From positions 62,001-126,000 of the forward strand of contig NZ_AAQJ02000001.1 in the NCBI RefSeq assembly GCF_000168295.1: 64,000 bases of DNA, in the 5' to 3' direction. Below are positions 1 through 64,000 of the stretch, piece after piece. This DNA comes from Rickettsiella grylli (GTDB lineage Bacteria > Pseudomonadota > Gammaproteobacteria > Diplorickettsiales > Diplorickettsiaceae). Made by a program: the position numbers and the translations under genes. The notes beneath the pieces were generated by a model. That model was not told the origin of the DNA. It saw only the letters and a program-made list of their open reading frames with translations, and did not search any database. Numbering within the stretch: position 1 is the first letter of the stretch; each line of letters starts with the position of its first letter.

Positions 1-1186
1 GAAAAAAACGTGCTCTTTGTTCCCTCGAGATTAAAAAATGAGGGACAATTCTGGCTAAAGCATTTAATATTTTATTTAATATACCGTTTACTTCAGTTGA
101 ACAGGGATGTTTTTTTTGAAAAATTGAAATTTCACTTTCAACAACATTTTTGAAAGTAGTAAAGACGTCTGCATTGGGAAAGTTAAATACAATGTTATAT
201 AATACCGATTGAAAATAAGTATCAGTGGCCTTTTTTAATTTCACGGCTAAATCTATAATTTCATTTATTTTATGATGATGCGCGGTTAATGCTTCAATAA
301 GCTGAACAAAATTTTGATAGTGTTCGACGAGAGAATTGAAGTTTTTTGAACAGGTTTGAATGAAGCGGTAATCATCACGATCATAAACAATCGTGGAAAA
401 CCCTTCTTCTGAAAAAAAAGCTCTTTTAAAAAAATCGTACTTTATGTGTAATGGACGCTCTAGCGCATTTTCGATGAGTGCGTCAAGTAACTGTCTAATA
501 GATTTTTGGTTTGATTGAGGCGTTAAATTCATTAATTTTGTAAAAAGTACTCCGTAGGAAAACACAGTGGAAGAGGTTAACGTTTCTTTTAAAGAAGTCA
601 TCACATTATTTAAATTAGAGATAAATAATGCTGTTAAATGCGCTGCAGTGCTTACTAATGAATCGGAAGATGAAGAAGTATGATTTTTAGTGAACGCAAA
701 CTGTTGTATAGTGCTTTTAAGAAAAATAAAAAAAAGTTGGATTTCAATTTCTTTTTCGCTGTTTTCGTGACGCTGAAAATTTTTTTCTTGTAACGAATGA
801 ATAGAATTGGTAATCGTTAAATGAATGATCGTTTGATTATGAGGCGCTATGTTTTTTTCTAATGCTTCTTTGAGTGTTAATTCGGATTCTAGAAATTGGT
901 CGTGTTGTAACTTTTCTGTGAGTTTATTTGGAGGAAATCCGATAGCGCTAAGCAGTGTATTAGGAACATTAAATTTCTTTTTTTTCAAATCATTTTTTAA
1001 CGTAATAGAAAGTGTTTTTTCATTATCAAAATCAAATTTTAATTCGTCTAACGTTGCTTTTAAAATAGCGTTAGGAAATGCTTTAAAAAAATTATCTTGA
1101 TTGAAAGATTGCTGAAGAAACGTCAGCAAACAAGCAATATCTTGAGTGAGACGAGAATCGGATAAAAAAGATACGAGATTATTCAT
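1..1186 (-). CDS. Unrecognised protein, 3' end beyond the window
   Basis: An uninterrupted reading frame runs leftward from an ATG at 1186 to the window edge, giving at least 395 residues, with no stop at any codon position. I do not recognise the family. The product begins MNNLVSFLSDSRLTQDIACL and is hydrophilic, rich in Lys, Asn, Phe and Ser, with no signal peptide, no clear membrane segment and mostly helix-forming stretches. A Ser-rich patch lies near residues 155-165. It is divergent from def across about 260 bases. A large, lineage-restricted cytosolic or secreted protein (for example an effector) is possible, but nothing in the sequence proves it. The coding status rests on the long open frame; the 83-codon frame on the opposite strand inside it is a shadow. 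Confidence 0.75.
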   Translation of the reverse strand, partial: MNNLVSFLSDSRLTQDIACLLTFLQQSFNQDNFFKAFPNAILKATLDELKFDFDNEKTLSITLKNDLKKKKFNVPNTLLSAIGFPPNKLTEKLQHDQFLESELTLKEALEKNIAPHNQTIIHLTITNSIHSLQEKNFQRHENSEKEIEIQLFFIFLKSTIQQFAFTKNHTSSSSDSLVSTAAHLTALFISNLNNVMTSLKETLTSSTVFSYGVLFTKLMNLTPQSNQKSIRQLLDALIENALERPLHIKYDFFKRAFFSEEGFSTIVYDRDDYRFIQTCSKNFNSLVEHYQNFVQLIEALTAHHHKINEIIDLAVKLKKATDTYFQSVLYNIVFNFPNADVFTTFKNVVESEISIFQKKHPCSTEVNGILNKILNALARIVPHFLISREQRARFF

Positions 1187-1391
1187 TTGATGATTGATTA
1201 TAATTATAGGTTAATCCAATTTTATAGAATTTGCATGAAGCAAACTCTTTCTCTCTTTAATAGAGGAAATTTTACTCCATTTAATCCATTAATAATAGTT
1301 TTATTTTTGGAGAAAAAGTGATTGACGTGCATTAAAGGACGAAAAATTAACATTTAGTCTATCAGAGGCTAGATTTAGAGTGTAATATTTA

Positions 1392-1397
1392 TATAAT
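1392..1397 (+). promoter_or_regulatory. Candidate -10 box upstream of def
   Basis: A perfect TATAAT lies about 50 bases before the def start. No good -35 is visible at 16-18 bases, so this is a partial match in an AT-rich gap and may be chance. Confidence 0.3.
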
Positions 1398-1447
1398 GGG
1401 CATATCATTCATTTTGAGTTTTAATTGAATAAGCGATAACTTTCTTT

Positions 1448-1954
1448 ATGGCTATTTATCCTATTATCCAACTGCCTGATGTGCGTTTGCGTGTTCCGAC
1501 AACGTCCATTACTGTTTTTGACGCGACTTTACAGCAGTTAATCGATGATATGTTTGAAACGATGTATGCCGCCAAGGGGATAGGTTTGGCAGCGCCACAA
1601 ATTGCGATTAGCAAAAAATTGGCTGTTATTGATGTTACCAATAATAAATCGCATACCTTATGCTTAATTAATCCCACTATTGTTGAAAAAAAAGGAGAAG
1701 CTTTACTGGAAGAAGGTTGTTTATCAGTCCCCGGGATATACGACAAAGCGCCGCGAGCGCTATGGGTTAAATTACAGGCTTTAGATAGAAATGGAAAACC
1801 CTATGAAATAGAAGCAGAAGGTTTATTGGCGCATTGTATACAACATGAAGTCGATCATCTGAATGGTAAATTATTTTTAGATCATTTATCCCCTCTGAAA
1901 CAACAACTCGCCCGTAAGAAACTGGATAAAATTAAAAAAAGGAGGAAGTATTGA
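1448..1954 (+). CDS. def: Peptide deformylase
   Basis: Removes the formyl group from the N-terminal methionine of nascent proteins; a cytosolic metalloenzyme. The 168 residues carry all three family motifs: GIGLAAPQ at 44-51, EGCLSVP at 89-95 (the Cys is a metal ligand) and HEVDH at 133-137 (two His ligands and the catalytic Glu). The length is typical. No strong ribosome binding site precedes the ATG. It is first in a def-fmt-rsmB operon: its TGA overlaps the TTG start of fmt. Deformylase and formyltransferase form one functional cycle, and this gene order is widespread in proteobacteria. Confidence 0.97.
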
Positions 1955-2895
1955 AACTAATTTTTGCAGGAACGCCTGAATTTGCCTTACCGAGTTTACA
2001 TGCATTGGCATCAGCGTATAAACTCTGCGCTGTTTATACCCAACCCGATCGGCCGGCAGGAAGAGGGCGAAAATTGTTAATGAGCCCTGTGAAAAAAATG
2101 GCTTTAGAAAATAAGTTACCAGTGATTCAACCGTTTAGTCTCCGTGAATCGAAAGAACAGAAGAAATTAGCTTCTTTGCATGCAGATTTAATGGTCGTTG
2201 TTGCTTACGGGCTTATTTTACCGCCAGCAGTATTAGCGATGCCTCGTTTTGGATGTATTAATGTCCACGCCTCGTTGCTTCCACGTTGGCGAGGTGCAGC
2301 GCCTATACAGCGGGCAATTTTAGCGGGCGACCGAGAAACGGGTATTACTATCATGCAGATGGACGAAGGTTTAGATACCGGTGAGATAATCAAGAAATTT
2401 CCCTGTAGCATCGAGCCTACGGATACTAATAAAACATTACAAGATCGCTTGGCTGAGTTGGGTGCTCATGCATTACTCGAAAGTTTGAAATGGATTGAAA
2501 GTGGATCCTATCGATCCGAGCCACAAAATGAAAAAGAGAGTACGTATGCCAAAAAAATTAATAAGTCAGAAGCAGAAATAGATTGGGAGCAGCCAGCAAT
2601 TTATTTAGATAGATTGGTCCGTGCCTTTTATCCTAAACCCGTTGCCCGTGTTGTGCTCGGGAAATCGATATTGCGGATTTGTAAAGCCGAAGTATTGGAA
2701 GAGACAACCTCTGAAAAACCAGGTTTAATCCTAAAGGTGGACAGAGAAGGGATTGATGTAGCGACAGGAAAGGGAGTTTTACGTTTATTAGAAGTGCAAT
2801 GGCCTGGAGGACGCTGCTTACCCATTTCAAGTTTTATTCATGGACAATCAGAGTTATTCCATGTAGGTGCTATTTTAGATCGAATGTATGTCTAA
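1951..2895 (+). CDS. fmt: Methionyl-tRNA formyltransferase
   Basis: Formylates the initiator Met-tRNA using 10-formyltetrahydrofolate. The 314-residue product shows the signature [11 protein letters not shown] at 108-118, the catalytic Asn104/His106 pair (INVHAS) and Asp142 in GLDTG. The C-terminal domain that binds tRNA follows from about residue 205. The start is TTG at 1951, supported by a GGAGG at 1941-1945 and by the four-base overlap with the def stop. The 3' end overlaps the start of rsmB by eight bases, so the three genes are probably translationally coupled. Confidence 0.96.
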
Positions 2896-4216
2896 CACGC
2901 GTAGAATAGCAGCACACATTATCTCCCGTTTTTTAAAGAAAAAAATAGCGCTTAATACGATTTTGTTTGCGGAAGTCCCTTCTGGAATTGACGTTCGCGA
3001 TAGAGCGTTTATTCAAGAATTATGTTATGGCGTAATACGGTGGTATTTTCCTTTAAAGAAATTGAGTTCTTTTTTATTGAAAAAATCACTGAACCGTTCA
3101 GATCAGGATATTTACGCCTTGGTGTTAGTAGGCCTCTACCAACTGAATTATTTAAATATATCTCCACACGCTGCAGTCTATGAAACGGTTCAAGCGGCCA
3201 AAGAATTACGTAAACGATGGGCGGCCCCGCTCATTAATGGTGTTTTGCGATCCTTTCAACGACAAAAAACGGGTTTATTAAAAAAAGTATCTCAAATAAC
3301 ACATCTCGCACATCCTGATTGGCTCATTAAAAAATTACAACACGCGTGGCCAAACGCGTGGCGATCGATTTTAGATGCCAACAATCATTTAGCTTCAATG
3401 AGTTTGCGTGTAAATCAATTGGAAATTACACGAGAAAGTTATCTACAAAAACTAAACAATAACAATATAAACGCTACATTGAGCGAATTGAGTCAATCAG
3501 GAATTATACTGGATACTTCATTTCCAGTCGATAAGTTACCGGGTTTTAGGACAGGGGAAATTTCAATACAAAATATTTCTGCTCAGCTATCAGCCTCATT
3601 GCTACTATTAGAAGATGGACAACACGTTTTAGATGCGTGTGCGGCACCAGGCGGTAAAACAACTCATATTTTAGAAACACAACCCGAGTTGGCTTGTTGT
3701 GTGGCTGTTGATGCGGACGTCGTTCGATTAACGAGACTTAAGGATAATCTAAAACGTTTAAAATTGACTGAGAAAAAGATCCAGTTGTTTCCCATGAAGG
3801 TTCAGGATTTTAAAATTTTTTGGAAGGGGAGAATGTTCGATAGAATATTATTGGACTCACCGTGTTCAGGAACAGGCGTTATCCGTAAACACCCCGATAT
3901 TAAATTATTACGAAGAGAGAAAGATGTTATTCAACTCGCTGATCAACAGTATCAACTACTATCAAGCCTTTGGGGATTATTGAAGCCTGGCGGCATTTTA
4001 CTGTACGTGACGTGCTCTGTACTTCCCGAAGAAAATGCCAATGTATTAAAACGTTTTTTAACGCATCATTTTGACGCTCGAGAAGAAGTTATTCGGGAAA
4101 CCTGGGGGTTAGCCTGTCCAATCGGAAGACAAATTCTTCCCGAAATTCATGGAGCGGACGGCTTTTATTATGCGAGGTTACGTAAGCTCATGCGCGAGGG
4201 GATCGGTTTAAAATAG
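2888..4216 (+). CDS. rsmB: 16S rRNA m5C967 methyltransferase
   Basis: RsmB (Sun) methylates C967 of 16S rRNA with S-adenosylmethionine. The 442 residues comprise an N-terminal NusB-like RNA-binding domain (about 1-130) and a Rossmann methyltransferase domain. The SAM loop is [10 protein letters not shown] at 249-258, and the two cysteines of the RNA m5C family lie in DSPCSGTG (Cys326) and TCSVLPEEN (Cys376). The family usually has Ala where this protein has Ser before PCSG. The order def-fmt-rsmB is common in gammaproteobacteria. The ATG at 2888 is inside the end of fmt. Confidence 0.95.
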
Positions 4217-4333
4217 GAAAATTATGAAAAAAGCCCATTTTACGCCCGATCAAGCGGGGGGTGGATAAACATTAAATAAAATAGAGTTTAGCTTATGTCT
4301 AGGTGATTTATATTTATCTTGGAGATATTGCGT

Positions 4334-4339
4334 TATAAT
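4334..4339 (+). promoter_or_regulatory. Candidate -10 box for argS
   Basis: A perfect TATAAT sits 34 bases before the argS start in the 157-base gap after rsmB. The -35 region is poor, so only the -10 match supports it. Confidence 0.35.
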
Positions 4340-4373
4340 CTTGTTCTTTTGGTGACCGATGAATTAAATCCCT

Positions 4374-6137
4374 ATGAAGCAACTGTTAAAACAAGAAATC
4401 AAAAAGGCTTTGTTAAGTATAGGCGATTCTTTCACGCTGTCTTCGTCAATCATCCAAATTGATTATGCGAGAGGAAAATTACATGGTGATTTTTCGAGTA
4501 ATATCGCTTTAGTTTTGGCAAAACAATTAAACGTTCAGCCATTACAATTAGCTGAAAAAATAAAAGCGAATATAGATTGTTGCTCAGAAAATTCAAAAAT
4601 AGAAAAAATTGAAGTGGCAGGTCCAGGATTTATTAATTTTTTCTTAAAGAAATGGGTTTGGCATGATGTTATCAGCCAGATTTTAACGCAAACAAATCAA
4701 TTTGGAACTTCGAATTTAGGACGTCAAGAATCTGTGTTAATCGAATTTGTTTCTGCCAATCCTACGGGCCCTTTGCATGTGGGTCATGGTCGAGGAGCTG
4801 CTTATGGGGATTCTATTACAAGATTATTGAGCGCGGTAGGTTATCAAGTTTGTTCAGAATATTATATCAATGATGCCGGAAGGCAAATGGATATTTTGGC
4901 GACCAGTGTGTGGTTACGTTATTTAGAAATTTGCAATGAAACATTTAATTTTCCGAGTAATGCTTACCGAGGGAATTATGTTCAAAAAATTGCCCAACAA
5001 CTTTATACGCAATATGGAGAACGTTTTTTTCAGCCCAGTGAATTAGTCTTCAAAGACATTCCGGTTGATGAACCACAAGGTGGAAATAAAGAACATCATA
5101 TTGATAGCCTTATTCTGCAAGCGAAAACGTTATTAGGTCCCAACGGTTATGAAAAGGTATTTGATGCGGGCTTAAATTCTATTTTAATTGATATTAAAGA
5201 AGATCTCACTGCTTTTAGAGTCAATTTTGATGAATGGTTTTCAGAAAAAAGCTTGTTTAAAATGGGCTTTGTGAATAAAGCAATCAAACGTTTAAAGGAA
5301 CTTGGAAAAACCTATGAAGCGAATGGAGCCTTGTGGTTTAAATCAACAGATTTTGGAGATGATAAAGATCGCGTATTACTCCGTGAAAATGGCCAGCCCA
5401 CTTATTTTGCTGCAGACGCAGGCTATCGACTTTATATTTTAGAAAAACGGAAGTTTAAGAAAATAATTAATGTATTGGGCGCGGACCATCATGGTTATAT
5501 TCCACGAATTCACGCTGTTATTCAAGCATTCGGCTTTCCCAAAGAAAGTTTCAAGGCCTTATTAGTACAGTTTGCGATTCTTTATCGCGGAGATAAAAAA
5601 ATTCAGATGTCGACACGTAGCGGCGAATTTATTACCTTGCGCGATCTAAGAGAGGAAGTTGGTGCGGATGCGACGCGGTTTTTTTATGTTTTACGGCGTG
5701 TGGATCAACATATGGATTTTGATCTTGAACTCGCTAAGGAACAATCCAATGCAAATCCGGTGTACTATGTACAATATGTTTATGCGCGAATAAATAGCGT
5801 TATGCGCCAACTGGCTGCAAAACAATGGGTTTGGAACAAAATTTTAGGAATGGATTCATTATCCGAATTAAAAGAAACACAAGAACAAAATTTATTAGTG
5901 TTGTTGAATCGATATTCTGAAGTCGTTGAGCTCGCAGCGGTGACTTACGAACCACATATTCTTGCACATTTCTTGAAAGATTTAGCACAATCTTTCCATG
6001 TTTATTATAATTCATTTATTTTTCTAGTAGAAAACGATAACTTGCGGAACGCACGATTAAATTTAATTGCTGCAATTGCACAAGTGATTAAAAATGGTTT
6101 AGATCTACTGGGCGTGAAAACGTTGGAAGTCATGTAA
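4374..6137 (+). CDS. argS: Arginyl-tRNA synthetase
   Basis: A class I aminoacyl-tRNA synthetase that charges tRNA-Arg. The 587 residues match the family length. The HIGH motif appears as HVGH at 135-138 within NPTGPLHVGHGRGA, and the region equivalent to KMSKS reads KIQMSTRSGEF, as is normal for ArgS, which lacks the canonical lysine. An N-terminal additive domain (about 1-115) and a helical anticodon-binding C-terminus are present. The SPOR-domain gene starts on the base after its stop, and hslVU follows, a gene order also known from Pseudomonas. Confidence 0.97.
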   Translation: MKQLLKQEIKKALLSIGDSFTLSSSIIQIDYARGKLHGDFSSNIALVLAKQLNVQPLQLAEKIKANIDCCSENSKIEKIEVAGPGFINFFLKKWVWHDVISQILTQTNQFGTSNLGRQESVLIEFVSANPTGPLHVGHGRGAAYGDSITRLLSAVGYQVCSEYYINDAGRQMDILATSVWLRYLEICNETFNFPSNAYRGNYVQKIAQQLYTQYGERFFQPSELVFKDIPVDEPQGGNKEHHIDSLILQAKTLLGPNGYEKVFDAGLNSILIDIKEDLTAFRVNFDEWFSEKSLFKMGFVNKAIKRLKELGKTYEANGALWFKSTDFGDDKDRVLLRENGQPTYFAADAGYRLYILEKRKFKKIINVLGADHHGYIPRIHAVIQAFGFPKESFKALLVQFAILYRGDKKIQMSTRSGEFITLRDLREEVGADATRFFYVLRRVDQHMDFDLELAKEQSNANPVYYVQYVYARINSVMRQLAAKQWVWNKILGMDSLSELKETQEQNLLVLLNRYSEVVELAAVTYEPHILAHFLKDLAQSFHVYYNSFIFLVENDNLRNARLNLIAAIAQVIKNGLDLLGVKTLEVM

Positions 6138-6803
6138 ATGGTTAAAGATTACGCAAAAAAATATAGAAAATTGGAATATCCGATGTCAAGACGTAAGAAT
6201 AACGCCATACTTTGGGGAATGCTAGGAATTTCAGTGGGTTTATTGATTATTGGCTTGTTATTTTTTTTGAAGTCTGCACCTAAAGAAAAATCAATTCAGC
6301 CCATTGAAAAAAAACGCAAAGAAATTATCCAAACGCCTACCCCTAAACCACCTGAACCTCAATTTGATTTCTATAATATTTTGCCACATGAAAATTTAAA
6401 TTTGTCGCAACAGGGAGATTCTGTGATGCAAGAAATGCCCTTCTCGAGGAGCACGTCCATTACCTCTCTAGAATCGAGATCCATCGATGCGATGATGAGT
6501 ACAACGCCTGAACAAGTGGCTATTGCTGAAGCTAAAAAACAATTAGAAGAAGAGATGGGAAGGCTTAATAACAAACCCTATATCCTTGTTTTAGGCAATT
6601 TTACTGATCGCATTCACGCAGAACAACTACAAGCGCAGGCTTTGTTAAAAGGGATTCCGGTGCGAAAAAAAGTGATTTGGATAAATGGAAAGCCAACTTA
6701 TCAGATTATGATGGGCCCTGTTGATTTGAATCAGCTTTCTAATGAAAAAAAACGATTGAATGCAGCGGGATTATCAGCAATTGTGGTTAAAATATCGTCA
6801 TGA
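6138..6803 (+). CDS. FtsN-like inner-membrane protein with SPOR domain
   Basis: A 221-residue bitopic protein: a short basic cytoplasmic N-terminus, one membrane segment at about 24-46, a Pro/Lys-rich periplasmic linker and a C-terminal SPOR domain at about 147-221. SPOR domains bind denuded septal peptidoglycan, so a role in division like that of FtsN is likely. The position between argS and hslV matches the gene called ftsN in Pseudomonas. The first ATG immediately follows the argS stop without a binding site of its own; a second ATG at 6183, 15 codons in, has a weak GGAAT upstream and is an alternative. Confidence 0.85.
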   Translation: MVKDYAKKYRKLEYPMSRRKNNAILWGMLGISVGLLIIGLLFFLKSAPKEKSIQPIEKKRKEIIQTPTPKPPEPQFDFYNILPHENLNLSQQGDSVMQEMPFSRSTSITSLESRSIDAMMSTTPEQVAIAEAKKQLEEEMGRLNNKPYILVLGNFTDRIHAEQLQAQALLKGIPVRKKVIWINGKPTYQIMMGPVDLNQLSNEKKRLNAAGLSAIVVKISS

Positions 6804-6891
6804 AATGAAGGATTATGGTTGTTGGGGTTGAAATTATTAAATAAGCCACCATAGTGGTAATTTCAATAGACTACGATAAAAAAGGTAAATA

Positions 6892-7449
6892 GTGCAATCA
6901 TTACATGGTACAACAATATTACTCGTTCGGCGTAATGACAAGGTTGTTATTGGTGGAGATGGGCAGGTGACTTTGGGGAATGCTATTGTTCTCAAGGGGA
7001 ATGCTCGTAAGGTCCGTAAATTGTATGATGGCCAAGTATTAGTTGGATTTGCAGGGGCTACAGCCGATGCATTTACGTTAATAGAACGGTTTGAAAATAA
7101 ATTAAAAGAGTGTAACGGTCGGCTTGATCGCGCGTCAGTAGAATTGGCTAAGGATTGGCGTTCTGATCGCGTTTTAAGGCGTTTAGAAGCCATGTTAGCC
7201 GTTGCTGATAAAGAGAAGTCGTTTATGCTGAGCGGGAATGGTGATGTCATTGAACCCGAGCATGATTTAATTGCGATAGGTTCCGGCGGAGCTTATGCAC
7301 AATCGGCTGCATTAGCGTTATTTCAAAATACTAAATTAAGTGCCCGTAGCATTGTTGAAAAAAGTTTAATGATTGCCGCAGACATTTGTGTTTTTACAAA
7401 TCACCAACGGTCGATTGAAGAAATTGATTCAATAAATCTTAAAAAATAA
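6892..7449 (+). CDS. hslV: ATP-dependent protease peptidase subunit HslV
   Basis: The proteolytic dodecamer of the HslVU (ClpQY) protease, a cytosolic threonine protease related to proteasome beta subunits. The sequence starts [14 protein letters not shown]: cleavage after HG would expose the catalytic Thr7, as in HslV proteins with a short propeptide. The GDGQVTLG motif follows at about 23-30, and the 185 residues fit the family. The start is GTG at 6892 with AAAGG about seven bases upstream. HslU, its unfoldase, is the next gene. Confidence 0.96.
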
Positions 7450-7476
7450 TTTACCAATAAATAAACGTGTTGACCC

Positions 7477-8973
7477 ATGAAAACTAACTCATCCAATTTA
7501 ATCGATACACCAACGAATGAAACTGATTCGATTTCAGAGCCTACTATGATAGATGCTAATTTTTCAGAAGACAAAAGTGAAGCCAATAATCCTAATCCTG
7601 TTGAATTATCGAAGGACATTAATTATTTGAGTAAAATTGATTTGACACCGAAGCAAATCGTACAAGAACTTGATCGTTTTATTATTGGTCAAAATGAAGC
7701 GAAAAGGGCGATTGCCATTGCTTTGCGTAATCGTAAACGTCGTATGTTGCTTGAACCTGAGTTAAGAGATGAGGTAACACCTAAAAACATACTCATGATT
7801 GGACCTTCAGGCGTAGGGAAAACTGAAATTGGTCGACGGGCTGCAAAAATAACGGGATGTCCTTTTTTAAAAATAGAGGCTACAAAATTTACTGAAGTGG
7901 GTTATATCGGGCGCGATGTCGATTCTATTCCTCGAGATTTAGTGGATTCAGCCTTTAAACTTTTGCGTGAAGAAGAAATTACTCGTTTGCAACCTCAAGT
8001 TTTAGAGGCTGCTGAAAGTAAAATTTTAGATTGTTTTGTTCCCCCTTCCCGTGCGACCAAAAATGAAGCAGTTGATGAACTTAAAAGCAAAGAAAAATCG
8101 ATAGCAAGGAATGTTTTTCGTAAAAAATTGCAGGCAGGACAATTAGATGATAAGCAAATAGAAATAGAGTTGGCTGCCCTCCCTGCAGGAGTCGAGATCA
8201 TGGGCCCTCCCGGTATGGAAGATATGACGAGCCAGCTGCAAAACATGCTGCAAAATATTGGCGCGTCCCGCACGCGCTCGCGCCGTATGAAAGTAAAAGA
8301 TGCATTAATGGTGATTCAAAAAGAAGAAGCCAGCAAATTACTGGACGAAGAAGATTTGAAACGCAAGGCAATCGAATGGGTAGAGCAATACGGTATCGTG
8401 TTTATCGATGAAATCGATAAGGTCTGCCGTCGGGGAGAAACCAGTGGCGCTGATGTTTCTCGTGAAGGCGTGCAGCGGGATTTATTACCTTTAATTGAAG
8501 GTTGCACCGTTTCTACAAAATATGGGATGGTCCGAACCGATCATATTTTATTTATCGCGGCGGGTGCTTTTCATTTGTCGAAACCATCCGATTTAGTTCC
8601 AGAGCTGCAAGGCCGTTTACCCATACGCGTCGAATTAAAAGCATTAACAGCAAAAGATTTTGAACGTATTTTAATTGAGCCACAGGCCTCTTTAATTGTA
8701 CAGTATCAAGCGTTATTAAATACGGAAGGACTTCTGCTTAACTTCGATAAGCATGCTATTCAGCGTATCGCTGAAATTGCGTTTGATCTGAATGAAAGAA
8801 CCGAAAATATAGGCGCCCGCCGATTATATACGGTGATGGAGCGTTTATTGGAGGAAATCTCTTTCGAGGCCACAGATTACACAGATAAAAACCTAACGAT
8901 TAATGTTAATTATGTGGATAAACATTTAACTTCTTTAGCGCAAGATCACGATACAAGCCATTTTATTTTGTAG
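7477..8973 (+). CDS. hslU: ATP-dependent protease ATPase subunit HslU
   Basis: The AAA+ unfoldase partner of HslV. Walker A is GPSGVGKT at 109-116 and Walker B lies in IVFIDEIDK; the intervening I-domain is present. The C-terminus ends HFIL, in line with the conserved tail that docks into HslV. At 498 residues it is about 50 longer than usual because of an acidic, Ser/Thr/Asn-rich N-terminal extension. An in-frame TTG at 7627 preceded by GAAGGA at 7611-7616 would give 448 residues, the normal size. I kept the ATG at 7477 because it lies 27 bases after hslV and the frame stays open between the two starts, but it has no clear binding site. Confidence 0.95.
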
Positions 8974-8980
8974 AAGCTTC

Positions 8981-9331
8981 ATGATTTCTATGCCTTGTGA
9001 GATAAAACTTTTACAAAAAACGCGAATAGTCGAGATTTTGTTTGATAACGGAAAAAAATTTTGTTTGCCCTGTGAGTATTTAAGAGTTTTTTCTCCTTCC
9101 GCTGACGCTAAAAAGGATCGATGTGAGAGTCAATTAGTCAGCGGAAAAAAAAATGTGAATATTATTACTATAGAGCCGGTGGGTCACTATGCTATCCGGT
9201 TTATTTTTGATGATAATCACCAATCGGGGATTTATACGTGGGAAACACTCTATGAATTATCCGAACATTACGATGAATATTGGAATGATTATTTGAAACG
9301 CGTGTCATTAGCGGGCGCGCGTCGAGAATAG
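8981..9331 (+). CDS. DUF971 family protein
   Basis: A 116-residue protein of the DUF971 family, also seen as the N-terminal domain of gamma-butyrobetaine hydroxylases. The typical ending GIYTWETLYELSEHYDEYW is present. Its biochemical role is not established; fused relatives suggest a metal-binding or iron-sulfur-related module. It follows hslU by a few bases, the same place it takes in Pseudomonas genomes, so it is probably the last gene of the argS-hslVU transcript. ATGs at 8981 and 8990 could both serve as the start. Confidence 0.85.
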   Translation: MISMPCEIKLLQKTRIVEILFDNGKKFCLPCEYLRVFSPSADAKKDRCESQLVSGKKNVNIITIEPVGHYAIRFIFDDNHQSGIYTWETLYELSEHYDEYWNDYLKRVSLAGARRE

Positions 9332-9364
9332 AGATTTGTTTTTTTATAGTTTATCCAAAACAAT

Positions 9365-10570
9365 TTATTGACTCAAAATAGTTACTTTGGCAAATCGTCG
9401 TTTACCCACTTGATAAACATGAGTCGTATCTGTTTTTATAGATAACTTTTTATCGTCAATTTTTATTGAATCAATTTTAACGGCACCCGCATCAATGAAA
9501 CGGAATGCTTCTGAAGTACTGCTGACTAAACCGGCTCGTTTTAGTAAATGAGCAATCGGTAAATTTTCGCCGGATATGCTTATGCATAGTGTTTTAATTT
9601 CGGAAGGAATAGCCCCCTCTCTAAACTGATGTTGAAATTCCTTTAAGGCTTTTTCTGCTTCTGATGGAGTATGAAAACGTTCAATGATCTCTAAAGCAAG
9701 TTCAATTTTAAAATCTCGTGGATTTGCTTTTCCTTCCAGCGCATCTTGCTGCATCTTTTTAATATCATTAAGGGTTTTTTTGAATGAGAGTAACTCAAAA
9801 TAACGCCACATTAATTCATCCGAAATCGACATTATTTTTCCAAACATCGTATTGGCAGATTCATCAATCGCAATATAATTATTGAGCGATTTAGACATTT
9901 TCTGTACGCCATCTAAACCTTCTAACACAGGCAGCGTTAAAATTATTTGAGGTGTTTGTTTAAAATGTTTTTGAAATTCTCGGCCTAAAAGTAAATTAAA
10001 CTTTTGATCATTTCCACCACATTCAAGATCAGTTTTTAATACAACAGAGTCATACGCTTGAAGCAGAGGATATAGAAATTCATGGATTGCAATAGACCGA
10101 TGTTGATGATAGCGTTGGTGAAAATCATCTCTTTCCAACATTCTTGCCACTGTGTAAGAGGATGCGAGTTTAATCAAGTCAGTGACCGATAACTTTCCGA
10201 GCCAGGTTGAATTAAATCGTAGGTTGGTTTTTTTAGGATCGAGTATTTTGTCAAATTGTTGTTGGTAAGTTTTAGTATTGGCGACAACTTTATCGACGCT
10301 CAAAGGTGGGCGAGTAACGTTTTTCCCTGAAGGATCACCGATGAGCGCGGTAAAATCACCGATAATAATATCTATTTCGTGGCCTAAGTCTTGTAATTGA
10401 CGAAGTTTGTTGATTAATACGGTATGACCTAAATGAAGATCAGGTGCTGTTGGATCAAAACCCGCCTTTATACGTAAAGGCCTATTTTCTTTTAATTTAG
10501 ACTTTAATTCATCGATAACGAGTAGTTCAGTACTTCCTCGTTGAAAAATTTCGAGTGTCGATTCGTTCAT
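9365..10570 (-). CDS. tyrS: Tyrosyl-tRNA synthetase
   Basis: A class I synthetase charging tRNA-Tyr. The 401-residue protein has the HIGH motif as HLGH at about 46-49 ([10 protein letters not shown]), the KMSKS motif intact at 224-228, and a C-terminal S4-like RNA-binding domain from about 335. The short sequence and HLGH motif fit the TyrZ-like bacterial branch, but this is from memory of the family. The start lies one base after the rsmI stop, so the two form a minus-strand operon. It converges with the DUF971 gene. Confidence 0.96.
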
Positions 10571-10571
10571 A

Positions 10572-11411
10572 TTATTTACTCGCTACCGCTAATGCCAATG
10601 CGTATAATTTGTTTTTTTTCTCATAGGTTATTTTAGCAGCAAGTGAGATGGCTTGTTTAGTGGGTAACTCATTGAGTAAAATACCTAAAATCCGCTTCAC
10701 GTCTATTTTATGTGGGTTTAAATGTTCCCTCCCTTCGACGAGAACAACAAATTCTCCTTTTTGTTGATTTTTGTCGGAGTTTAGCCAAAGTTTCAAATTT
10801 TTTAAAGGATCGCCATGAATTGTTTCAAATGCTTTCGTTAATTCTCTGGCTAATACAACGTAACGTTCAGGTCCAAAAACGGCGAGCATATCATCAATTA
10901 ATGCGAGAATACGATGCGGCGCTTCATAAAAAATGAGCGTTCGTGTTTCGTACAAAAACGTTTGTAATTTTTTTAATCGAGCACTCCTTTTCCCGGGTAA
11001 AAATCCTTCAAATATAAAACGGTCGCACGCTAAACCTGAAGCACATAGAGCCGTTATTAAAGCACAGGGACCAGGAATTGGAATCACTGAAATTCCATGT
11101 TGACGTGCTAAATGAACTAAACGATAACCTGGATCGCTAATCAAAGGGGTTCCTGCATCACTTATCAAGCCAATCGATCGGTTTTTTTTTAATGCATCTA
11201 AAAGTAAATGAGTAGAGATCGTTTCATTATGTTCATGTAAAGAAACCAAGGGTGTAGTAATACCAAAAGTCTTTAGTAATTTTTGACTATGACGCGTGTC
11301 TTCAACGGCAATTGTGTCAACTTTTTTTAAAACGTTGATGGCTCGTGGACTAAAATCCTCGAGGTTACCGAGGGGCGTCGCAACGACATAAAGACCTTGA
11401 GTTTTTGACAT
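10572..11411 (-). CDS. rsmI: 16S rRNA 2'-O-ribose C1402 methyltransferase
   Basis: RsmI adds the 2'-O-methyl group to C1402 in the decoding centre of 16S rRNA. It belongs to the tetrapyrrole-methylase fold: ATPLGNLED at the N-terminus, [18 protein letters not shown] and [15 protein letters not shown] are all visible. I place the start at the ATG at 11411 (279 residues, beginning [16 protein letters not shown]) because the family starts there; the frame is open for 20 more codons upstream but these cross the promoter region of the divergent permease. tyrS follows directly. Confidence 0.94.
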
Positions 11412-11418
11412 AAAACTT

Positions 11419-11447
11419 TTCGCATTAATGCATGAGATGGGTATAAT
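11419..11447 (+). promoter_or_regulatory. Candidate promoter for the amino-acid permease
   Basis: A perfect TATAAT at 11442-11447 has a TTCGCA box (four of six matches to TTGACA) 17 bases upstream at 11419-11424. It lies in the divergent gap between rsmI and the permease. Confidence 0.5.
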
Positions 11448-11491
11448 GACACAGCGATTTGTTCTGTGCAAAATTCAGAGGTTAGACTCAA

Positions 11492-12853
11492 ATGTCCAAA
11501 AAAGTGAAACAACAAAAATTAGGGTTGTGGATGCTAACTGCGCTTGTTACAGGGAATATGATAGGATCAGGAATTTTCTTATTACCGGCGTCTTTGGCGG
11601 CTTATGGAAGTATTAGTTTGCTTTCTTGGGTGGTTACTGCAGTGGGCGCTTTGTTACTCGCATTGGTCTTTGCAAAGCTATCGAATGTGATGCCACTTAT
11701 AGGCGGGCCTTATGCTTATTGTCGAGAAGCATTTGGTGAATTTGTTGGGTTTCAAATGGCCTATAATTACTGGATTGCGCTTTGGGTAGGCAATGCAGCA
11801 ATAGTGGTTGCTTTAATCGGGTATTTAAGTTTTTTTTGGCCGAAGTTGGCTCACGACACACGATGGACTTGCTTAGTGAGTATCAGCGTGGTTTGGTTAG
11901 TCACCTTTATTAACATTTTAGGTGTCCGACAAGCCGGTATTTTCCAGTTATTAACAACTGTTTTAAAATTGATCCCGTTGCTACTGATTGCTTTAGTCGG
12001 TATTTTTTACATTCATCCTCACTTTTTAAGTGCATTCAATTTATCAGGCCAGTCTAATTTAAAAGCATTTAGTGGTGCTGCCACGTTAACTTTATGGTCT
12101 TTTATTGGTTTAGAGTCGGCTTCGGTTCCTGCCGGACATGTCAATAATCCGCACCGTACTATCCCCAAAGCGACTATTTTGGGCGTTGTTATCACCACAG
12201 TAGTTTATTTACTGAGCAGTACTGCAGCAATGGGTGTAATGCCATTAACCGTGCTTGCGCATTCTAATGCCCCTTATGCAGATGCCGCACGAATAATGTT
12301 TGGACCCATCGGGAGCATTTTAGTTGCCATTGGCGCGGTCATTTCGTGTTTGGGTGCTTTAAATGGCTGGGTTCTACTTCAAGGCCAAATTCCATTAGCG
12401 GCAGCCCAAGATAAGCTTTTTCCTGCTGTTTTTCTAAAAAAATCAAAAAGTGGCACGCCTATCGTCGGTTTAATTGTTTCTAGTATTTTAATTAGCTTAT
12501 TATTATTAATGACGCTTAATCATAGTTTGGTTAAACAATTTACACTTATTATTTTACTTGCAACATTAGCCTCGCTGATTCCCTATTTTTTAACTACCAT
12601 GTCTGAGTTAGTTATTTTTTATAAATATCCTGGGCTTTTTAAAAAGGATAGAAAATTATTGCGTTCGGTGATTATTGCAATTTTAGCCGGAATTTATTCC
12701 TTTTGGGTTATTATAGGTTCCGGTAAAGAAATTGTGTTTTATGGAACTTTATTGTTATTGAGTAGTGTACCGGTGTATGTATGGATGAAATGGCGTTCTT
12801 CTTCGAATGGAAATGTTATAAACGTAAATGAGCAATCTTTACCTTTACCCTGA
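11492..12853 (+). CDS. APC-family amino-acid permease
   Basis: A 453-residue inner-membrane transporter of the amino acid-polyamine-organocation superfamily with about 12 predicted membrane segments. The first helix carries the family substrate motif GNMIGSGIF at about 17-25. The overall pattern is closest to basic amino-acid or agmatine antiporters of the AdiC type, a group common in Legionellales, but the substrate cannot be read from the sequence. The stop TGA overlaps the TGAGG that serves as ribosome binding site for the following mechanosensitive channel gene, which links the two. Confidence 0.9.
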   Translation: MSKKVKQQKLGLWMLTALVTGNMIGSGIFLLPASLAAYGSISLLSWVVTAVGALLLALVFAKLSNVMPLIGGPYAYCREAFGEFVGFQMAYNYWIALWVGNAAIVVALIGYLSFFWPKLAHDTRWTCLVSISVVWLVTFINILGVRQAGIFQLLTTVLKLIPLLLIALVGIFYIHPHFLSAFNLSGQSNLKAFSGAATLTLWSFIGLESASVPAGHVNNPHRTIPKATILGVVITTVVYLLSSTAAMGVMPLTVLAHSNAPYADAARIMFGPIGSILVAIGAVISCLGALNGWVLLQGQIPLAAAQDKLFPAVFLKKSKSGTPIVGLIVSSILISLLLLMTLNHSLVKQFTLIILLATLASLIPYFLTTMSELVIFYKYPGLFKKDRKLLRSVIIAILAGIYSFWVIIGSGKEIVFYGTLLLLSSVPVYVWMKWRSSSNGNVINVNEQSLPLP

Positions 12854-12861
12854 GGCATCGT

Positions 12862-15800
12862 TTGTACCAGTTATTTTTTTTATTATTTATTTTATTCAAC
12901 GGGTTTTGTTCTCCAGCCTTTGCTGAGTTTAATGATTCCCCTTTATTTAATTTAACGCAGAAGCAATTCATTGCGGATAAGACGCATAGTGATTTACTAA
13001 GAAGAAAACTGCAAAGTTTGCGTAATGAGCAAAAGAATGCATCACCTACGGTTAGCAAGCAATCTCTTGAACGTCTTGATTTAATGATTGAAATGGCAAA
13101 AGCGGATTTAGAAAGCATTAATTTAAGTTTGAAAACAATACAACAGTCTGTCGATTTAATTCAAGATTCCATTCGAAATACACCCGAGCAATGGGAAATT
13201 CCAATTTCCTCAGGTTCTTCCCAAAAACGTGAACATCAACAAACCGTGTTACAACAAACTTTACAGGAAAAAAGAAATTTATCTGCTTTACAACAAAAAA
13301 GGATTAAGGTGTTGCTAGGTGCGCGTGAAACGCTTCAGCAAACCATTAATTTTTCTGAAAAATGGCAACAAAATTTGCAGAGAAATTATCAATTACAACA
13401 ACAGGCCAATCGGCAAGCCTCGCTTGATGTACTTGCCGTAAAATTACAACACGATCAACAAAAATGGATGCAACGATTAAATCAATGGCGTGAAGAATTA
13501 AAAAAAGCCGAAGTAACCGGGTTTATCAATAATTATTCCTATCACAAAACAGAGTTTAAATTATTTGAAGCCGAAGAAAAAAATAATTTATTAGAAACTG
13601 AATTAAATGCATTAAAACTATCGAATAGATTACAAGATTTAGCGGCTGTATTTAATCAAAAATTATCATTGACTACGCTCAGTAATTTGCAGCATCAGAT
13701 TGAAACATTAAGTGACCAAATCAGCGCGTCAATTGATTTAGTTCATAATAAAACGAAATTTCTTAAAAATTATTTGATGATCATGAATAAAAATTTACCA
13801 AAGGACGGCGTTCATGATGAAAGTAAGCAGGTAGAAATAGGGCCATTAAAAGAAATTATACACGGGTACCAAAGTTTGTTTGTTAAAATGCAAGAATTGG
13901 CTAAAGGCGTGAATGCCCAACAAGCCTTCATCACAAAACAATTAAAACTTCAACTGGCTAATAGACAAACATTACCGGGTTGGAATTTAAATGCGTGGGT
14001 TGGTTTAGGTCAAACTATTTTTCAAATTCCTACATTAACACTTGATAAATTAGCGGGGCTTTATGAACCTGTTTTCAATAAACTTGAGTTAGTATCGAAT
14101 TGGCAATGGCTTATTGTTTTGTTGAGTATATTGATATGGTTTGCTATTTGGTTAAAGTTAAGACGATTTTTAGCGGTTGATAGAGTACGCTTGCAACAAC
14201 GGAGTCGGGGATTTTTTTCTGCACAAACCGTGATAGTGGTATTGCAATTGATGCAACGCCATTTATCGGGAATTATGTTATTGGTCGGTTTAATAGGATT
14301 ATTATTTTTATTAAATATACCCATAAAATTATTTTCTTTAATTATTAGTATGAGTGTTGTCTGTCTACTATTTAGTATTGTTATTCAACTTGCCCATATT
14401 TTATTACTTGAAAATACCACGGATGAGAGTGGTCACGATGTTAGGCTTTATTATCGTTTACGAACGACACTATTGATTGGCGGTATAGTGACGCTTGCTG
14501 CAATTTTAGTGAATCAATTGCCAGTCAATTATGAAATTCAAGATTTGTTTGGTCGTTTATTTATGTTGTTTTTGCTCATTGTTGCTTTAGTTTTAATGAA
14601 AAGCTGGGAAGTTGTCCCCACATTACTGGAGCCTTATATAGAAAATAAACACGCTTATTTAAAACGAGTTATTCGCTGGTTGAGTTTTTTAATTCCCTTT
14701 AGCTTACTCACTAATGCGTTAATAGGGCTTGTGGGTTATGTCGAACTCGCGTGGGCTATTGCACATTACCAAGGTTTGTTCTTGGTTGCGTTAACGGCGT
14801 ATTTACTGCTTCGAGGACTTTTAGATGAGTTAATTCGTTGGGTCTCTGAATTATGTATTCGCCATTTTAGGAATGGTTGGTTATGGAGTCAAGCGTTATT
14901 AAAACCTTTTCATCAAATTTTAAAATTAATATTATTAATTTTGTCAATAATGGGTTTATTTGAACTTTACGGTTGGGGAGATAGGGTTCCGTTACTGAAT
15001 ACGAGTCTTGTAAAATTACTTTCTAAGAAGTTATTCGTTATCTCAAGTACGGCAACGGTGACAGGGGTAACCGTTTTGCAATTAGCAGTATTAATAGTCG
15101 TTTTAATTTGGGTTGCTCACTGGTCACGCGAATTTGCTTATCGTTGGTTGTTTGCACATACTAAAGATTTGGGGCTACGTAATAGTTTAGCTATTTTCAC
15201 GCATTATACACTGATCGCGATTGGAATTACGATTGGACTAAATATTTTAGGTTTAAATTGGGGAAATATATCAGTTATTTTAGGACTTTTTTCATTAGGT
15301 GTGGGATTAGGCCTGCGTGATCTCTTTAACAATTTTTTTACAGGGATTTTTTTATTATTAGAAAGACCTGTAAAGGTTGGGGATTGGGTTACTGTGGGTA
15401 ATTATGATGGGCAAGTTTCACATATTGGCGCGCGATCCATTACAGTAACGACGGATGATCGCCAAGAATTATTAGTTCCGAATGCCGATATTTTTAGTAA
15501 AAATTTCATTAATTGGACGCATCGAGATAGCGTAGTACGCGGTGCTTTAGTTACTATCAAAACAAATCGCAAGGATAACCCGCAACGAATTAAAGATATT
15601 ATTTTAGAAGTATTAGCCACAATACCAAAAATTTTAACCAATCCAAAACCTGAAGTTTATTTCAAAGAAATTGATAAAGTTTTATTAGAATTTAAAGTCG
15701 AATATTATGTCGATTTGAATCATATTAGTTCGCGATCGAGTGTTCGGTCACAATTTTTATTTAGTTTATGGGAACGCTTTGTTGATGAGGGCATTTTGCC

Positions 15801-15867
15801 GCCAGAAGCTCCTCACGATGTCCATCTTGAAGGTAAGTTGGAATTAAATTCTGATCCACCCGTTTAA
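12862..15867 (+). CDS. Large MscS-family mechanosensitive channel (MscK-like)
   Basis: A 1001-residue channel that should release solutes on hypo-osmotic shock. It has a signal peptide (MYQLFFLLFILFNGFCSPAFA, likely cut before Glu), a long coiled-coil periplasmic region to about residue 400, a block of roughly ten membrane helices, and a C-terminal MscS core with the Gly/Ala-rich pore helix (about residues 800-825) followed by ERPVKVGDWV. This layout matches MscK and MscM of Escherichia coli. The start is TTG at 12862, with GAGG six bases upstream in the permease stop region. murG begins nine bases downstream. Confidence 0.9.
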   Translation: MYQLFFLLFILFNGFCSPAFAEFNDSPLFNLTQKQFIADKTHSDLLRRKLQSLRNEQKNASPTVSKQSLERLDLMIEMAKADLESINLSLKTIQQSVDLIQDSIRNTPEQWEIPISSGSSQKREHQQTVLQQTLQEKRNLSALQQKRIKVLLGARETLQQTINFSEKWQQNLQRNYQLQQQANRQASLDVLAVKLQHDQQKWMQRLNQWREELKKAEVTGFINNYSYHKTEFKLFEAEEKNNLLETELNALKLSNRLQDLAAVFNQKLSLTTLSNLQHQIETLSDQISASIDLVHNKTKFLKNYLMIMNKNLPKDGVHDESKQVEIGPLKEIIHGYQSLFVKMQELAKGVNAQQAFITKQLKLQLANRQTLPGWNLNAWVGLGQTIFQIPTLTLDKLAGLYEPVFNKLELVSNWQWLIVLLSILIWFAIWLKLRRFLAVDRVRLQQRSRGFFSAQTVIVVLQLMQRHLSGIMLLVGLIGLLFLLNIPIKLFSLIISMSVVCLLFSIVIQLAHILLLENTTDESGHDVRLYYRLRTTLLIGGIVTLAAILVNQLPVNYEIQDLFGRLFMLFLLIVALVLMKSWEVVPTLLEPYIENKHAYLKRVIRWLSFLIPFSLLTNALIGLVGYVELAWAIAHYQGLFLVALTAYLLLRGLLDELIRWVSELCIRHFRNGWLWSQALLKPFHQILKLILLILSIMGLFELYGWGDRVPLLNTSLVKLLSKKLFVISSTATVTGVTVLQLAVLIVVLIWVAHWSREFAYRWLFAHTKDLGLRNSLAIFTHYTLIAIGITIGLNILGLNWGNISVILGLFSLGVGLGLRDLFNNFFTGIFLLLERPVKVGDWVTVGNYDGQVSHIGARSITVTTDDRQELLVPNADIFSKNFINWTHRDSVVRGALVTIKTNRKDNPQRIKDIILEVLATIPKILTNPKPEVYFKEIDKVLLEFKVEYYVDLNHISSRSSVRSQFLFSLWERFVDEGILPPEAPHDVHLEGKLELNSDPPV

Positions 15868-15876
15868 ACGTTATTT

Positions 15877-16962
15877 ATGGAAAAAAAAATTAAAATGATT
15901 TTCACAGGAGGTGGTTCATCAGGGCACGTAACGCCCAATTTACCATTAATAGTGGCTTTGAAAAATAAGGGCGCAGCTATTTTCTATGTGGGCTCTCAAA
16001 AAGGAATAGAGCGTGCGCTGATTAAACCTTTGAAAATCCCCTATTATGGAATTACAGTCGGTAAATTGCATCGGTATTGGACATGGAAAAATTTATTAAC
16101 CCCTTTTCAATTATTCATGGGAATCGTACAAAGTTTTCTTATTTTTCGAAAAATCAAGCCGGATATTTTATTTTCGAAAGGAGGGTTTGTTGCTTTACCA
16201 GTTGTTATCGCGGCTCAATTAAATGGAATTCCGATAGTCATTCATGAATCTGATTTGACACCGGGCTTAGCCAATCGACTTAGCTTTCCTTTCGCTCAAT
16301 TGATTTGTATTACCTTTCCTGAAACGGCTAACTATTTTAAAAATAAGCATAAAATAGTATTGACCGGCATGCCCATTCGAGATTTTCTGAAACACGGAAA
16401 TTGCGAAAAAGGTTTAAAACTGTGTGGATTTTGTAATCGACAAAAACCTGTTTTGTTAGTAATGGCAGGAGGTTTAGGCTCAATTCATATCAACCAATCG
16501 ATTCGACGTTTAGTAAAACCCTTACTAAAAAAATTTTATGTGATACATATTTGCGGTAAAAATAAATTGGATCCTGAATTTAATGGAATGAAGGGATATA
16601 AACAGTTTGAGTATCTAGAAGATAAGTTTCCGAACGTTTTAGCGTGTGCAGATTTAGTGGTTAGCCGTGCAGGCGCGACGTCTATTTATGAATTATTAAC
16701 GTTAAATAAGCCTCATATTTTGTTACCGTTATCAAAAAAAGCAAGTCGCGGTGATCAAATAGACAATGCAAATTATTTTTCTCGTTTAGGTCTCAGTCAG
16801 GTTATTTATTTTGAGGAATTTTCAGATGAAAAATTACTTAAAATTATCGTTGAAAGTTTTGAAAATTTAGATAAGTTAAAACATAAATTAAGTGAATATA
16901 AACCGCTTAATGGCACACAAAATATTATAGAAACGTTAATTTCGTTTTCACATCATTCCTAG
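15877..16962 (+). CDS. murG: MurG-type GlcNAc transferase, Firmicutes type
   Basis: Adds GlcNAc to lipid I to make lipid II at the inner face of the membrane. The 361 residues form two Rossmann domains; the loop TGGGSSGH lies near residues 10-17. The lipid-acceptor region reads IHESDLTPGLANR and the nucleotide site RGDQIDNANYF. From memory these match Staphylococcus-type MurG (HESD, GDQIDNA) and differ from enterobacterial MurG (HEQNGIAG, DRQQYWNA). It lies outside any division cluster, behind a mechanosensitive channel gene. Whether it is the only MurG of the genome cannot be seen here; a related glycosyltransferase with another acceptor is possible. Confidence 0.85.
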   Translation: MEKKIKMIFTGGGSSGHVTPNLPLIVALKNKGAAIFYVGSQKGIERALIKPLKIPYYGITVGKLHRYWTWKNLLTPFQLFMGIVQSFLIFRKIKPDILFSKGGFVALPVVIAAQLNGIPIVIHESDLTPGLANRLSFPFAQLICITFPETANYFKNKHKIVLTGMPIRDFLKHGNCEKGLKLCGFCNRQKPVLLVMAGGLGSIHINQSIRRLVKPLLKKFYVIHICGKNKLDPEFNGMKGYKQFEYLEDKFPNVLACADLVVSRAGATSIYELLTLNKPHILLPLSKKASRGDQIDNANYFSRLGLSQVIYFEEFSDEKLLKIIVESFENLDKLKHKLSEYKPLNGTQNIIETLISFSHHS

Positions 16963-17007
16963 AATATTTTAGTTTGTCTATGTGTAGAGCGTATGCTTTT
17001 TTCTTTT

Positions 17008-19431
17008 TTAATTTTTTTCTAATTTATAAAATATATCGATACCGTTAGCAAAATCACTGCGGGTAACTTGTAGCGAGAAATTTTTATTTAAAAGATAATT
17101 TATTTCTAAAATACTGATGGGATCTAATAAACCAAGACTGTAAGACACATTCAGCCTAGGAGAGAGTTTTTTTCCCACGATTATCGACGTATTTTGTTCT
17201 AAGCGATTAGTGCGCGGATCAAAAATAGGTTTCACACCAATGGTTAATTGATCTAACCCTATTTTTTTTTGAAATTTATTAATAAGGCCGCTTAAATTAT
17301 TTTTTTCATGACCTAAATGAGTCGCAGCATTTAATAGTAATTGTGTACTTGCAGCGCTGATTTCATTACTGGCTTGACCTGTGATCAAATAAGAAAGCAT
17401 ATCCAGGGATGATTTGATTCTATTAGAAGGATTTGCAAATAAAGTAATCTGAGGATTTTGTAATCTCCCTCTTATATGTAAGCCTATATCTACGGGAACA
17501 GGTCTTGATTGATAGGAAAATTCGGATTGAATAAAATGATTAGAACCTAGTTTAGATTTAATCTCATTGGCGTTGTTAGAAGTGGAGGCAGGTAAAATAA
17601 AAATATTTCGGTGCGCAGTAATATGAACCAGAGGGTTATTAATGGGCATATTCACGAAATTTAATGTAGAATTTTCCGCTAATTTTAAACGTTGACCATA
17701 ATAACTGTATTCTCCAGGAAAAAGTTGAAGTTGCCCTGTTGCGAATAAAGGATGATCAGATTCTTGTTTTAGAGACAATGAACCTTTCAATTGAGCGCGA
17801 AGGCCTTGATAATAAAGGTGAATATCATTGCCCATTTTTATTTTGAGATTACTTTTTAAGTTAAACGGTAAAGTTAACGTTTTTTTCTTATCTGAAAATT
17901 GTACATCGCTTGATAATTCGATGAGATTATAATTTTGTGGATTAATTTTAATTTTAGCTTTAGGAAATAGAATAAAACCTTCTGTTTCAACTTGGTTAAT
18001 CGTTGCATTGATCGTTAATTGGGGGGAAGCGATTATCTGATAATTTGGATTGTGAACGAGGGTGACATTTTCCCCCTTTATTTTTATTAATGTTGATAAA
18101 TGAGGTTTTAATAAATCAGTTTTACTAGTAAATGTGATGAATCCTTTACCGGAATAAATTTGACCGATACCCTGCAAACGATGTTTATCGGTGTGTAATT
18201 GGTAGTTTATATTTTTTAAATGAAGGCCTAAGCTTGGGATAGAGATACTGGCTTGTTGTAAATGAAGCGTGAAAGTAACCGCAGGTTTCTGCAATAAACC
18301 CGAAATTTTTAATTGAGCATTAAAAAAGCCGTGACTGCGTTTAAACTCAGGAAACAATCTCGTTAGAAAATTTAAATTTTTAAGGGTTAAATCAATCGTT
18401 GCATTGATTTTCTGTTTGAATTTTAACGGGGAGCCGACTTGATAATGAGGTAAAAGTAAGTAAGCAATGAATTGGTTTTTATTGGTTTCGAACGTTTGGA
18501 TTGACGTTTCTAATCCATTTCTTGAAACAAAACTATTCATGTGTGTCTGCGGAACGATTATCGAAGTCAGCTGTTGGTCTTTACATCTTTTATTCAGTTT
18601 AAATTGAGAGAGAGTGCCTTGCAATGAAAAAGGTAAAAAAGATCCGGTTAATTTTAATTTTACTGGAAAAATTTTTAATCGTTTATTATTAAAATCAGAA
18701 GCAGTGAAGTCAAAAAACCATTTTTTATCTTTAGTATTTATAGTTAAAGTACTTTGAATTTGTTTGAGTTGCCAATCGTTCCATTGTAGATTTGTTTTTT
18801 CAAGCCCTATATTAAATTTGGGATATTGAAAAATTCCACGAATAGTCCCTTGTAAAGTGATGTTATTTTTTAGGTGGGGGAAAAAGCGAGCTAATTCGTT
18901 AACCGTTAATAGCCAATGAATATGCCATTGTTGGTGAATAGAACCGTACAGTTTGAGATTTAAATTTTCAGTTTTTATATTTATTTGATGAATGACAGCA
19001 GAACTAATTTTTAAATAATGAAAAATTTCTGGAATGTGGATGTTTTTTCTTTGGTCCGTTTTTGATTTTTTTTGAATAGTATGAATAGTATTCGTTTTTT
19101 GTTTTATAAAAAGGTTTAATTGATCAATAAAGATCGAATTAAAAGTTAGTTTTCCTGCTAAAAAACTTCGCCAATTTAAATCAAACTCTGCCTCAGAGAT
19201 ATAAAAATTAATTTTATTATTTTTATAATTAAGTTTCTTTAAATAAATGGGACCCAATAATCGTCCATGAAGTGTATTTATTTTTAGTTGCCCTGGCAGA
19301 AATTGTTTTCCAATCAATAGCGCTGCTTCTAAACCTTTTTCTGTGTTTAGAAATAAATAGCCACTGATTAAAAAAATACCTATTAATAAACTACTCAGCC
19401 ATTTAAGCCAAATTATTTTTTTATTTTTCAT
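17008..19431 (-). CDS. tamB: Translocation and assembly module protein TamB, short form
   Basis: An inner-membrane-anchored periplasmic bridge that works with TamA in outer-membrane protein insertion and lipid transport. The 807 residues have one N-terminal anchor (about 9-28), long beta-rich repeats and a conserved C-terminal DUF490 region with phrases such as GELQ-like barrel edges near residues 565-800 (for example TGQASNEISAAS). It is much shorter than the roughly 1250 residues of the Escherichia coli protein, the reduction falling in the repeat region. Its start overlaps the tamA stop by four bases. Confidence 0.88.
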   Translation of the reverse strand: MKNKKIIWLKWLSSLLIGIFLISGYLFLNTEKGLEAALLIGKQFLPGQLKINTLHGRLLGPIYLKKLNYKNNKINFYISEAEFDLNWRSFLAGKLTFNSIFIDQLNLFIKQKTNTIHTIQKKSKTDQRKNIHIPEIFHYLKISSAVIHQINIKTENLNLKLYGSIHQQWHIHWLLTVNELARFFPHLKNNITLQGTIRGIFQYPKFNIGLEKTNLQWNDWQLKQIQSTLTINTKDKKWFFDFTASDFNNKRLKIFPVKLKLTGSFLPFSLQGTLSQFKLNKRCKDQQLTSIIVPQTHMNSFVSRNGLETSIQTFETNKNQFIAYLLLPHYQVGSPLKFKQKINATIDLTLKNLNFLTRLFPEFKRSHGFFNAQLKISGLLQKPAVTFTLHLQQASISIPSLGLHLKNINYQLHTDKHRLQGIGQIYSGKGFITFTSKTDLLKPHLSTLIKIKGENVTLVHNPNYQIIASPQLTINATINQVETEGFILFPKAKIKINPQNYNLIELSSDVQFSDKKKTLTLPFNLKSNLKIKMGNDIHLYYQGLRAQLKGSLSLKQESDHPLFATGQLQLFPGEYSYYGQRLKLAENSTLNFVNMPINNPLVHITAHRNIFILPASTSNNANEIKSKLGSNHFIQSEFSYQSRPVPVDIGLHIRGRLQNPQITLFANPSNRIKSSLDMLSYLITGQASNEISAASTQLLLNAATHLGHEKNNLSGLINKFQKKIGLDQLTIGVKPIFDPRTNRLEQNTSIIVGKKLSPRLNVSYSLGLLDPISILEINYLLNKNFSLQVTRSDFANGIDIFYKLEKN

Positions 19432-21152
19432 AAGAAATCAAAACCCATCGTGAATTGAAACCGTATGGGATGTGAAGGAATATCTAAGGCTTTGCCTGCG
19501 GTCAGTTCTAAAGGCCCTAATGGAGATGCCCACACCAAGCCAATACCCGCTCCTTTTTGCAAATGAATCGGAAAATCATTGACAGCATTTCCAGCGTCAA
19601 AGAAAAGAGCACCATAAAAATTACGGATCAGTCGATGTTGATATTCAATGCTTCCAACCAATAAATAACGACCGGGACCGAGAGATTGATAAGCATAACC
19701 CCGAATGTTTTGGCTTCCTCCTGCGTAAAAAAGCAAAGAGGGAGGAAAATTGGAAAGATTAGAAGTGAGGGTATACCCTATGTCTCCTCGAAACAATAAT
19801 CGGTTATTATCATTCCAACTGAATATGTATTTACCTTGTAATTCAGTTTGTAAAAAACTAACGGTTGATAACACAGGTTGAGCGGCACCTTGTAGCCTAA
19901 AATTGAATCGATAGCCTTGTAAGGAGAAAAGAGGATTATCCGATTTACTGTACGATAGGTTTATACCTGGAGTGAGTAAACGTGCGTTTTTTGTTGGCTG
20001 GTTGAGATAGTTGAATCGTTCCACTTGATAATTTAAAAATAAGTTGCGTTGCCAGCCATTCCATTCACATGTACTCGTGGTGCCTATTTGTTGCGTCGTG
20101 CGAGTTACTTGAGCTAGTTTTTTTCTAACGATGGCAAAATTAATAGTATAATTATCCGTATTCGGATGTTTTCCAGGAAAAGTGTACGTTGTTTGGAAAC
20201 CGTTTTGTATTTTAGATAATTGGCTAAAAATACTTAAACGATGCCCCGCTTTGTTGAGATAACGGGATTCCCAACCTAACGTTCCGCGAACACCAACGTC
20301 TGTTCCGTAACCTATCCCTGCGGTATATTGTTGAGAGGGACGTGGTGTTAATATTAAAGAAATAGGCTGATGTTGATTGAAACTATTTATAGGAGAATCA
20401 AGAATAGATACATTCTGAAAGTACCCACTTTTGTTTAAATTTTCTTGTAATTTTAATAATTGTACCGAAGAATAAGGATCACCCACCTTAAAGGGAATAT
20501 AACGTTCTAATAAGCGATTAGAAAGTATAGATTGTTTGAAGGTAATAGGACCAAAATAATAACGCGGTCCTGTATTTAATGTTAAGCTAATTTGAGCGGT
20601 ATAGGCGTTCCGATTAATTAAAATAATGTGTTTAGAAAAATAAGCAGATAGATAACCATCCGCAACAACCTGAGCAAGTAAATTTTCTTTTGCATCCTCG
20701 TAGGCTTTACTACAAAAACGTTCGCCTTGATGCAAAGGAAAATCATTCATTAAATTTTTGATCTGGGGATCATCGGGGGTATTTACAATGGAAAGTTCGA
20801 GCGTTGTGATTTTTAAAGGAGGGCCTGCGGAAATTTGATACCTTACTTCCCAATTTTCACCTATTTTTTGGACGGTGCGATGAATAGACGGTTTAAAATA
20901 ACCATAAATTTCTAAAGTTTTTTTGATGTCACGAATTCCATGGTTAGACCAGAATTGGATATCTTCGGTGGAAGGTTCTTTTAAAGTCTGTAAGCTATGG
21001 TTCAGCCGCTGTTGAACAGGGCTCATAAGCGCTTGCGGTAACCCTTGTATGCGGTAGGTTATATGAAGACATTGCGTAGTATACCCAGAAGAGACGAAAA
21101 AAAGGTTTAGCCACGTCATAGCGGCTATAATCGATTTTATTTTTCTTATCAT
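19428..21152 (-). CDS. tamA: Translocation and assembly module protein TamA (Omp85)
   Basis: An Omp85-family outer-membrane barrel. A signal peptide (about 1-25) is followed by three POTRA domains (to about 255) and a 16-stranded barrel. The L6-type motif appears as GGSQNIRGYAYQSLGPG. At 574 residues it matches TamA (about 577) rather than BamA (about 800). The partner tamB follows with a four-base overlap. An eight-base inverted repeat overlaps the start codon at 21152, so translation or transcription may be controlled there. Confidence 0.92.
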   Translation of the reverse strand: MIRKIKSIIAAMTWLNLFFVSSGYTTQCLHITYRIQGLPQALMSPVQQRLNHSLQTLKEPSTEDIQFWSNHGIRDIKKTLEIYGYFKPSIHRTVQKIGENWEVRYQISAGPPLKITTLELSIVNTPDDPQIKNLMNDFPLHQGERFCSKAYEDAKENLLAQVVADGYLSAYFSKHIILINRNAYTAQISLTLNTGPRYYFGPITFKQSILSNRLLERYIPFKVGDPYSSVQLLKLQENLNKSGYFQNVSILDSPINSFNQHQPISLILTPRPSQQYTAGIGYGTDVGVRGTLGWESRYLNKAGHRLSIFSQLSKIQNGFQTTYTFPGKHPNTDNYTINFAIVRKKLAQVTRTTQQIGTTSTCEWNGWQRNLFLNYQVERFNYLNQPTKNARLLTPGINLSYSKSDNPLFSLQGYRFNFRLQGAAQPVLSTVSFLQTELQGKYIFSWNDNNRLLFRGDIGYTLTSNLSNFPPSLLFYAGGSQNIRGYAYQSLGPGRYLLVGSIEYQHRLIRNFYGALFFDAGNAVNDFPIHLQKGAGIGLVWASPLGPLELTAGKALDIPSHPIRFQFTMGFDFL

Positions 21153-21176
21153 ATTAGGTTAATTAAATACCTAATA
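21152..21176. repeat. Inverted repeat over the tamA start codon
   Basis: Two perfect eight-base arms, TATTAGGT at 21152-21159 and ACCTAATA at 21169-21176, flank a nine-base AT-only spacer. The left arm touches the tamA start codon on the minus strand. It could be an operator or a hairpin in the tamA leader. No regulator is known for it. Confidence 0.5.
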
Positions 21177-21532
21177 AGTGCGTGTAAGTAAAGAGAATAA
21201 GCCAAATAATGGCTTAAAAAGTATTATTTAAAAAATTTTTTATTTTTATAAAATAAATTCAGGAGAATCACGTAGTTAAAAGGCTTACAAAATTAATTTT
21301 CTCTATTTTAGGAATAGAAATTATTGAACAGGTTCTTTAATGACGTTTTCGCTTTAAATGAAACACGTTATCGACCTCAACACGTCAATGTTGAAGTCAA
21401 TAGATTATCTTATTAGTAAAGTTTTCAGACCGATTGAATCTCAGTAAGCTTTTTTATCTGGACTTCTATTAAAATCTAATATTAGTATATAAGCGAAATC
21501 GAATTAATCTTCACTTGTATAAGGCATTGACT
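21153..21532. other. Divergent intergenic region tamA / carboxypeptidase
   Basis: A 380-base AT-rich gap. Besides the inverted repeat at its left edge it holds a small hairpin (TAAGCC at 21198-21203 with GGCTTA at 21211-21216, seven-base loop) followed by AT-rich sequence. No open frame or RNA gene is convincing. Promoters for both flanking genes must lie here, but none stands out. Confidence 0.5.
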
Positions 21533-22726
21533 ATGTTGAAGCGGCAGTTACTTTTTTTAACGTTAGTGATTTTAATGACAGGACTCTTGGGTTCTGTCGT
21601 TAAAGCGGATCCAGTAATTCCTATTACAGCGCCTACCATGGCTCAGCCCACATTTACACCGATTGCTCCCAACGTAAATGCGAAAGCTTACTTATTAATG
21701 GATGCTTATAGCGGTAAAATTTTAGCAAGTAAAAATATTGACGAACATCTTGCGCCAGCAAGTTTAACAAAAATGATGACTTCTTACGTGGTTTCTATGG
21801 CTTTGCAGCAAGGCCGTATACATCTTACTGATTTAGTTCCCATCAGTGAAGCGGCGTGGAAAACGGGGGGCTCTAAAATGTTTGTTAAGGTAGGTGACAA
21901 AGTCAGTGTACAAGACTTGATGCAAGGAATGATCGTTGATTCGGGAAATGATGCCTGTGTGGCAATGGCAGAATATATCGCCGGGAGTCAGGAATCGTTT
22001 GTTAATTTGATGAATCAGCAAGCTGCACGATTGGGGATGAAAAATACACATTTTGTGGATGTGGATGGATTACCGGATCCTAATCATTATACGACCGCAC
22101 GGGATATGTCGATTTTAGCCCGTGCTTTAATTCTTGATTTTCCAGAAGATTATAAATGGTATTCGCAAAAATGGTTTTCTTATAATGGGATTAAACAACC
22201 TAATCGTAATCGTTTATTATGGCGGAACCCTGATGTTGATGGAATTAAAACGGGGCATACCAATGAAGCAGGTTTCTGCTTAGCCGCTTCGGGTCAAAAA
22301 AATGGGTTACGTTTAATTACAATTGTTATGGGCGCTCCTTCCGATGAGGTAAGAGCTCAAGATAGTCAAAAATTATTAACCTATGGATTTCGTTTTTTTG
22401 AATCTCGTAAACTCTATAATGCCGGTGAAAATTTAGCGACGACGAAAGTTTGGTTTGGTGAACGTTCTAAAATTGAAGCGGGATTCGCCACCGATCTGTA
22501 TGTGACACTTCCACTGGGATTCACTAAAAAACCGATGATGACGATGGTTTTTAGGCCTCATTTAAAAGCACCCCTTAAGAAAGGAGAAATTATTGGTCAC
22601 GCAAACTTACTTGTCAATGATAAATTGATTGCTTCTGCGCCACTGATTGCGTTAGAAAATTTATCCAAGGGTGGTGTGTGGCGAAATTTAGTTGATCGCA
22701 CGAGTTTGTTATTGAATAAGATTTAA
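21533..22726 (+). CDS. dacA: D-alanyl-D-alanine carboxypeptidase (PBP5/6 type)
   Basis: A low-molecular-weight penicillin-binding protein that trims the terminal D-Ala from peptidoglycan stem peptides in the periplasm. With the ATG at 21533 (397 residues; AAGGC eight bases upstream) it starts with a signal peptide ending near VVKA. The three serine-peptidase motifs are SLTK at 77-80, SGN at 137-139 and KTG at 239-241. A C-terminal beta domain and an end that could form the amphipathic membrane anchor follow. A TTG six codons upstream is a less likely start. Which of dacA, dacC or dacD it matches is not certain. Confidence 0.93.
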   Translation: MLKRQLLFLTLVILMTGLLGSVVKADPVIPITAPTMAQPTFTPIAPNVNAKAYLLMDAYSGKILASKNIDEHLAPASLTKMMTSYVVSMALQQGRIHLTDLVPISEAAWKTGGSKMFVKVGDKVSVQDLMQGMIVDSGNDACVAMAEYIAGSQESFVNLMNQQAARLGMKNTHFVDVDGLPDPNHYTTARDMSILARALILDFPEDYKWYSQKWFSYNGIKQPNRNRLLWRNPDVDGIKTGHTNEAGFCLAASGQKNGLRLITIVMGAPSDEVRAQDSQKLLTYGFRFFESRKLYNAGENLATTKVWFGERSKIEAGFATDLYVTLPLGFTKKPMMTMVFRPHLKAPLKKGEIIGHANLLVNDKLIASAPLIALENLSKGGVWRNLVDRTSLLLNKI

Positions 22727-22813
22727 GTGAGCGATAAATTAAAAATTAATTTTTAAAATGAGGTGCTTTTTGATAAAGCAATCGGTTTTTATGTGCATTG
22801 AGTATGAATCCTC

Positions 22814-23722
22814 ATGTTCAAAGTAGTGGTGAATAATTTATATAGGTTCTTAAGAGCCTCGCTAACCGCGATTTTATATCTTATTAGCCTTATCGTTTGG
22901 TTTATTCCATTAATGAGTGTCGGTTTATTGCGTTTTATTTTTCCGTTTACGAAATGGCGACAATGGACAAAAAAATTAATGGAACATCTACATCGCGTTT
23001 GGCTACGCAGTAATTATTTTCTTTTAAAATACTTAATCCCTATGAAATGGGAAGTGACAGGGCTCGATCAATTAATTTTAAAAGAATGGTATTTACTTAT
23101 TTCTAACCATCAGTCCTGGGCGGATATACTTATTTTGCAATCTATTTTTAGTAATAAAATCCCACCGTTAAAGTTTTTTCTTAAAAGAGAATTACTGTGG
23201 ACTTTGCCGATAGCCAGTTGGGCATGTTGGTTATTAGATTTTCCATTTATGCATCGATATAGTAAAACCAAATTGGCTCAATATCCTGAATTAAAAAATA
23301 AGGATATTGAAACCGCGAAAAAAGCGAGTGCTCAATTTAAGAAAATTCCGACAACTGTTGCGAATTTTGTTGAAGGCACACGTTTTTCAAAGGAAAAACA
23401 TGATTTACAAAAATCACCTTATCATTATTTATTACGACCCAAGGCAGCAGGTATTGCCTCTAGTCTTGCTATTTTAGGTGATTTTTTTCATAAAATTCTG
23501 AATGTAACGATTATTTACCCTCCGGGTAAAGTCAGTTTATTCGATTTTTTATCAGGGAGTATAAAAAAAATAATTATTGATGTGGAAACAATAACGATTA
23601 CGAAAGAGTGGCGAGGTGATTATAAAAATGATCGTTATTATCGGATAAGTTTTCAAAAAAAATTAAACGAATTATGGAGAAAGAAAGATCAGCTTATCAA
23701 ACTTAAATTGCAAAATTTTTAA
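22814..23722 (+). CDS. 1-acylglycerol-3-phosphate acyltransferase (PlsC/YihG-like)
   Basis: A membrane-bound acyltransferase of glycerophospholipid synthesis. The HX4D catalytic motif is HQSWAD at 99-104, and the acceptor-binding EGTR is at 187-190. Two hydrophobic segments (about 15-45) anchor the N-terminus. The 302-residue length and the SNHQSWADI block fit the YihG branch better than the shorter PlsC. Its likely activity is acylation of lysophosphatidate, possibly with a special acyl-chain preference. It lies upstream of hemC with a 15-base gap, without an obvious functional link. Confidence 0.85.
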   Translation: MFKVVVNNLYRFLRASLTAILYLISLIVWFIPLMSVGLLRFIFPFTKWRQWTKKLMEHLHRVWLRSNYFLLKYLIPMKWEVTGLDQLILKEWYLLISNHQSWADILILQSIFSNKIPPLKFFLKRELLWTLPIASWACWLLDFPFMHRYSKTKLAQYPELKNKDIETAKKASAQFKKIPTTVANFVEGTRFSKEKHDLQKSPYHYLLRPKAAGIASSLAILGDFFHKILNVTIIYPPGKVSLFDFLSGSIKKIIIDVETITITKEWRGDYKNDRYYRISFQKKLNELWRKKDQLIKLKLQNF

Positions 23723-23737
23723 AAACCGAGGTCAGCG

Positions 23738-24673
23738 GTGAGCAAAAAAAAATTTTTACGTATTGCCACTCGAAAAAGTCCTTTAGCCTATTGGCAAGCA
23801 ACAAGCATTAAAAATCAATTAGAAAAAATTTTTCCGTTTTTGAAAATTACGTTACTTCCATTTGTTACAGAAGGAGACAGACCCTCTCATTCTTTAAATC
23901 AATGGGGCGGTAAAGGTCTTTTTGTTAAAGAATTAGAAGCTGCTTTACTTCATGGTCAAGCAGACATAGCGGTTCATTCTTTAAAAGATCTTCCTATGAC
24001 GTTAGAAAAAGGGTTGGTATTAGGCGCTATTTGCAAACGTTGCGATCCTCGTGATGTGCTTATTTCAAGATCGGATCGATTATTCACGCAATTGCCGCCC
24101 GGATCTTATGTAGGTACCTCAAGTTTACGTCGTCAGTCACAACTGCTAGCGTTACGTCCAGATTTAAAGATCGGTGTATTAAGGGGAAATATTGGAACGC
24201 GTTTAAATAAATTGGCTGCAGGTGAATTTGATGCAATCATTTTAGCAGCGGCAGGTCTTATTCGTTTAAAAAAAACAGAGTGTATTAGTGAATATTTTGA
24301 AATAGATCATTTTCTTCCAGCACCCGGTCAAGGCGCATTAGGAATTGAATGTCATGAAAATGATGAGGAAAGTTTAACGTATATTTCTGCGTTGATTCAT
24401 CCAATCACGCATTCCTGTGTATTAGCGGAGCGTGCGTTAAGTCGGGAATTGGGAGGCGGTTGTCAAGTGCCTTTGGCAGCTTATGCGGCTTCTTTAGGTC
24501 AAGACTTCATTCGCCTACAGGCTTTCGTTGGAAGTTCCGATGGCACGACACAAATTAAAGTAGAGAAACAAGGGCCGAGAGTGGAAGCGGAAAAAATTGG
24601 ATTTTTAGCGGCTCAGGATTTACGTGCGCTTGGCGTTGAAGAAATTTTAAATAAATTTAAAAGAATTAAATAA
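23738..24673 (+). CDS. hemC: Porphobilinogen deaminase
   Basis: Condenses four porphobilinogen units into hydroxymethylbilane in haem synthesis. The 311 residues include TRKSPLA at the N-terminus, GGKGLFVKE, HSLKDLP and the cofactor-binding Cys242 in GGGCQVPL. The start is GTG at 23738 with GAGG six bases upstream. Unlike the enterobacterial hemCDXY operon, hemD, hemX and hemY lie about 14 kb away on the other strand. It converges with nth. Confidence 0.96.
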   Translation: MSKKKFLRIATRKSPLAYWQATSIKNQLEKIFPFLKITLLPFVTEGDRPSHSLNQWGGKGLFVKELEAALLHGQADIAVHSLKDLPMTLEKGLVLGAICKRCDPRDVLISRSDRLFTQLPPGSYVGTSSLRRQSQLLALRPDLKIGVLRGNIGTRLNKLAAGEFDAIILAAAGLIRLKKTECISEYFEIDHFLPAPGQGALGIECHENDEESLTYISALIHPITHSCVLAERALSRELGGGCQVPLAAYAASLGQDFIRLQAFVGSSDGTTQIKVEKQGPRVEAEKIGFLAAQDLRALGVEEILNKFKRIK

Positions 24674-24691
24674 GTTGAAAAATAGACATTC

Positions 24692-25333
24692 CTATTTAAC
24701 CAATAACGTTTTATGGGGATATTCACACAGATCGCAGATGATACAGATAGGACATTTGGGTTTGCGCGCCAAACAAATATAACGTCCGTGGAGCACGAGC
24801 CAATGGTGTGCATTTTTTAAGTATTTTTGAGGAACGACTTGTAATAACTTTTTTTCAACGGCAAGTGGTGTTTTTCCAGTGGCCAGACTCGTTCTATTAC
24901 ACACTCTGAAAATATGCGTATCGACTGCAACGGTGGGCTGATGAAAAATAGTATTCAGGATGACATTAGCGGTTTTACGTCCAACGCCCGGTAAACTCTC
25001 TAACGCTTCACGATGATGAGGAACGTGCCCTTGATAATTGGCCAGCAAAATTTTACAGGTTTTTAATATATTTTTTGCTTTGGTATTATATAAGCCGATT
25101 GTTTTTATATATTTTTTTAAACCAGATAAACCTAACGCAACTATTTTTTTTGGTGAATTCGCTTTGCTAAACAAGGATTGGGTTGCATTATTCACGGATT
25201 TATCCGTCGCTTGAGCAGAAAGAATGACTGCAATTAATAACTCAAAAGGTGACGTATAATTTAACTCCGTGGTTGGGTGAGGGTTATGCGTCTGAAACCG
25301 CTGAAAAATAGTATCCCGTTTTTTTTGATTCAT
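24692..25333 (-). CDS. nth: Endonuclease III
   Basis: A bifunctional DNA glycosylase and AP lyase that removes oxidised pyrimidines. The helix-hairpin-helix [10 protein letters not shown] holds the catalytic Lys, and VDTHIFR the catalytic Asp. The C-terminal iron-sulfur cluster has the C-X6-C-X2-C-X5-C spacing intact ([17 protein letters not shown]). I choose the ATG at 25333 (213 residues, starting [13 protein letters not shown]) because it aligns with the Escherichia coli start; the frame is open for seven more codons. Confidence 0.96.
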
Positions 25334-25409
25334 ATTTCTATTGCTGAAGAACAAGTATTTTTAGTTGTAAAACAGGTAGGTTAGTAATTTACACGTGATA
25401 TTTTTTGTG

Positions 25410-26063
25410 TTAATTATTTTTCTTTTTAAAATCCATTCTCGATTGAACCATGACACCGAGAAAACGGTGAGGCTTATCTAATAGCAATGTTTTAAAATCG
25501 GTATTTAAAGGTTTAAGAATGGTATGCCCTCCATCAATTAAAATTTGTTTAAAATGAGGTAATTCATGTCCCTCTATATGAACGATAGCAAAATCAAGGC
25601 TATTTGGTTTTAGATCAGGGTCAATCAGGAGTAAAGTCCCTTCTGGAAAACGAGGCTCCATGGTCGTGTCTCTTGCAGAAACAGCGTAGGCATATTGACT
25701 CATAGGGACATCGGTCGAAATGCTGGGTAGAGGTGTTGATTTTTCGGAGAGATCCGGCCAATAAAGTACTTGTTTCCAGGTGAGCAAGGGGATTTGACGC
25801 CATCCTTGAACACCCGGGTTAAAAGTACCTGGAATACGATCCGCAGGTAAAGGTTCATCGCCAATGAGCTGGCTAATGGAAATTGCAAAGAAATTAGCGA
25901 TTGGACTTAACGTGGCAACTTTAGGATTATCTGTTTCTCCTGAACAAATTCGATGGACTACGGGCTGGCCTATCCCGGTGCGTCGTGCAAGCTCTGATTC
26001 ATTAATTCCTAATTCAGCCATTAATTCTTTAAGAATTCTACTCATCCTACTAGTCGTTTTCAT
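25410..26063 (-). CDS. XRE-type repressor with S24 (LexA/CI-like) domain
   Basis: A 217-residue DNA-binding regulator: a Cro/CI helix-turn-helix at about 8-65 and a peptidase-S24 fold at about 120-205. In self-cleaving members the nucleophile is the Ser in DSMEP-like motifs; here the motif is DTTMEPRFPEG and the position is Thr134. The general-base Lys is plausibly Lys172 (HFKQI). I see no clear Ala-Gly or Cys-Gly cleavage site in the linker. It may therefore be a stable repressor rather than an SOS-induced one. It is a single gene with no prophage around it. Confidence 0.85.
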   Translation of the reverse strand: MKTTSRMSRILKELMAELGINESELARRTGIGQPVVHRICSGETDNPKVATLSPIANFFAISISQLIGDEPLPADRIPGTFNPGVQGWRQIPLLTWKQVLYWPDLSEKSTPLPSISTDVPMSQYAYAVSARDTTMEPRFPEGTLLLIDPDLKPNSLDFAIVHIEGHELPHFKQILIDGGHTILKPLNTDFKTLLLDKPHRFLGVMVQSRMDFKKKNN

Positions 26064-26539
26064 ATCGTGTTCACTTATTGGTTAGCGGTAATTTTACCTG
26101 TCCATGCTGATAAATTCCAACGCAGATAATAAATGAAGAGTTTATTTTACCCTTCTTCAATAACGCAGGGCGGGTATTCTAACATGACACAGGATTTATA
26201 TGCTAAATAATGAGAAGTTGTCTTTGGCAGCGTTTTTAGGACAGCTTAAAAAGGGTTTTTTATGACATCGTTATAGGTCAATGTTTTTTACATGAAGTAG
26301 GATAGAAGAACAACTCGGTTAAACGTCTAAGAATAAAAGAAGCGCATTCAAACGTAAAAAGAGAGAGTAATGCGAGGCTCATAGTGCTGTCGTAAGCATT
26401 TTACTTACCTTTTTGATTGGCCGAGAATTATTATCGAATATTATTTGATTTAATTAAGATAAAGTAGAAATATTTCTTGTCAGTTGCAGATATAATGCAT
26501 AGAATAACGAGTTCATTTTATAAGAGGTAAAAAGGCTTT
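26064..26539. other. Intergenic region repressor / rpsO
   Basis: A 476-base gap with no convincing gene. A perfect TATAAT at 26491-26496, about 44 bases before rpsO, is a candidate -10, but a TTGTCA box at 26477-26482 is only eight bases away and too close to be its -35. The leader of rpsO is a known site of autoregulation in Escherichia coli; no pseudoknot could be assigned here. Operators for the divergent repressor may also lie in this gap. Confidence 0.45.
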
Positions 26540-26797
26540 ATGCTGGCTAAAAGTGAAATATTGGCTAAATATCAACGCTTTCCGGGTGATACGGGATCCC
26601 CAGAAGTTCAAATTGCGTTATTATCGGGAGAAATCGAGCAGCTCAATGCTCATTTTCAAATGCACAAGAAGGATAATCATTCGCGCCAAGGCCTATTAAA
26701 GAAAGTTGATTTGCGTCGAAAATTACTGAAGTATTTTAAAAGCGTGAATTTACAGGGGTATTTAACATTGATTAAGCAGCTTGGCTTACGTGGTTAG
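26540..26797 (+). CDS. rpsO: Small ribosomal subunit protein S15
   Basis: A primary 16S rRNA-binding protein of the 30S platform. The 85 residues include [26 protein letters not shown] and the ending LIKQLGLRG, the S15 signature. It is four residues shorter than the Escherichia coli protein, all at the N-terminus. A purine-rich AGAGGTAAAAAGG precedes the ATG. The order rpsO-pnp is conserved, with a terminator between the two. Confidence 0.97.
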
Positions 26798-26856
26798 AAC
26801 GTTCCTCTTAGGGCTTTTCTTTTTCGCAATTGTTGAAAAGCATTTTATTTTATATC

Positions 26857-26889
26857 ATGGGCGCTAACTTTCGCCCATTTGTTTTTTTT
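26857..26889 (+). terminator. Intrinsic terminator between rpsO and pnp
   Basis: A seven-base stem ATGGGCG / CGCCCAT (26857-26863 and 26872-26878) with an eight-base loop is followed by a T-rich run ending at 26889. It matches in place the terminator found between rpsO and pnp in Escherichia coli. Partial read-through would set the amount of pnp transcript. Confidence 0.8.
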
Positions 26890-26903
26890 GAGGGATTGTA
26901 AGC

Positions 26904-29042
26904 GTGTCAACTTTAAGTCATTCTATTTTTAGTAAATCGATAAAGAAAGTCGTTCAGTTTGGTTCGGAAGAAATTATTTTAGAAACAGGAAAAATTGCCC
27001 GTCAGGCAACAGCATCTGTGCTTGTAAGCGTGGGAGGCGTGACTGTTTTAGTCACTGTCGTTGGAAATAAACGACAAACGGATGAAAATCGAGATTTTTT
27101 TCCATTAACCGTTCAATATCAAGAGCGTACTTATGCTGCTGGGCGAATTCCTGGGGGCTATTTTAAACGAGAAGGCCGGCCTTCCGAAAAGGAAATATTA
27201 ACGTCGCGCTTAATTGATAGGCCTATTCGTCCTTTATTTCCTGAAGGTTTTTATAATGAAGTACAAGTTGTTGCGACGGTTTTATCTTCGACCCCAGATA
27301 TTAATCCAGATATACCTGCTTTAATTGGCGCTTCTGCCGCCTTAGCTTTATCTGGCCTTCCTTTTAAGGAACCCATCGCTGCAGTAAGAGTCGGTTACGC
27401 TGACGGGCAGTATATTTTAAATCCCAGTATGAAAGAACTCGAAACGTCTGATTTGGATTTAGTGGTGGCGGCTACAGAAAAAGCGGTATTAATGGTCGAA
27501 TCCCAAGCGGCTGAGCTTAGCGAAGAAATTATGTTGAAGGCTATTTTGTTCGGTCATCAACAAATGCAAGGGGTCATTCAGTCGATAAAAGAGCTTGCCA
27601 TAGAAGCCAGTAAACCGGCTTGGGATATCAAAACGTTAGTCTCTATGGATGCGCATGTTGAACAAGCGATAATCCAATCTATTGACACTTCATTAACTGA
27701 AGCTTATCAAATCCCAGAAAAGTTTATGCGTAAATTTAAGCTCGATGAAATACGAGAAAACACAATGGCACAATGGTTAGATGAAGAAAAAGGGATTACA
27801 GCAAAAGCGATTCAATTCGTATTAGAAAAACGAGAAGAAAAAATAGTACGTAGTCGCATTTTATCCGGCCAATCACGTATTGATGGGCGTGATAAAAAAG
27901 CAGTTCGTCCGATTACTATTGAGCCTGGGTTTTTACCGCGTACGCATGGTTCAGCCTTGTTTACAAGAGGTGAGACACAAGCGCTTGTGGTGACAACATT
28001 GGGTACCGATAGAGATGCGCAAACGGTAGAGGCATTAGACGGTGAAGGACGAGAAACCTTTATGTTGCACTATAATTTCCCTCCTTATAGCGTCGGCGAA
28101 ACGGGTCAAATAGGCAGCCCGAAACGACGTGAAATTGGGCATGGAAATTTAGCAAAACGCGCCTTACGTGCGGTATTGCCGAGTGAATCTGATTTTCCTT
28201 ATGTATTACGGGTCGTTTCTGAAATCACCGAATCAAACGGTTCCAGTTCGATGGCAACCGTTTGTGGGGCAAGTGTTGCCTTAATGGATGCTGGAGTTCC
28301 TTTAAAAAAACACGTTGCTGGGATTGCAATGGGCCTCATAAAAGAAGGTGAACAGTTTGCAGTATTAACGGATATTTTAGGTGATGAAGACCATTTGGGC
28401 GATATGGATTTTAAAGTAGCAGGCACCGTTGATGGTGTGACGGCGTTGCAAATGGATATCAAAATTGAAGGCATTACCGAAGAAATTTTGAAAGTTGCTT
28501 TAAATCAGGCAAGAGAGGGTCGTCTCCATATCTTAAGTATAATGAAAGAAGCGTTAGCCGAACCACGTATAGAGGTCTCTCCTTATGCGCCTCGCATAAC
28601 AACGTTAAAAATAAATCCGGAAAAAATACGTGATTTAATTGGAAAAGGAGGCGCAACAATTCGGGCGATTACGGAAGAAACAGGGACTTTAATTGATATT
28701 AGTGATGATGGTATGGTTAGGATTTCGACATCTGATTCACAGGCTTGCCAAAATGCAATAGAGCGCATTAGGAAGGTAACAGCAGAAGTGGAAGTGGGTT
28801 GTATTTATGAAGGTGCAATTGTTAAACTGACAGACTTTGGTGCTTTTGTCAACGTATTACCTGGCCGTGATGGTTTAGTACATATTTCACAAATCTCTAA
28901 AGAGCGTGTTGAACAAGTGAGTGATGTATTAAGTGAAGGTCAAATTGTGAAAGTTAAAGTCCTTGAAATAGATAGACAAGGTCGGATTCGTTTAACGATG
29001 AAAGATATTGAAGTAGAAATGGAAAATGAAGTGCATTCGTGA
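26904..29042 (+). CDS. pnp: Polyribonucleotide nucleotidyltransferase
   Basis: A phosphorolytic 3'-5' exoribonuclease and part of the RNA degradosome. The 712 residues contain two RNase PH domains (about 10-230 and 315-540, the second with [14 protein letters not shown]), a KH domain (about 560-615, [13 protein letters not shown]) and a C-terminal S1 domain (about 627-697). All are full length. The start is GTG at 26904 with GAGG about ten bases upstream. A rhodanese gene overlaps its stop. The terminator and leader upstream are where pnp is controlled in relatives. Confidence 0.97.
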
Positions 29043-29428
29043 TGAATCAAAAGCGTGTTTTATCAAGTTTTATTAATTTAGTGAATAAAATTAAGCCGGA
29101 TATCCATGAATTAACCGTCTTTGATTTGAATAAAAAAATTAATAATCAACATTCTTTTTATTTAATTGACGTACGTGAAACGCATGAATTTCAACAGGGA
29201 TTTATTGCTCCTGCACGTTCACTGAGTAAGGGAATCATTGAGCGCGATATTGAGAAAATCATTCCTGATTTTGAAGCGGAAATTGTCGTTTATTGTGGAG
29301 GAGGCTCTCGATCGTGCTTGGCGGCCTATAATTTACAAAAAATGGGATATTGTCATGTATCGTCGTTAGTCGGTGGTTTTCGAGCCTGGTTAAAGGCCGG
29401 TTATCCAATAACTAAAAAGAAAGAATAA
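29042..29428 (+). CDS. Rhodanese-domain protein
   Basis: A single rhodanese domain of 128 residues. The active-site loop is CGGGSRS with the catalytic Cys near residue 85, and LIDVRETHEF is the usual upstream motif. Such proteins carry sulfur as a persulfide; the acceptor is unknown. The ATG at 29042 overlaps the pnp stop as TGATG; a GTG one codon earlier is possible. Coupling to pnp does not by itself reveal the function. tRNA-Leu follows 16 bases later. Confidence 0.88.
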   Translation: MNQKRVLSSFINLVNKIKPDIHELTVFDLNKKINNQHSFYLIDVRETHEFQQGFIAPARSLSKGIIERDIEKIIPDFEAEIVVYCGGGSRSCLAAYNLQKMGYCHVSSLVGGFRAWLKAGYPITKKKE

Positions 29429-29444
29429 ATGAACGATTCTAAAT

Positions 29445-29530
29445 GCCGAGGTGGTGGAATGGTAGACACGCAAGTTTCAGGTATTTGTGGGGTAAAACCC
29501 GTGGAGGTTCGAGTCCTCTTCTCGGCACCA
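29445..29530 (+). tRNA. tRNA-Leu (anticodon CAG)
   Basis: An 86-base gene with a seven-pair acceptor stem (GCCGAGG with TCTCGGC, one G-U pair), the D-arm GGTGGAATGGTAGACAC, an anticodon stem CAAGT/ATTTG with loop TTCAGGT, a long class II variable arm, the T-arm GGTTCGAGTCC, and an encoded CCA. The loop gives anticodon CAG, reading CUG codons. It lies just upstream of the pyr operon. Confidence 0.95.
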
Positions 29531-29690
29531 TTCGAAGAATAATTTAACAAAAAATTATCGTTGTGAACCGTTCATAACCAGACTGATGACGTTGCGTATG
29601 TTAAGTGTTCCTTGAAAAGCGAGGGACAAAAAACGTGGTATTTTAGGGAATGTCAGTTTTAATAAATTAAATTATTTTTAGTTATATCGC

Positions 29691-30758
29691 ATGTTGAGTG
29701 CATCACCGCCCCTCTACGACATTCATCAAACTTTTGAAGAAAACTTCAATAATCCTTCTATCTCAGTAACGCCAACCCTTCGAATTTGGCCAGATAAAAC
29801 ACAGTGGGTTTCTTTTCTAGGTTATTCTTTGGCCTCAAAAATTGGCGTGGCCGCATGTGCTGTAACAACGGGTAAGGGCATTGCATTATTAGCACAGCTT
29901 GGCTTTGATATATTGACTTATAAAACCATACGTTGCAAAGCGTACCCTACACATCCTTTACCTAATATTGTTCCTATTCAGGTTGACAAACAATTCGATT
30001 ATTCAGATTTGGACGAAGTGGTATCGACAAAAAAAATAATTGAAATAAATAATAAAATAGCTATTAGCAATTCTTTTGGTAATGGATGTTTGGAACCTCG
30101 TGTCGTGATGCAAGATATTGCTTTTTCAAAAAGCGCCTTAGTGGACGGTCAAGTATTGATTGTATCCGTCTATGGCGAAGGTCATTCACTGTCAGCAATG
30201 TCACAAGATTTTATGACCGCAGCGTTAATGGCTAAAGAAGCCGGTGCCGATATTATCGAACTCAATTTCTCATGTCCTAATTTAATGAAATCAGATGAGC
30301 CACTTTATCGAAATATGGACTGTGTTTCTCAAATAACAACACGTGTTGTGAAATGCGTCGGTGATATTCCTCTATTATTAAAAATAGGCTTCATTCATGA
30401 GCATGAGTTCCCGTTAAAATTATTAATTTCTGCTGCACGCGCAGGCGTAAGAGGAATAAGTGCTATCAATTCAATCAGTATGCGTGTATTGAATCAAAAC
30501 CATCGTCCTGCGTTTGGAAAAAGAATATATAGTGGGATTTCAGGTTATCCAATTCGTCGGTTAGCATTGCAAAGTGTTAAGAAATTAACCCAAATTAATC
30601 AAAAAGAAAAACTAAATTTAACTATTGTAGGGATGGGGGGCATTACTGTAGCTGAACATTTTGATGAATTTTTTGATAGGGGTGCCGATGCTGTGCTATC
30701 AGCAACAGGTGTGATGTGGAATCCCTATCTTGCAATGCAATTTCATCAACAGTCATGA
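29691..30758 (+). CDS. pyrD: Dihydroorotate dehydrogenase, class 1-like
   Basis: An FMN enzyme oxidising dihydroorotate to orotate. The 355-residue barrel carries ELNFSCPN, where Cys is the catalytic base of soluble class 1 enzymes; the membrane-bound class 2 enzymes usual in gammaproteobacteria have Ser here. The phosphate-binding end reads GMGGITVAEHFDEF and GADAVLSATG. No pyrK-like electron-transfer gene is adjacent, so the acceptor is unclear. The related dihydropyrimidine dehydrogenases share the Cys motif, but the place at the head of carA-carB-pyrB-pyrI-pyrC favours PyrD. The stop overlaps the carA start. Confidence 0.85.
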   Translation: MLSASPPLYDIHQTFEENFNNPSISVTPTLRIWPDKTQWVSFLGYSLASKIGVAACAVTTGKGIALLAQLGFDILTYKTIRCKAYPTHPLPNIVPIQVDKQFDYSDLDEVVSTKKIIEINNKIAISNSFGNGCLEPRVVMQDIAFSKSALVDGQVLIVSVYGEGHSLSAMSQDFMTAALMAKEAGADIIELNFSCPNLMKSDEPLYRNMDCVSQITTRVVKCVGDIPLLLKIGFIHEHEFPLKLLISAARAGVRGISAINSISMRVLNQNHRPAFGKRIYSGISGYPIRRLALQSVKKLTQINQKEKLNLTIVGMGGITVAEHFDEFFDRGADAVLSATGVMWNPYLAMQFHQQS

Positions 30759-31813
30759 TCATGAAGAAATTAGTTTCCGCACAATTAGTATTAAAAACAG
30801 GTGAGCGTTTTTTAGGATACACTCAATCGACTCAAACTTTCGAAGTTTCGGGTGAAGTTATTTTTAACACAGGGATGTTAGGTTATGTTGAGTCATTAAC
30901 TGATCCTTCTTATGCGGGTCAAATATTATGCTTTACGTATCCTTTGATTGGGAATTATGGCGTTTCTGCGCCAACGACGTGGGAATCTAACAGAATTCAA
31001 GTGAAGAGCGTTGTCGTTTCTGAACTCGCTACATTTTATTCAAATTGTACCAGTCAACATTCATTACTGAGTTGGTTTGAAAATGAAAATATACCTTTTA
31101 TTGCTGGAGTGGATACACGCGCTTTAACCCATTGTTTAAGAGAGAATGGCGTAACGACAGGAATTATTACTCAATTCAATAAGCCACAATATGATTTTAT
31201 TGAATTTGATGCGATTGACTGGGTAAAACAAGTGACTATTCGTCAGCCGATTAATTACGGTACAGGTAGAAAAAAAGTTATTGTCGTTGATTGTGGTCTG
31301 AAAGAAAATATTTTACGTTGTTTATTAAAGTTTCCGATAAAAATTAAGCGGGTTCCTTATGATTACGATTATAGTCAAGAGAATTTTGATGGTGTTTTTA
31401 TTTCCAATGGTCCAGGTGATCCCCAATTGTGTAAAAAAACAATAACCATTTTAAGAAAAGCGTTAGAAAAAAAGAAACCTTGTTTTGGTATTTGCTTAGG
31501 TACTCAATTAATGGCCTTAGCCGCGGGGGCTAAAACCTATAAATTAATTTTTGGTCATCGTTCTCAAAATCAGCCCTGCGTTTATTTACCAACACAACGA
31601 TGTTATTTGACGTCACAAAATCATGGTTATGCAGTGGATGAAAAAACATTGCCTCACCATTGGCGGGTATTGTTTCGAAATTTAAATGATGGAACGGTTG
31701 CAGGAATTGAACATAAAAAAGCACCTTTTTTTTCTGTCCAATTTCACCCTGAAGCAGCACCAGGGCCTACAGATACGCAGTGGTTATTTGAACGTTTCTA
31801 TCGCACCTTATAA
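30755..31813 (+). CDS. carA: Carbamoyl-phosphate synthase small subunit, CAD-like
   Basis: The glutaminase subunit that feeds ammonia to CarB. A CPSase small-subunit domain (about 1-140) is followed by a class I amidotransferase domain with Cys247 (CFGICLGTQL), His331 and Glu333 (QFHPEA). The 352 residues are about 30 fewer than in Escherichia coli. The phrases GAKTYKL, GHRSQNQPC and LTSQNHGYAVDE resemble the amidotransferase of animal CAD and of Bacteroidetes rather than proteobacterial CarA (from memory). The ATG at 30755 overlaps the pyrD stop as ATGA; a second ATG at 30761 is an alternative. The frame is open further upstream, inside pyrD. Confidence 0.94.
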   Translation: MIMKKLVSAQLVLKTGERFLGYTQSTQTFEVSGEVIFNTGMLGYVESLTDPSYAGQILCFTYPLIGNYGVSAPTTWESNRIQVKSVVVSELATFYSNCTSQHSLLSWFENENIPFIAGVDTRALTHCLRENGVTTGIITQFNKPQYDFIEFDAIDWVKQVTIRQPINYGTGRKKVIVVDCGLKENILRCLLKFPIKIKRVPYDYDYSQENFDGVFISNGPGDPQLCKKTITILRKALEKKKPCFGICLGTQLMALAAGAKTYKLIFGHRSQNQPCVYLPTQRCYLTSQNHGYAVDEKTLPHHWRVLFRNLNDGTVAGIEHKKAPFFSVQFHPEAAPGPTDTQWLFERFYRTL

Positions 31814-31818
31814 AAATT

Positions 31819-34800
31819 ATGAAAAAAAAACCAATTAAATTTAGAAAAATTTTGATTTTGGGATCAGGTGGGCTCCGTATAGGTCAAGCGGGCGAGTTTG
31901 ATTATTCAGGCTCACAGGCTATTAAAGCATTAAAAGAAGAAAAAATTACTTCGGTATTAATCAATCCAAATATTGCTACCGTGCAAACGGACCCCCATTT
32001 AGCGAACAAAATCTACTTGCAACCCTTAAATTTGGATACCGTTCAACGAATTATTAGTAAAGAAAAACCCGATGGAATTTTATTGGGGTTTGGTGGCCAA
32101 ACAGCACTTAATTTAGGTTTGGATTTAGAGGAAAAAGGTCTATTAAAAAAATATAAAGTGACCGTATTAGGTACATCGGTTCTATCGATACGTCGAACAG
32201 AAGACAGGGATCTTTTTAAAGCCGTTTTAGAGCAAATTAACATTAAAACTCCGCTGAGTTTTGCAGTCCGAACAGTCTCTGAGGCATTGCAAGCAGCCGA
32301 AAAGATCGGTTATCCGATTATGTTACGTTCAGGTTTTTCTTTGGGGGGGTTAGGTTCTGGAAAAATTACTCATCGAGAAATGCTTGAACATCGTGCTCAA
32401 GAAAGCTTAGCGTCGGCCCCCCAAATTTTAATAGAAGAATATTTATTCGGATGGAAAGAATTTGAATATGAAATTGTTCGCGATCAAGAAGGGAATGCAT
32501 TAACTATTTGTAATATGGAAAATATGGATCCGATGGGTATTCATACCGGAGAAAGTATTGTTGTAGCCCCTGCACAGACCTTAAATAATGATCAACATCA
32601 GCACTTACGGACGATGGCTTTGCAAGTTGCTGAACACTTTAATATTATTGGCGAGTGTAATATTCAATTTGCGATTAACCCAAAAAATGGAGATTACCGT
32701 GTTATAGAAATGAATGCACGCTTATCTCGTTCGAGTGCATTAGCCTCTAAAGCAACAGGTTATCCTCTCGCCTTTATTGCCACTAAATTGGCATTGGGAT
32801 ACCGTTTGTGTGAAATAAAAAATAGTGTCACACAGGTCACCAGTGCTTTTTTTGAACCGGCCTTAGATTATATTGTCGTAAAAATTCCACGGTGGGATAC
32901 GCATAAATTAAAGGCCGCTGAGCGAACCATTGGAACTGAAATGAAAAGTGTTGGTGAAGTAATGGCAATCGGTCGTTCTTTTTCTGAAGCGCTACAAAAA
33001 GCAGTGGGTATGTTGAATAAAGGCGTTACGTGTTTAATGGATTATCCAGAAAAAATTGATAATCCCCGTCAAGAAATCCAATGTGCGACAGATAGGCGTT
33101 TATTTGCCTTGTATCAATTTTTTAAAAGGGGAGGTTCGATTTCTCAAGCGGAGCGTTTATCACAGATTAATTTTTGGTTTTTGGCTCAAATTCATCAACT
33201 GACAGAATTAGAAAAAAAGTTAAATGTGAATAAATTAGATAAAAATCTTTTTCGCCAGCTAAAACAAGCGGGTTTTTCAGATCGTTTTATTGCTAAAGCA
33301 AAAAAAAAATCGATAAAACAAATACGAGCATTACGTTTAAACTATGGCATTATCCCTTTTGTGAAGCAAATAGATACATTGGCGGGAGAATTTATCGCCC
33401 ATACTAATTATCTTTATCTCAGTTATCATGCCATTGAACATGATATTTCTCCTGCCAAGCGCCGACCTATTATTGTATTAGGTTCTGGACCTTACTCGAT
33501 TGGATCATCGGTCGAATTTGATTGGTGTGCGGTTAATACGGCACACACGTTGCGTCGTTTGAATGAAACGACCGTTATTATCAATTCGAATCCTGAAACA
33601 GTTTCAACAGATTATGATGAGTCTGATCGTTTGTATTTTGAACAGCTCACATTTGAACGGGTACAAGATATTTTAGAGTTTGAATCAGCAAAAGGGATCA
33701 TTGTTTCGGTCGGCGGACAGATTGCCAATAATTTGGCAGTACCGTTAGCGAAAGCAGGTTATCAGTTATTGGGTACGGATCCGAGGTTTATTGATCAAGC
33801 TGAAAATCGAGAAAAATTTTCTGCTTTGTTAACGAAACTCAACATTGATCAACCGGCCTGGGAAAGCATTACCAATTTAAGAAAAGCAAAAATTTTTTCA
33901 GCGAAGGTGGGCTATCCAGTTTTAATTAGACCTTCCTATATTTTATCTGGTTCTGCAATGAACGTCGTTTTTGATCCAGAATCTTTGGAGCATCATTTAC
34001 AGGCTGCGGCACATGTTTCACACGATCATCCCGTTGTGGTCTCTAAATTTGTTCAAGAAGCAAAAGAATTAGAAATTGATGGTGTTGCGAAGCAGGGTGA
34101 GATCGTGATTGAAGCCATTTCAGAACATATCGAAAATGCAGGCGTTCATTCTGGAGATGCAACGGTGGTATTACCTCCCCAAAAGTTATATTTGGAAACC
34201 ATACGACGCACTAAAAAAATTGCGCGTAAAATTGTAAAAGCATTACATATAACGGGCCCATTCAATATACAATTTATCGCTAAAAATAATGCTATTCAGG
34301 TTATTGAATGTAATTTGCGCGCGTCCCGTTCTTTTCCGTTCGTTTCAAAAGTCACAGGCCATAATTTTATACACATAGCGACCGAAGTGATGCTGAATAA
34401 ACACCAACCCAAACAGTATGAAACTTTAGAACTTGATTATGTGGGCGTCAAAGCAGCACAATTTTCCTATAATCGTTTAAAAGGATCTAATCCTGTTGCC
34501 CAAGTTGAGATGGCCTCAACAGGAGAAGTAGCTTGCATTGCTGAGAATTTAATAGAAGCTTTTTATAAGGCATGGCTCGCAACGGATCAAAATGTTACAG
34601 AAAAGAAAATTTTATTAAGTATCTCGGATAACTACAAACTTAAACTCCTACCGTGGATAAGACATTTAGATGATCACGATTGGCTTATTTACAGCACGGA
34701 AGGGACACACCGGTTTTTATCACAGCATGGAATTGCCTCTTATTTTGTGAACAAGACAAGCGAAATTAAAAAACCCAATATTAGGGATTTAATTTCACAA

Positions 34801-35013
34801 CGCAGAATAGCAACAATCATTAATATACCGAGTTCTATGACAGGGTTACAACAAACCGATGGTTTTTTAATTCGTCGTTTGGCAATTGATCATCATGTTC
34901 CATTAATTACGAATGCACAGATTGCATTGATCGTTTTACAGTGTTTAGTTCATTTATGGAATAAAAGATTACCGATAGAATCTTGGCAAAATTTAGTGCT
35001 CAAAAAAGAATAA
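31819..35013 (+). CDS. carB: Carbamoyl-phosphate synthase large subunit, CAD/Bacteroidetes type
   Basis: Makes carbamoyl phosphate from bicarbonate, ammonia and two ATP. Two tandem ATP-grasp halves (about 1-550 and 551-930) are followed by an MGS-like allosteric domain (about 930-1064). Many stretches read like eukaryotic CAD or Bacteroidetes CarB, not the proteobacterial form: GSGGLRIGQAGEFDYSGSQA, INPNIATVQTD, CNMENMDPMGIHTGES, GSSVEFDWCAVN and VIECNLRASRSFPFVSK. Escherichia coli has GAGPIVIGQACEFDYSG and RIGQGIEFDYCC at the equivalent places (from memory). Five bases separate it from carA. A transferred origin is a reasonable inference. Confidence 0.96.
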   Translation: MKKKPIKFRKILILGSGGLRIGQAGEFDYSGSQAIKALKEEKITSVLINPNIATVQTDPHLANKIYLQPLNLDTVQRIISKEKPDGILLGFGGQTALNLGLDLEEKGLLKKYKVTVLGTSVLSIRRTEDRDLFKAVLEQINIKTPLSFAVRTVSEALQAAEKIGYPIMLRSGFSLGGLGSGKITHREMLEHRAQESLASAPQILIEEYLFGWKEFEYEIVRDQEGNALTICNMENMDPMGIHTGESIVVAPAQTLNNDQHQHLRTMALQVAEHFNIIGECNIQFAINPKNGDYRVIEMNARLSRSSALASKATGYPLAFIATKLALGYRLCEIKNSVTQVTSAFFEPALDYIVVKIPRWDTHKLKAAERTIGTEMKSVGEVMAIGRSFSEALQKAVGMLNKGVTCLMDYPEKIDNPRQEIQCATDRRLFALYQFFKRGGSISQAERLSQINFWFLAQIHQLTELEKKLNVNKLDKNLFRQLKQAGFSDRFIAKAKKKSIKQIRALRLNYGIIPFVKQIDTLAGEFIAHTNYLYLSYHAIEHDISPAKRRPIIVLGSGPYSIGSSVEFDWCAVNTAHTLRRLNETTVIINSNPETVSTDYDESDRLYFEQLTFERVQDILEFESAKGIIVSVGGQIANNLAVPLAKAGYQLLGTDPRFIDQAENREKFSALLTKLNIDQPAWESITNLRKAKIFSAKVGYPVLIRPSYILSGSAMNVVFDPESLEHHLQAAAHVSHDHPVVVSKFVQEAKELEIDGVAKQGEIVIEAISEHIENAGVHSGDATVVLPPQKLYLETIRRTKKIARKIVKALHITGPFNIQFIAKNNAIQVIECNLRASRSFPFVSKVTGHNFIHIATEVMLNKHQPKQYETLELDYVGVKAAQFSYNRLKGSNPVAQVEMASTGEVACIAENLIEAFYKAWLATDQNVTEKKILLSISDNYKLKLLPWIRHLDDHDWLIYSTEGTHRFLSQHGIASYFVNKTSEIKKPNIRDLISQRRIATIINIPSSMTGLQQTDGFLIRRLAIDHHVPLITNAQIALIVLQCLVHLWNKRLPIESWQNLVLKKE

Positions 35014-35096
35014 ATAATGAGCGTATTAAAAAACACAGTGAAGGATTTTTGATAGACATCCGTATATAATTTAGAGAAAAACTGACTGGGTTTAAA

Positions 35097-36011
35097 ATGA
35101 TTAAAAAAGATATTATATCCATTCGTGATCTTTCTTTGAATGAAATTAATGTGATATTAAACTTAGCAAAAAAAATAAAAAAAAATTCACCAAAGAAATA
35201 TTTGATCGGAAAAATAATTGCACATTGTTTTTTCGAGCCATCCACACGAACACGTTTATCGTTTGAAACAGCGACTTTACAGTTAGGCGGGCACGTTATC
35301 GGATTTTCCGATAGCGAATGTCTTTCCATTAAAAAGGGTGAAGATTTACAAGATACAATCAAAACAATTTCTTGTTATGCCGATCTGATTATTTTGCGAC
35401 ATTCATTTGAAGGCGCGGCGCGTTTGGCGGCTGAAATTTCTGATAAGCCTATTATTAATGCTGGAGATGGTGCAAATCAACATCCTACTCAGGCGTTAAC
35501 TGATTTATTTACGCTAAAAGAAGCACAAGGCAATTTAGAGGGATTATCGATTGCATTAGTCGGCGATTTGAAATATGGACGAACGATTCACTCTTTAGTG
35601 CAGTTGTGTGGTTTATTTAATATGCGTTTATTTTTAATATCTCCCGGGTTGTTACCGTTGCCAGAAACAATAGCAAATGAATTAAAATATAAAGGTATTC
35701 GATTTTCTTTCCATACTCATTTAGAGGAGGTGATTTCTAAAGTAGATGTTTTATATATGACCCGATTACAACATGAACGATTTACTTCATCCGAAAATCA
35801 GCTCTATATAAACCAATGTACTCTGACCGAGGATAAATTAAAAAAAGCGAAACCTAATTTGAATATATTACATCCTTTACCCCGAGGAAAGGAGATGGAT
35901 AAATCAATTGATGAGACGCATTTTGCGTTATATTTTAAACAAGTTGCTAATGCAGTTTATGTGAGACAGGCTATTCTAGCGCTGATATTGGATAAAAAAT
36001 TTAAGTTTTAA
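35097..36011 (+). CDS. pyrB: Aspartate carbamoyltransferase catalytic chain
   Basis: Forms carbamoyl aspartate from carbamoyl phosphate and aspartate. The 304 residues show the carbamoyl-phosphate loop FEPSTRTRLSFE (STRTR at 49-53), KGEDLQDT, GDGANQHPTQALTDLF and the aspartate-side HPLPRGKEMD. It is like the enterobacterial catalytic chain that assembles with PyrI, and pyrI follows within 20 bases. It lies about 80 bases after carB, the longest gap in the operon, and an internal promoter is possible there. Confidence 0.96.
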   Translation: MIKKDIISIRDLSLNEINVILNLAKKIKKNSPKKYLIGKIIAHCFFEPSTRTRLSFETATLQLGGHVIGFSDSECLSIKKGEDLQDTIKTISCYADLIILRHSFEGAARLAAEISDKPIINAGDGANQHPTQALTDLFTLKEAQGNLEGLSIALVGDLKYGRTIHSLVQLCGLFNMRLFLISPGLLPLPETIANELKYKGIRFSFHTHLEEVISKVDVLYMTRLQHERFTSSENQLYINQCTLTEDKLKKAKPNLNILHPLPRGKEMDKSIDETHFALYFKQVANAVYVRQAILALILDKKFKF

Positions 36012-36031
36012 ATCGATTTTTGGATGAAAAC

Positions 36032-36490
36032 ATGATCAAAACGCGTTCCGTTTCAGCCATTAAAAATGGGGTTGTTATCGATCATATACCTCCCGGACAA
36101 TCACTCAAAATTATGCGTTTATTACATGTAATCAACGGTAAACAACGCGTGACCTTAGGATTGAATTTGCGGAGTACGTCTTTAAAATTAAAAGATTTAA
36201 TTAAAATTGAAAATCGATTGCTTACGTCCGGAGAAGTTGATCACGTGGCTGTTTTCGCGCCTGGCGCAACGATTAACCGAATTAAAAATTTTAAAGTGAG
36301 TCATAAAATAAAATGTGAATTACCCCATGTTATACGCGATATTTTAGTTTGTCCTAATTTAAATTGCATAACCCACGTAGAAAAAAAGAGTTATTTTGAA
36401 TTAGAAGGATCGTCCAATCAATTTAAACTACGCTGTTTTTATTGTGAAAAATTATTTGAACGCGGTGAAGTTGAAGAGATTTGTTTATGA
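36032..36490 (+). CDS. pyrI: Aspartate carbamoyltransferase regulatory chain
   Basis: The non-catalytic subunit that binds ATP and CTP and gives the (c3)2(r2)3 holoenzyme its feedback control. The nucleotide domain includes AIKNGVVIDHIPPG and TLGLNL; the zinc domain has four cysteines in CPNLNC and CFYC. I choose the ATG at 36032 (152 residues; GGATG six bases upstream) over a TTG at 36020. The stop overlaps the pyrC ATG as ATGA. Its presence argues that the pathway is regulated by end products. Confidence 0.94.
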   Translation: MIKTRSVSAIKNGVVIDHIPPGQSLKIMRLLHVINGKQRVTLGLNLRSTSLKLKDLIKIENRLLTSGEVDHVAVFAPGATINRIKNFKVSHKIKCELPHVIRDILVCPNLNCITHVEKKSYFELEGSSNQFKLRCFYCEKLFERGEVEEICL

Positions 36491-37716
36491 TTCAAATAAA
36501 AAATGTATGTACTCCAGAAAATAAACGAAAAAATATTGTTATAGAGAGCGATCAAAATATTATCATAGACGCAGAACATCTTCTTGTATTCCCTGGACTC
36601 ATTGATCCACACGTCCATTTTCGCACGCCAGGATTGGAATACAAGGAAAATTGGACAACAGCTGCTAAGGCAAGTATCAAAGGCGGCTATACAACGGTTT
36701 TCGATATGCCGAATACATTGCCCCCTACGATAACCAAAGAAGCCTTAATAGAAAAAAAAGCGCTTATTGATAAACAGTTAAAAGCAATAGGAATTCCCCT
36801 TCGTTATCATTTATTTTTTGGTGCGGACAAACACCATTTACATGAAATAAAAAAAGTAAACGATAAGGTTATTGGTATAAAAGTTTTTATGGGGTGTAGT
36901 ACTGGGGGCTTAGTGATTGATGATGAAGAAAGTCTGCATGCTATTTTTAAATTAGCTGCCAAAGAGAATATGCTCGTTGCCGTTCATGCCGAAGATGAAG
37001 TGCGTTTAAAAGAAAATAGGAAGAAATTTAGGGATGTACAATCCTACTCGATTCATTCTGAAATTCGTGATGAATCAGCGGCGATAATCGCAGTAAAAAA
37101 AGCAATTCAGCTTGTTCGTTTATACAAAACACGATTATATATTTTGCACGTGAGCACACGCCAAGAAATTGATTTAATTGCGCAAGCAAAAGAAGAAGGC
37201 CTCCCGATTTTCGCAGAAACAACACCACACCATTTATTTTTAAATGTTAATGATTATCCCGATTTAGCCGGAAAGGCGATAATGAATCCACCGTTGCGGT
37301 CTTCAGAACATCAGAGAGCATTATTTTCGGCAATAAAATTAGGAATTATTGATACAATAGGCTCCGATCATGCGCCGCATACACAAGAAGAAAAGGCCAA
37401 ACCGTATGGATTATGCCCATCGGGGGTACCGGGCATAGAAACAGCGTTACCACTCCTATTAGAGGCATATCACCAAGATTTAATCACCTTAACAGATATT
37501 GTCAATTTAACGTCTTATCGCGCAAAAAAAATATTCCATTTAACCCAGTGCCACGATGATTATGTATTAGTGGATTTATCGTTAGGAAAAAAAGTTCAAG
37601 AAAAGTATCTGAGTACAAAATGCCAATGGTCGCCCTTTAGAGGACGTTTTTTGAGAGGTTGGCCCGTGATAACGATATTAAAAGGCCGCATTTATGACCT
37701 CAGCAAGATGACCTAA
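36487..37716 (+). CDS. pyrC: Dihydroorotase, type I
   Basis: Cyclises carbamoyl aspartate to dihydroorotate. The metal-binding DPHVHFR is at 40-46, later metal ligands are His168 (AVHAED) and His223 (LHVS), and the catalytic Asp lies in GSDHAPH at about 292-298. The 409 residues and the motifs place it in the type I group (Gram-positive bacteria, CAD), not the roughly 348-residue type II enzyme of enterobacteria. The ATG at 36487 overlaps the pyrI stop. It ends the pyr operon and converges with hemY 13 bases away. Confidence 0.92.
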   Translation: MIQIKNVCTPENKRKNIVIESDQNIIIDAEHLLVFPGLIDPHVHFRTPGLEYKENWTTAAKASIKGGYTTVFDMPNTLPPTITKEALIEKKALIDKQLKAIGIPLRYHLFFGADKHHLHEIKKVNDKVIGIKVFMGCSTGGLVIDDEESLHAIFKLAAKENMLVAVHAEDEVRLKENRKKFRDVQSYSIHSEIRDESAAIIAVKKAIQLVRLYKTRLYILHVSTRQEIDLIAQAKEEGLPIFAETTPHHLFLNVNDYPDLAGKAIMNPPLRSSEHQRALFSAIKLGIIDTIGSDHAPHTQEEKAKPYGLCPSGVPGIETALPLLLEAYHQDLITLTDIVNLTSYRAKKIFHLTQCHDDYVLVDLSLGKKVQEKYLSTKCQWSPFRGRFLRGWPVITILKGRIYDLSKMT

Positions 37717-37729
37717 TGAGGAGTTTAAT

Positions 37730-38620
37730 TTATTTTTGGATATATTTTGTTAATCCTTTTTTAAAGCAAATCAGTGCTTTAAAAGGTTCTTCTGTATCTT
37801 CAAATAATTGACCTAATTCCAAATAAACCTCGGCATTCGACGGATCGTAATTTAAACTTTTTTCGAGATAATCCTGAGCTTTTCCCCATAATTTTCTATG
37901 CCGACACAGCCGACCTAAGCTTAATAAAAGATAAGGATCGCTTGGATGTTTTTTTAGCCATTTTTCTGTGATGGCTAACTGGTGTGTCGGATTAGGACTT
38001 TTAATCAGGCTATAAGTCGCAGCAAGCGGACCAAACCATTGTTTTTTTAACTGTTTTATGATTAATGATTCCGCTTTCGCGTCCTGATGATGGTTGATAA
38101 GACCTTGAATATAGTCGTTTAAAAGGAGAGGATCTTTTTTTATTTTAGGGGGTAAGTTATTCCATAGTTGCTCCAATGTTGCTAAATCGGAGGTATATTT
38201 TTCTTCGTTTAATAGGCCTTCATAACTTTCTTGTTGTAATTGTTGAAATTGATGACTCGATATCCAGGTCTTATTTTCCAGTTGAGGTAAAATTTTTAAA
38301 ATAGAGTGCCAATGATGTGGTTTTTGATAAATGGAAGAAAAAAGACGTTGATCGGTTAGCATCGTTGTTTTCTCTAAACGCTTTTTCTCTAATTTTTGGT
38401 GCCATTGCTTTGGAAGCATGGATATAAATGTAAAGAAACGAATGAAATAATAAATTAAAATAAAACTAAAGCTGATGATTAAGACAGCAAGCCAAAGTGG
38501 CATTTCTAAAGCAAATTGATGCCATGAAATTAATAGATAACCTGGATCAGTGGTTAATTGAACGCCAATCCAAATTGAAAGCAAAAGAACAAATAAAAAA
38601 ATTAAAAACCGATACATCAA
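37730..38620 (-). CDS. hemY: HemY-like inner-membrane TPR protein
   Basis: A 296-residue protein with two N-terminal membrane segments (about 5-20 and 40-65) and a C-terminal TPR-rich domain containing DPYLLLSLGRLCRHRKLWGK and SNAEVYLELGQLFED. It fits the HemY_N family found last in hemCDXY operons; its exact part in haem metabolism is not established, and it is not the protoporphyrinogen oxidase that shares the name. It is about 100 residues shorter than the Escherichia coli protein. It overlaps hemX by four bases. Confidence 0.82.
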   Translation of the reverse strand: MMYRFLIFLFVLLLSIWIGVQLTTDPGYLLISWHQFALEMPLWLAVLIISFSFILIYYFIRFFTFISMLPKQWHQKLEKKRLEKTTMLTDQRLFSSIYQKPHHWHSILKILPQLENKTWISSHQFQQLQQESYEGLLNEEKYTSDLATLEQLWNNLPPKIKKDPLLLNDYIQGLINHHQDAKAESLIIKQLKKQWFGPLAATYSLIKSPNPTHQLAITEKWLKKHPSDPYLLLSLGRLCRHRKLWGKAQDYLEKSLNYDPSNAEVYLELGQLFEDTEEPFKALICFKKGLTKYIQK

Positions 38621-39651
38621 GAGGATTCCTTTTGATTAGCGGTAACAGCAAAAGTAGTGTTCTGGGTTTTCTCAATCGTGGCAATGATTTCCAATAATGG
38701 GTTTAAATCAAGAAATGGAGATTGTAAATTGATTTGTTTTAATTGATTAATCGTTTGTAACACGGTTTGTGTCAGCGGCGAATCCGTTGAAAAATGTTCC
38801 ATGATAACGGTTTGAAATTCCTGTAAACTCATTTGATAAATCATCGTCTCATGATGTATGAACGCCCATTGAACTTGTTGCAACAATAAATGTAGGTTTT
38901 GTTGCAAATAATGTTGTTCTATTTCGGGCAGTAATGGCTCTATTGGCTTGTTTAAGCGTCGAATGACAATTAATTGCCGAAAGCTATTTAGACTGTCTCG
39001 AAGTTTATGTTGCCATTTTTTTTCTGACGTGTTGTTGGCCTTGGACTCTGTGGATGGAACGAGAAGTGAATTTTTCGAGGGCAATAATGGTAGCCGAGAA
39101 ACTTGTTTTTTTAATGTGTCTATCTGATTAAAAACAGCCGTTAAATCAGTAGAAGGCAACTCTTTTAAACGAATTAAATATTGACTCAATAATTGGCGAA
39201 GCTTTTCGAATTGAATATCTGAACTCATAATGGAACCTAATTGGTTATTCGCTAAGGTGAGGGCAGACAAAGCAGTGTTAATGTCATGAAAATAAATAAG
39301 ATTGTATTGTGCTAATTGTATCAAATGATGCGCATTAGAGAGCAGAATACGATTATCGTGACTTGAAAATTTTTGTTCTATAAAATTTTCTAATTGCTTG
39401 ACGCGTTGTTGTAAAGTATTGTTCTCCGCTTGATTTTTTAAAATCTGTGTCTGAAGCGAGGATTGTTGATTTTGATAATTTTTTATTTCATCTCTATTTT
39501 TTAACCATAAATAACTGAAGCCTACTAATAAACTTATCCAGGTGATGAGGAGTAATCCAATAGCAGCCCATGCCGTAAAACAGCGTTTCGATCGAGGCTT
39601 ATTTTTTTTAAGTCTTTTTTCGGGTTCTTCTAAATGGGGTTGTGCTTCCAT
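38617..39651 (-). CDS. hemX: HemX-like inner-membrane protein
   Basis: A 344-residue bitopic protein: a short basic cytoplasmic tail, a membrane segment at about 27-48 (WAAIGLLLITWISLLVGFSY) and a periplasmic coiled coil with a helical domain. It fits the HemX family of the hemCDXY operon, which lacks demonstrated methyltransferase activity despite some database names. It overlaps the end of hemD by 22 bases and the start of hemY by four, so all three are probably co-translated. Confidence 0.82.
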   Translation of the reverse strand: MEAQPHLEEPEKRLKKNKPRSKRCFTAWAAIGLLLITWISLLVGFSYLWLKNRDEIKNYQNQQSSLQTQILKNQAENNTLQQRVKQLENFIEQKFSSHDNRILLSNAHHLIQLAQYNLIYFHDINTALSALTLANNQLGSIMSSDIQFEKLRQLLSQYLIRLKELPSTDLTAVFNQIDTLKKQVSRLPLLPSKNSLLVPSTESKANNTSEKKWQHKLRDSLNSFRQLIVIRRLNKPIEPLLPEIEQHYLQQNLHLLLQQVQWAFIHHETMIYQMSLQEFQTVIMEHFSTDSPLTQTVLQTINQLKQINLQSPFLDLNPLLEIIATIEKTQNTTFAVTANQKESS

Positions 39652-40418
39652 ATCGGTTGCTCCTGCCAGGAAAACAGAGTATGTAGGATAGCGTCATGAC
39701 TTGCATTATCCGCTATTAAAGGCAATTTGACAAAGCCTAATTTTTTTGCAATGACCGCCAATCGAGGACTAATGACAAGCATTTGTTTTTTAAATAAATG
39801 ACTTTCCCAGCGCGGATGCAAGAGAGTGACCAAATTCTTGAGTCCTGTCCCCGAAGTACAAATAATGACATCAATGTCCTCCTGATTAGGAATACACTGT
39901 TTTTCAATAGCAGGCAGCTGTCTTTTATAAACAACAAGATTATTGACGCTGGCGCCGCGTGTTTTTAAATTTTTTATTAGATTTAAACGACCGCCTTGAC
40001 CTTTTATGATTAGAATTTTTTTCCCTTTTATTGTTTGTAATATTGAGAGGTTTATGATGCCCATTCCCGTATAGTTTTTTTCAGGATGAAAATGGCTGGG
40101 TAAATGATGTTGTTTTAGTGCGGATACGGTGCCAAGGCCTGTAGCGATAGTTTTCGTACTACAAGGCCAATGGGGCCAAATAGCGTGAATAGACGGGGCT
40201 GTGTTAAAAACGGAGTTAGGGCTTATAAAAATAACAAAATGGTAGTGGTTAAGTTTTTTTAGTTCGGAATTTATTTTTTTTATATTCGGTACTTGATTAA
40301 TTTCCAATGTTGGAAAATGAACAACGAAGCCACCACAATTTTGGATTTGAGTGGTTAATTCACTGGTTTGGTGTAAAGGCCGTGTTATAAGAACGCGTAA
40401 ATTATATAAAGCCACCAT
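39630..40418 (-). CDS. hemD: Uroporphyrinogen-III synthase
   Basis: Closes and inverts ring D of hydroxymethylbilane to give uroporphyrinogen III. The family is poorly conserved; the 262 residues show the two-lobed pattern with LRVLITRPLHQ at the N-terminus, FVIFISPNSV in the first lobe and DVIICTSGTGLKNLV in the second. The downstream hemX and hemY strongly support the call. The upstream partner hemC is not adjacent. The ATG at 40418 heads the minus-strand operon. Confidence 0.85.
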   Translation of the reverse strand: MVALYNLRVLITRPLHQTSELTTQIQNCGGFVVHFPTLEINQVPNIKKINSELKKLNHYHFVIFISPNSVFNTAPSIHAIWPHWPCSTKTIATGLGTVSALKQHHLPSHFHPEKNYTGMGIINLSILQTIKGKKILIIKGQGGRLNLIKNLKTRGASVNNLVVYKRQLPAIEKQCIPNQEDIDVIICTSGTGLKNLVTLLHPRWESHLFKKQMLVISPRLAVIAKKLGFVKLPLIADNASHDAILHTLFSWQEQPIWKHNPI

Positions 40419-40586
40419 CGTTATAAAATAATAGTATTTGTAGAGAGAATCAATGCTGATTTTAATCTCATGATTTAAAGGAGGACACCGGATTAAATCG
40501 AGATCTTTGCTTGGAAAGACAGGGTGGTATCATGTTAATATGATTGGATAAGCTAATTTCTACTGTGAGCGTTTCTGATCATTCAT

Positions 40587-40616
40587 TTATCACGAATATT
40601 CTTTATTATCTATACT
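40587..40616 (+). promoter_or_regulatory. Candidate promoter for pgk-pyk
   Basis: TTATCA at 40587-40592 and TATACT at 40611-40616 are separated by 18 bases. Both are partial matches to the sigma-70 boxes. It would give a leader of about 145 bases that includes the 13-base tandem repeat. Confidence 0.35.
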
Positions 40617-40721
40617 TTTTACCTCGGCGGATTATGAAATGATTTCTGGCTCCACGTTTTGAAATGTTGGAAACCGAACACGATAAGTGCGGTTCATCCA
40701 CTAGAAATATTTTTATTTTAT

Positions 40722-40747
40722 ACGGATAACGAAAACGGATAACGAAA
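40722..40747 (+). repeat. 13-base tandem repeat upstream of pgk
   Basis: ACGGATAACGAAA occurs twice head to tail without a mismatch at 40722-40734 and 40735-40747, ending 22 bases before the pgk start. It could be a tandem protein-binding site or a slippage duplication. Confidence 0.8.
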
Positions 40748-40769
40748 GCAAGCACTCTTTAGGGTTTTT

Positions 40770-41957
40770 ATGTATTTTACACAGTTAGACGATTTAGGGT
40801 TGAAAAACAAACGGGTTCTTATACGAGAAGATTTTAATGTCCCTTTAGATAATGGCAAAATTACGAGTGATGCACGTATACGAGCAGCGTTACCCACTAT
40901 TCAATATGCCTTAAAAAAAGGGGCAGCGGTCATTTTACTTTCCCATTTAGATAGACCTCCTGAAGGTAACATGACGCCTGAATTTTCTTTAGCGCCTATC
41001 GCAGTACGGTTAGGCCAGCTTTTGGGACAACCCGTTCGATTTATCACCCACTGGCTCGATGGATTTGAGATTACACCTGGAGAAGTAGTTTTATGTGAAA
41101 ATGTGAGGTTTCAGCGTGGCGAAAAGAAAAACGATCCCATTTTAGCCAAGAAAATTGCACAATTAGGCGATATTTTTGTTATGGATGCATTTGCAACAGC
41201 GCATCGTGTTGAAGCGTCCACCGTGGGTGCTGCCCAGTTTTCACCCCAAGTTTGTGCTGGATTTTTGCTAACATCGGAATTAAATGCGTTGAGTGTAGGG
41301 TTGGAAAATCCTTCAAGGCCCTTATTAGCGATTGTCGGGGGATCAAAAGTTTCGACTAAATTAACGCTGTTATCTTCTTTACTCAATAAAGTAAATTTTT
41401 TAATGCTGGGTGGAGGAATCGCGAATACTTTTTTAGTGGCTCAAGGTTATTTTATAGGCCGATCGCTCTATGAACCAGCGCAGGTTCATAGAGCAAAAAG
41501 ACTTTTAGATTTATCGAAAACATTGCACGTAAAAATCATATTACCTACTGATGTAATTGTGGCGAATGAAATTTCAAATCATGCAAAAACCGCGATTAGA
41601 AAGGTAACCCACATTAAAAATGAAGAAATGATTTTGGATATTGGACCTGAATCAATGAAGCAGTATACCGATTATGTAAACCGGTCAGCTTCTATTTTAT
41701 GGAATGGTCCCCTTGGAGCTTTTGAATGGACACCCTTTCAGCAGGGAACGCGTTGTGTCAGCGAAGCCATTGCGAATAGCCCCGCGTTTTCTATCGCCGG
41801 GGGTGGCGATACCTTGGCAGCGATTGAAAAATATGGCGTTGCTCATAAACTTTCTTATATCTCTACAGGAGGAGGCGCTTTTCTTGAGTTTTTGGAAGGA
41901 AAAACGTTACCTATTCTCACTATTTTGCACAAACGGCAGAAGGAAAAACAACGATGA
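40770..41957 (+). CDS. pgk: Phosphoglycerate kinase
   Basis: Transfers phosphate from 1,3-bisphosphoglycerate to ADP in glycolysis. The 395 residues have the N-lobe motif LIREDFNVPLDNG at about 21-33, the hinge, and the nucleotide site GPLGAFEW and GGGDTLAA in the C-lobe. No strong binding site precedes the ATG. The stop overlaps the pyk start by four bases (ATGA), so the two ATP-yielding glycolytic enzymes are coupled. Other glycolytic genes that often precede pgk are not here. Confidence 0.96.
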   Translation: MYFTQLDDLGLKNKRVLIREDFNVPLDNGKITSDARIRAALPTIQYALKKGAAVILLSHLDRPPEGNMTPEFSLAPIAVRLGQLLGQPVRFITHWLDGFEITPGEVVLCENVRFQRGEKKNDPILAKKIAQLGDIFVMDAFATAHRVEASTVGAAQFSPQVCAGFLLTSELNALSVGLENPSRPLLAIVGGSKVSTKLTLLSSLLNKVNFLMLGGGIANTFLVAQGYFIGRSLYEPAQVHRAKRLLDLSKTLHVKIILPTDVIVANEISNHAKTAIRKVTHIKNEEMILDIGPESMKQYTDYVNRSASILWNGPLGAFEWTPFQQGTRCVSEAIANSPAFSIAGGGDTLAAIEKYGVAHKLSYISTGGGAFLEFLEGKTLPILTILHKRQKEKQR

Positions 41958-43384
41958 AACGGTTTAAACGAACGAAGATTGTCGCTACATTGGGTCCTGC
42001 TACCGATAGCGTAGCGGTTTTGCAAAAGATGATTGCGGCCGGTTTAGATGTTGTTCGATTAAATTTTTCTCATGGTAAAGCAGACGATCATATAAAACGT
42101 GCTGATTATGTTCGCAAATACGCAAAAGCTGCGAATCGAGAAATTGCTATTATGGCGGATTTACAAGGACCTAAAATTCGTATTTCGTGTTTTAAAAAAG
42201 GCGCTATTTTTTTAAAAAAAAATGCTTTATTTATTTTGGATGCTGATTTAGACGAAGAGGAAGGCGATGAATGTGTCGTCGGTATCGATTATAAAGAATT
42301 ACCACGCGATGTGCATTCTGGAGATTCATTATTGCTTGACGATGGACGTATTGTATTAAAAGTTAAAAAAATTCAGAAAAATAAAATATTCTGTAGGGTT
42401 GAGGTCGGGGGAAAACTTTCTGATAATAAAGGAATTAATCGCAAAGGGGGAGGACTTTCAGCGATAGCATTAACTGAGAAGGATAAAAAAGATTTAAAAA
42501 TCGCAGTTAAATTGGATGCAGATTATATTGCTATTTCTTTCCCACGCAGTGCAGCGGATATAAATTTAGCACGAAGTTTATTAAAAAAAGCGAAAGGTCA
42601 TGCGGGTTTAATTGCAAAAATAGAACGGAGTGATGCTATTCCTGTTATTGACGAGATTATTCGCGCTTCTGATGCGGTTATGGTCGCTCGTGGTGATTTA
42701 GGCGTGGAAATCGGCGATGCAGAATTGCCTGCGGTCCAAAAACACATTATCCAACGGGCACGCTCATTAGATAAGGCCGTGATAACCGCCACACAGATGA
42801 TGGAATCAATGATTCATAGCGCAATTCCAACCCGAGCCGAAGTTTTTGATGTTGCAAATGCGGTGTTAGATGGTACAGATGCGGTGATGCTCTCTGCAGA
42901 AACAGCCATTGGTGACCATCCGGCTTTAGTCGTTGAAGCAATGGCGCGTATTTGCTTAGGTGCAGAAAAGCAAGCAAAAACACGCATATCCCGACATCGT
43001 GTAGAATGCCAATTTTCCCGTCCCGATGAGGCCATTGCGATGGCGGCCATGTATACCGCCAATCATTATGATATTAAAGCGATTATTGCCTTAACTGAGT
43101 CAGGCGCGACTCCTTTATGGATGTCTCGAATTCGTTCTGGATTACCTATCTATGGGTTGGCGCATAACTTAAAAACGACGCGCCGATTAGCGTTGTATCG
43201 CGGCGTATATCCCTTGTATTTTAATATTGATGAACTGTGCCCAGAAAATATTGCTCATTTAGCGATTAAAGAATTAAAAAAACACAAAATTTTAAAAAAG
43301 GGAGAACACGTGTTAATTACGTACGGTGATTTGTTAAAAACAACAGGCGGCACTAATACGTTAAAAATTTTAGAAGTGGATTAA
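41954..43384 (+). CDS. pyk: Pyruvate kinase
   Basis: Converts phosphoenolpyruvate and ADP to pyruvate and ATP. The 476-residue protein has TKIVATLGPAT at the N-terminus, the inserted B domain at about 70-165, IAKIERSDA with the catalytic Lys, VARGDLGVEIG for metal binding, and TQMMESMI. The C-terminal allosteric domain is complete. Its size fits PykA or PykF; the sequence alone does not decide which. It converges with fur. Confidence 0.96.
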   Translation: MKRFKRTKIVATLGPATDSVAVLQKMIAAGLDVVRLNFSHGKADDHIKRADYVRKYAKAANREIAIMADLQGPKIRISCFKKGAIFLKKNALFILDADLDEEEGDECVVGIDYKELPRDVHSGDSLLLDDGRIVLKVKKIQKNKIFCRVEVGGKLSDNKGINRKGGGLSAIALTEKDKKDLKIAVKLDADYIAISFPRSAADINLARSLLKKAKGHAGLIAKIERSDAIPVIDEIIRASDAVMVARGDLGVEIGDAELPAVQKHIIQRARSLDKAVITATQMMESMIHSAIPTRAEVFDVANAVLDGTDAVMLSAETAIGDHPALVVEAMARICLGAEKQAKTRISRHRVECQFSRPDEAIAMAAMYTANHYDIKAIIALTESGATPLWMSRIRSGLPIYGLAHNLKTTRRLALYRGVYPLYFNIDELCPENIAHLAIKELKKHKILKKGEHVLITYGDLLKTTGGTNTLKILEVD

Positions 43385-43408
43385 AAAGGATAACTGAAGG
43401 GCTTTAAA

Positions 43409-43840
43409 TTATTTTAATTTAATCTTTTGTTTTTTCATGCATTGATTACAAATACCATAAATAATAAGACTATGGTCAGTCATCTGGTAATTCGCTTTTT
43501 TGGTTACCATTTTCTGACGTTGCTCGATGATTTTATCCACAAATTCATCAACTCTTCCACATTTAATGCAAACTAAATGATCATGGTGATGCCCTTGATT
43601 CAACTCAAATACAGAATGAGCATCCTCAAAATTTTGACGCTTGACCAAACCGGCTCGCTCAAACTGTGTTAATACGCGGTAAACAGTCGCTAAACCAATG
43701 TCTTCACCCGATTCCAATAAAATTTTGTAAACATCTTCAGCACTCAAATGACGGGTTTTAGTTTGTTCAAGTAACTCAAGGATTTTCATTCGGGGACCCG
43801 TTACTTTTAAACCCGCTTCGCGTAATTGTTGATTATCCAT
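43409..43840 (-). CDS. fur: Ferric uptake regulator
   Basis: An iron-responsive repressor of 143 residues. An N-terminal winged helix (about 1-80) is followed by the metal-binding HHHDH at 84-88 and two CxxC pairs, Cys91/Cys94 and Cys131/Cys134, as in Fur with structural zinc. The divergent neighbour is bamE, the arrangement usual in gammaproteobacteria, which separates it from Zur and PerR. I did not identify a Fur box in the 84-base gap. Confidence 0.95.
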   Translation of the reverse strand: MDNQQLREAGLKVTGPRMKILELLEQTKTRHLSAEDVYKILLESGEDIGLATVYRVLTQFERAGLVKRQNFEDAHSVFELNQGHHHDHLVCIKCGRVDEFVDKIIEQRQKMVTKKANYQMTDHSLIIYGICNQCMKKQKIKLK

Positions 43841-43924
43841 TAGACTCTCTCTAAACTCCTCGATGAGTCATTGTATCGAATGACGTTAAGTTTCAGCTTA
43901 TGATTTTATTTAAATGATATTTTT

Positions 43925-44233
43925 ATGAAAAAGCTATTGTTAAGTTTGTTGTTAACGCTCATGATTGCTGGCTGTCATATCGTTTATCGACACGATATTC
44001 AGCAAGGAAATATACTACAGCAGTCTACCATAGACCAACTACATCTCGGTATGACGAGGGAGCAAGTTTACTATCTATTAGGCAGTTGTATACTGGAATC
44101 TCCATTTCAAGCAAATCGGAAAGATTATATTTATTACGTACAACCCGGACATGGAGAGCCTATTCAACGACGTATTACGCTTATTTTTTCTAATAATCGA
44201 TTGCAACACATAGACCAATCAGCACTTCATTAA
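43925..44233 (+). CDS. bamE: Outer-membrane assembly lipoprotein BamE
   Basis: A small lipoprotein of the BAM complex that inserts outer-membrane barrels. The signal peptide ends in the lipobox IAGC with Cys17 as the lipidated residue. The SmpA/OmlA fold follows, with LHLGMTREQVYYLLGSC at about 40-56 and a second block around YYVQPG. The 102 residues fit the family. It is divergent from fur, the conserved arrangement. Confidence 0.94.
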   Translation: MKKLLLSLLLTLMIAGCHIVYRHDIQQGNILQQSTIDQLHLGMTREQVYYLLGSCILESPFQANRKDYIYYVQPGHGEPIQRRITLIFSNNRLQHIDQSALH

Positions 44234-44254
44234 AATCCATTAAGGAAATGCGAC

Positions 44255-44551
44255 CTAACGATAAGGGGACGTTTTTTGTTTTTGAGCGCGATTCACTCTT
44301 ATTTTTTTAGGATCGATTAAAAGTGGTTGATAAATTTCTATTCGATCTCCTGCGTTTATTGGCGTGTCCAACGTGCATAATTTACCAAAAATTCCGACTT
44401 TATTTTTTTTGAAATGAATTTGAGGAAAATGGAGTAAAATCCCTGAAAGTTTTATGGCTGCTAGGATACACGTGTTGGGAGGAACTAAAATAGAGATGAT
44501 TTTTTCTCCAGAACGATCAGCAAAAACAACATCAACCTGAAAAAATGGCAT
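44255..44551 (-). CDS. rnfH: RnfH-family ubiquitin-like protein
   Basis: A 98-residue protein of the RnfH/RatB (UPF0125) family with a beta-grasp fold. The typical features are VVFADRSGEKIISILVP at the start, NKVGIFGKLCTLDTPINAGDRIEIYQPL in the middle, and the ending DPKKIRVNRA. Its role is not firmly known. It follows ratA by two bases, an arrangement conserved next to smpB across gammaproteobacteria. Confidence 0.93.
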   Translation of the reverse strand: MPFFQVDVVFADRSGEKIISILVPPNTCILAAIKLSGILLHFPQIHFKKNKVGIFGKLCTLDTPINAGDRIEIYQPLLIDPKKIRVNRAQKQKTSPYR

Positions 44552-44553
44552 TG

Positions 44554-45021
44554 TTATACTACCGTTGAGTGAATATAACGTCCAAATGGACGGTCTCCAT
44601 AAACCTGTTTGGCTCGTTTAAAAAAGGCGTCTACTAAAGTATTGGCGACTTTCTCAAAAATAGGTGAAAAAGCAAGCGCGAGTAAAGGTGTAGAAAATTC
44701 GAACTCGAGGTTCAAATTGATTTTAGAGCCGCGTGGTGTCGCTTCAAAAGACCAATATCCTTCTAAATGTTTAAAGGGGCCGTTTATAAGACTAATTTCA
44801 ATCAATTTATTTTTTTGCATACGATTCGATGTGGTAAAACTTTTAGAGAATCCTCCTCCTTTTAAGGTTAATTGAGCCTTTAGACTATCCTCATCCTGGC
44901 TGATAACATGACTTGCTGTACACCAAGGAAGAAATTCACTATATTTCTCAACCTGACTTACGAGATTATACATCTCTGAAACATCATAAGGTACTTCTAA
45001 GGAATGTTTAATAATTGGCAT
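44554..45021 (-). CDS. ratA: RatA/Coq10-like START-domain protein
   Basis: A 155-residue START/polyketide-cyclase domain protein. The N-terminus VPYDVSEMYNLVSQVEKYSEFLPWC and FKHLEGYWSFEA are diagnostic for the RatA/YfjG group. In Escherichia coli it was described as a toxin blocking 70S ribosome association, and relatives bind ubiquinone (Coq10); the physiological role is debated. It is divergent from smpB by about 85 bases and heads a two-gene unit with rnfH. Confidence 0.92.
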   Translation of the reverse strand: MPIIKHSLEVPYDVSEMYNLVSQVEKYSEFLPWCTASHVISQDEDSLKAQLTLKGGGFSKSFTTSNRMQKNKLIEISLINGPFKHLEGYWSFEATPRGSKINLNLEFEFSTPLLALAFSPIFEKVANTLVDAFFKRAKQVYGDRPFGRYIHSTVV

Positions 45022-45105
45022 AGGTTTTATTAAAGGCGACTATCATGGGTAGGTTTGCTATGCTTGGTTTTTGTTATGATTGTTAGCAGGTTTTAAGTAT
45101 ATACC

Positions 45106-45582
45106 ATGAATTCTAAGAAAGCATTGCAAGAGGCAACAATTGCATTAAATAGACGTGCGCGTCACGATTATTTTGTTGAACAGTCTACTGAAGCTGGATT
45201 GGTTTTACAGGGTTGGGAAGTCAAAAGTCTGCGGAGTGGGCGCGCTCAATTGACAGAAAGCTACGTTGTCATTAAAAATGGTGAAGCATGGCTCTTAGGC
45301 TGTCATATTACCCCAATATCAACGGTATCAACCCACCATAGCCATCCAGATTCTACACGCACACGTAAGCTTTTACTCAATGAACGAGAACTCAATAAGC
45401 TTTCCGGGTGCATTATGAGAAAAGGATATACACTGATTGCTTTAAAACTGTACTGGAAAAATAATCGAGTTAAATTAGAAGTAGGTTTAGCGAAAGGTAA
45501 ACAGGCCCATGATAAACGAGCAAGTCTCAAAGAAAAAGATTGGAAAAGAGAAAAATTACGGTTGGGCCGTTATTCAATGTAG
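45106..45582 (+). CDS. smpB: tmRNA-binding protein SmpB
   Basis: A partner of tmRNA in rescuing stalled ribosomes. The 158 residues include [34 protein letters not shown], the OB-fold core and the basic C-terminal tail with [20 protein letters not shown] that enters the mRNA channel. The ssrA gene lies 70 bases downstream on the same strand, an adjacency common in bacteria. Confidence 0.97.
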
Positions 45583-45638
45583 GTGAAATACTTACTATTT
45601 TTTTTGAGGAGATAACAGAAAGCCTGCGATAAATGGGT

Positions 45639-45644
45639 TATAAT
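45639..45644 (+). promoter_or_regulatory. -10 box of ssrA
   Basis: A perfect TATAAT ends eight bases before the first base of the tmRNA, the right distance for transcription to start at its mature 5' end. No strong -35 is visible at standard spacing. Confidence 0.55.
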
Positions 45645-45652
45645 AGGTACTT

Positions 45653-46060
45653 GGGGGCGATCTGGCTTCGACGTCGGTTACAAACCCTAAGGTGCATGTC
45701 GAGGATGCAACTTTGCCTCGTTAATCATGTTGTAAATCTATAGTTGCAAACGATGCTAACTATAACGCTAAAAACGTTGCTATTGCTGCCTAATCCGTAG
45801 TTAATTCGTAACGTTGGTGCTGTCTAAACAACAGCCGGCGCCATGAACTCCATAGGCTTGTATATCGGAGGGAATGGTCAACATTGACAAGCTCGTAGTC
45901 TAGCCCCTTCTGAGGCGAAAACTACTAAAATCAATCAGAATCGTCGATTAGTTCCCTGTCAATCGGAAATAGATCGATTAAACTTAAAGATTGTACTAAA
46001 CATGTAGTGCCGAAGGCAGCGGGCTTGCGGACGTGGGTTCAATTCCCACCGCCTCCACCA
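45653..46060 (+). ncRNA. ssrA: Transfer-messenger RNA
   Basis: A one-piece tmRNA of 408 bases. The 5' end GGGGGCGATCTGGCTTCGACG and the 3' end GTGGGTTCAATTCCCACCGCCTCCACCA-like T-arm and acceptor pair in a tRNA-Ala-like stem with encoded CCA. The tag frame starts with GCA at 45746 and stops with TAA at 45791-45793, giving the 15-residue tag ANDANYNAKNVAIAA. The end AIAA differs slightly from the usual ALAA recognised by ClpXP. It follows smpB on the same strand. Confidence 0.96.
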
Positions 46061-46224
46061 GATTTTCCTTTTATAAACAGCATTGAATACTGAACGAAGG
46101 TTAAGTCGCTTATTTAATGCGCTAAAAAAGCTAAATTGTGTAGCAACTGACCGAGCTTCCTAGTGACAACCTTCTTAAAAAAGAATAGACTACCGGGCCC
46201 GTTAGAAAAACATGATTAATATTT

Positions 46225-46746
46225 ATGGAAAACCTGGTTGTTGTTGTCCTAGGCCTTAATGAAAATCAGTTTACTGATCAAATATTTCGAATGGTTTCCC
46301 ATAGCGGTTGCCATATAATTGATGCGCGTGTCAATACGACCGCTAAACATGTGATGATGATCTTGTTGATTGGGGGGGCTTGGAATACGATTGCTCGGTT
46401 TGAGACACTGATTAAAAAATATGAAGGTCAAGTTTTAGTTGAACGTACACAAGTTCGTGGTGCTCAACTGGACAGCCTCCCTTACTCTTCTTACATTGTG
46501 GCGCCTGATACTCCCCATGCTTTAGTTACTATTATTCGTTTTTTATCCGAGCAGCAGGTAACGCTGTATAATCTCCATGTAGAATCTTATAAAGCCCCAA
46601 TAACCGAAGCGGCTATGCTAGGAATTACATTATCATTTGGTTTCCCCGCTCAACCGCCGCATTTAATTGCCGATTTTCGCGAACATTTTATTGTATTTTG
46701 TGATGAAAATAATTTTGATGTGGCAATGGAACCTCAAAAGAACTAG
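46225..46746 (+). CDS. gcvR: GcvR-like ACT-domain regulator
   Basis: A 173-residue protein made of two ACT-like domains (about 1-75 and 90-170), beginning MENLVVVVLGLNENQFTDQI. It fits the GcvR family, whose Escherichia coli member binds GcvA and represses the glycine cleavage operon. The following bcp gene is the same neighbour as in Escherichia coli, which supports the call. Whether this organism has gcvA is not visible here, so its target is uncertain. Confidence 0.8.
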   Translation: MENLVVVVLGLNENQFTDQIFRMVSHSGCHIIDARVNTTAKHVMMILLIGGAWNTIARFETLIKKYEGQVLVERTQVRGAQLDSLPYSSYIVAPDTPHALVTIIRFLSEQQVTLYNLHVESYKAPITEAAMLGITLSFGFPAQPPHLIADFREHFIVFCDENNFDVAMEPQKN

Positions 46747-46775
46747 TTTTTATTGAATGGATATCATTTATCATT

Positions 46776-47252
46776 ATGGTCATTCTAAATAAGCGAGCCC
46801 CTCAATTTAGTTTACCTGCTACCGGAGGTAAGCGAGTGAGTTTAAAAGATTTAATAGGAAAGAATGTTGTGTTGTATTTTTATCCTAAAGACTGTACTTC
46901 AGGATGTACACAGGAAGGAAAAGATTTTACTAAAAATTATAAAAAATTTTCCTCTTTAAATACTGTAATTTTAGGGATATCACGAGATAGTTTAAAACTT
47001 CATGAAAAATTTAAATTAGAATATCAATTTCCTTTTGAGCTATTATCAGATACTGACGAAAAAGTATGTCAATTATATGGAGTGTTAAAAGAAAAAATGA
47101 TGTATGGAAAAAAAATTCGAGGGATAGAGCGAAGTACTTTTTTAATTGATAAGTTAGGAATTTTACGTCAAGAATGGAGAAAAGTGAAAGTGGTTGGACA
47201 TGTCGATGCCATATTGCAGGCTGTGGGTGAGTTAAGTCATCGTGGGTGTTAG
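46776..47252 (+). CDS. bcp: Peroxiredoxin Bcp (thiol peroxidase)
   Basis: An AhpC/TSA-family peroxidase that reduces hydroperoxides with electrons from thioredoxin. The active-site motif P-x3-T-x2-C is present as PKDCTSGCT, with the peroxidatic Cys44; most family members have Pro where this one has Ser before GC. The Cys five residues after, used for resolution in Escherichia coli, is missing; Cys40 is the nearby alternative. The 158-residue length is normal. Its stop overlaps the convergent permease gene by four bases. Confidence 0.92.
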   Translation: MVILNKRAPQFSLPATGGKRVSLKDLIGKNVVLYFYPKDCTSGCTQEGKDFTKNYKKFSSLNTVILGISRDSLKLHEKFKLEYQFPFELLSDTDEKVCQLYGVLKEKMMYGKKIRGIERSTFLIDKLGILRQEWRKVKVVGHVDAILQAVGELSHRGC

Positions 47253-48325
47253 CATAATATGTTGTTTTTATTACCTGCTTTTTTGCAGGAAATGACATTT
47301 AAAATAGCATTGACTACACTGGCTAACGGTATCGCAAAGAATACCCCCCAGAATCCGAGTAAGCCACCAAATACGAGTACAGCAATAATGATCGTTACGG
47401 GGTGCAAATTAACCGCTTCAGAAAATAAAAGAGGAACTAATACATTAGCGTCTAATGTGATAATTAAAGTATAGATTGCGACCAAATAGGCAAAATGCGC
47501 CGTCCATCCCCATTCTAAAAACCCAATAATAAGCACTGGAATAGTCACCATCACTGCGCCTATATAAGGAATAATGACAGATACTCCCACTAAGACGCTC
47601 AGTAATATGGCATATTGCAGGCCCAGAATAGCAAATGAAAGATAAGTTATTATCCAGACTATAAGCATTTCTAAAGCTTTTCCTCGCACATAATTGCCTG
47701 TTTGAGTAAGCACTTCTGTCCAAACTTGAGAAATTAATCGTCGTTTTTCAGGTAAATATCGACTTAGCCAGCCGATTATTTTTTTTTCATCAAGCAGAAA
47801 AAAATAAACTAATAAAGGGACTAATACAAAATAAATGGCAAATGCAATGACATTCGGAATATAACCTAAAGAAGCGGATAATAATAATTGACCTGAGTGG
47901 GTTAGTTGAGATTTAAATTGTAAAATCCATTCTTGAATTTGGTTTACAGAGGTATAACCGGGGTATCGAGTAGGGAGATATAAGAGAAGTGCTTGGCCTT
48001 TTGCCACCATTGCGGGTAATTCAGCAATTAAATTATTTAATTGACGGAACAATAGAGGTAATAAACCTACAATTCCAATGATAACCAAACTTACAAAACT
48101 AATATAAACACCTAAAACTGCGGCGATGCGGGGTAAGTGAAGCTTTTCTAAAGAATGGATTGGCCACTGTAATAAATAAGCGATAACAATACTGACAAAT
48201 ACAGGAGCTAAAATTTTCCCTAAGGAAGCAAAAACAATAATAATAAATAGTAGAAATAGCCATAAAATAGCTAACTCTGGGTCAAAAATATACCGATTAA
48301 GCCAGTTTTTAACGAGCTGTAACAT
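47249..48325 (-). CDS. AI-2E family transporter (PerM-like)
   Basis: A 358-residue inner-membrane protein with about eight membrane segments in the PF01594 (AI-2E transporter) pattern: two N-terminal helices, a soluble loop, then VPLLVYFFLLDEKKIIGW, VGVSVIIPYIGAVMVTIPV and the C-terminal FGGLLGFWGVFFAIPLASV. The family includes TqsA, PerM and sodium-proton antiporter-like proteins, so the substrate is open. It is downstream of guaA on the minus strand, about 100 bases on. Confidence 0.87.
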   Translation of the reverse strand: MLQLVKNWLNRYIFDPELAILWLFLLFIIIVFASLGKILAPVFVSIVIAYLLQWPIHSLEKLHLPRIAAVLGVYISFVSLVIIGIVGLLPLLFRQLNNLIAELPAMVAKGQALLLYLPTRYPGYTSVNQIQEWILQFKSQLTHSGQLLLSASLGYIPNVIAFAIYFVLVPLLVYFFLLDEKKIIGWLSRYLPEKRRLISQVWTEVLTQTGNYVRGKALEMLIVWIITYLSFAILGLQYAILLSVLVGVSVIIPYIGAVMVTIPVLIIGFLEWGWTAHFAYLVAIYTLIITLDANVLVPLLFSEAVNLHPVTIIIAVLVFGGLLGFWGVFFAIPLASVVNAILNVISCKKAGNKNNILC

Positions 48326-48423
48326 AGCACTATTACTTCACTGAAGTGTGAGTTAAGAGGAGTTTATTGAACAGAAGAATTAAAGTCAAAAAAAGCATCA
48401 GCTTATTTTGAATTTTTTTCGGA

Positions 48424-49995
48424 TTATTCCCATTCGATGGTTGCAGGCGGTTTTCCTGAAATATCATAAACAACGCGAGAAATTCCATGTACTTCATTAA
48501 TAATGCGATTTGATATGGTTTCAAGCAGCGAGTGAGGCAAATTAGCCCACCGAGCCGTCATAAAATCGGTCGTTTCTATGGCGCGAATCGCAATAATTGG
48601 CGCATATTGACGGGTATCACCAATAACACCCACTGAATTAATCGGTAAAAAAACACAAAATGCTTGACTTATTTTATGGTAATAATTCTGCTTGCGAAGC
48701 TCTTCAATTAAAATCAAGTCGGCTTTGCGTAGCAAGTCTACCTTTTCGTGGGTTACTTCACCCAGTATTCGAATCGCTAATCCAGGGCCCGGGAAAGGGT
48801 GTTTATAGACGAGCTCAGGGGGTAAACCTAATTCTATGCCTAGTTCACACACTTCATCCTTAAATAATTCGCGTAGGGGTTCCAATAACTTGAGCTTCAG
48901 TGTATCTGGAAGCCCACCGACATTATGGTGAGATTTAATGGCATGTGCTTTTTGCGTGATTGTCCCCGCTGATTCAATGACATCTGAATAAATCGTTCCT
49001 TGCGCAAGCCAAGCAATATCTTTATGTTTGCTGGCTTCAGACTCAAATATTTCAACGAACAAATTACCAATCGCTTTACGCTTTTCCTCAGGATCAGTGA
49101 TGCCTTTTAATGTGTTTATAAAGCGCAGAGAAGCGTCAATTTTTACCACTGAAATCTGCATATCATCTGCTAAGGCCTGTATCGTTGAATCTTTGTCTGT
49201 GATGCGAAGTAAGCCTGTATTCACAAAAACACACAGTAATTGCTTGCCAATTGCTTTATGCAGTAAAGCAGCTAATACCGTTGAGTCAACACCACCCGAA
49301 AGTGCGAGCAAAACTTTTTCTTTACCAACGTTTGTTCTTATTTCAGCAATTTCATGTTCCAAAATTTCAGGGGCGGTCCAGCTCGGTTGACAACGACAAA
49401 TTTTTTCCACAAAGCGCGCTAATATTTTCTTCCCTTGATACGTATGCGTTACTTCGGGGTGAAATTGCAAGCCATAGAATTGACGAATGGGACAAGCCAT
49501 ACCAGCAATAGGAGTATTGGGTGTACTTAATATAACGACAAATCCAGGAGGAACTTGTTCAACATGATCGCCATGGCTCATCCAGACATCGAGTAAGGCA
49601 GTCTCTTCATTTTTTGCATTGTCACGCAAATCAGTTAATAAATGAGTTTGTGTAGTGATTAAGCCTTGAGCATAACCGAATTCTCGATTTGTGCAGGAAA
49701 CAACTTTACCTCCGAGCTGTTCAGCCATCGTTTGCATACCATAACAGATGCCTAAAACGGGACACCCTAAAGTAAACACAATTTCTGGAGCGCGCGGTGT
49801 TGTCATGGATGTAACGGTCTCAGGTCCACCCGATAAAATAATTCCTTTAGGTGCAAACGCTAAAATTTTAGATTCTGAAACATCATAGGGATAAATTTCA
49901 CAATAAATATGTAATTCACGAATGCGCCTTGCAATTAATGGCGTATACTGCGAGCCAAAATCGAGAATTAATATACGTTCTTTTGGAATTGTCAT
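48424..49995 (-). CDS. guaA: GMP synthase (glutamine-hydrolysing)
   Basis: Aminates XMP to GMP. The 523 residues have an N-terminal class I amidotransferase domain with Cys84 ([10 protein letters not shown]) and the His/Glu pair in HPEVTH, an ATP-pyrophosphatase domain with the P-loop ALSGGVDST, and the C-terminal dimerisation domain with [12 protein letters not shown]. The length matches the family. It lies 85 bases after guaB on the same strand, the usual guaB-guaA operon making GMP from IMP. Confidence 0.97.
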
Positions 49996-50080
49996 CTTAA
50001 GCTATGCTCCATTTTTATTCGAAATTAATTTTAAAGATTTATAAAAATGCTAATTATTACTAATCATTGATTATAGATTT

Positions 50081-51541
50081 TCAATGTTCACGATAATAAT
50101 TAGGGGCTTCTTTAGTAATGGTCACATTGTGAACATGACTTTCTCTTATCCCTGCAGTGGTTAGTTTTATAAATTGTGCCTTTTTATGGAGATCGGTGAT
50201 ATCGGCACTCCCGGTATAGCCCATACCGGCCCTAACGCCACCTAATAAGTGATGAATCACTGTTTGCAGGGGCCCTTTGTAAGGTATCCTTCCTTCTATT
50301 CCTTCGGGCACTAGTTTATTGGGTTCTAACGTTTCCTGAAAGTAACGATCAGATGATCCTTGTTGCATGGCGCCCAAGGATCCCATCCCTCGATAAGCCT
50401 TATAGGGCTGACTTTGGTAAAGCTCTATTTCTCCAGGCGCTTCTTCAGTTCCTGCGAATAAACTGCCTATCATAACGGCGTGAGCACCCGCCGCTAATGC
50501 TTTACACAGATCGCCTGAATAACGAATCCCACCATCTGCAATCAACGTTGTCGGTTTTCCCTTTAAGGCGGAAGAAACATTCATGATGGCAGTAATTTGA
50601 GGGACGCCTACACCGGTCACGATCCGCGTTGTACAGATAGAACCTGGTCCTACCCCTATCTTAATTGCATCCGCACCGGCGTCGACCAAAGCGAGTGCGG
50701 CATCAGCGGTTGCAATATTTCCTGCAATAAGATCAACATGGGGATACTCTGTTTTTAACCACTTAACCATATCAATAACTGTTTGAGCATAACCATGAGC
50801 GGTGTCAATGCAGATGAGATCAGCTCCGGTTTCAATTAAAGCGATTGCACGTTTCTTCGCATTCATACCGACACCAATAGCGGCACCTACGCATAATTGG
50901 CCACGTTGATCTTTTGTTGCAAAGGGTTTTTCTTTGGTTTTTTGCAGATCTTTAGCGGTTATTAATCCACGACAGTGAAATTTTTCGTCGACAATTAATA
51001 TTTTTTCTAAACGATGGTGATTTAACAACGCGATAATTTCTTTAGGGGAGGTGTGTTCTTTCGCGGTAACGAGTTTTTCTTGAGGAGTCATTACTTCAGA
51101 AGCAGATTTATCTAAGTTTTCTTCATATCGTATATCGCGATGCGTGACTATCCCGACTAAGCAATTGTTTTGGATAACGGGTATTCCTGAAATTGAATAA
51201 GTTACCATTAATTGAAGTAGTTCACGCAATGTTGTTTCTGGGGCAATGGTAATTGGGTTTCTTACTATCCCATTTTCAAAATTTTTCACTTTTCTAATTT
51301 GTTGAGTTTGTGCTTCAATCGACATATTTTTATGGATAATCCCTAATCCTCCCTCTTGAGCGAGGGCGATTGCAAGTTTTGCTTCAGTGACTGTATCCAT
51401 TGCTGCGGAGATTAAGGGTATTTTTAAGTTTATCTTAGAAGTTAACTGTGTTTCTAATGTCACCTCTTTAGGTGAAACTTTTGAATGATCGGGAAGTAAT
51501 AGAACATCGTCAAACGTTAAGCCTTCTTGAATCATTTTCAT
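50081..51541 (-). CDS. guaB: Inosine-5'-monophosphate dehydrogenase
   Basis: Oxidises IMP to XMP, the first committed step to GMP. The 486-residue barrel has the catalytic loop [17 protein letters not shown] with Cys303, and a pair of CBS domains inserted at about 95-205. The flap GRIPYKGP and the ending EAPNYYREH are typical. guaA follows on the same transcript. Confidence 0.97.
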
Positions 51542-51884
51542 AAGTGCAAATACTAAAAATTAAATAAAATTGCGTAGAAGGTACCTTATAGCCCCTTTTA
51601 AGTCCAGTCGTCGTAAAACAAAACACGCATTCAATGGGATAAACAGTGAGTCGCAGTGTATAAAAGTGAAGGTTTAATGGTTGATGAGGTTGATGAAGCG
51701 TGGATAACGGGGAGTAATACTATTCTTTCATGGAAAAACCATGGGCGAATTATGAAGGGAAAACGGATTGAATAAGGTTAGTATTTTAAGTCTTTACATG
51801 CTATAAATGAGTAGTATTTTATCACATTTTTTGATCAGACTAAGAATCGAATAAAGCTATTTTACTGAGTCTTTTGGAATTTTT
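51542..51884. other. Divergent intergenic region guaB / glycerophosphodiesterase
   Basis: A 343-base gap with no convincing gene. A weak candidate promoter for the rightward gene is TTTACA at 51793-51798 with TATTTT at 51815-51820, 16 bases apart. No clear guaB promoter or terminator was seen. Confidence 0.4.
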
Positions 51885-52664
51885 ATGTTTCCACTTTATG
51901 GAGCTCATGAAAAACCACTTGTCATTGCTCATCGTGGGGGGGCAGGATTGTGGCCTGAAAATACTTTATTTGCATTACAGAAGGCAGCAACGTTGGGAGC
52001 AGATTTGAGTGAAATTGATATCCATATGTCGAGGGATGGTGTTTTAGTTGCGATTCACGATGAAACGGTTGATCGCACAACAGATGCCAAAGGATTAGTA
52101 AAAGAGCTTACTTTGGCAGAGTTAAAAAAACTAGATGCGGGTTATCGCTGGACCAATGATGAAGGCCGCACTTTTCCTTTTAGAGGGCAAGGAATTAAAA
52201 TTCCAAGTTTAAATGAGATTTTTTCTGCGTTTCCAAACGAAAGTATAATGATAGAGGTAAAGCAGAACGGCCCACCGATCATTGCTACATTAAGAGCACT
52301 GATAAATGGTCACAATAAAGCGAAACACGTATTGGTGTCTGCTTTTAATTCCCGCACAATGAAAGTAATGCGTAAACTTTGTCCGCATATGGCTACCGCA
52401 GCAACACAAGTCGAGATGGAATGTTTCTCTAAATTGAGTCAATTATTTTTTACCCGCCCATTTTCACTATCGGCTGCTGCCCTAGAGGTTCCTTATAAGA
52501 AAGTGACTGCCCATTTAATAAAAGCCGCGCATAAAAAAAATATACGCGTAGACGCATGGACTGTGAACGAAACGAAAGAGATGGAAAGGTTGTTCGCTTT
52601 AGAAGTTGATGGGATATTAACCGATTTTCCCGATAGAATGATTAATTTGCTCAATAAGGTATAA
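51885..52664 (+). CDS. ugpQ: Glycerophosphodiester phosphodiesterase
   Basis: Hydrolyses glycerophosphodiesters to an alcohol and glycerol-3-phosphate. The 259-residue barrel has AHRGGAGLWPENTL, SEIDIHMSRDGVLVAIHDETVDRTT (the second catalytic His and metal ligands), IEVKQNG, and the C-terminal DAWTVNETKEMERLF and DGILTDFPD. There is no signal peptide, so it acts in the cytoplasm, like UgpQ rather than the periplasmic GlpQ. The gene stands alone and may serve recycling of host or own phospholipid heads. Confidence 0.9.
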   Translation: MFPLYGAHEKPLVIAHRGGAGLWPENTLFALQKAATLGADLSEIDIHMSRDGVLVAIHDETVDRTTDAKGLVKELTLAELKKLDAGYRWTNDEGRTFPFRGQGIKIPSLNEIFSAFPNESIMIEVKQNGPPIIATLRALINGHNKAKHVLVSAFNSRTMKVMRKLCPHMATAATQVEMECFSKLSQLFFTRPFSLSAAALEVPYKKVTAHLIKAAHKKNIRVDAWTVNETKEMERLFALEVDGILTDFPDRMINLLNKV

Positions 52665-52832
52665 ATAGCGAATAAGCCCCTCACTGCAGATGAGAGAAGA
52701 ACCTTAAGAATTGTAAGCCTTTTGATGACGAAAATTTTAATGGTTTCGTTTTAAATTCTCCATGCGTGGAAAGCTCGTTTTTATGACTGCGCGATGGACC
52801 TAAAAGCCTATAGTGCCCCGTCATTAAGTCTG

Positions 52833-52838
52833 TATAAT
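52833..52838 (+). promoter_or_regulatory. Candidate -10 box for ndk
   Basis: A perfect TATAAT lies about 54 bases before ndk, in a 228-base gap. No matching -35 was found. Confidence 0.35.
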
Positions 52839-52892
52839 AGCGTTCTCATTCTTGAAAATAGCTCATTGATAAAATAAAAGCGAGAGGTATTT

Positions 52893-53330
52893 ATGACGAT
52901 TCAAAGAACGCTTTCTATTATAAAACCCGATGCGGTTAAAAAAAACCTAATCGGTAAAATTACGACCATTTTTGAAAATGCGGGGCTAAAAGTTATTGCC
53001 GCACGTATGACGCTTTTAAAGCGAGAACACGCTGAAAAATTTTATGAAATCCATAAAAATAGACCTTTTTTCAATGAATTAATTGATTTCATCTGCCAAG
53101 GGCCTGTAATGATACAGGTTTTAGAAGGTCCCGACGCTATCCTAAAAAATCGTGAACTGATGGGGGCGACTGATCCTAAACAAGCATCTCCCGGTACTAT
53201 TCGTGCCCTTTTTGCTGAAAATGTCAGCAAAAATGCAGTTCATGGCTCTGACAGCATTGCGACAGCCCAACAAGAAATCGCGTTCTTTTTTACGCCCGAC
53301 CAGTGCTTTGGCAGCATGACACATGATTAA
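52893..53330 (+). CDS. ndk: Nucleoside diphosphate kinase
   Basis: Balances nucleoside triphosphates through a phosphohistidine intermediate. The 145-residue product starts [11 protein letters not shown] and has the active-site His117 in [14 protein letters not shown] precedes the ATG at a good distance. It overlaps the rlmN start by eight bases and heads the run ndk-rlmN-pilW-hisS-yfgM-bamB-der, a gammaproteobacterial order. Confidence 0.97.
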
Positions 53331-54441
53331 ACCACTTAAAAATTTACTGGATTACGACAAAGTAGAAATGGAGCTTTTTTTCCAAGAATTGGGAGAAAAG
53401 TCCTTTCGAGCCCAGCAGGCTTTAAAATGGATCCACCAAGAGGGAATCACGGATATCGACAAAATGAGTAATTTCAGTAAGTCTTTACGTAGCCGGTTGA
53501 AAACAATCGCGCAGATCGATTTACCGGAGATTATTATTGAAAAAAAATCTGAAGATGGAACAAAAAAATGGTTGTTGCGACTGACCGATGCGAACTGTGT
53601 CGAAACAGTGTTTATACCTGAGAGGGGTCGAGGGACGTTATGTGTGTCTTCACAAGTTGGGTGCGCATTAAATTGCAGTTTTTGTTCCACTGCACAACAA
53701 GGATTTAATCGGAATTTAACGGTGGCCGAAATTATAGGACAAGTATGGTTAGCCGTACGTTGTTTATCTCGGGATTCTTTACGTCATGATCATACGGTGA
53801 GTAATATTGTGATGATGGGCATGGGCGAACCTTTGCTTAATTTTGATTCGGTTGTTAAAGCAATGAATCTTATGATGGATGATTTTGGTTATGGTTTTTC
53901 TAAACGACGAGTGACTTTAAGCACATCGGGTGTTGTGCCTGCGTTGCGACGCTTGTCTAAGGCGAGTGAGGTTTCACTCGCAATATCGCTACATGCACCG
54001 AACGATGAGTTGAGAGATCGTTTAGTCCCTATCAATAAAAAATACCCTCTTTCAGAACTATTAGAAGTTTGTCGAAATTATTTTAGGAGTGAGCATCGAA
54101 GACGGGTAACCATGGAGTATGTCATGCTGGAAGGGATAAATGATCAACCCGAGCATGCGCGACAATTAATTAAAATTTTAGAAGGTATTCCTGTTAAAAT
54201 AAATTTAATTCCATTTAATCCATTTCCTTTTGCGCGCTATCGACGTTCTTCTCAAATAACAATAGAACGTTTTAAAAGTATTTTAGTAAAAGCAGGGCTT
54301 AATACCATCACTCGAAAAACGAGAGGCGAGGATATCGATGCGGCCTGCGGTCAGTTAGTGGGTTATGTTCACGATAGGAGTTATCATAAACGACATCAAA
54401 AAGCGGTTTCTACTTCGATTCAATCAATAGTGCCCATTTAA
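53323..54441 (+). CDS. rlmN: Dual-specificity rRNA/tRNA m2A methyltransferase RlmN
   Basis: A radical-SAM enzyme that methylates A2503 of 23S rRNA and A37 of certain tRNAs. The iron-sulfur motif C-x3-C-x2-C is Cys114, Cys118 and Cys121, and the methyl-carrying Cys lies in the C-terminal [17 protein letters not shown] and STSGVVP are further SAM-binding motifs. The 372 residues fit the family. The ATG lies inside the end of ndk. Confidence 0.96.
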
Positions 54442-54463
54442 TAGGCTTATAATGGAGGAATAA

Positions 54464-55261
54464 ATGATATCAATAGTAAAACAATCGATCATTCTTTTAT
54501 TTATAGTTACGTTGACGGCATGCAGTATTTTTTCAAGGCCCAACAATCAGCTACCCGTTTCAGCATCGGATGCCAATGTGCAGCTCGGGTTAGCTTATTT
54601 AAACCATGGGGATGTTCAGCGAGCCCATCAAAAGTTATTACTGGCCGAAGAACAAGCGCCTCGATCATTGCAAGCACAAGGTGCTATGGGCTACTTTTTG
54701 GAATCTACTGGAAATTTTTCTTCTGCAGATGCGTACTATCGTAGAGCAATCGCGCTTAACCCTAAATCCGGTGCCGCGCAAAATAACTACGGTACATTTT
54801 TGTGTCGTCGTGGACGTTATTCCCAAGCAGATCAGCACTTTTTATTAGCATTACAGGATCCGAGTTATCTTAATGCAGCTCAAGTCAATGAAAACGCAGG
54901 TTTATGTGCAATGCAAATACCGAATACTAAAAAAGCAATTGGTTATTTTATGAAAGCAATTTCGCAAGATCCTAAACTGGCACTATCATGGTTGGAATTA
55001 GGGCGAATAAATTACCAAGCAAAAAATTATCAACAGGCTCAGCAGTATTTAGATCATTATATGCAACTTGTTAAAGCGCCTACCGCGAATGCATTATGGT
55101 TAGGTGCTGTTTTAGCACGGGCTTTAGGAAATCAAGAGGTAGCTGCGAATTATACATTAATGTTACAAACGAAATTTCCCAACTCTGATGCTTATAAGGC
55201 ATTAATACGGACACCAACATTAAAGGCTCAACAAAAAAAAGATAAACAACTTTACTTTTAA
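54464..55261 (+). CDS. pilW: PilW/PilF-like TPR lipoprotein
   Basis: A 265-residue lipoprotein with four to six TPR repeats. The signal peptide ends in the lipobox LTACS with Cys21 lipidated. Repeats include LGLAYLNHGDVQRAHQKL, GYFLESTGNFSSADAYYRRA and LGRINYQAKNYQQAQQYL. In pilus-bearing relatives it supports the outer-membrane secretin; the window shows no other pilus gene, so the job here is uncertain. GGAGG precedes the ATG. The two genes that follow it in Escherichia coli (rodZ and ispG) are missing; hisS starts two bases after the stop. Confidence 0.88.
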   Translation: MISIVKQSIILLFIVTLTACSIFSRPNNQLPVSASDANVQLGLAYLNHGDVQRAHQKLLLAEEQAPRSLQAQGAMGYFLESTGNFSSADAYYRRAIALNPKSGAAQNNYGTFLCRRGRYSQADQHFLLALQDPSYLNAAQVNENAGLCAMQIPNTKKAIGYFMKAISQDPKLALSWLELGRINYQAKNYQQAQQYLDHYMQLVKAPTANALWLGAVLARALGNQEVAANYTLMLQTKFPNSDAYKALIRTPTLKAQQKKDKQLYF

Positions 55262-55263
55262 TT

Positions 55264-56547
55264 ATGACAGAGAAAATACAAGCAATTCGTGGTATGAATG
55301 ATATTCTACCTGCGCAAAATTTTATTTGGCAAAATGTCGAAAAAGTATTGCGTAACCTTGTTAACCAATACGGTTATCAAGAAATTCGCTTACCTATTCT
55401 TGAGAAAACGGACTTATTTAAACGGTGTATTGGTCATGTAACCGATATCGTTGAAAAAGAAATGTACACGTTTATCGATCGTAATGGAGAGAGTTTATCG
55501 TTAAGACCCGAAGGGACTGCAGGCTGTGTTCGTGCCGGCGTGGAACATGGTTTATTTTACAATCAAATTCAACGTTGGTGGTATTTAGGTCCTATGTTTC
55601 GACATGAACGACCTCAGAAAGGACGTTATAGACAATTTCACCAATGGGGTGTCGAGGTATTTGGCATCGCGCAGGCTTATATCGATGCTGAATTAATATT
55701 AATGACAGCAAGGTTTTGGAAAGAATTGAAACTCATGCATCAACTTCATTTAGAAATTAATTCCTTAGGTTCATTAGAGGCGCGCAAGGCACATAAAGAA
55801 AGTTTGATAAATTACTTTGCTCAGCACCTCAACGATTTAGATGAAGATTCAAAACGGCGGTTACAAACGAATCCGTTGCGTATATTAGATAGCAAAAACC
55901 CTGCTTTGCAATCGCTTATTGAAAAAGCGCCGCAGTTACTGGATTATCTTGATGCAGAATCTCAACAGGATTTTAATAGTTTACAAGAAATACTTAAAAA
56001 CGCAGATATTAATTTTACGATTAATCCTCGTTTAGTGAGAGGATTAGATTATTACAATAAAACTGTTTTTGAATGGGTTATTGTCGATAAGCAGCATACT
56101 GCACAAAATACAGTGTGCGCAGGAGGGCGTTATGATTATCTTGTCGAACAACTTGGAGGACATCCAACACCTGCTGCGGGTTTTGCTATTGGGATGGAAC
56201 GTTTAGTGAGCTTATTGTCTCCATTAAGTTCAACTGCATCACATTTACCGGACGTTTATTTTATTACAATGGGAGATATTGCGATACAAAAGGGAATAAT
56301 TTTGTCAGATTATTTACGTGAAAATTTAATAACGATCCGGTTAATTCTCGATGTAACGCGAGACGCCATTAAAACTCAATTTAAACGTGCAGATAAAAGC
56401 GGAGCTCGTTTTGCGTTAATTTTAGGAGAGAATGAAGTTAAATCAAATACGTTGATTATTAAAAATTTGAAAGAAAGAAATCCACAAGAAACCATTTCTC
56501 AAGATCACGTGATACAAAAGTTGCGAGAATGTTTAATCCATGAATGA
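55264..56547 (+). CDS. hisS: Histidyl-tRNA synthetase
   Basis: A class II synthetase charging tRNA-His. The 427 residues have IRGMNDILP at the start, motif 2 as FRHERPQKGRYRQFHQWGVE, the histidine-binding RGLDYYNKTVFEW, and motif 3 with AAGFAIGMERL, followed by an anticodon domain from about 330. The length is normal. It overlaps the following yfgM by eight bases. Confidence 0.97.
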   Translation: MTEKIQAIRGMNDILPAQNFIWQNVEKVLRNLVNQYGYQEIRLPILEKTDLFKRCIGHVTDIVEKEMYTFIDRNGESLSLRPEGTAGCVRAGVEHGLFYNQIQRWWYLGPMFRHERPQKGRYRQFHQWGVEVFGIAQAYIDAELILMTARFWKELKLMHQLHLEINSLGSLEARKAHKESLINYFAQHLNDLDEDSKRRLQTNPLRILDSKNPALQSLIEKAPQLLDYLDAESQQDFNSLQEILKNADINFTINPRLVRGLDYYNKTVFEWVIVDKQHTAQNTVCAGGRYDYLVEQLGGHPTPAAGFAIGMERLVSLLSPLSSTASHLPDVYFITMGDIAIQKGIILSDYLRENLITIRLILDVTRDAIKTQFKRADKSGARFALILGENEVKSNTLIIKNLKERNPQETISQDHVIQKLRECLIHE

Positions 56548-57166
56548 ATTAATTGAAATAGAACAAGCCGAACACGTAAAAAAATGGTTTCGTGATTATG
56601 GTGGGGGCATCGTATTAGGGATTATTTTTGCTATTTTCGTGAGTTTGGGTTGGAATTATTGGCATCAATCAAGAGAAAATAATCTATCTATCGCCTCTAT
56701 GCAATACGAGCATTTAGTGGTTGCAATAATCTCAAACGAAAATATAACTACCTTAAAAAAACGAGCTGAAGAGATAATCAAGAATTATGCCTATACACCT
56801 TATGCTTCATTGGCTGCTTTACAGTTAGCTAAAATAGCAGTGAATCAAAATAACTTAGTTCTTGCCGCCAATCGATTAACGTGGGTGGTCGATCACGGTC
56901 ATGATCAAACGCTACGATCGATTGCAAAAATGCGTTTAGTACGCATTTTATTGGCTCAAAATCGTCCCATAGAGGCTCTAAAAAGAGTATCTCAAAATGA
57001 AGATAAAGCCTACGCTCCGATTTTTTTGGAGGAAAAAGGGGACATTTTTAAATATTTAGGTTATAACCGAAAAGCATTGTTGAATTATTTAGCGGCTAAA
57101 CAGGCCTTTGGAAATATTAAACAACCTTTGTTAGAAATGAAAATTAATAATTTAGCTGACGTTTGA
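56540..57166 (+). CDS. yfgM: YfgM-like ancillary SecYEG translocon protein
   Basis: A 208-residue bitopic inner-membrane protein: a cytoplasmic N-terminus with WFRDYGGG, one membrane segment at about 24-43, and a periplasmic TPR-like domain. It matches the YfgM family, which binds SecYEG and PpiD in Escherichia coli and helps hand proteins to periplasmic chaperones. The place between hisS and bamB is the family standard. The stop overlaps the bamB ATG as TGATG. Confidence 0.9.
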   Translation: MNELIEIEQAEHVKKWFRDYGGGIVLGIIFAIFVSLGWNYWHQSRENNLSIASMQYEHLVVAIISNENITTLKKRAEEIIKNYAYTPYASLAALQLAKIAVNQNNLVLAANRLTWVVDHGHDQTLRSIAKMRLVRILLAQNRPIEALKRVSQNEDKAYAPIFLEEKGDIFKYLGYNRKALLNYLAAKQAFGNIKQPLLEMKINNLADV

Positions 57167-58335
57167 TGAGAAATCTAATGACTAAAGTTCGTGTTTATTG
57201 CGGTATCTTATGTTTTTTCCTCTTAGTAGGGTGTGTTGGTTTGGGTGATGATAATACGCCTGAACCTACTCCTTTAACGGCTTATCCTTATCAGTTTCAG
57301 CCTTTATTGTTATGGTCGGTTGCCACTGGCAGAGGTATGGATGAAGACTTTTTACGACTACGCCCTGTTATTGATGAAAACAAAATTTTTGTTGCCAGTA
57401 AGTCGGGTATTGTAACGGCTTTAGAATTAACCCACGGTCGTAAATTGTGGCAAAAAAGAATGAAGCAAACAATAACGAGTGGTCCAGCAGTCGCGAACGG
57501 TTTTGTTATTATTGTTACCAAAAAACGACAGGCTATCGCATTATCAGCGGATTCTGGAGATATTTTATGGCGGGCATTATTACCTAATCAAGTTTTAGCG
57601 CCTCCCGCGGTTGGAAAAGGTCATATTATTTTAAAAACAGTAGATGGGCAAATTATTGCGTTAGCATTACAAACCGGTCAGGTTTTATGGACTTACACGC
57701 ATGGCGCGCCATTGTTAATATTACGGCCCAGTAGCGCCGCGCAAATTATTAACAATAAAATAGTGGTTGGTTTTTCTGATGGTCAATTGGTTGCATTAAA
57801 TTTAAAAAATGGAAATTTACTCTGGGAGCGAACGATTGCGTTTCCACAAGGCTTTACTGCCACTGATCAACTCATTGATATCGCAGCAAACCCGATATTA
57901 TCTTGCAATGTCATTTACGTGGTTACTTACCAAGGCCAGCTAGCAGCAGTTTCTTTACAAACCGGTCACGTTTTATGGCAACGAAGTTTTTCAAGTTATT
58001 CTGGACTCGCTGTGAGTCATCATTTGTATGTAACCGATACAGAAGGTAACATCTGGGCGTTTAATCGTATAACAGGGCGTTTGCTTTGGAAACAATCCTA
58101 TTTAAAGCATCGCGTATTAACGGCTCCCGTTATTTTTGGAAATAGTTTAATTGTAGGCGATAAAGAAGGGTATATTCATTGGTTAGCGTTATCCGATGGT
58201 CATCCTTTAGCAAGAGACCTTGTTCATGATGATGCAAGTATTATCGCTAATCCAGTTGTCCGTTATCCGATCGTTTGTATTCTGACTAGAGAAGGTGGTT
58301 TATCGGCGTGGACCCACGCTGCTTTACCGGTATGA
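57166..58335 (+). CDS. bamB: Outer-membrane assembly lipoprotein BamB
   Basis: An eight-bladed beta-propeller lipoprotein of the BAM complex. The lipobox LLVGC puts the lipidated Cys at residue 23 (from the ATG at 57166). Repeats of the PQQ-like pattern, such as ALELTHGRKLWQKRM and ALSADSGDILWRALL, recur through the protein. The 389 residues match the family. An ATG four codons later (57178) has a better binding site and may be the true start. The stop overlaps the der ATG. Confidence 0.94.
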   Translation: MRNLMTKVRVYCGILCFFLLVGCVGLGDDNTPEPTPLTAYPYQFQPLLLWSVATGRGMDEDFLRLRPVIDENKIFVASKSGIVTALELTHGRKLWQKRMKQTITSGPAVANGFVIIVTKKRQAIALSADSGDILWRALLPNQVLAPPAVGKGHIILKTVDGQIIALALQTGQVLWTYTHGAPLLILRPSSAAQIINNKIVVGFSDGQLVALNLKNGNLLWERTIAFPQGFTATDQLIDIAANPILSCNVIYVVTYQGQLAAVSLQTGHVLWQRSFSSYSGLAVSHHLYVTDTEGNIWAFNRITGRLLWKQSYLKHRVLTAPVIFGNSLIVGDKEGYIHWLALSDGHPLARDLVHDDASIIANPVVRYPIVCILTREGGLSAWTHAALPV

Positions 58336-59675
58336 CTATTTCTTCTTTACCGAGTATAGTTCTTGTGGGACGGCCTAATGTAGGAAAGTCGAGTTTATTT
58401 AATCGACTGACAAAAACTCGGCAAGCTTTAGTAGGAGATATTCCTGGTTTAACCCGGGATCGACTTTATGGGAGAGGGATTGTAGGGAATCGACCTTTTA
58501 TAGTCATAGACACGGGTGGTTTAACGGGGTGTAAAGAAAAAAATATTGCTTTTCAAATGGAACAGCAAGCGCGAAATGCAATTAAAGAAGCCGATCACGT
58601 TTTATTTTTAGTCGATGCAAGGGAAGGACTCTCTCTATTGGATCAGCAATTAATACAACAGTTACGTCCATTTAATAAAAAGATTACGCTCGTTATTAAT
58701 AAGAGCGAAGGTTTAGATGCTGCACTTTTACAAAGTGAGTTTTCGCCATTAGGTTTTCGTACATCATCCCTTTCTATTATTTCTGCAATCCATGGATACG
58801 GCCTTCAAACATTAATGGAAAAAGTGTTCACTCACGGCGCTTGTATTAAAACGTTAACCGCTGAACACATCCTTTCTGAAAAGGCGATTAAACCAAAAAT
58901 AAAAGTCGCTATTGTAGGGAAACCGAATGTAGGGAAATCTACATTGTTAAACAGAATTTTAGGTGAAGAACGTGTTATCGTTTTTGACCAACCGGGGACT
59001 ACACGGGATAGTATTGCGAATGATATTGAATATCGAGGTCAACATTATATCTTTATTGATACAGCAGGAATACGTAGAAAATCAAAAACATGGGAAGCGA
59101 TTGATAAATTTTCTGTCATTAAAAGTTTACAGGCTATTGAAGCAAGTCATGTTGTTTTATTGCTTATCGATGCCCAAGAAGGTATTAGTGAGCAAGATTT
59201 ACATCTTTTAGGATTTATTTTAGAAAGTGGTAAAGCAGTAATTATTGCAGTAAACAAGTGGGATGGTCTTTCTAAAGATCAACGGGATCAAATAAAAAAA
59301 GATTTGGATCGACGTTTACAATTTATTTCATTTGCTCAAGTTATTTTTATTTCAGCACTTCATGGAACAGGCGTTGGTCATTTATTTACATTAATTCGAC
59401 AGGCTTATCAGTCTGCAACGCGTAATTTATCGACTTCGCAATTAACACGTTTATTAGAACAAGCCGTTAATACGCATCAACCACCATTGAGCCATGGTCG
59501 TCAGGTTAAGTTACGTTATGCCCATCCGGGTGGTTATAACCCGCCAATAATCCTTATTCATGGACAGTATGCGAGCTTTTTACCAGAATCTTACCGCCGA
59601 TATCTTGAAAATTTTTATCGCAAAGCGCTGAAGATTGTTGGCAGTCCTATTCGGATTGAATTTAGAGATAAATGA
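58332..59675 (+). CDS. der: Ribosome-assembly GTPase Der (EngA)
   Basis: An essential GTPase for 50S subunit maturation, with two G domains in tandem. The P-loops are GRPNVGKS near the start and GKPNVGKS at about residue 196; each is followed by G3 (DTGG, DTAG) and G4 (NKSE, NKWD). A C-terminal KH-like domain ends RIEFRDK. I place the start at the ATG at 58332 (447 residues), which overlaps the bamB stop as ATGA and starts MTISSLPSIVLVGRPNVGK; the eight codons upstream are inside bamB. Confidence 0.96.
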   Translation: MTISSLPSIVLVGRPNVGKSSLFNRLTKTRQALVGDIPGLTRDRLYGRGIVGNRPFIVIDTGGLTGCKEKNIAFQMEQQARNAIKEADHVLFLVDAREGLSLLDQQLIQQLRPFNKKITLVINKSEGLDAALLQSEFSPLGFRTSSLSIISAIHGYGLQTLMEKVFTHGACIKTLTAEHILSEKAIKPKIKVAIVGKPNVGKSTLLNRILGEERVIVFDQPGTTRDSIANDIEYRGQHYIFIDTAGIRRKSKTWEAIDKFSVIKSLQAIEASHVVLLLIDAQEGISEQDLHLLGFILESGKAVIIAVNKWDGLSKDQRDQIKKDLDRRLQFISFAQVIFISALHGTGVGHLFTLIRQAYQSATRNLSTSQLTRLLEQAVNTHQPPLSHGRQVKLRYAHPGGYNPPIILIHGQYASFLPESYRRYLENFYRKALKIVGSPIRIEFRDK

Positions 59676-59692
59676 AAAGTATGCAATGTTTT

Positions 59693-60493
59693 TTATGAAA
59701 AGATGGCTAAAATTTCTTTCGTTTTTTTTCGAGTTACACTTTTGCTACTGATGTTACGTTGTACACTGAATGAAATAAGCCTGGCTTCTCGATAAATGTA
59801 ACGTGTAAATTCAGTGTCATGATTGGAAATGATGACGCGAATACCCTTTGAAGCCAAATATTTTGCAGTTTTTGCCAAACTGAGCTGTTGTGATCGACTA
59901 AACCCTTGAGAGGTATATTGAGTAAAATTTGCAGTGTTAGATAAACCCACATAAGGTGGATCGCAATAGACAATGTCACCTTGTTTTACAGACGCCAAGG
60001 TAGACAAAAAATCTCCATGGATAAAGGTTGCTTTATTCGCATGTTTGTAAAAATACTGCATCTCTTTTTCAGGGAAATAAGGATTTTTGTAAGGACTAAA
60101 AGGTGTATTGAATTCACCTTTTTGGTTAAAGCGCGCGAGTCCATTGAAACAATGCTTATTTAAATAGAGCAATAAAGCAGCACGTTGACGACATTTTTTT
60201 GTATTGTTAAATACACGTCTTAACCGATAAAATTCATCAGTGGTATTAAATTTTTTTTTAAAAAAAAACCGACAATAATCAATAAAAAATTGTCCTTCTT
60301 TTTGTAAATATTTGTATAATTGAATTAAGTCAAAATTATTATCGCCTAATAAATAGCTTTGGTAAGAAGTATTAAGAAATACAGCAGCAGAACCTAAAAA
60401 AGGCTCAATTAACCGGTTGCTTTTGAGTAAATAAGGTTTTATTTTATGAAAAATTCGATGTTTATTTCCCGCCCATTTTAAAAAAGGTTTCAT
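59693..60493 (-). CDS. dam: DNA adenine methyltransferase, Dam-like
   Basis: An adenine-N6 methyltransferase of the D12 (alpha) class with 266 residues. PFLKWAGNKHRI at the N-terminus is the family opener; the SAM motif reads PFLGSAAVFLN, altered from the usual F-x-G-x-G; the catalytic DPPY is at 178-181. This pattern fits the GATC-specific Dam group. No restriction endonuclease gene is next to it, so it looks like a solitary methylase, but specificity cannot be read from the sequence. The ATG at 60493 follows a TTG three codons earlier. It converges with der. Confidence 0.88.
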   Translation of the reverse strand: MKPFLKWAGNKHRIFHKIKPYLLKSNRLIEPFLGSAAVFLNTSYQSYLLGDNNFDLIQLYKYLQKEGQFFIDYCRFFFKKKFNTTDEFYRLRRVFNNTKKCRQRAALLLYLNKHCFNGLARFNQKGEFNTPFSPYKNPYFPEKEMQYFYKHANKATFIHGDFLSTLASVKQGDIVYCDPPYVGLSNTANFTQYTSQGFSRSQQLSLAKTAKYLASKGIRVIISNHDTEFTRYIYREARLISFSVQRNISSKSVTRKKTKEILAIFS

Positions 60494-60562
60494 GCCGAAC
60501 AAAAAATTAAGCGAATGAATTAAAAAATTTTCTTAACTATAATAATTTAATTTTTAAGAAAG

Positions 60563-60571
60563 TGCTATACT
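60563..60571 (+). promoter_or_regulatory. Candidate extended -10 promoter
   Basis: TGCTATACT matches the extended -10 form (TG, one base, then TATACT), about 45 bases before the membrane protein gene at 60617. A second TATAAT at 60582-60587 is also present. Confidence 0.4.
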
Positions 60572-60616
60572 TAAAAAAAATTATAATAGTTTACCATTTC
60601 TCAAAAAGGAATTTTT

Positions 60617-62779
60617 ATGAAAAATATTGTTTTTTCTAAAAAAGAACCGGATCAAGTAGAAAAAATAGCAATTAAAGAAGATACCGGATCAAATAGTAAT
60701 AAAACAAACACTTTGAATCTTAGTTCCGAAGGAGAAAAATCCTTATTAAGAAAAAATCCTGCGTGGTTAATAAATCCTAAAGCAAAAAATAAAATTTTTG
60801 AAACTTCACTGAGTTTTTTAGATGAAACTATCGCTACACCTTTATTCAATGTCAATGTGATTAAAAGCGCGTATAATAAAGATTATAGTTTTTTTGATAA
60901 AATTAATAAAAGTAAATATGCCGCTTATGCTGATGTTTCGTTGATTATCTTAGGTGTATTTACAGTGTTGATTGGAATTTATAGTGTTGAATACTGTAAA
61001 TTACGTGAAGAAGAACGAAAAAGTAATTTTTTTTATTTTACTCGATTGTTAAAAACAAAAAACGCTACAGTTATTGAAGAAAAAATGGGAAACATTAATC
61101 AGGAAGATTTTAACTTTGATAGATATATAAATTATGAACATTTGTTCGCGGCGGCTTATTTTTATTCACCAGACATATCAAAAATTGCATGTTGGCGTCG
61201 TCGAGTTTTTTCCTCTGGAAAAAAAAGAAAACATTTAAAAGACCTAAAATTACTTTTTGAAAACTATTCAAAAGAAGAGGTTCTTGGGAAATTACATAAA
61301 AAAATTTTAGAAAAAACGTGTTTATATTTAAATAAAAAAAGTAAATTTAAAAAATTTGAGCTTAAAAAAACAGTTAAAAAAGAATGGATTATTGATTTGA
61401 CTGATCGGTATGCGGAAAAAATTTTCTATAGATTTCATGATGAAATTAAAAAAAATTCTATAATAGATAAAAAAAATAAGGATGAAATTAAAAAAAATTT
61501 TTTTTCTATTTTTGTTTTCGCAATAGGTCAATCTAGTTTTGTCTATTGGATTTTAACGTTTATTTTTTATTTTATTCCTATGGCACCAGTTATCACGACC
61601 GCGTGTATTTCAATTATCCCTGTGCTTGTTGTTTTAGTAGGTGTTTTCCCGCTTTTATTTTTTTTAAATACTTACAAAACATATAAAACGTTTAAAACTG
61701 AAAAAGAAATGACTTTGGAAAATATAGAAGAAGAAAATAAAGCTCAATTGAGGGAAAAGATGGTCTTATTAAATAAAGAAAAAATTTTTTTAAATGACTT
61801 GAAAATAAAAGAAGTAGATTTAGTCTCATTAAAAAACTCTCCTTTAATAGCTGATTTAAAAGATGTACTTAAAAATCGTTCTTTTAGTAGGTTTAATGCA
61901 TTGTTTATCAGTTTTATAAATGGTTGCTTTTTTCCTTTTTTTGCGGGATGGTTACTTTTCGATGGAATCAAAATTATTTTAACGTATCTATTATGTCCTG
62001 CAGGTATGGCTTTAACTAGTTTTACTCCTATCGGGTTAGTAGGAACAGCGGTCATCATTGGAGTCAGTCTTTTAATAGGCATAATGTATGGTATTTATTC
62101 ATCCTATAAAGCAAATCAAGACTATGAACTAAAATTTAATAACATTAGGAATAAAGTTAAAGTTTTATGTGATGAAGTACCAAATAGAAAAGTACTGAAT
62201 AAGTCATTATGTGATTACGATAGATTACTCCGCCGCTTTGCTGATGAACAACCGCTATGGACTAAGGTTAAAAAATTTTTAAATCGGTTTATGGTGTGTG
62301 GTAAACGCTTGGGGACTGGAAGCTTATTTTTTCGGTTGATTTTATGGACCCCTATAACCGTGATTACTACAGCGTCCGCTCCGATAAATCTTGGTTTTTT
62401 TCCGATAATCTTAATCATGGGAATTGCTTTCAGTGCCGTTGTTTTTATGGGGTGGTGCCTTTATGCTTATAATCTTGAAAGTAAAATGAGGCAAGCAGGA
62501 AGACTCGTTGAACATTTGACACAAACTGAGCAGTTAAATTGTGTTGATGTTGAATTAGTAGAAGAAGGTTTTGGTGTAGCGGTATTAGGTACAGCGCACA
62601 GAAGAAATTCTTTTCATAAAGACATGGAAAAAATTCAAAATAAATCAGATCTAGAAAAAATTAATAATCATTCAACATTGCATAGTGGTTTATTTGTTAC
62701 AACGAAACATCAGTCAAGTGGTCGTGATGAAAAAATAGGAACCAGCCAAGCTATTGTTAACGTTAACGCTCATTATTAA
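60617..62779 (+). CDS. Unrecognised multipass membrane protein, 720 residues
   Basis: I do not recognise the family. A charged N-terminal segment (1-100) is followed by one hydrophobic segment (104-123), a hydrophilic stretch with a Cys/Arg-rich patch near 190-200, and three hydrophobic blocks at about 295-350, 428-494 and 568-616 that each could form two membrane helices. Charged, helical linkers separate them, and the last 100 residues are hydrophilic. The three similar blocks suggest internal duplication. AAAGGA precedes the ATG. The 3' end overlaps the convergent rsmJ by 17 bases. Its codon usage is strongly A/T-rich. A surface or host-membrane protein of an intracellular bacterium is conceivable, but no motif shows it. 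Confidence 0.85.
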   Translation: MKNIVFSKKEPDQVEKIAIKEDTGSNSNKTNTLNLSSEGEKSLLRKNPAWLINPKAKNKIFETSLSFLDETIATPLFNVNVIKSAYNKDYSFFDKINKSKYAAYADVSLIILGVFTVLIGIYSVEYCKLREEERKSNFFYFTRLLKTKNATVIEEKMGNINQEDFNFDRYINYEHLFAAAYFYSPDISKIACWRRRVFSSGKKRKHLKDLKLLFENYSKEEVLGKLHKKILEKTCLYLNKKSKFKKFELKKTVKKEWIIDLTDRYAEKIFYRFHDEIKKNSIIDKKNKDEIKKNFFSIFVFAIGQSSFVYWILTFIFYFIPMAPVITTACISIIPVLVVLVGVFPLLFFLNTYKTYKTFKTEKEMTLENIEEENKAQLREKMVLLNKEKIFLNDLKIKEVDLVSLKNSPLIADLKDVLKNRSFSRFNALFISFINGCFFPFFAGWLLFDGIKIILTYLLCPAGMALTSFTPIGLVGTAVIIGVSLLIGIMYGIYSSYKANQDYELKFNNIRNKVKVLCDEVPNRKVLNKSLCDYDRLLRRFADEQPLWTKVKKFLNRFMVCGKRLGTGSLFFRLILWTPITVITTASAPINLGFFPIILIMGIAFSAVVFMGWCLYAYNLESKMRQAGRLVEHLTQTEQLNCVDVELVEEGFGVAVLGTAHRRNSFHKDMEKIQNKSDLEKINNHSTLHSGLFVTTKHQSSGRDEKIGTSQAIVNVNAHY

Positions 62780-63554
62780 AAGAGCAGGTTAGATAAACAT
62801 CTAAACGATGCTGTTTGCCGAATAGGCTATAGTTGGGTTTTATTTCTGCTAAATAGATTGATGAACGTGGTCTTTTTACTACAACGCGTTTTTTCGCATA
62901 AGTCATTGCTAATTTTAACAAATGAAAGGCATCACTATCATTGCCTACCAAAAAGCGAAGTAAGCGCATCTCTCGTTTAGCGAATGCTGTTTTGTTCGAA
63001 TGAGGATACATCGGATCAAGATAGATGACATCAGGTGCTGAATAGATGCGCCTCTTTATTTTTTCTAAATAAATATGGGCGTCGATATTTATTAAGGTTA
63101 TTGATAGAGTTCTAGAGTCTGAAAATTTTAAAGCGCGTTTTAAGCCATCTTCTAATAAAATAAAAATGAATGGTGAACGTTCGAGTAAAGTAACTGCGCA
63201 ACCTAGCTTGGCTAAGATAAAACCGTCACGTCCAAGCCCCGCTGTCACATCTAAGACGATGGGTTTAAAATTTGGTTTTAGTCCAATGGCTTTCGCTAAT
63301 AACTGCTTTTGATTTTGTAAATGACGTATTCTAAAGGCTAGTTTCCCATGTAGAAAGTCAATTTTTAATTTTCCTTGTTTATTTTTGATAGCTTCGAGAT
63401 ATAAACCGGAAGAAGTTAAAACAAAAACATAATCAAATTGATCCCTATCAACGTAATTGACATAAGGGAGTAAATTTTTTTGAGCTAAAAGGCGAGCCTG
63501 AGACAATAGATCTGTTTCGTTGCTTGTTATAGCGACAGAGAAAAAGGTATTCAT
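62763..63554 (-). CDS. rsmJ: 16S rRNA m2G1516 methyltransferase
   Basis: RsmJ (YhiQ, DUF548) methylates the N2 of G1516 in 16S rRNA. The 263 residues carry the SAM motif VLDVTAGLGRDGFILA, LLERSP, the family marks YLDPMYPHS and KKRVVVKRPR, and the conserved KIDFLHGKLAFR. The start overlaps the stop of the upstream methyltransferase by four bases; the stop lies inside the 3' end of the convergent membrane protein gene. Confidence 0.94.
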   Translation of the reverse strand: MNTFFSVAITSNETDLLSQARLLAQKNLLPYVNYVDRDQFDYVFVLTSSGLYLEAIKNKQGKLKIDFLHGKLAFRIRHLQNQKQLLAKAIGLKPNFKPIVLDVTAGLGRDGFILAKLGCAVTLLERSPFIFILLEDGLKRALKFSDSRTLSITLINIDAHIYLEKIKRRIYSAPDVIYLDPMYPHSNKTAFAKREMRLLRFLVGNDSDAFHLLKLAMTYAKKRVVVKRPRSSIYLAEIKPNYSLFGKQHRLDVYLTCSFNNER

Positions 63555-64000
63555 TCGTGACGAAATACATCAATGCGAGCCGGGGGTAAATTTTTCCACA
63601 CACGCCGCTGGTGAACCAGCTTTAATTGCGTAGAAGGAAATAAAGGTTTTCCCCACAAATTATAGGTATATTGAATATAGAGACCTCCTTTTGACAACAC
63701 TTGATTAATTTCATCCCCCATTTTTTTTAAAAAAGAAGATGATAATGTACGTAAAGGGAGGCTTGAGACAATGGCTTGTATGGGATCTGAAATGGAATGA
63801 CGAATTAAACGATGTAATTCGCAGGCATCCCCTTGAATAATATTTAGTTGAGGAAAACGCTGCATTAAATGGGAAGAAAGCTTAACCGATCGTTCAATAA
63901 CGATAAGCTGATGAAAAAATTTTTTTTGGCTCATCAACGCTGCTGTGATAGCTCCTGTTCCAGCGCCTAATTCTACAATGACACCCGGTGGGCTTCCTAT
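63551..64000 (-). CDS. Class I SAM-dependent methyltransferase, 5' end beyond the window
   Basis: The frame is open to the window edge. Its upstream part gives PPGVIVELGAGTGAITAAL, the SAM-binding motif I, so the gene starts beyond base 64000 and the internal start near 63937 is not real. Motif II (LIVIERS) and the acidic IIQGDACEL follow, then VSSLPLRTL and GGLYIQYTY. At least 149 residues are present. It resembles phospholipid N-methyltransferases of the PmtA type and KsgA-like enzymes; the substrate is undecided. rsmJ overlaps its stop. Confidence 0.8.
   Translation of the reverse strand: MGSPPGVIVELGAGTGAITAALMSQKKFFHQLIVIERSVKLSSHLMQRFPQLNIIQGDACELHRLIRHSISDPIQAIVSSLPLRTLSSSFLKKMGDEINQVLSKGGLYIQYTYNLWGKPLFPSTQLKLVHQRRVWKNLPPARIDVFRHE

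Follow-up and report, generated by a model that had tools for sequence, protein, structure and literature searches.

MurG is essential, is usually encoded beside ftsW and murC, and is thought to work with the products of these genes. Ordinary MurG, as known from E. coli, P. aeruginosa and A. baumannii and described by the model TIGR01133, has GT28 domains, a GT-B fold, glycine loops and a conserved glutamine. In gammaproteobacteria it carries an HEQN motif and its gene lies between ftsW and murC. A second type, with HESD and SRGDQxxNA motifs, is represented by the S. aureus protein and recognized by NF009102 (PRK12446), a MurG equivalog model. The MurG of Legionella adelaidensis (WP_058461729.1) is also of this type. 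In the open-access literature searched, we found no description of a replacement of murG across families.

Here we analyze a murG gene in a 64,000-nucleotide stretch of Rickettsiella grylli DNA (the window). Its product resembles ordinary MurG in its GT28 domains, predicted GT-B fold, glycine loops and conserved glutamine, but is only 22% identical to the E. coli protein, has HESD instead of HEQN and falls below the TIGR01133 cut-off. It resembles the S. aureus type in passing the NF009102 cut-off and in both motifs; unlike that type, it occurs in a gammaproteobacterium with a diaminopimelate-type MurE, and it is 43% identical to an S. aureus MurG. The L. adelaidensis protein, about 47–48% identical to that of the window, belongs to the same type and the same clade, as do the proteins of the f41 genomes, although the L. 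adelaidensis gene has different neighbors. We consider it highly probable (roughly 0.88) that the window murG is an old, transferred replacement from outside the Gammaproteobacteria, most likely working, and that the native murG was lost.

Protein type, motifs and predicted fold

The gene and the motifs that characterize its product are as follows.

15877–16962, + strand: murG of the NF009102/PRK12446 ('Firmicutes') type, 361 aa, the only MurG found in the genome
15904–15927, + strand: first glycine loop TGGGSSGH, residues 10–17; G12, G13, G16 and H17 do not vary among 25 aligned type proteins
16240–16278, + strand: IHESDLTPGLANR, residues 122–134, with the type-specific HESD motif; ordinary MurG has HEQN there
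16747–16779, + strand: RGDQIDNANYF, residues 291–301, with Q294 and N297, both invariant in the 25 type proteins

The open reading frame is complete, with an ATG start. Its product scored 409.7 bits against NF009102 (curated cut-off, 339; E = 8.6e-123) and 223.5 bits against TIGR01133, below the curated cut-off of 250.25, while both GT28 domains exceeded their Pfam cut-offs (PF03033, 115 bits versus 26.2; PF04101, 83.8 bits versus 22). Among named control proteins, S. aureus MurG behaved alike, scoring 425.7 with NF009102 and missing the TIGR01133 cut-off at 244, and E. coli MurG gave the reverse pattern (129.4 and 379.1). L. adelaidensis MurG was over both cut-offs (440 and 257.4), just passing the second. 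The enzyme family is one already known. An AlphaFold2 model built on a six-sequence alignment (pLDDT 89.5) predicts a GT-B fold closest to MurG: the first six Foldseek matches were chains of the MurG entries 1nlm, 3s2u, 1f0k and 7d1i, with TM scores of 0.75–0.81 by query, and these closest solved structures found were 22–24% identical to the window protein.

Both motifs quoted in an earlier, sequence-only reading are present, and the contrast drawn there with the motifs of proteobacterial MurG was borne out by named proteins and, for ordinary MurG, by row counts. The equivalents are HESDLTPGLANKIA and SRGDQIDNANHFA in S. aureus MurG versus HEQNGIAGLTNKWL and HKDRQQYWNA in E. coli MurG. Serine and aspartate follow HE in 25/25 gammaproteobacterial rows of the type and in 27/27 same-type comparison rows from elsewhere (two of which, from Cytobacillus and Streptomyces, were included without scoring against NF009102), compared with glutamine in 12/13 and asparagine in 13/13 ordinary rows. 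The glutamine at the Q294 position is present in all 13 ordinary rows too. G102, G103, G198, G201 and E272 are also invariant in the 25 type proteins; we take the glycine-loop and donor-site Glu/Gln roles of these conserved residues, Q294 and N297 included, from E. coli structures. Comparison of the window gene with five relatives gave dN values of 0.13–0.18 and dS values of 1.2–1.7, so the gene is under purifying selection.

The lipid II pathway and the division-cluster slot

The window genome comprises 1,581,239 bases in two contigs and is 100% complete by estimate. Profile searches of the whole genome gave one PF03033 and one PF04101 match, making the window murG the sole GT28 match, and found no second murG. 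Other lipid II genes are present: murC with four further Mur-ligase-type matches, murF, mraY, murD and ftsW, and a murE of the diaminopimelate type. Because it is the only MurG in the genome, the window gene most likely encodes the working enzyme, which would add GlcNAc from UDP-GlcNAc to lipid I to make lipid II; judging by MurE, the stem peptide of that lipid I would be of the diaminopimelate type.

The sequence-only reading had also proposed a paralog with another acceptor, that is, a glycolipid or polymer glycosyltransferase rather than the lipid II enzyme. Models for diglucosyl diacylglycerol synthase give low scores (46 bits against a cut-off of 500) that point in this direction, but the gene is the only GT28 match in a genome that retains murC–F, mraY and ftsW, its product exceeds the curated cut-off of the MurG equivalog model, and no other MurG was found that could make lipid II. 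We therefore regard a paralog as very unlikely. Contamination or a chimeric assembly, for which we found no supporting point, is more improbable still: exactly one PF04101 match was found in 15 of the 16 genomes from the family of the window genome (f1), the exception being 64% complete, and the gene occurs in the same order in related loci.

The division cluster lies elsewhere, as the sequence-only reading had supposed. A murD–ftsW–x–murC–murB stretch about 170 kb from the window murG, on the same contig, is devoid of murG; in the locus extracted from it (L067, G000:C1:240000-256000), the order is murB, murC, a 307-aa open reading frame, ftsW and murD. The frame in the usual murG position is the following.

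L067 8895–9818, − strand: FkbM-family methyltransferase (TIGR01444, PF05050), 307 aa, between ftsW and murC

This frame was ruled out as a disguised MurG, as it matches methyltransferases (TIGR01444, 99.8 bits; PF05050, 64.2 bits). It takes up the murG slot upstream of murC in 4 of 14 f1 loci (G000, which is the window genome, G002, G007 and G012, the last on a contig that starts inside the frame). Nine of the 14 have ftsW and then murC with 62–175 bases between them, and in the remaining one (G014) neither the frame nor ftsW was found upstream of murC.

Across type-carrying families, 0/29 murC loci had a MurG match within 1.5 kb upstream of murC, although FtsW was found there in 26/29; these loci include f73 and a 64%-complete f1 genome that has no MurG match. 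In ordinary families, by comparison, a MurG match preceded murC in 17/20 loci, the others being two from f17 and one from f47. Searches of the 29 loci for a native remnant upstream of murC found none, either by tblastn with four ordinary MurGs (E = 0.01) or in a repeat that added the window MurG (E = 0.001). The native murG is absent from its usual place in the window genome, as a replacement entails, and the search for a second copy, both in the division cluster, as the sequence-only reading had suggested, and in the whole genome, ended with none found. The division cluster is also rearranged in one f17 genome (G180; loci L261 and L145): the 1.5 kb preceding murC contain no FtsW or MurG match, and an ordinary murG is located elsewhere on that contig, at a distance of about 17 kb.

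Gene neighborhoods of the S. aureus-type murG

The neighbors of the window murG are listed below.

11492–12853, + strand: APC-family amino acid/polyamine antiporter gene, below curated cut-offs
12862–15867, + strand: gene for a mechanosensitive channel of the MscS superfamily (MscK/MscM-like), scoring under the curated MscK/MscM cut-offs
17008–19431, − strand: tamB-like gene (NF047952 at 237 bits, below cut-off), transcribed convergently to murG
19428–21152, − strand: tamA-like gene (NF047950, 385 bits, below cut-off)

The sequence-only reading had described murG as standing alone after an MscS channel gene. The channel gene is indeed upstream, but the word alone calls for a qualification: murG starts 9 bases past the end of that gene (15867/15877), and an MscK-type gene lies directly upstream of murG in 9/9 related loci (genes named by reading the sequences). 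The channel gene in turn begins 8 bases after the antiporter gene, and from this spacing the antiporter gene is possibly the first of the same transcript as murG. Scans for promoter-like patterns (19 sites versus 22.4 in shuffles) and terminator-like patterns (8 sites versus 5.0 in shuffles; s.d. 1.8) were not used.

On the other side, tamB lies beyond murG in seven of the nine related loci, with one contig ending at murG and one locus having other genes, and several of the nine contain extra genes between murG and tamB. In two loci from Rickettsiella relatives (L062, 7122–8420; L028, 2050–3348), an M20-family peptidase gene, which the window lacks, is found between murG and tamB. An M20 peptidase partner common to Rickettsiella relatives and Legionella was considered as evidence of one insertion and dropped, as BLAST gave no significant match between this peptidase and the one after Legionella murG. 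In the metagenome-assembled genome G014 (L074, 8967–12465), murG is split into two open reading frames and the MscK-type gene is in pieces, reflecting either decay or sequence error.

Beyond f1, neighbors of the replacement gene vary by family: an MscK-type gene in f1 and f92, nadC in f41, accD in f5 and others elsewhere (by reading). The MscK-type gene beside murG in f92 (L083) is 59% identical to that of the window, and the M20 peptidase beside murG in f41 matches the murG-adjacent M20 peptidase of f21 at 56%. In L. adelaidensis, the order is antiporter–nadC–murG–M20 peptidase followed by mreBCD, with murG away from ftsW and murC (11 kb examined). These neighbors recur in two of three f41 loci, while the third shares the nadC side only (by reading); given this matching gene order, f41 probably represents the Legionellaceae. 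Three f41 genomes have ftsW ahead of murC and lack a murG between the two.

Distribution, phylogeny and origin

Overall, 21 of 369 gammaproteobacterial genomes drawn exceeded the NF009102 cut-off, representing 11 families: f1 (four genomes); f41, f42 and f95 (three each); f5 (two); and f21, f25, f78, f92, f114 and f129 (one each). Each of the 21 had a single NF009102 match (E = 0.001), scoring 353.6–455.5 bits compared with 176.1 bits for the best ordinary full-length match; a partial match in f73, at a contig end, fell between them at 294 bits. Of 398 Pseudomonadota drawn separately, the window genome alone passed E = 1e-80. Because the type is common to ten other gammaproteobacterial families, the event is probably ancient rather than specific to the window genome. 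Outside the class, the type was over cut-off in 30 of 299 genomes from the phylum of a clostridial match and in 4 of 244 from the phylum of a Sericytochromatia match, and it also occurs in Bacilli and Bacteroidota records. Eight gammaproteobacterial genomes at least 94% complete (G068, G310, G038, G092, G341, G031, G051 and G272) had no MurG match, neither to NF009102 at E = 0.001 nor to TIGR01133 at E values up to 1, which reflects missing sequence or further replacement.

We placed the window protein in a 77-row MurG tree, for which the motif filter recovered a protein from 94 of 99 loci and 17 of these were then left out (13 near-copies, one fragment and three ordinary proteins). Twenty-five gammaproteobacterial rows from ten families, the window MurG included, form one clade (86/87, not starred), while f42 groups with two rows from the cyanobacterial phylum (98/84) and f73 has no clear place. 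The ordinary gammaproteobacterial rows stand apart (100/100), as do all ordinary rows (100/99). The same clade appears again, now with 21 gammaproteobacterial rows (92/93, not starred), in a 65-row tree hand-picked from 108 proteins and including named S. aureus, E. coli and Legionella proteins, where the placement of f42 and f73 is weak, with no firm position. In this second tree, the Legionella-like clade takes in a plasmid protein of the Bacteroidota member Aureispira anguillae (L286), which counts against a purely gammaproteobacterial clade and perhaps reflects transfer out of it. Many deep branches are weakly supported in both trees.

Placing the f1 MurG with ordinary gammaproteobacterial MurG, which the sequence-only reading had named as the refuting outcome, was rejected by the AU test (P = 0.0009). 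Together with the sole GT28 match, the division-cluster slot without murG and the grouping with the type from other phyla, this rejection argues for the transferred replacement that the same reading had suggested. It also bears on whether a native murG could have moved and evolved fast enough to imitate the other type. Evolution is fast in the reduced genomes of host-bound bacteria, but the window MurG has a mean identity of 46.5% to the 27 same-type rows from elsewhere versus 26.3% to the 13 ordinary rows, and genomes of 3.1–3.4 Mb (f41, f129 and f21) carry the type too. With the AU result, these figures leave a fast-evolved native gene highly improbable.

Replacement by transfer may have happened once or several times. 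Forcing the 21 gammaproteobacterial rows into one clade costs 4.8 log units and was not rejected (P = 0.068), nor was one clade of all 25 (P = 0.13). The latter had been expected to be rejected for f42; as it stands, we do not claim two origins. For the species background, we built a tree of a ribosomal-protein cluster (27 proteins and 4,232 columns from 31 of 32 genomes, the fragment L228 being left out; SH-aLRT only, midpoint root). One side of a single branch (SH-aLRT 98) holds f1, f92, f41, f21, f129, f5 and f95. The same side contains f28 (which looks Coxiella-like by its MurG), f17 and f30, all with ordinary MurG, as well as f24, f54 and one f78 genome without any MurG match; f17 is sister to f1 plus f92. 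The tree does not include f25, f114 and f73, and f78 is represented by the genome without a MurG match. Family f42 lies on the other side, among standard gammaproteobacteria, and is possibly a second, independent replacement; it carries the type (L088, L090 and L094), and in two of these cases ftsW adjoins murC without murG. An RpoB tree (25 of 29 rows after removal of fragments and of a second copy; the broken row L136 on a branch of 10) has weak support and serves as a hint only, and a MurC tree (39 of 48 rows; nine f1 rows left out and L158 without MurC by the filter) was too weak to decide.

The presence of ordinary murG in f28, f17 and f30, and of neighbors that vary by family, is not expected of a single undisturbed insertion. 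The tree pattern therefore implies either a single gain, after which the two copies coexisted for a while, or repeated transfer. Under the first scenario, an ancestor of the Legionella- and Rickettsiella-like families would have acquired murG from a bacterium outside the Gammaproteobacteria, with clostridia, cyanobacterial relatives and other carriers of the type as candidate donors. The gene would have landed away from the division cluster, both copies would have coexisted for a stage, and the native murG between ftsW and murC would then have been lost. We put at about even odds that this ancestor had two lipid II synthases, which its descendants sorted, most sampled families keeping the foreign enzyme, at scattered locations, and f28, f17 and f30 the native one.

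Alternatively, the gene may have been acquired several times, or passed on later from one Legionella-like family to another. This would account for ordinary murG in f28, f17 and f30 and the position of f17 as sister to f1 plus f92, for the family-specific neighborhoods, and for f42, which neither MurG tree includes in the main clade and which the ribosomal tree puts with standard gammaproteobacteria. Against this, one MurG clade unites 10 of 12 families (the exceptions being f42 and f73, the latter with a partial match), the families placeable in the ribosomal tree lie, except for f42, on one side of one branch, and a single clade of all 25 rows is not rejected. Neighbors common to f1 and f92 (MscK type) and to f41 and f21 (M20 peptidase) point the same way. 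Repeated transfer is a serious candidate that we hold at somewhat under even odds, against one ancestral gain followed by differential loss.

Whether by one gain or several, the family-wide replacement by a distant MurG, in this case in a bacterium whose MurE is of the diaminopimelate type, suggests that phyla can swap this step independently of its neighbors. Inhibitors and structures obtained with MurG from E. coli, Pseudomonas and Acinetobacter may not transfer to relatives of Legionella and Rickettsiella. If the ancestor did carry two synthases, the lipid II step would be a genomic marker splitting the group and a natural experiment on which division-machinery partners MurG needs. A published screen for foreign genes in Coxiella deliberately disregarded genes common to Legionellales (PMC5423948), so swaps that date back to an ancestor can escape notice.

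The type is also found among cell-wall genes on a plasmid. In Anoxybacillus amylolyticus (L284), a plasmid-borne MurG of the type lies beside genes for a D-Ala-D-Ala ligase, predicted to be vanG-like (41% identity), and MurF, as well as a circular bacteriocin gene.
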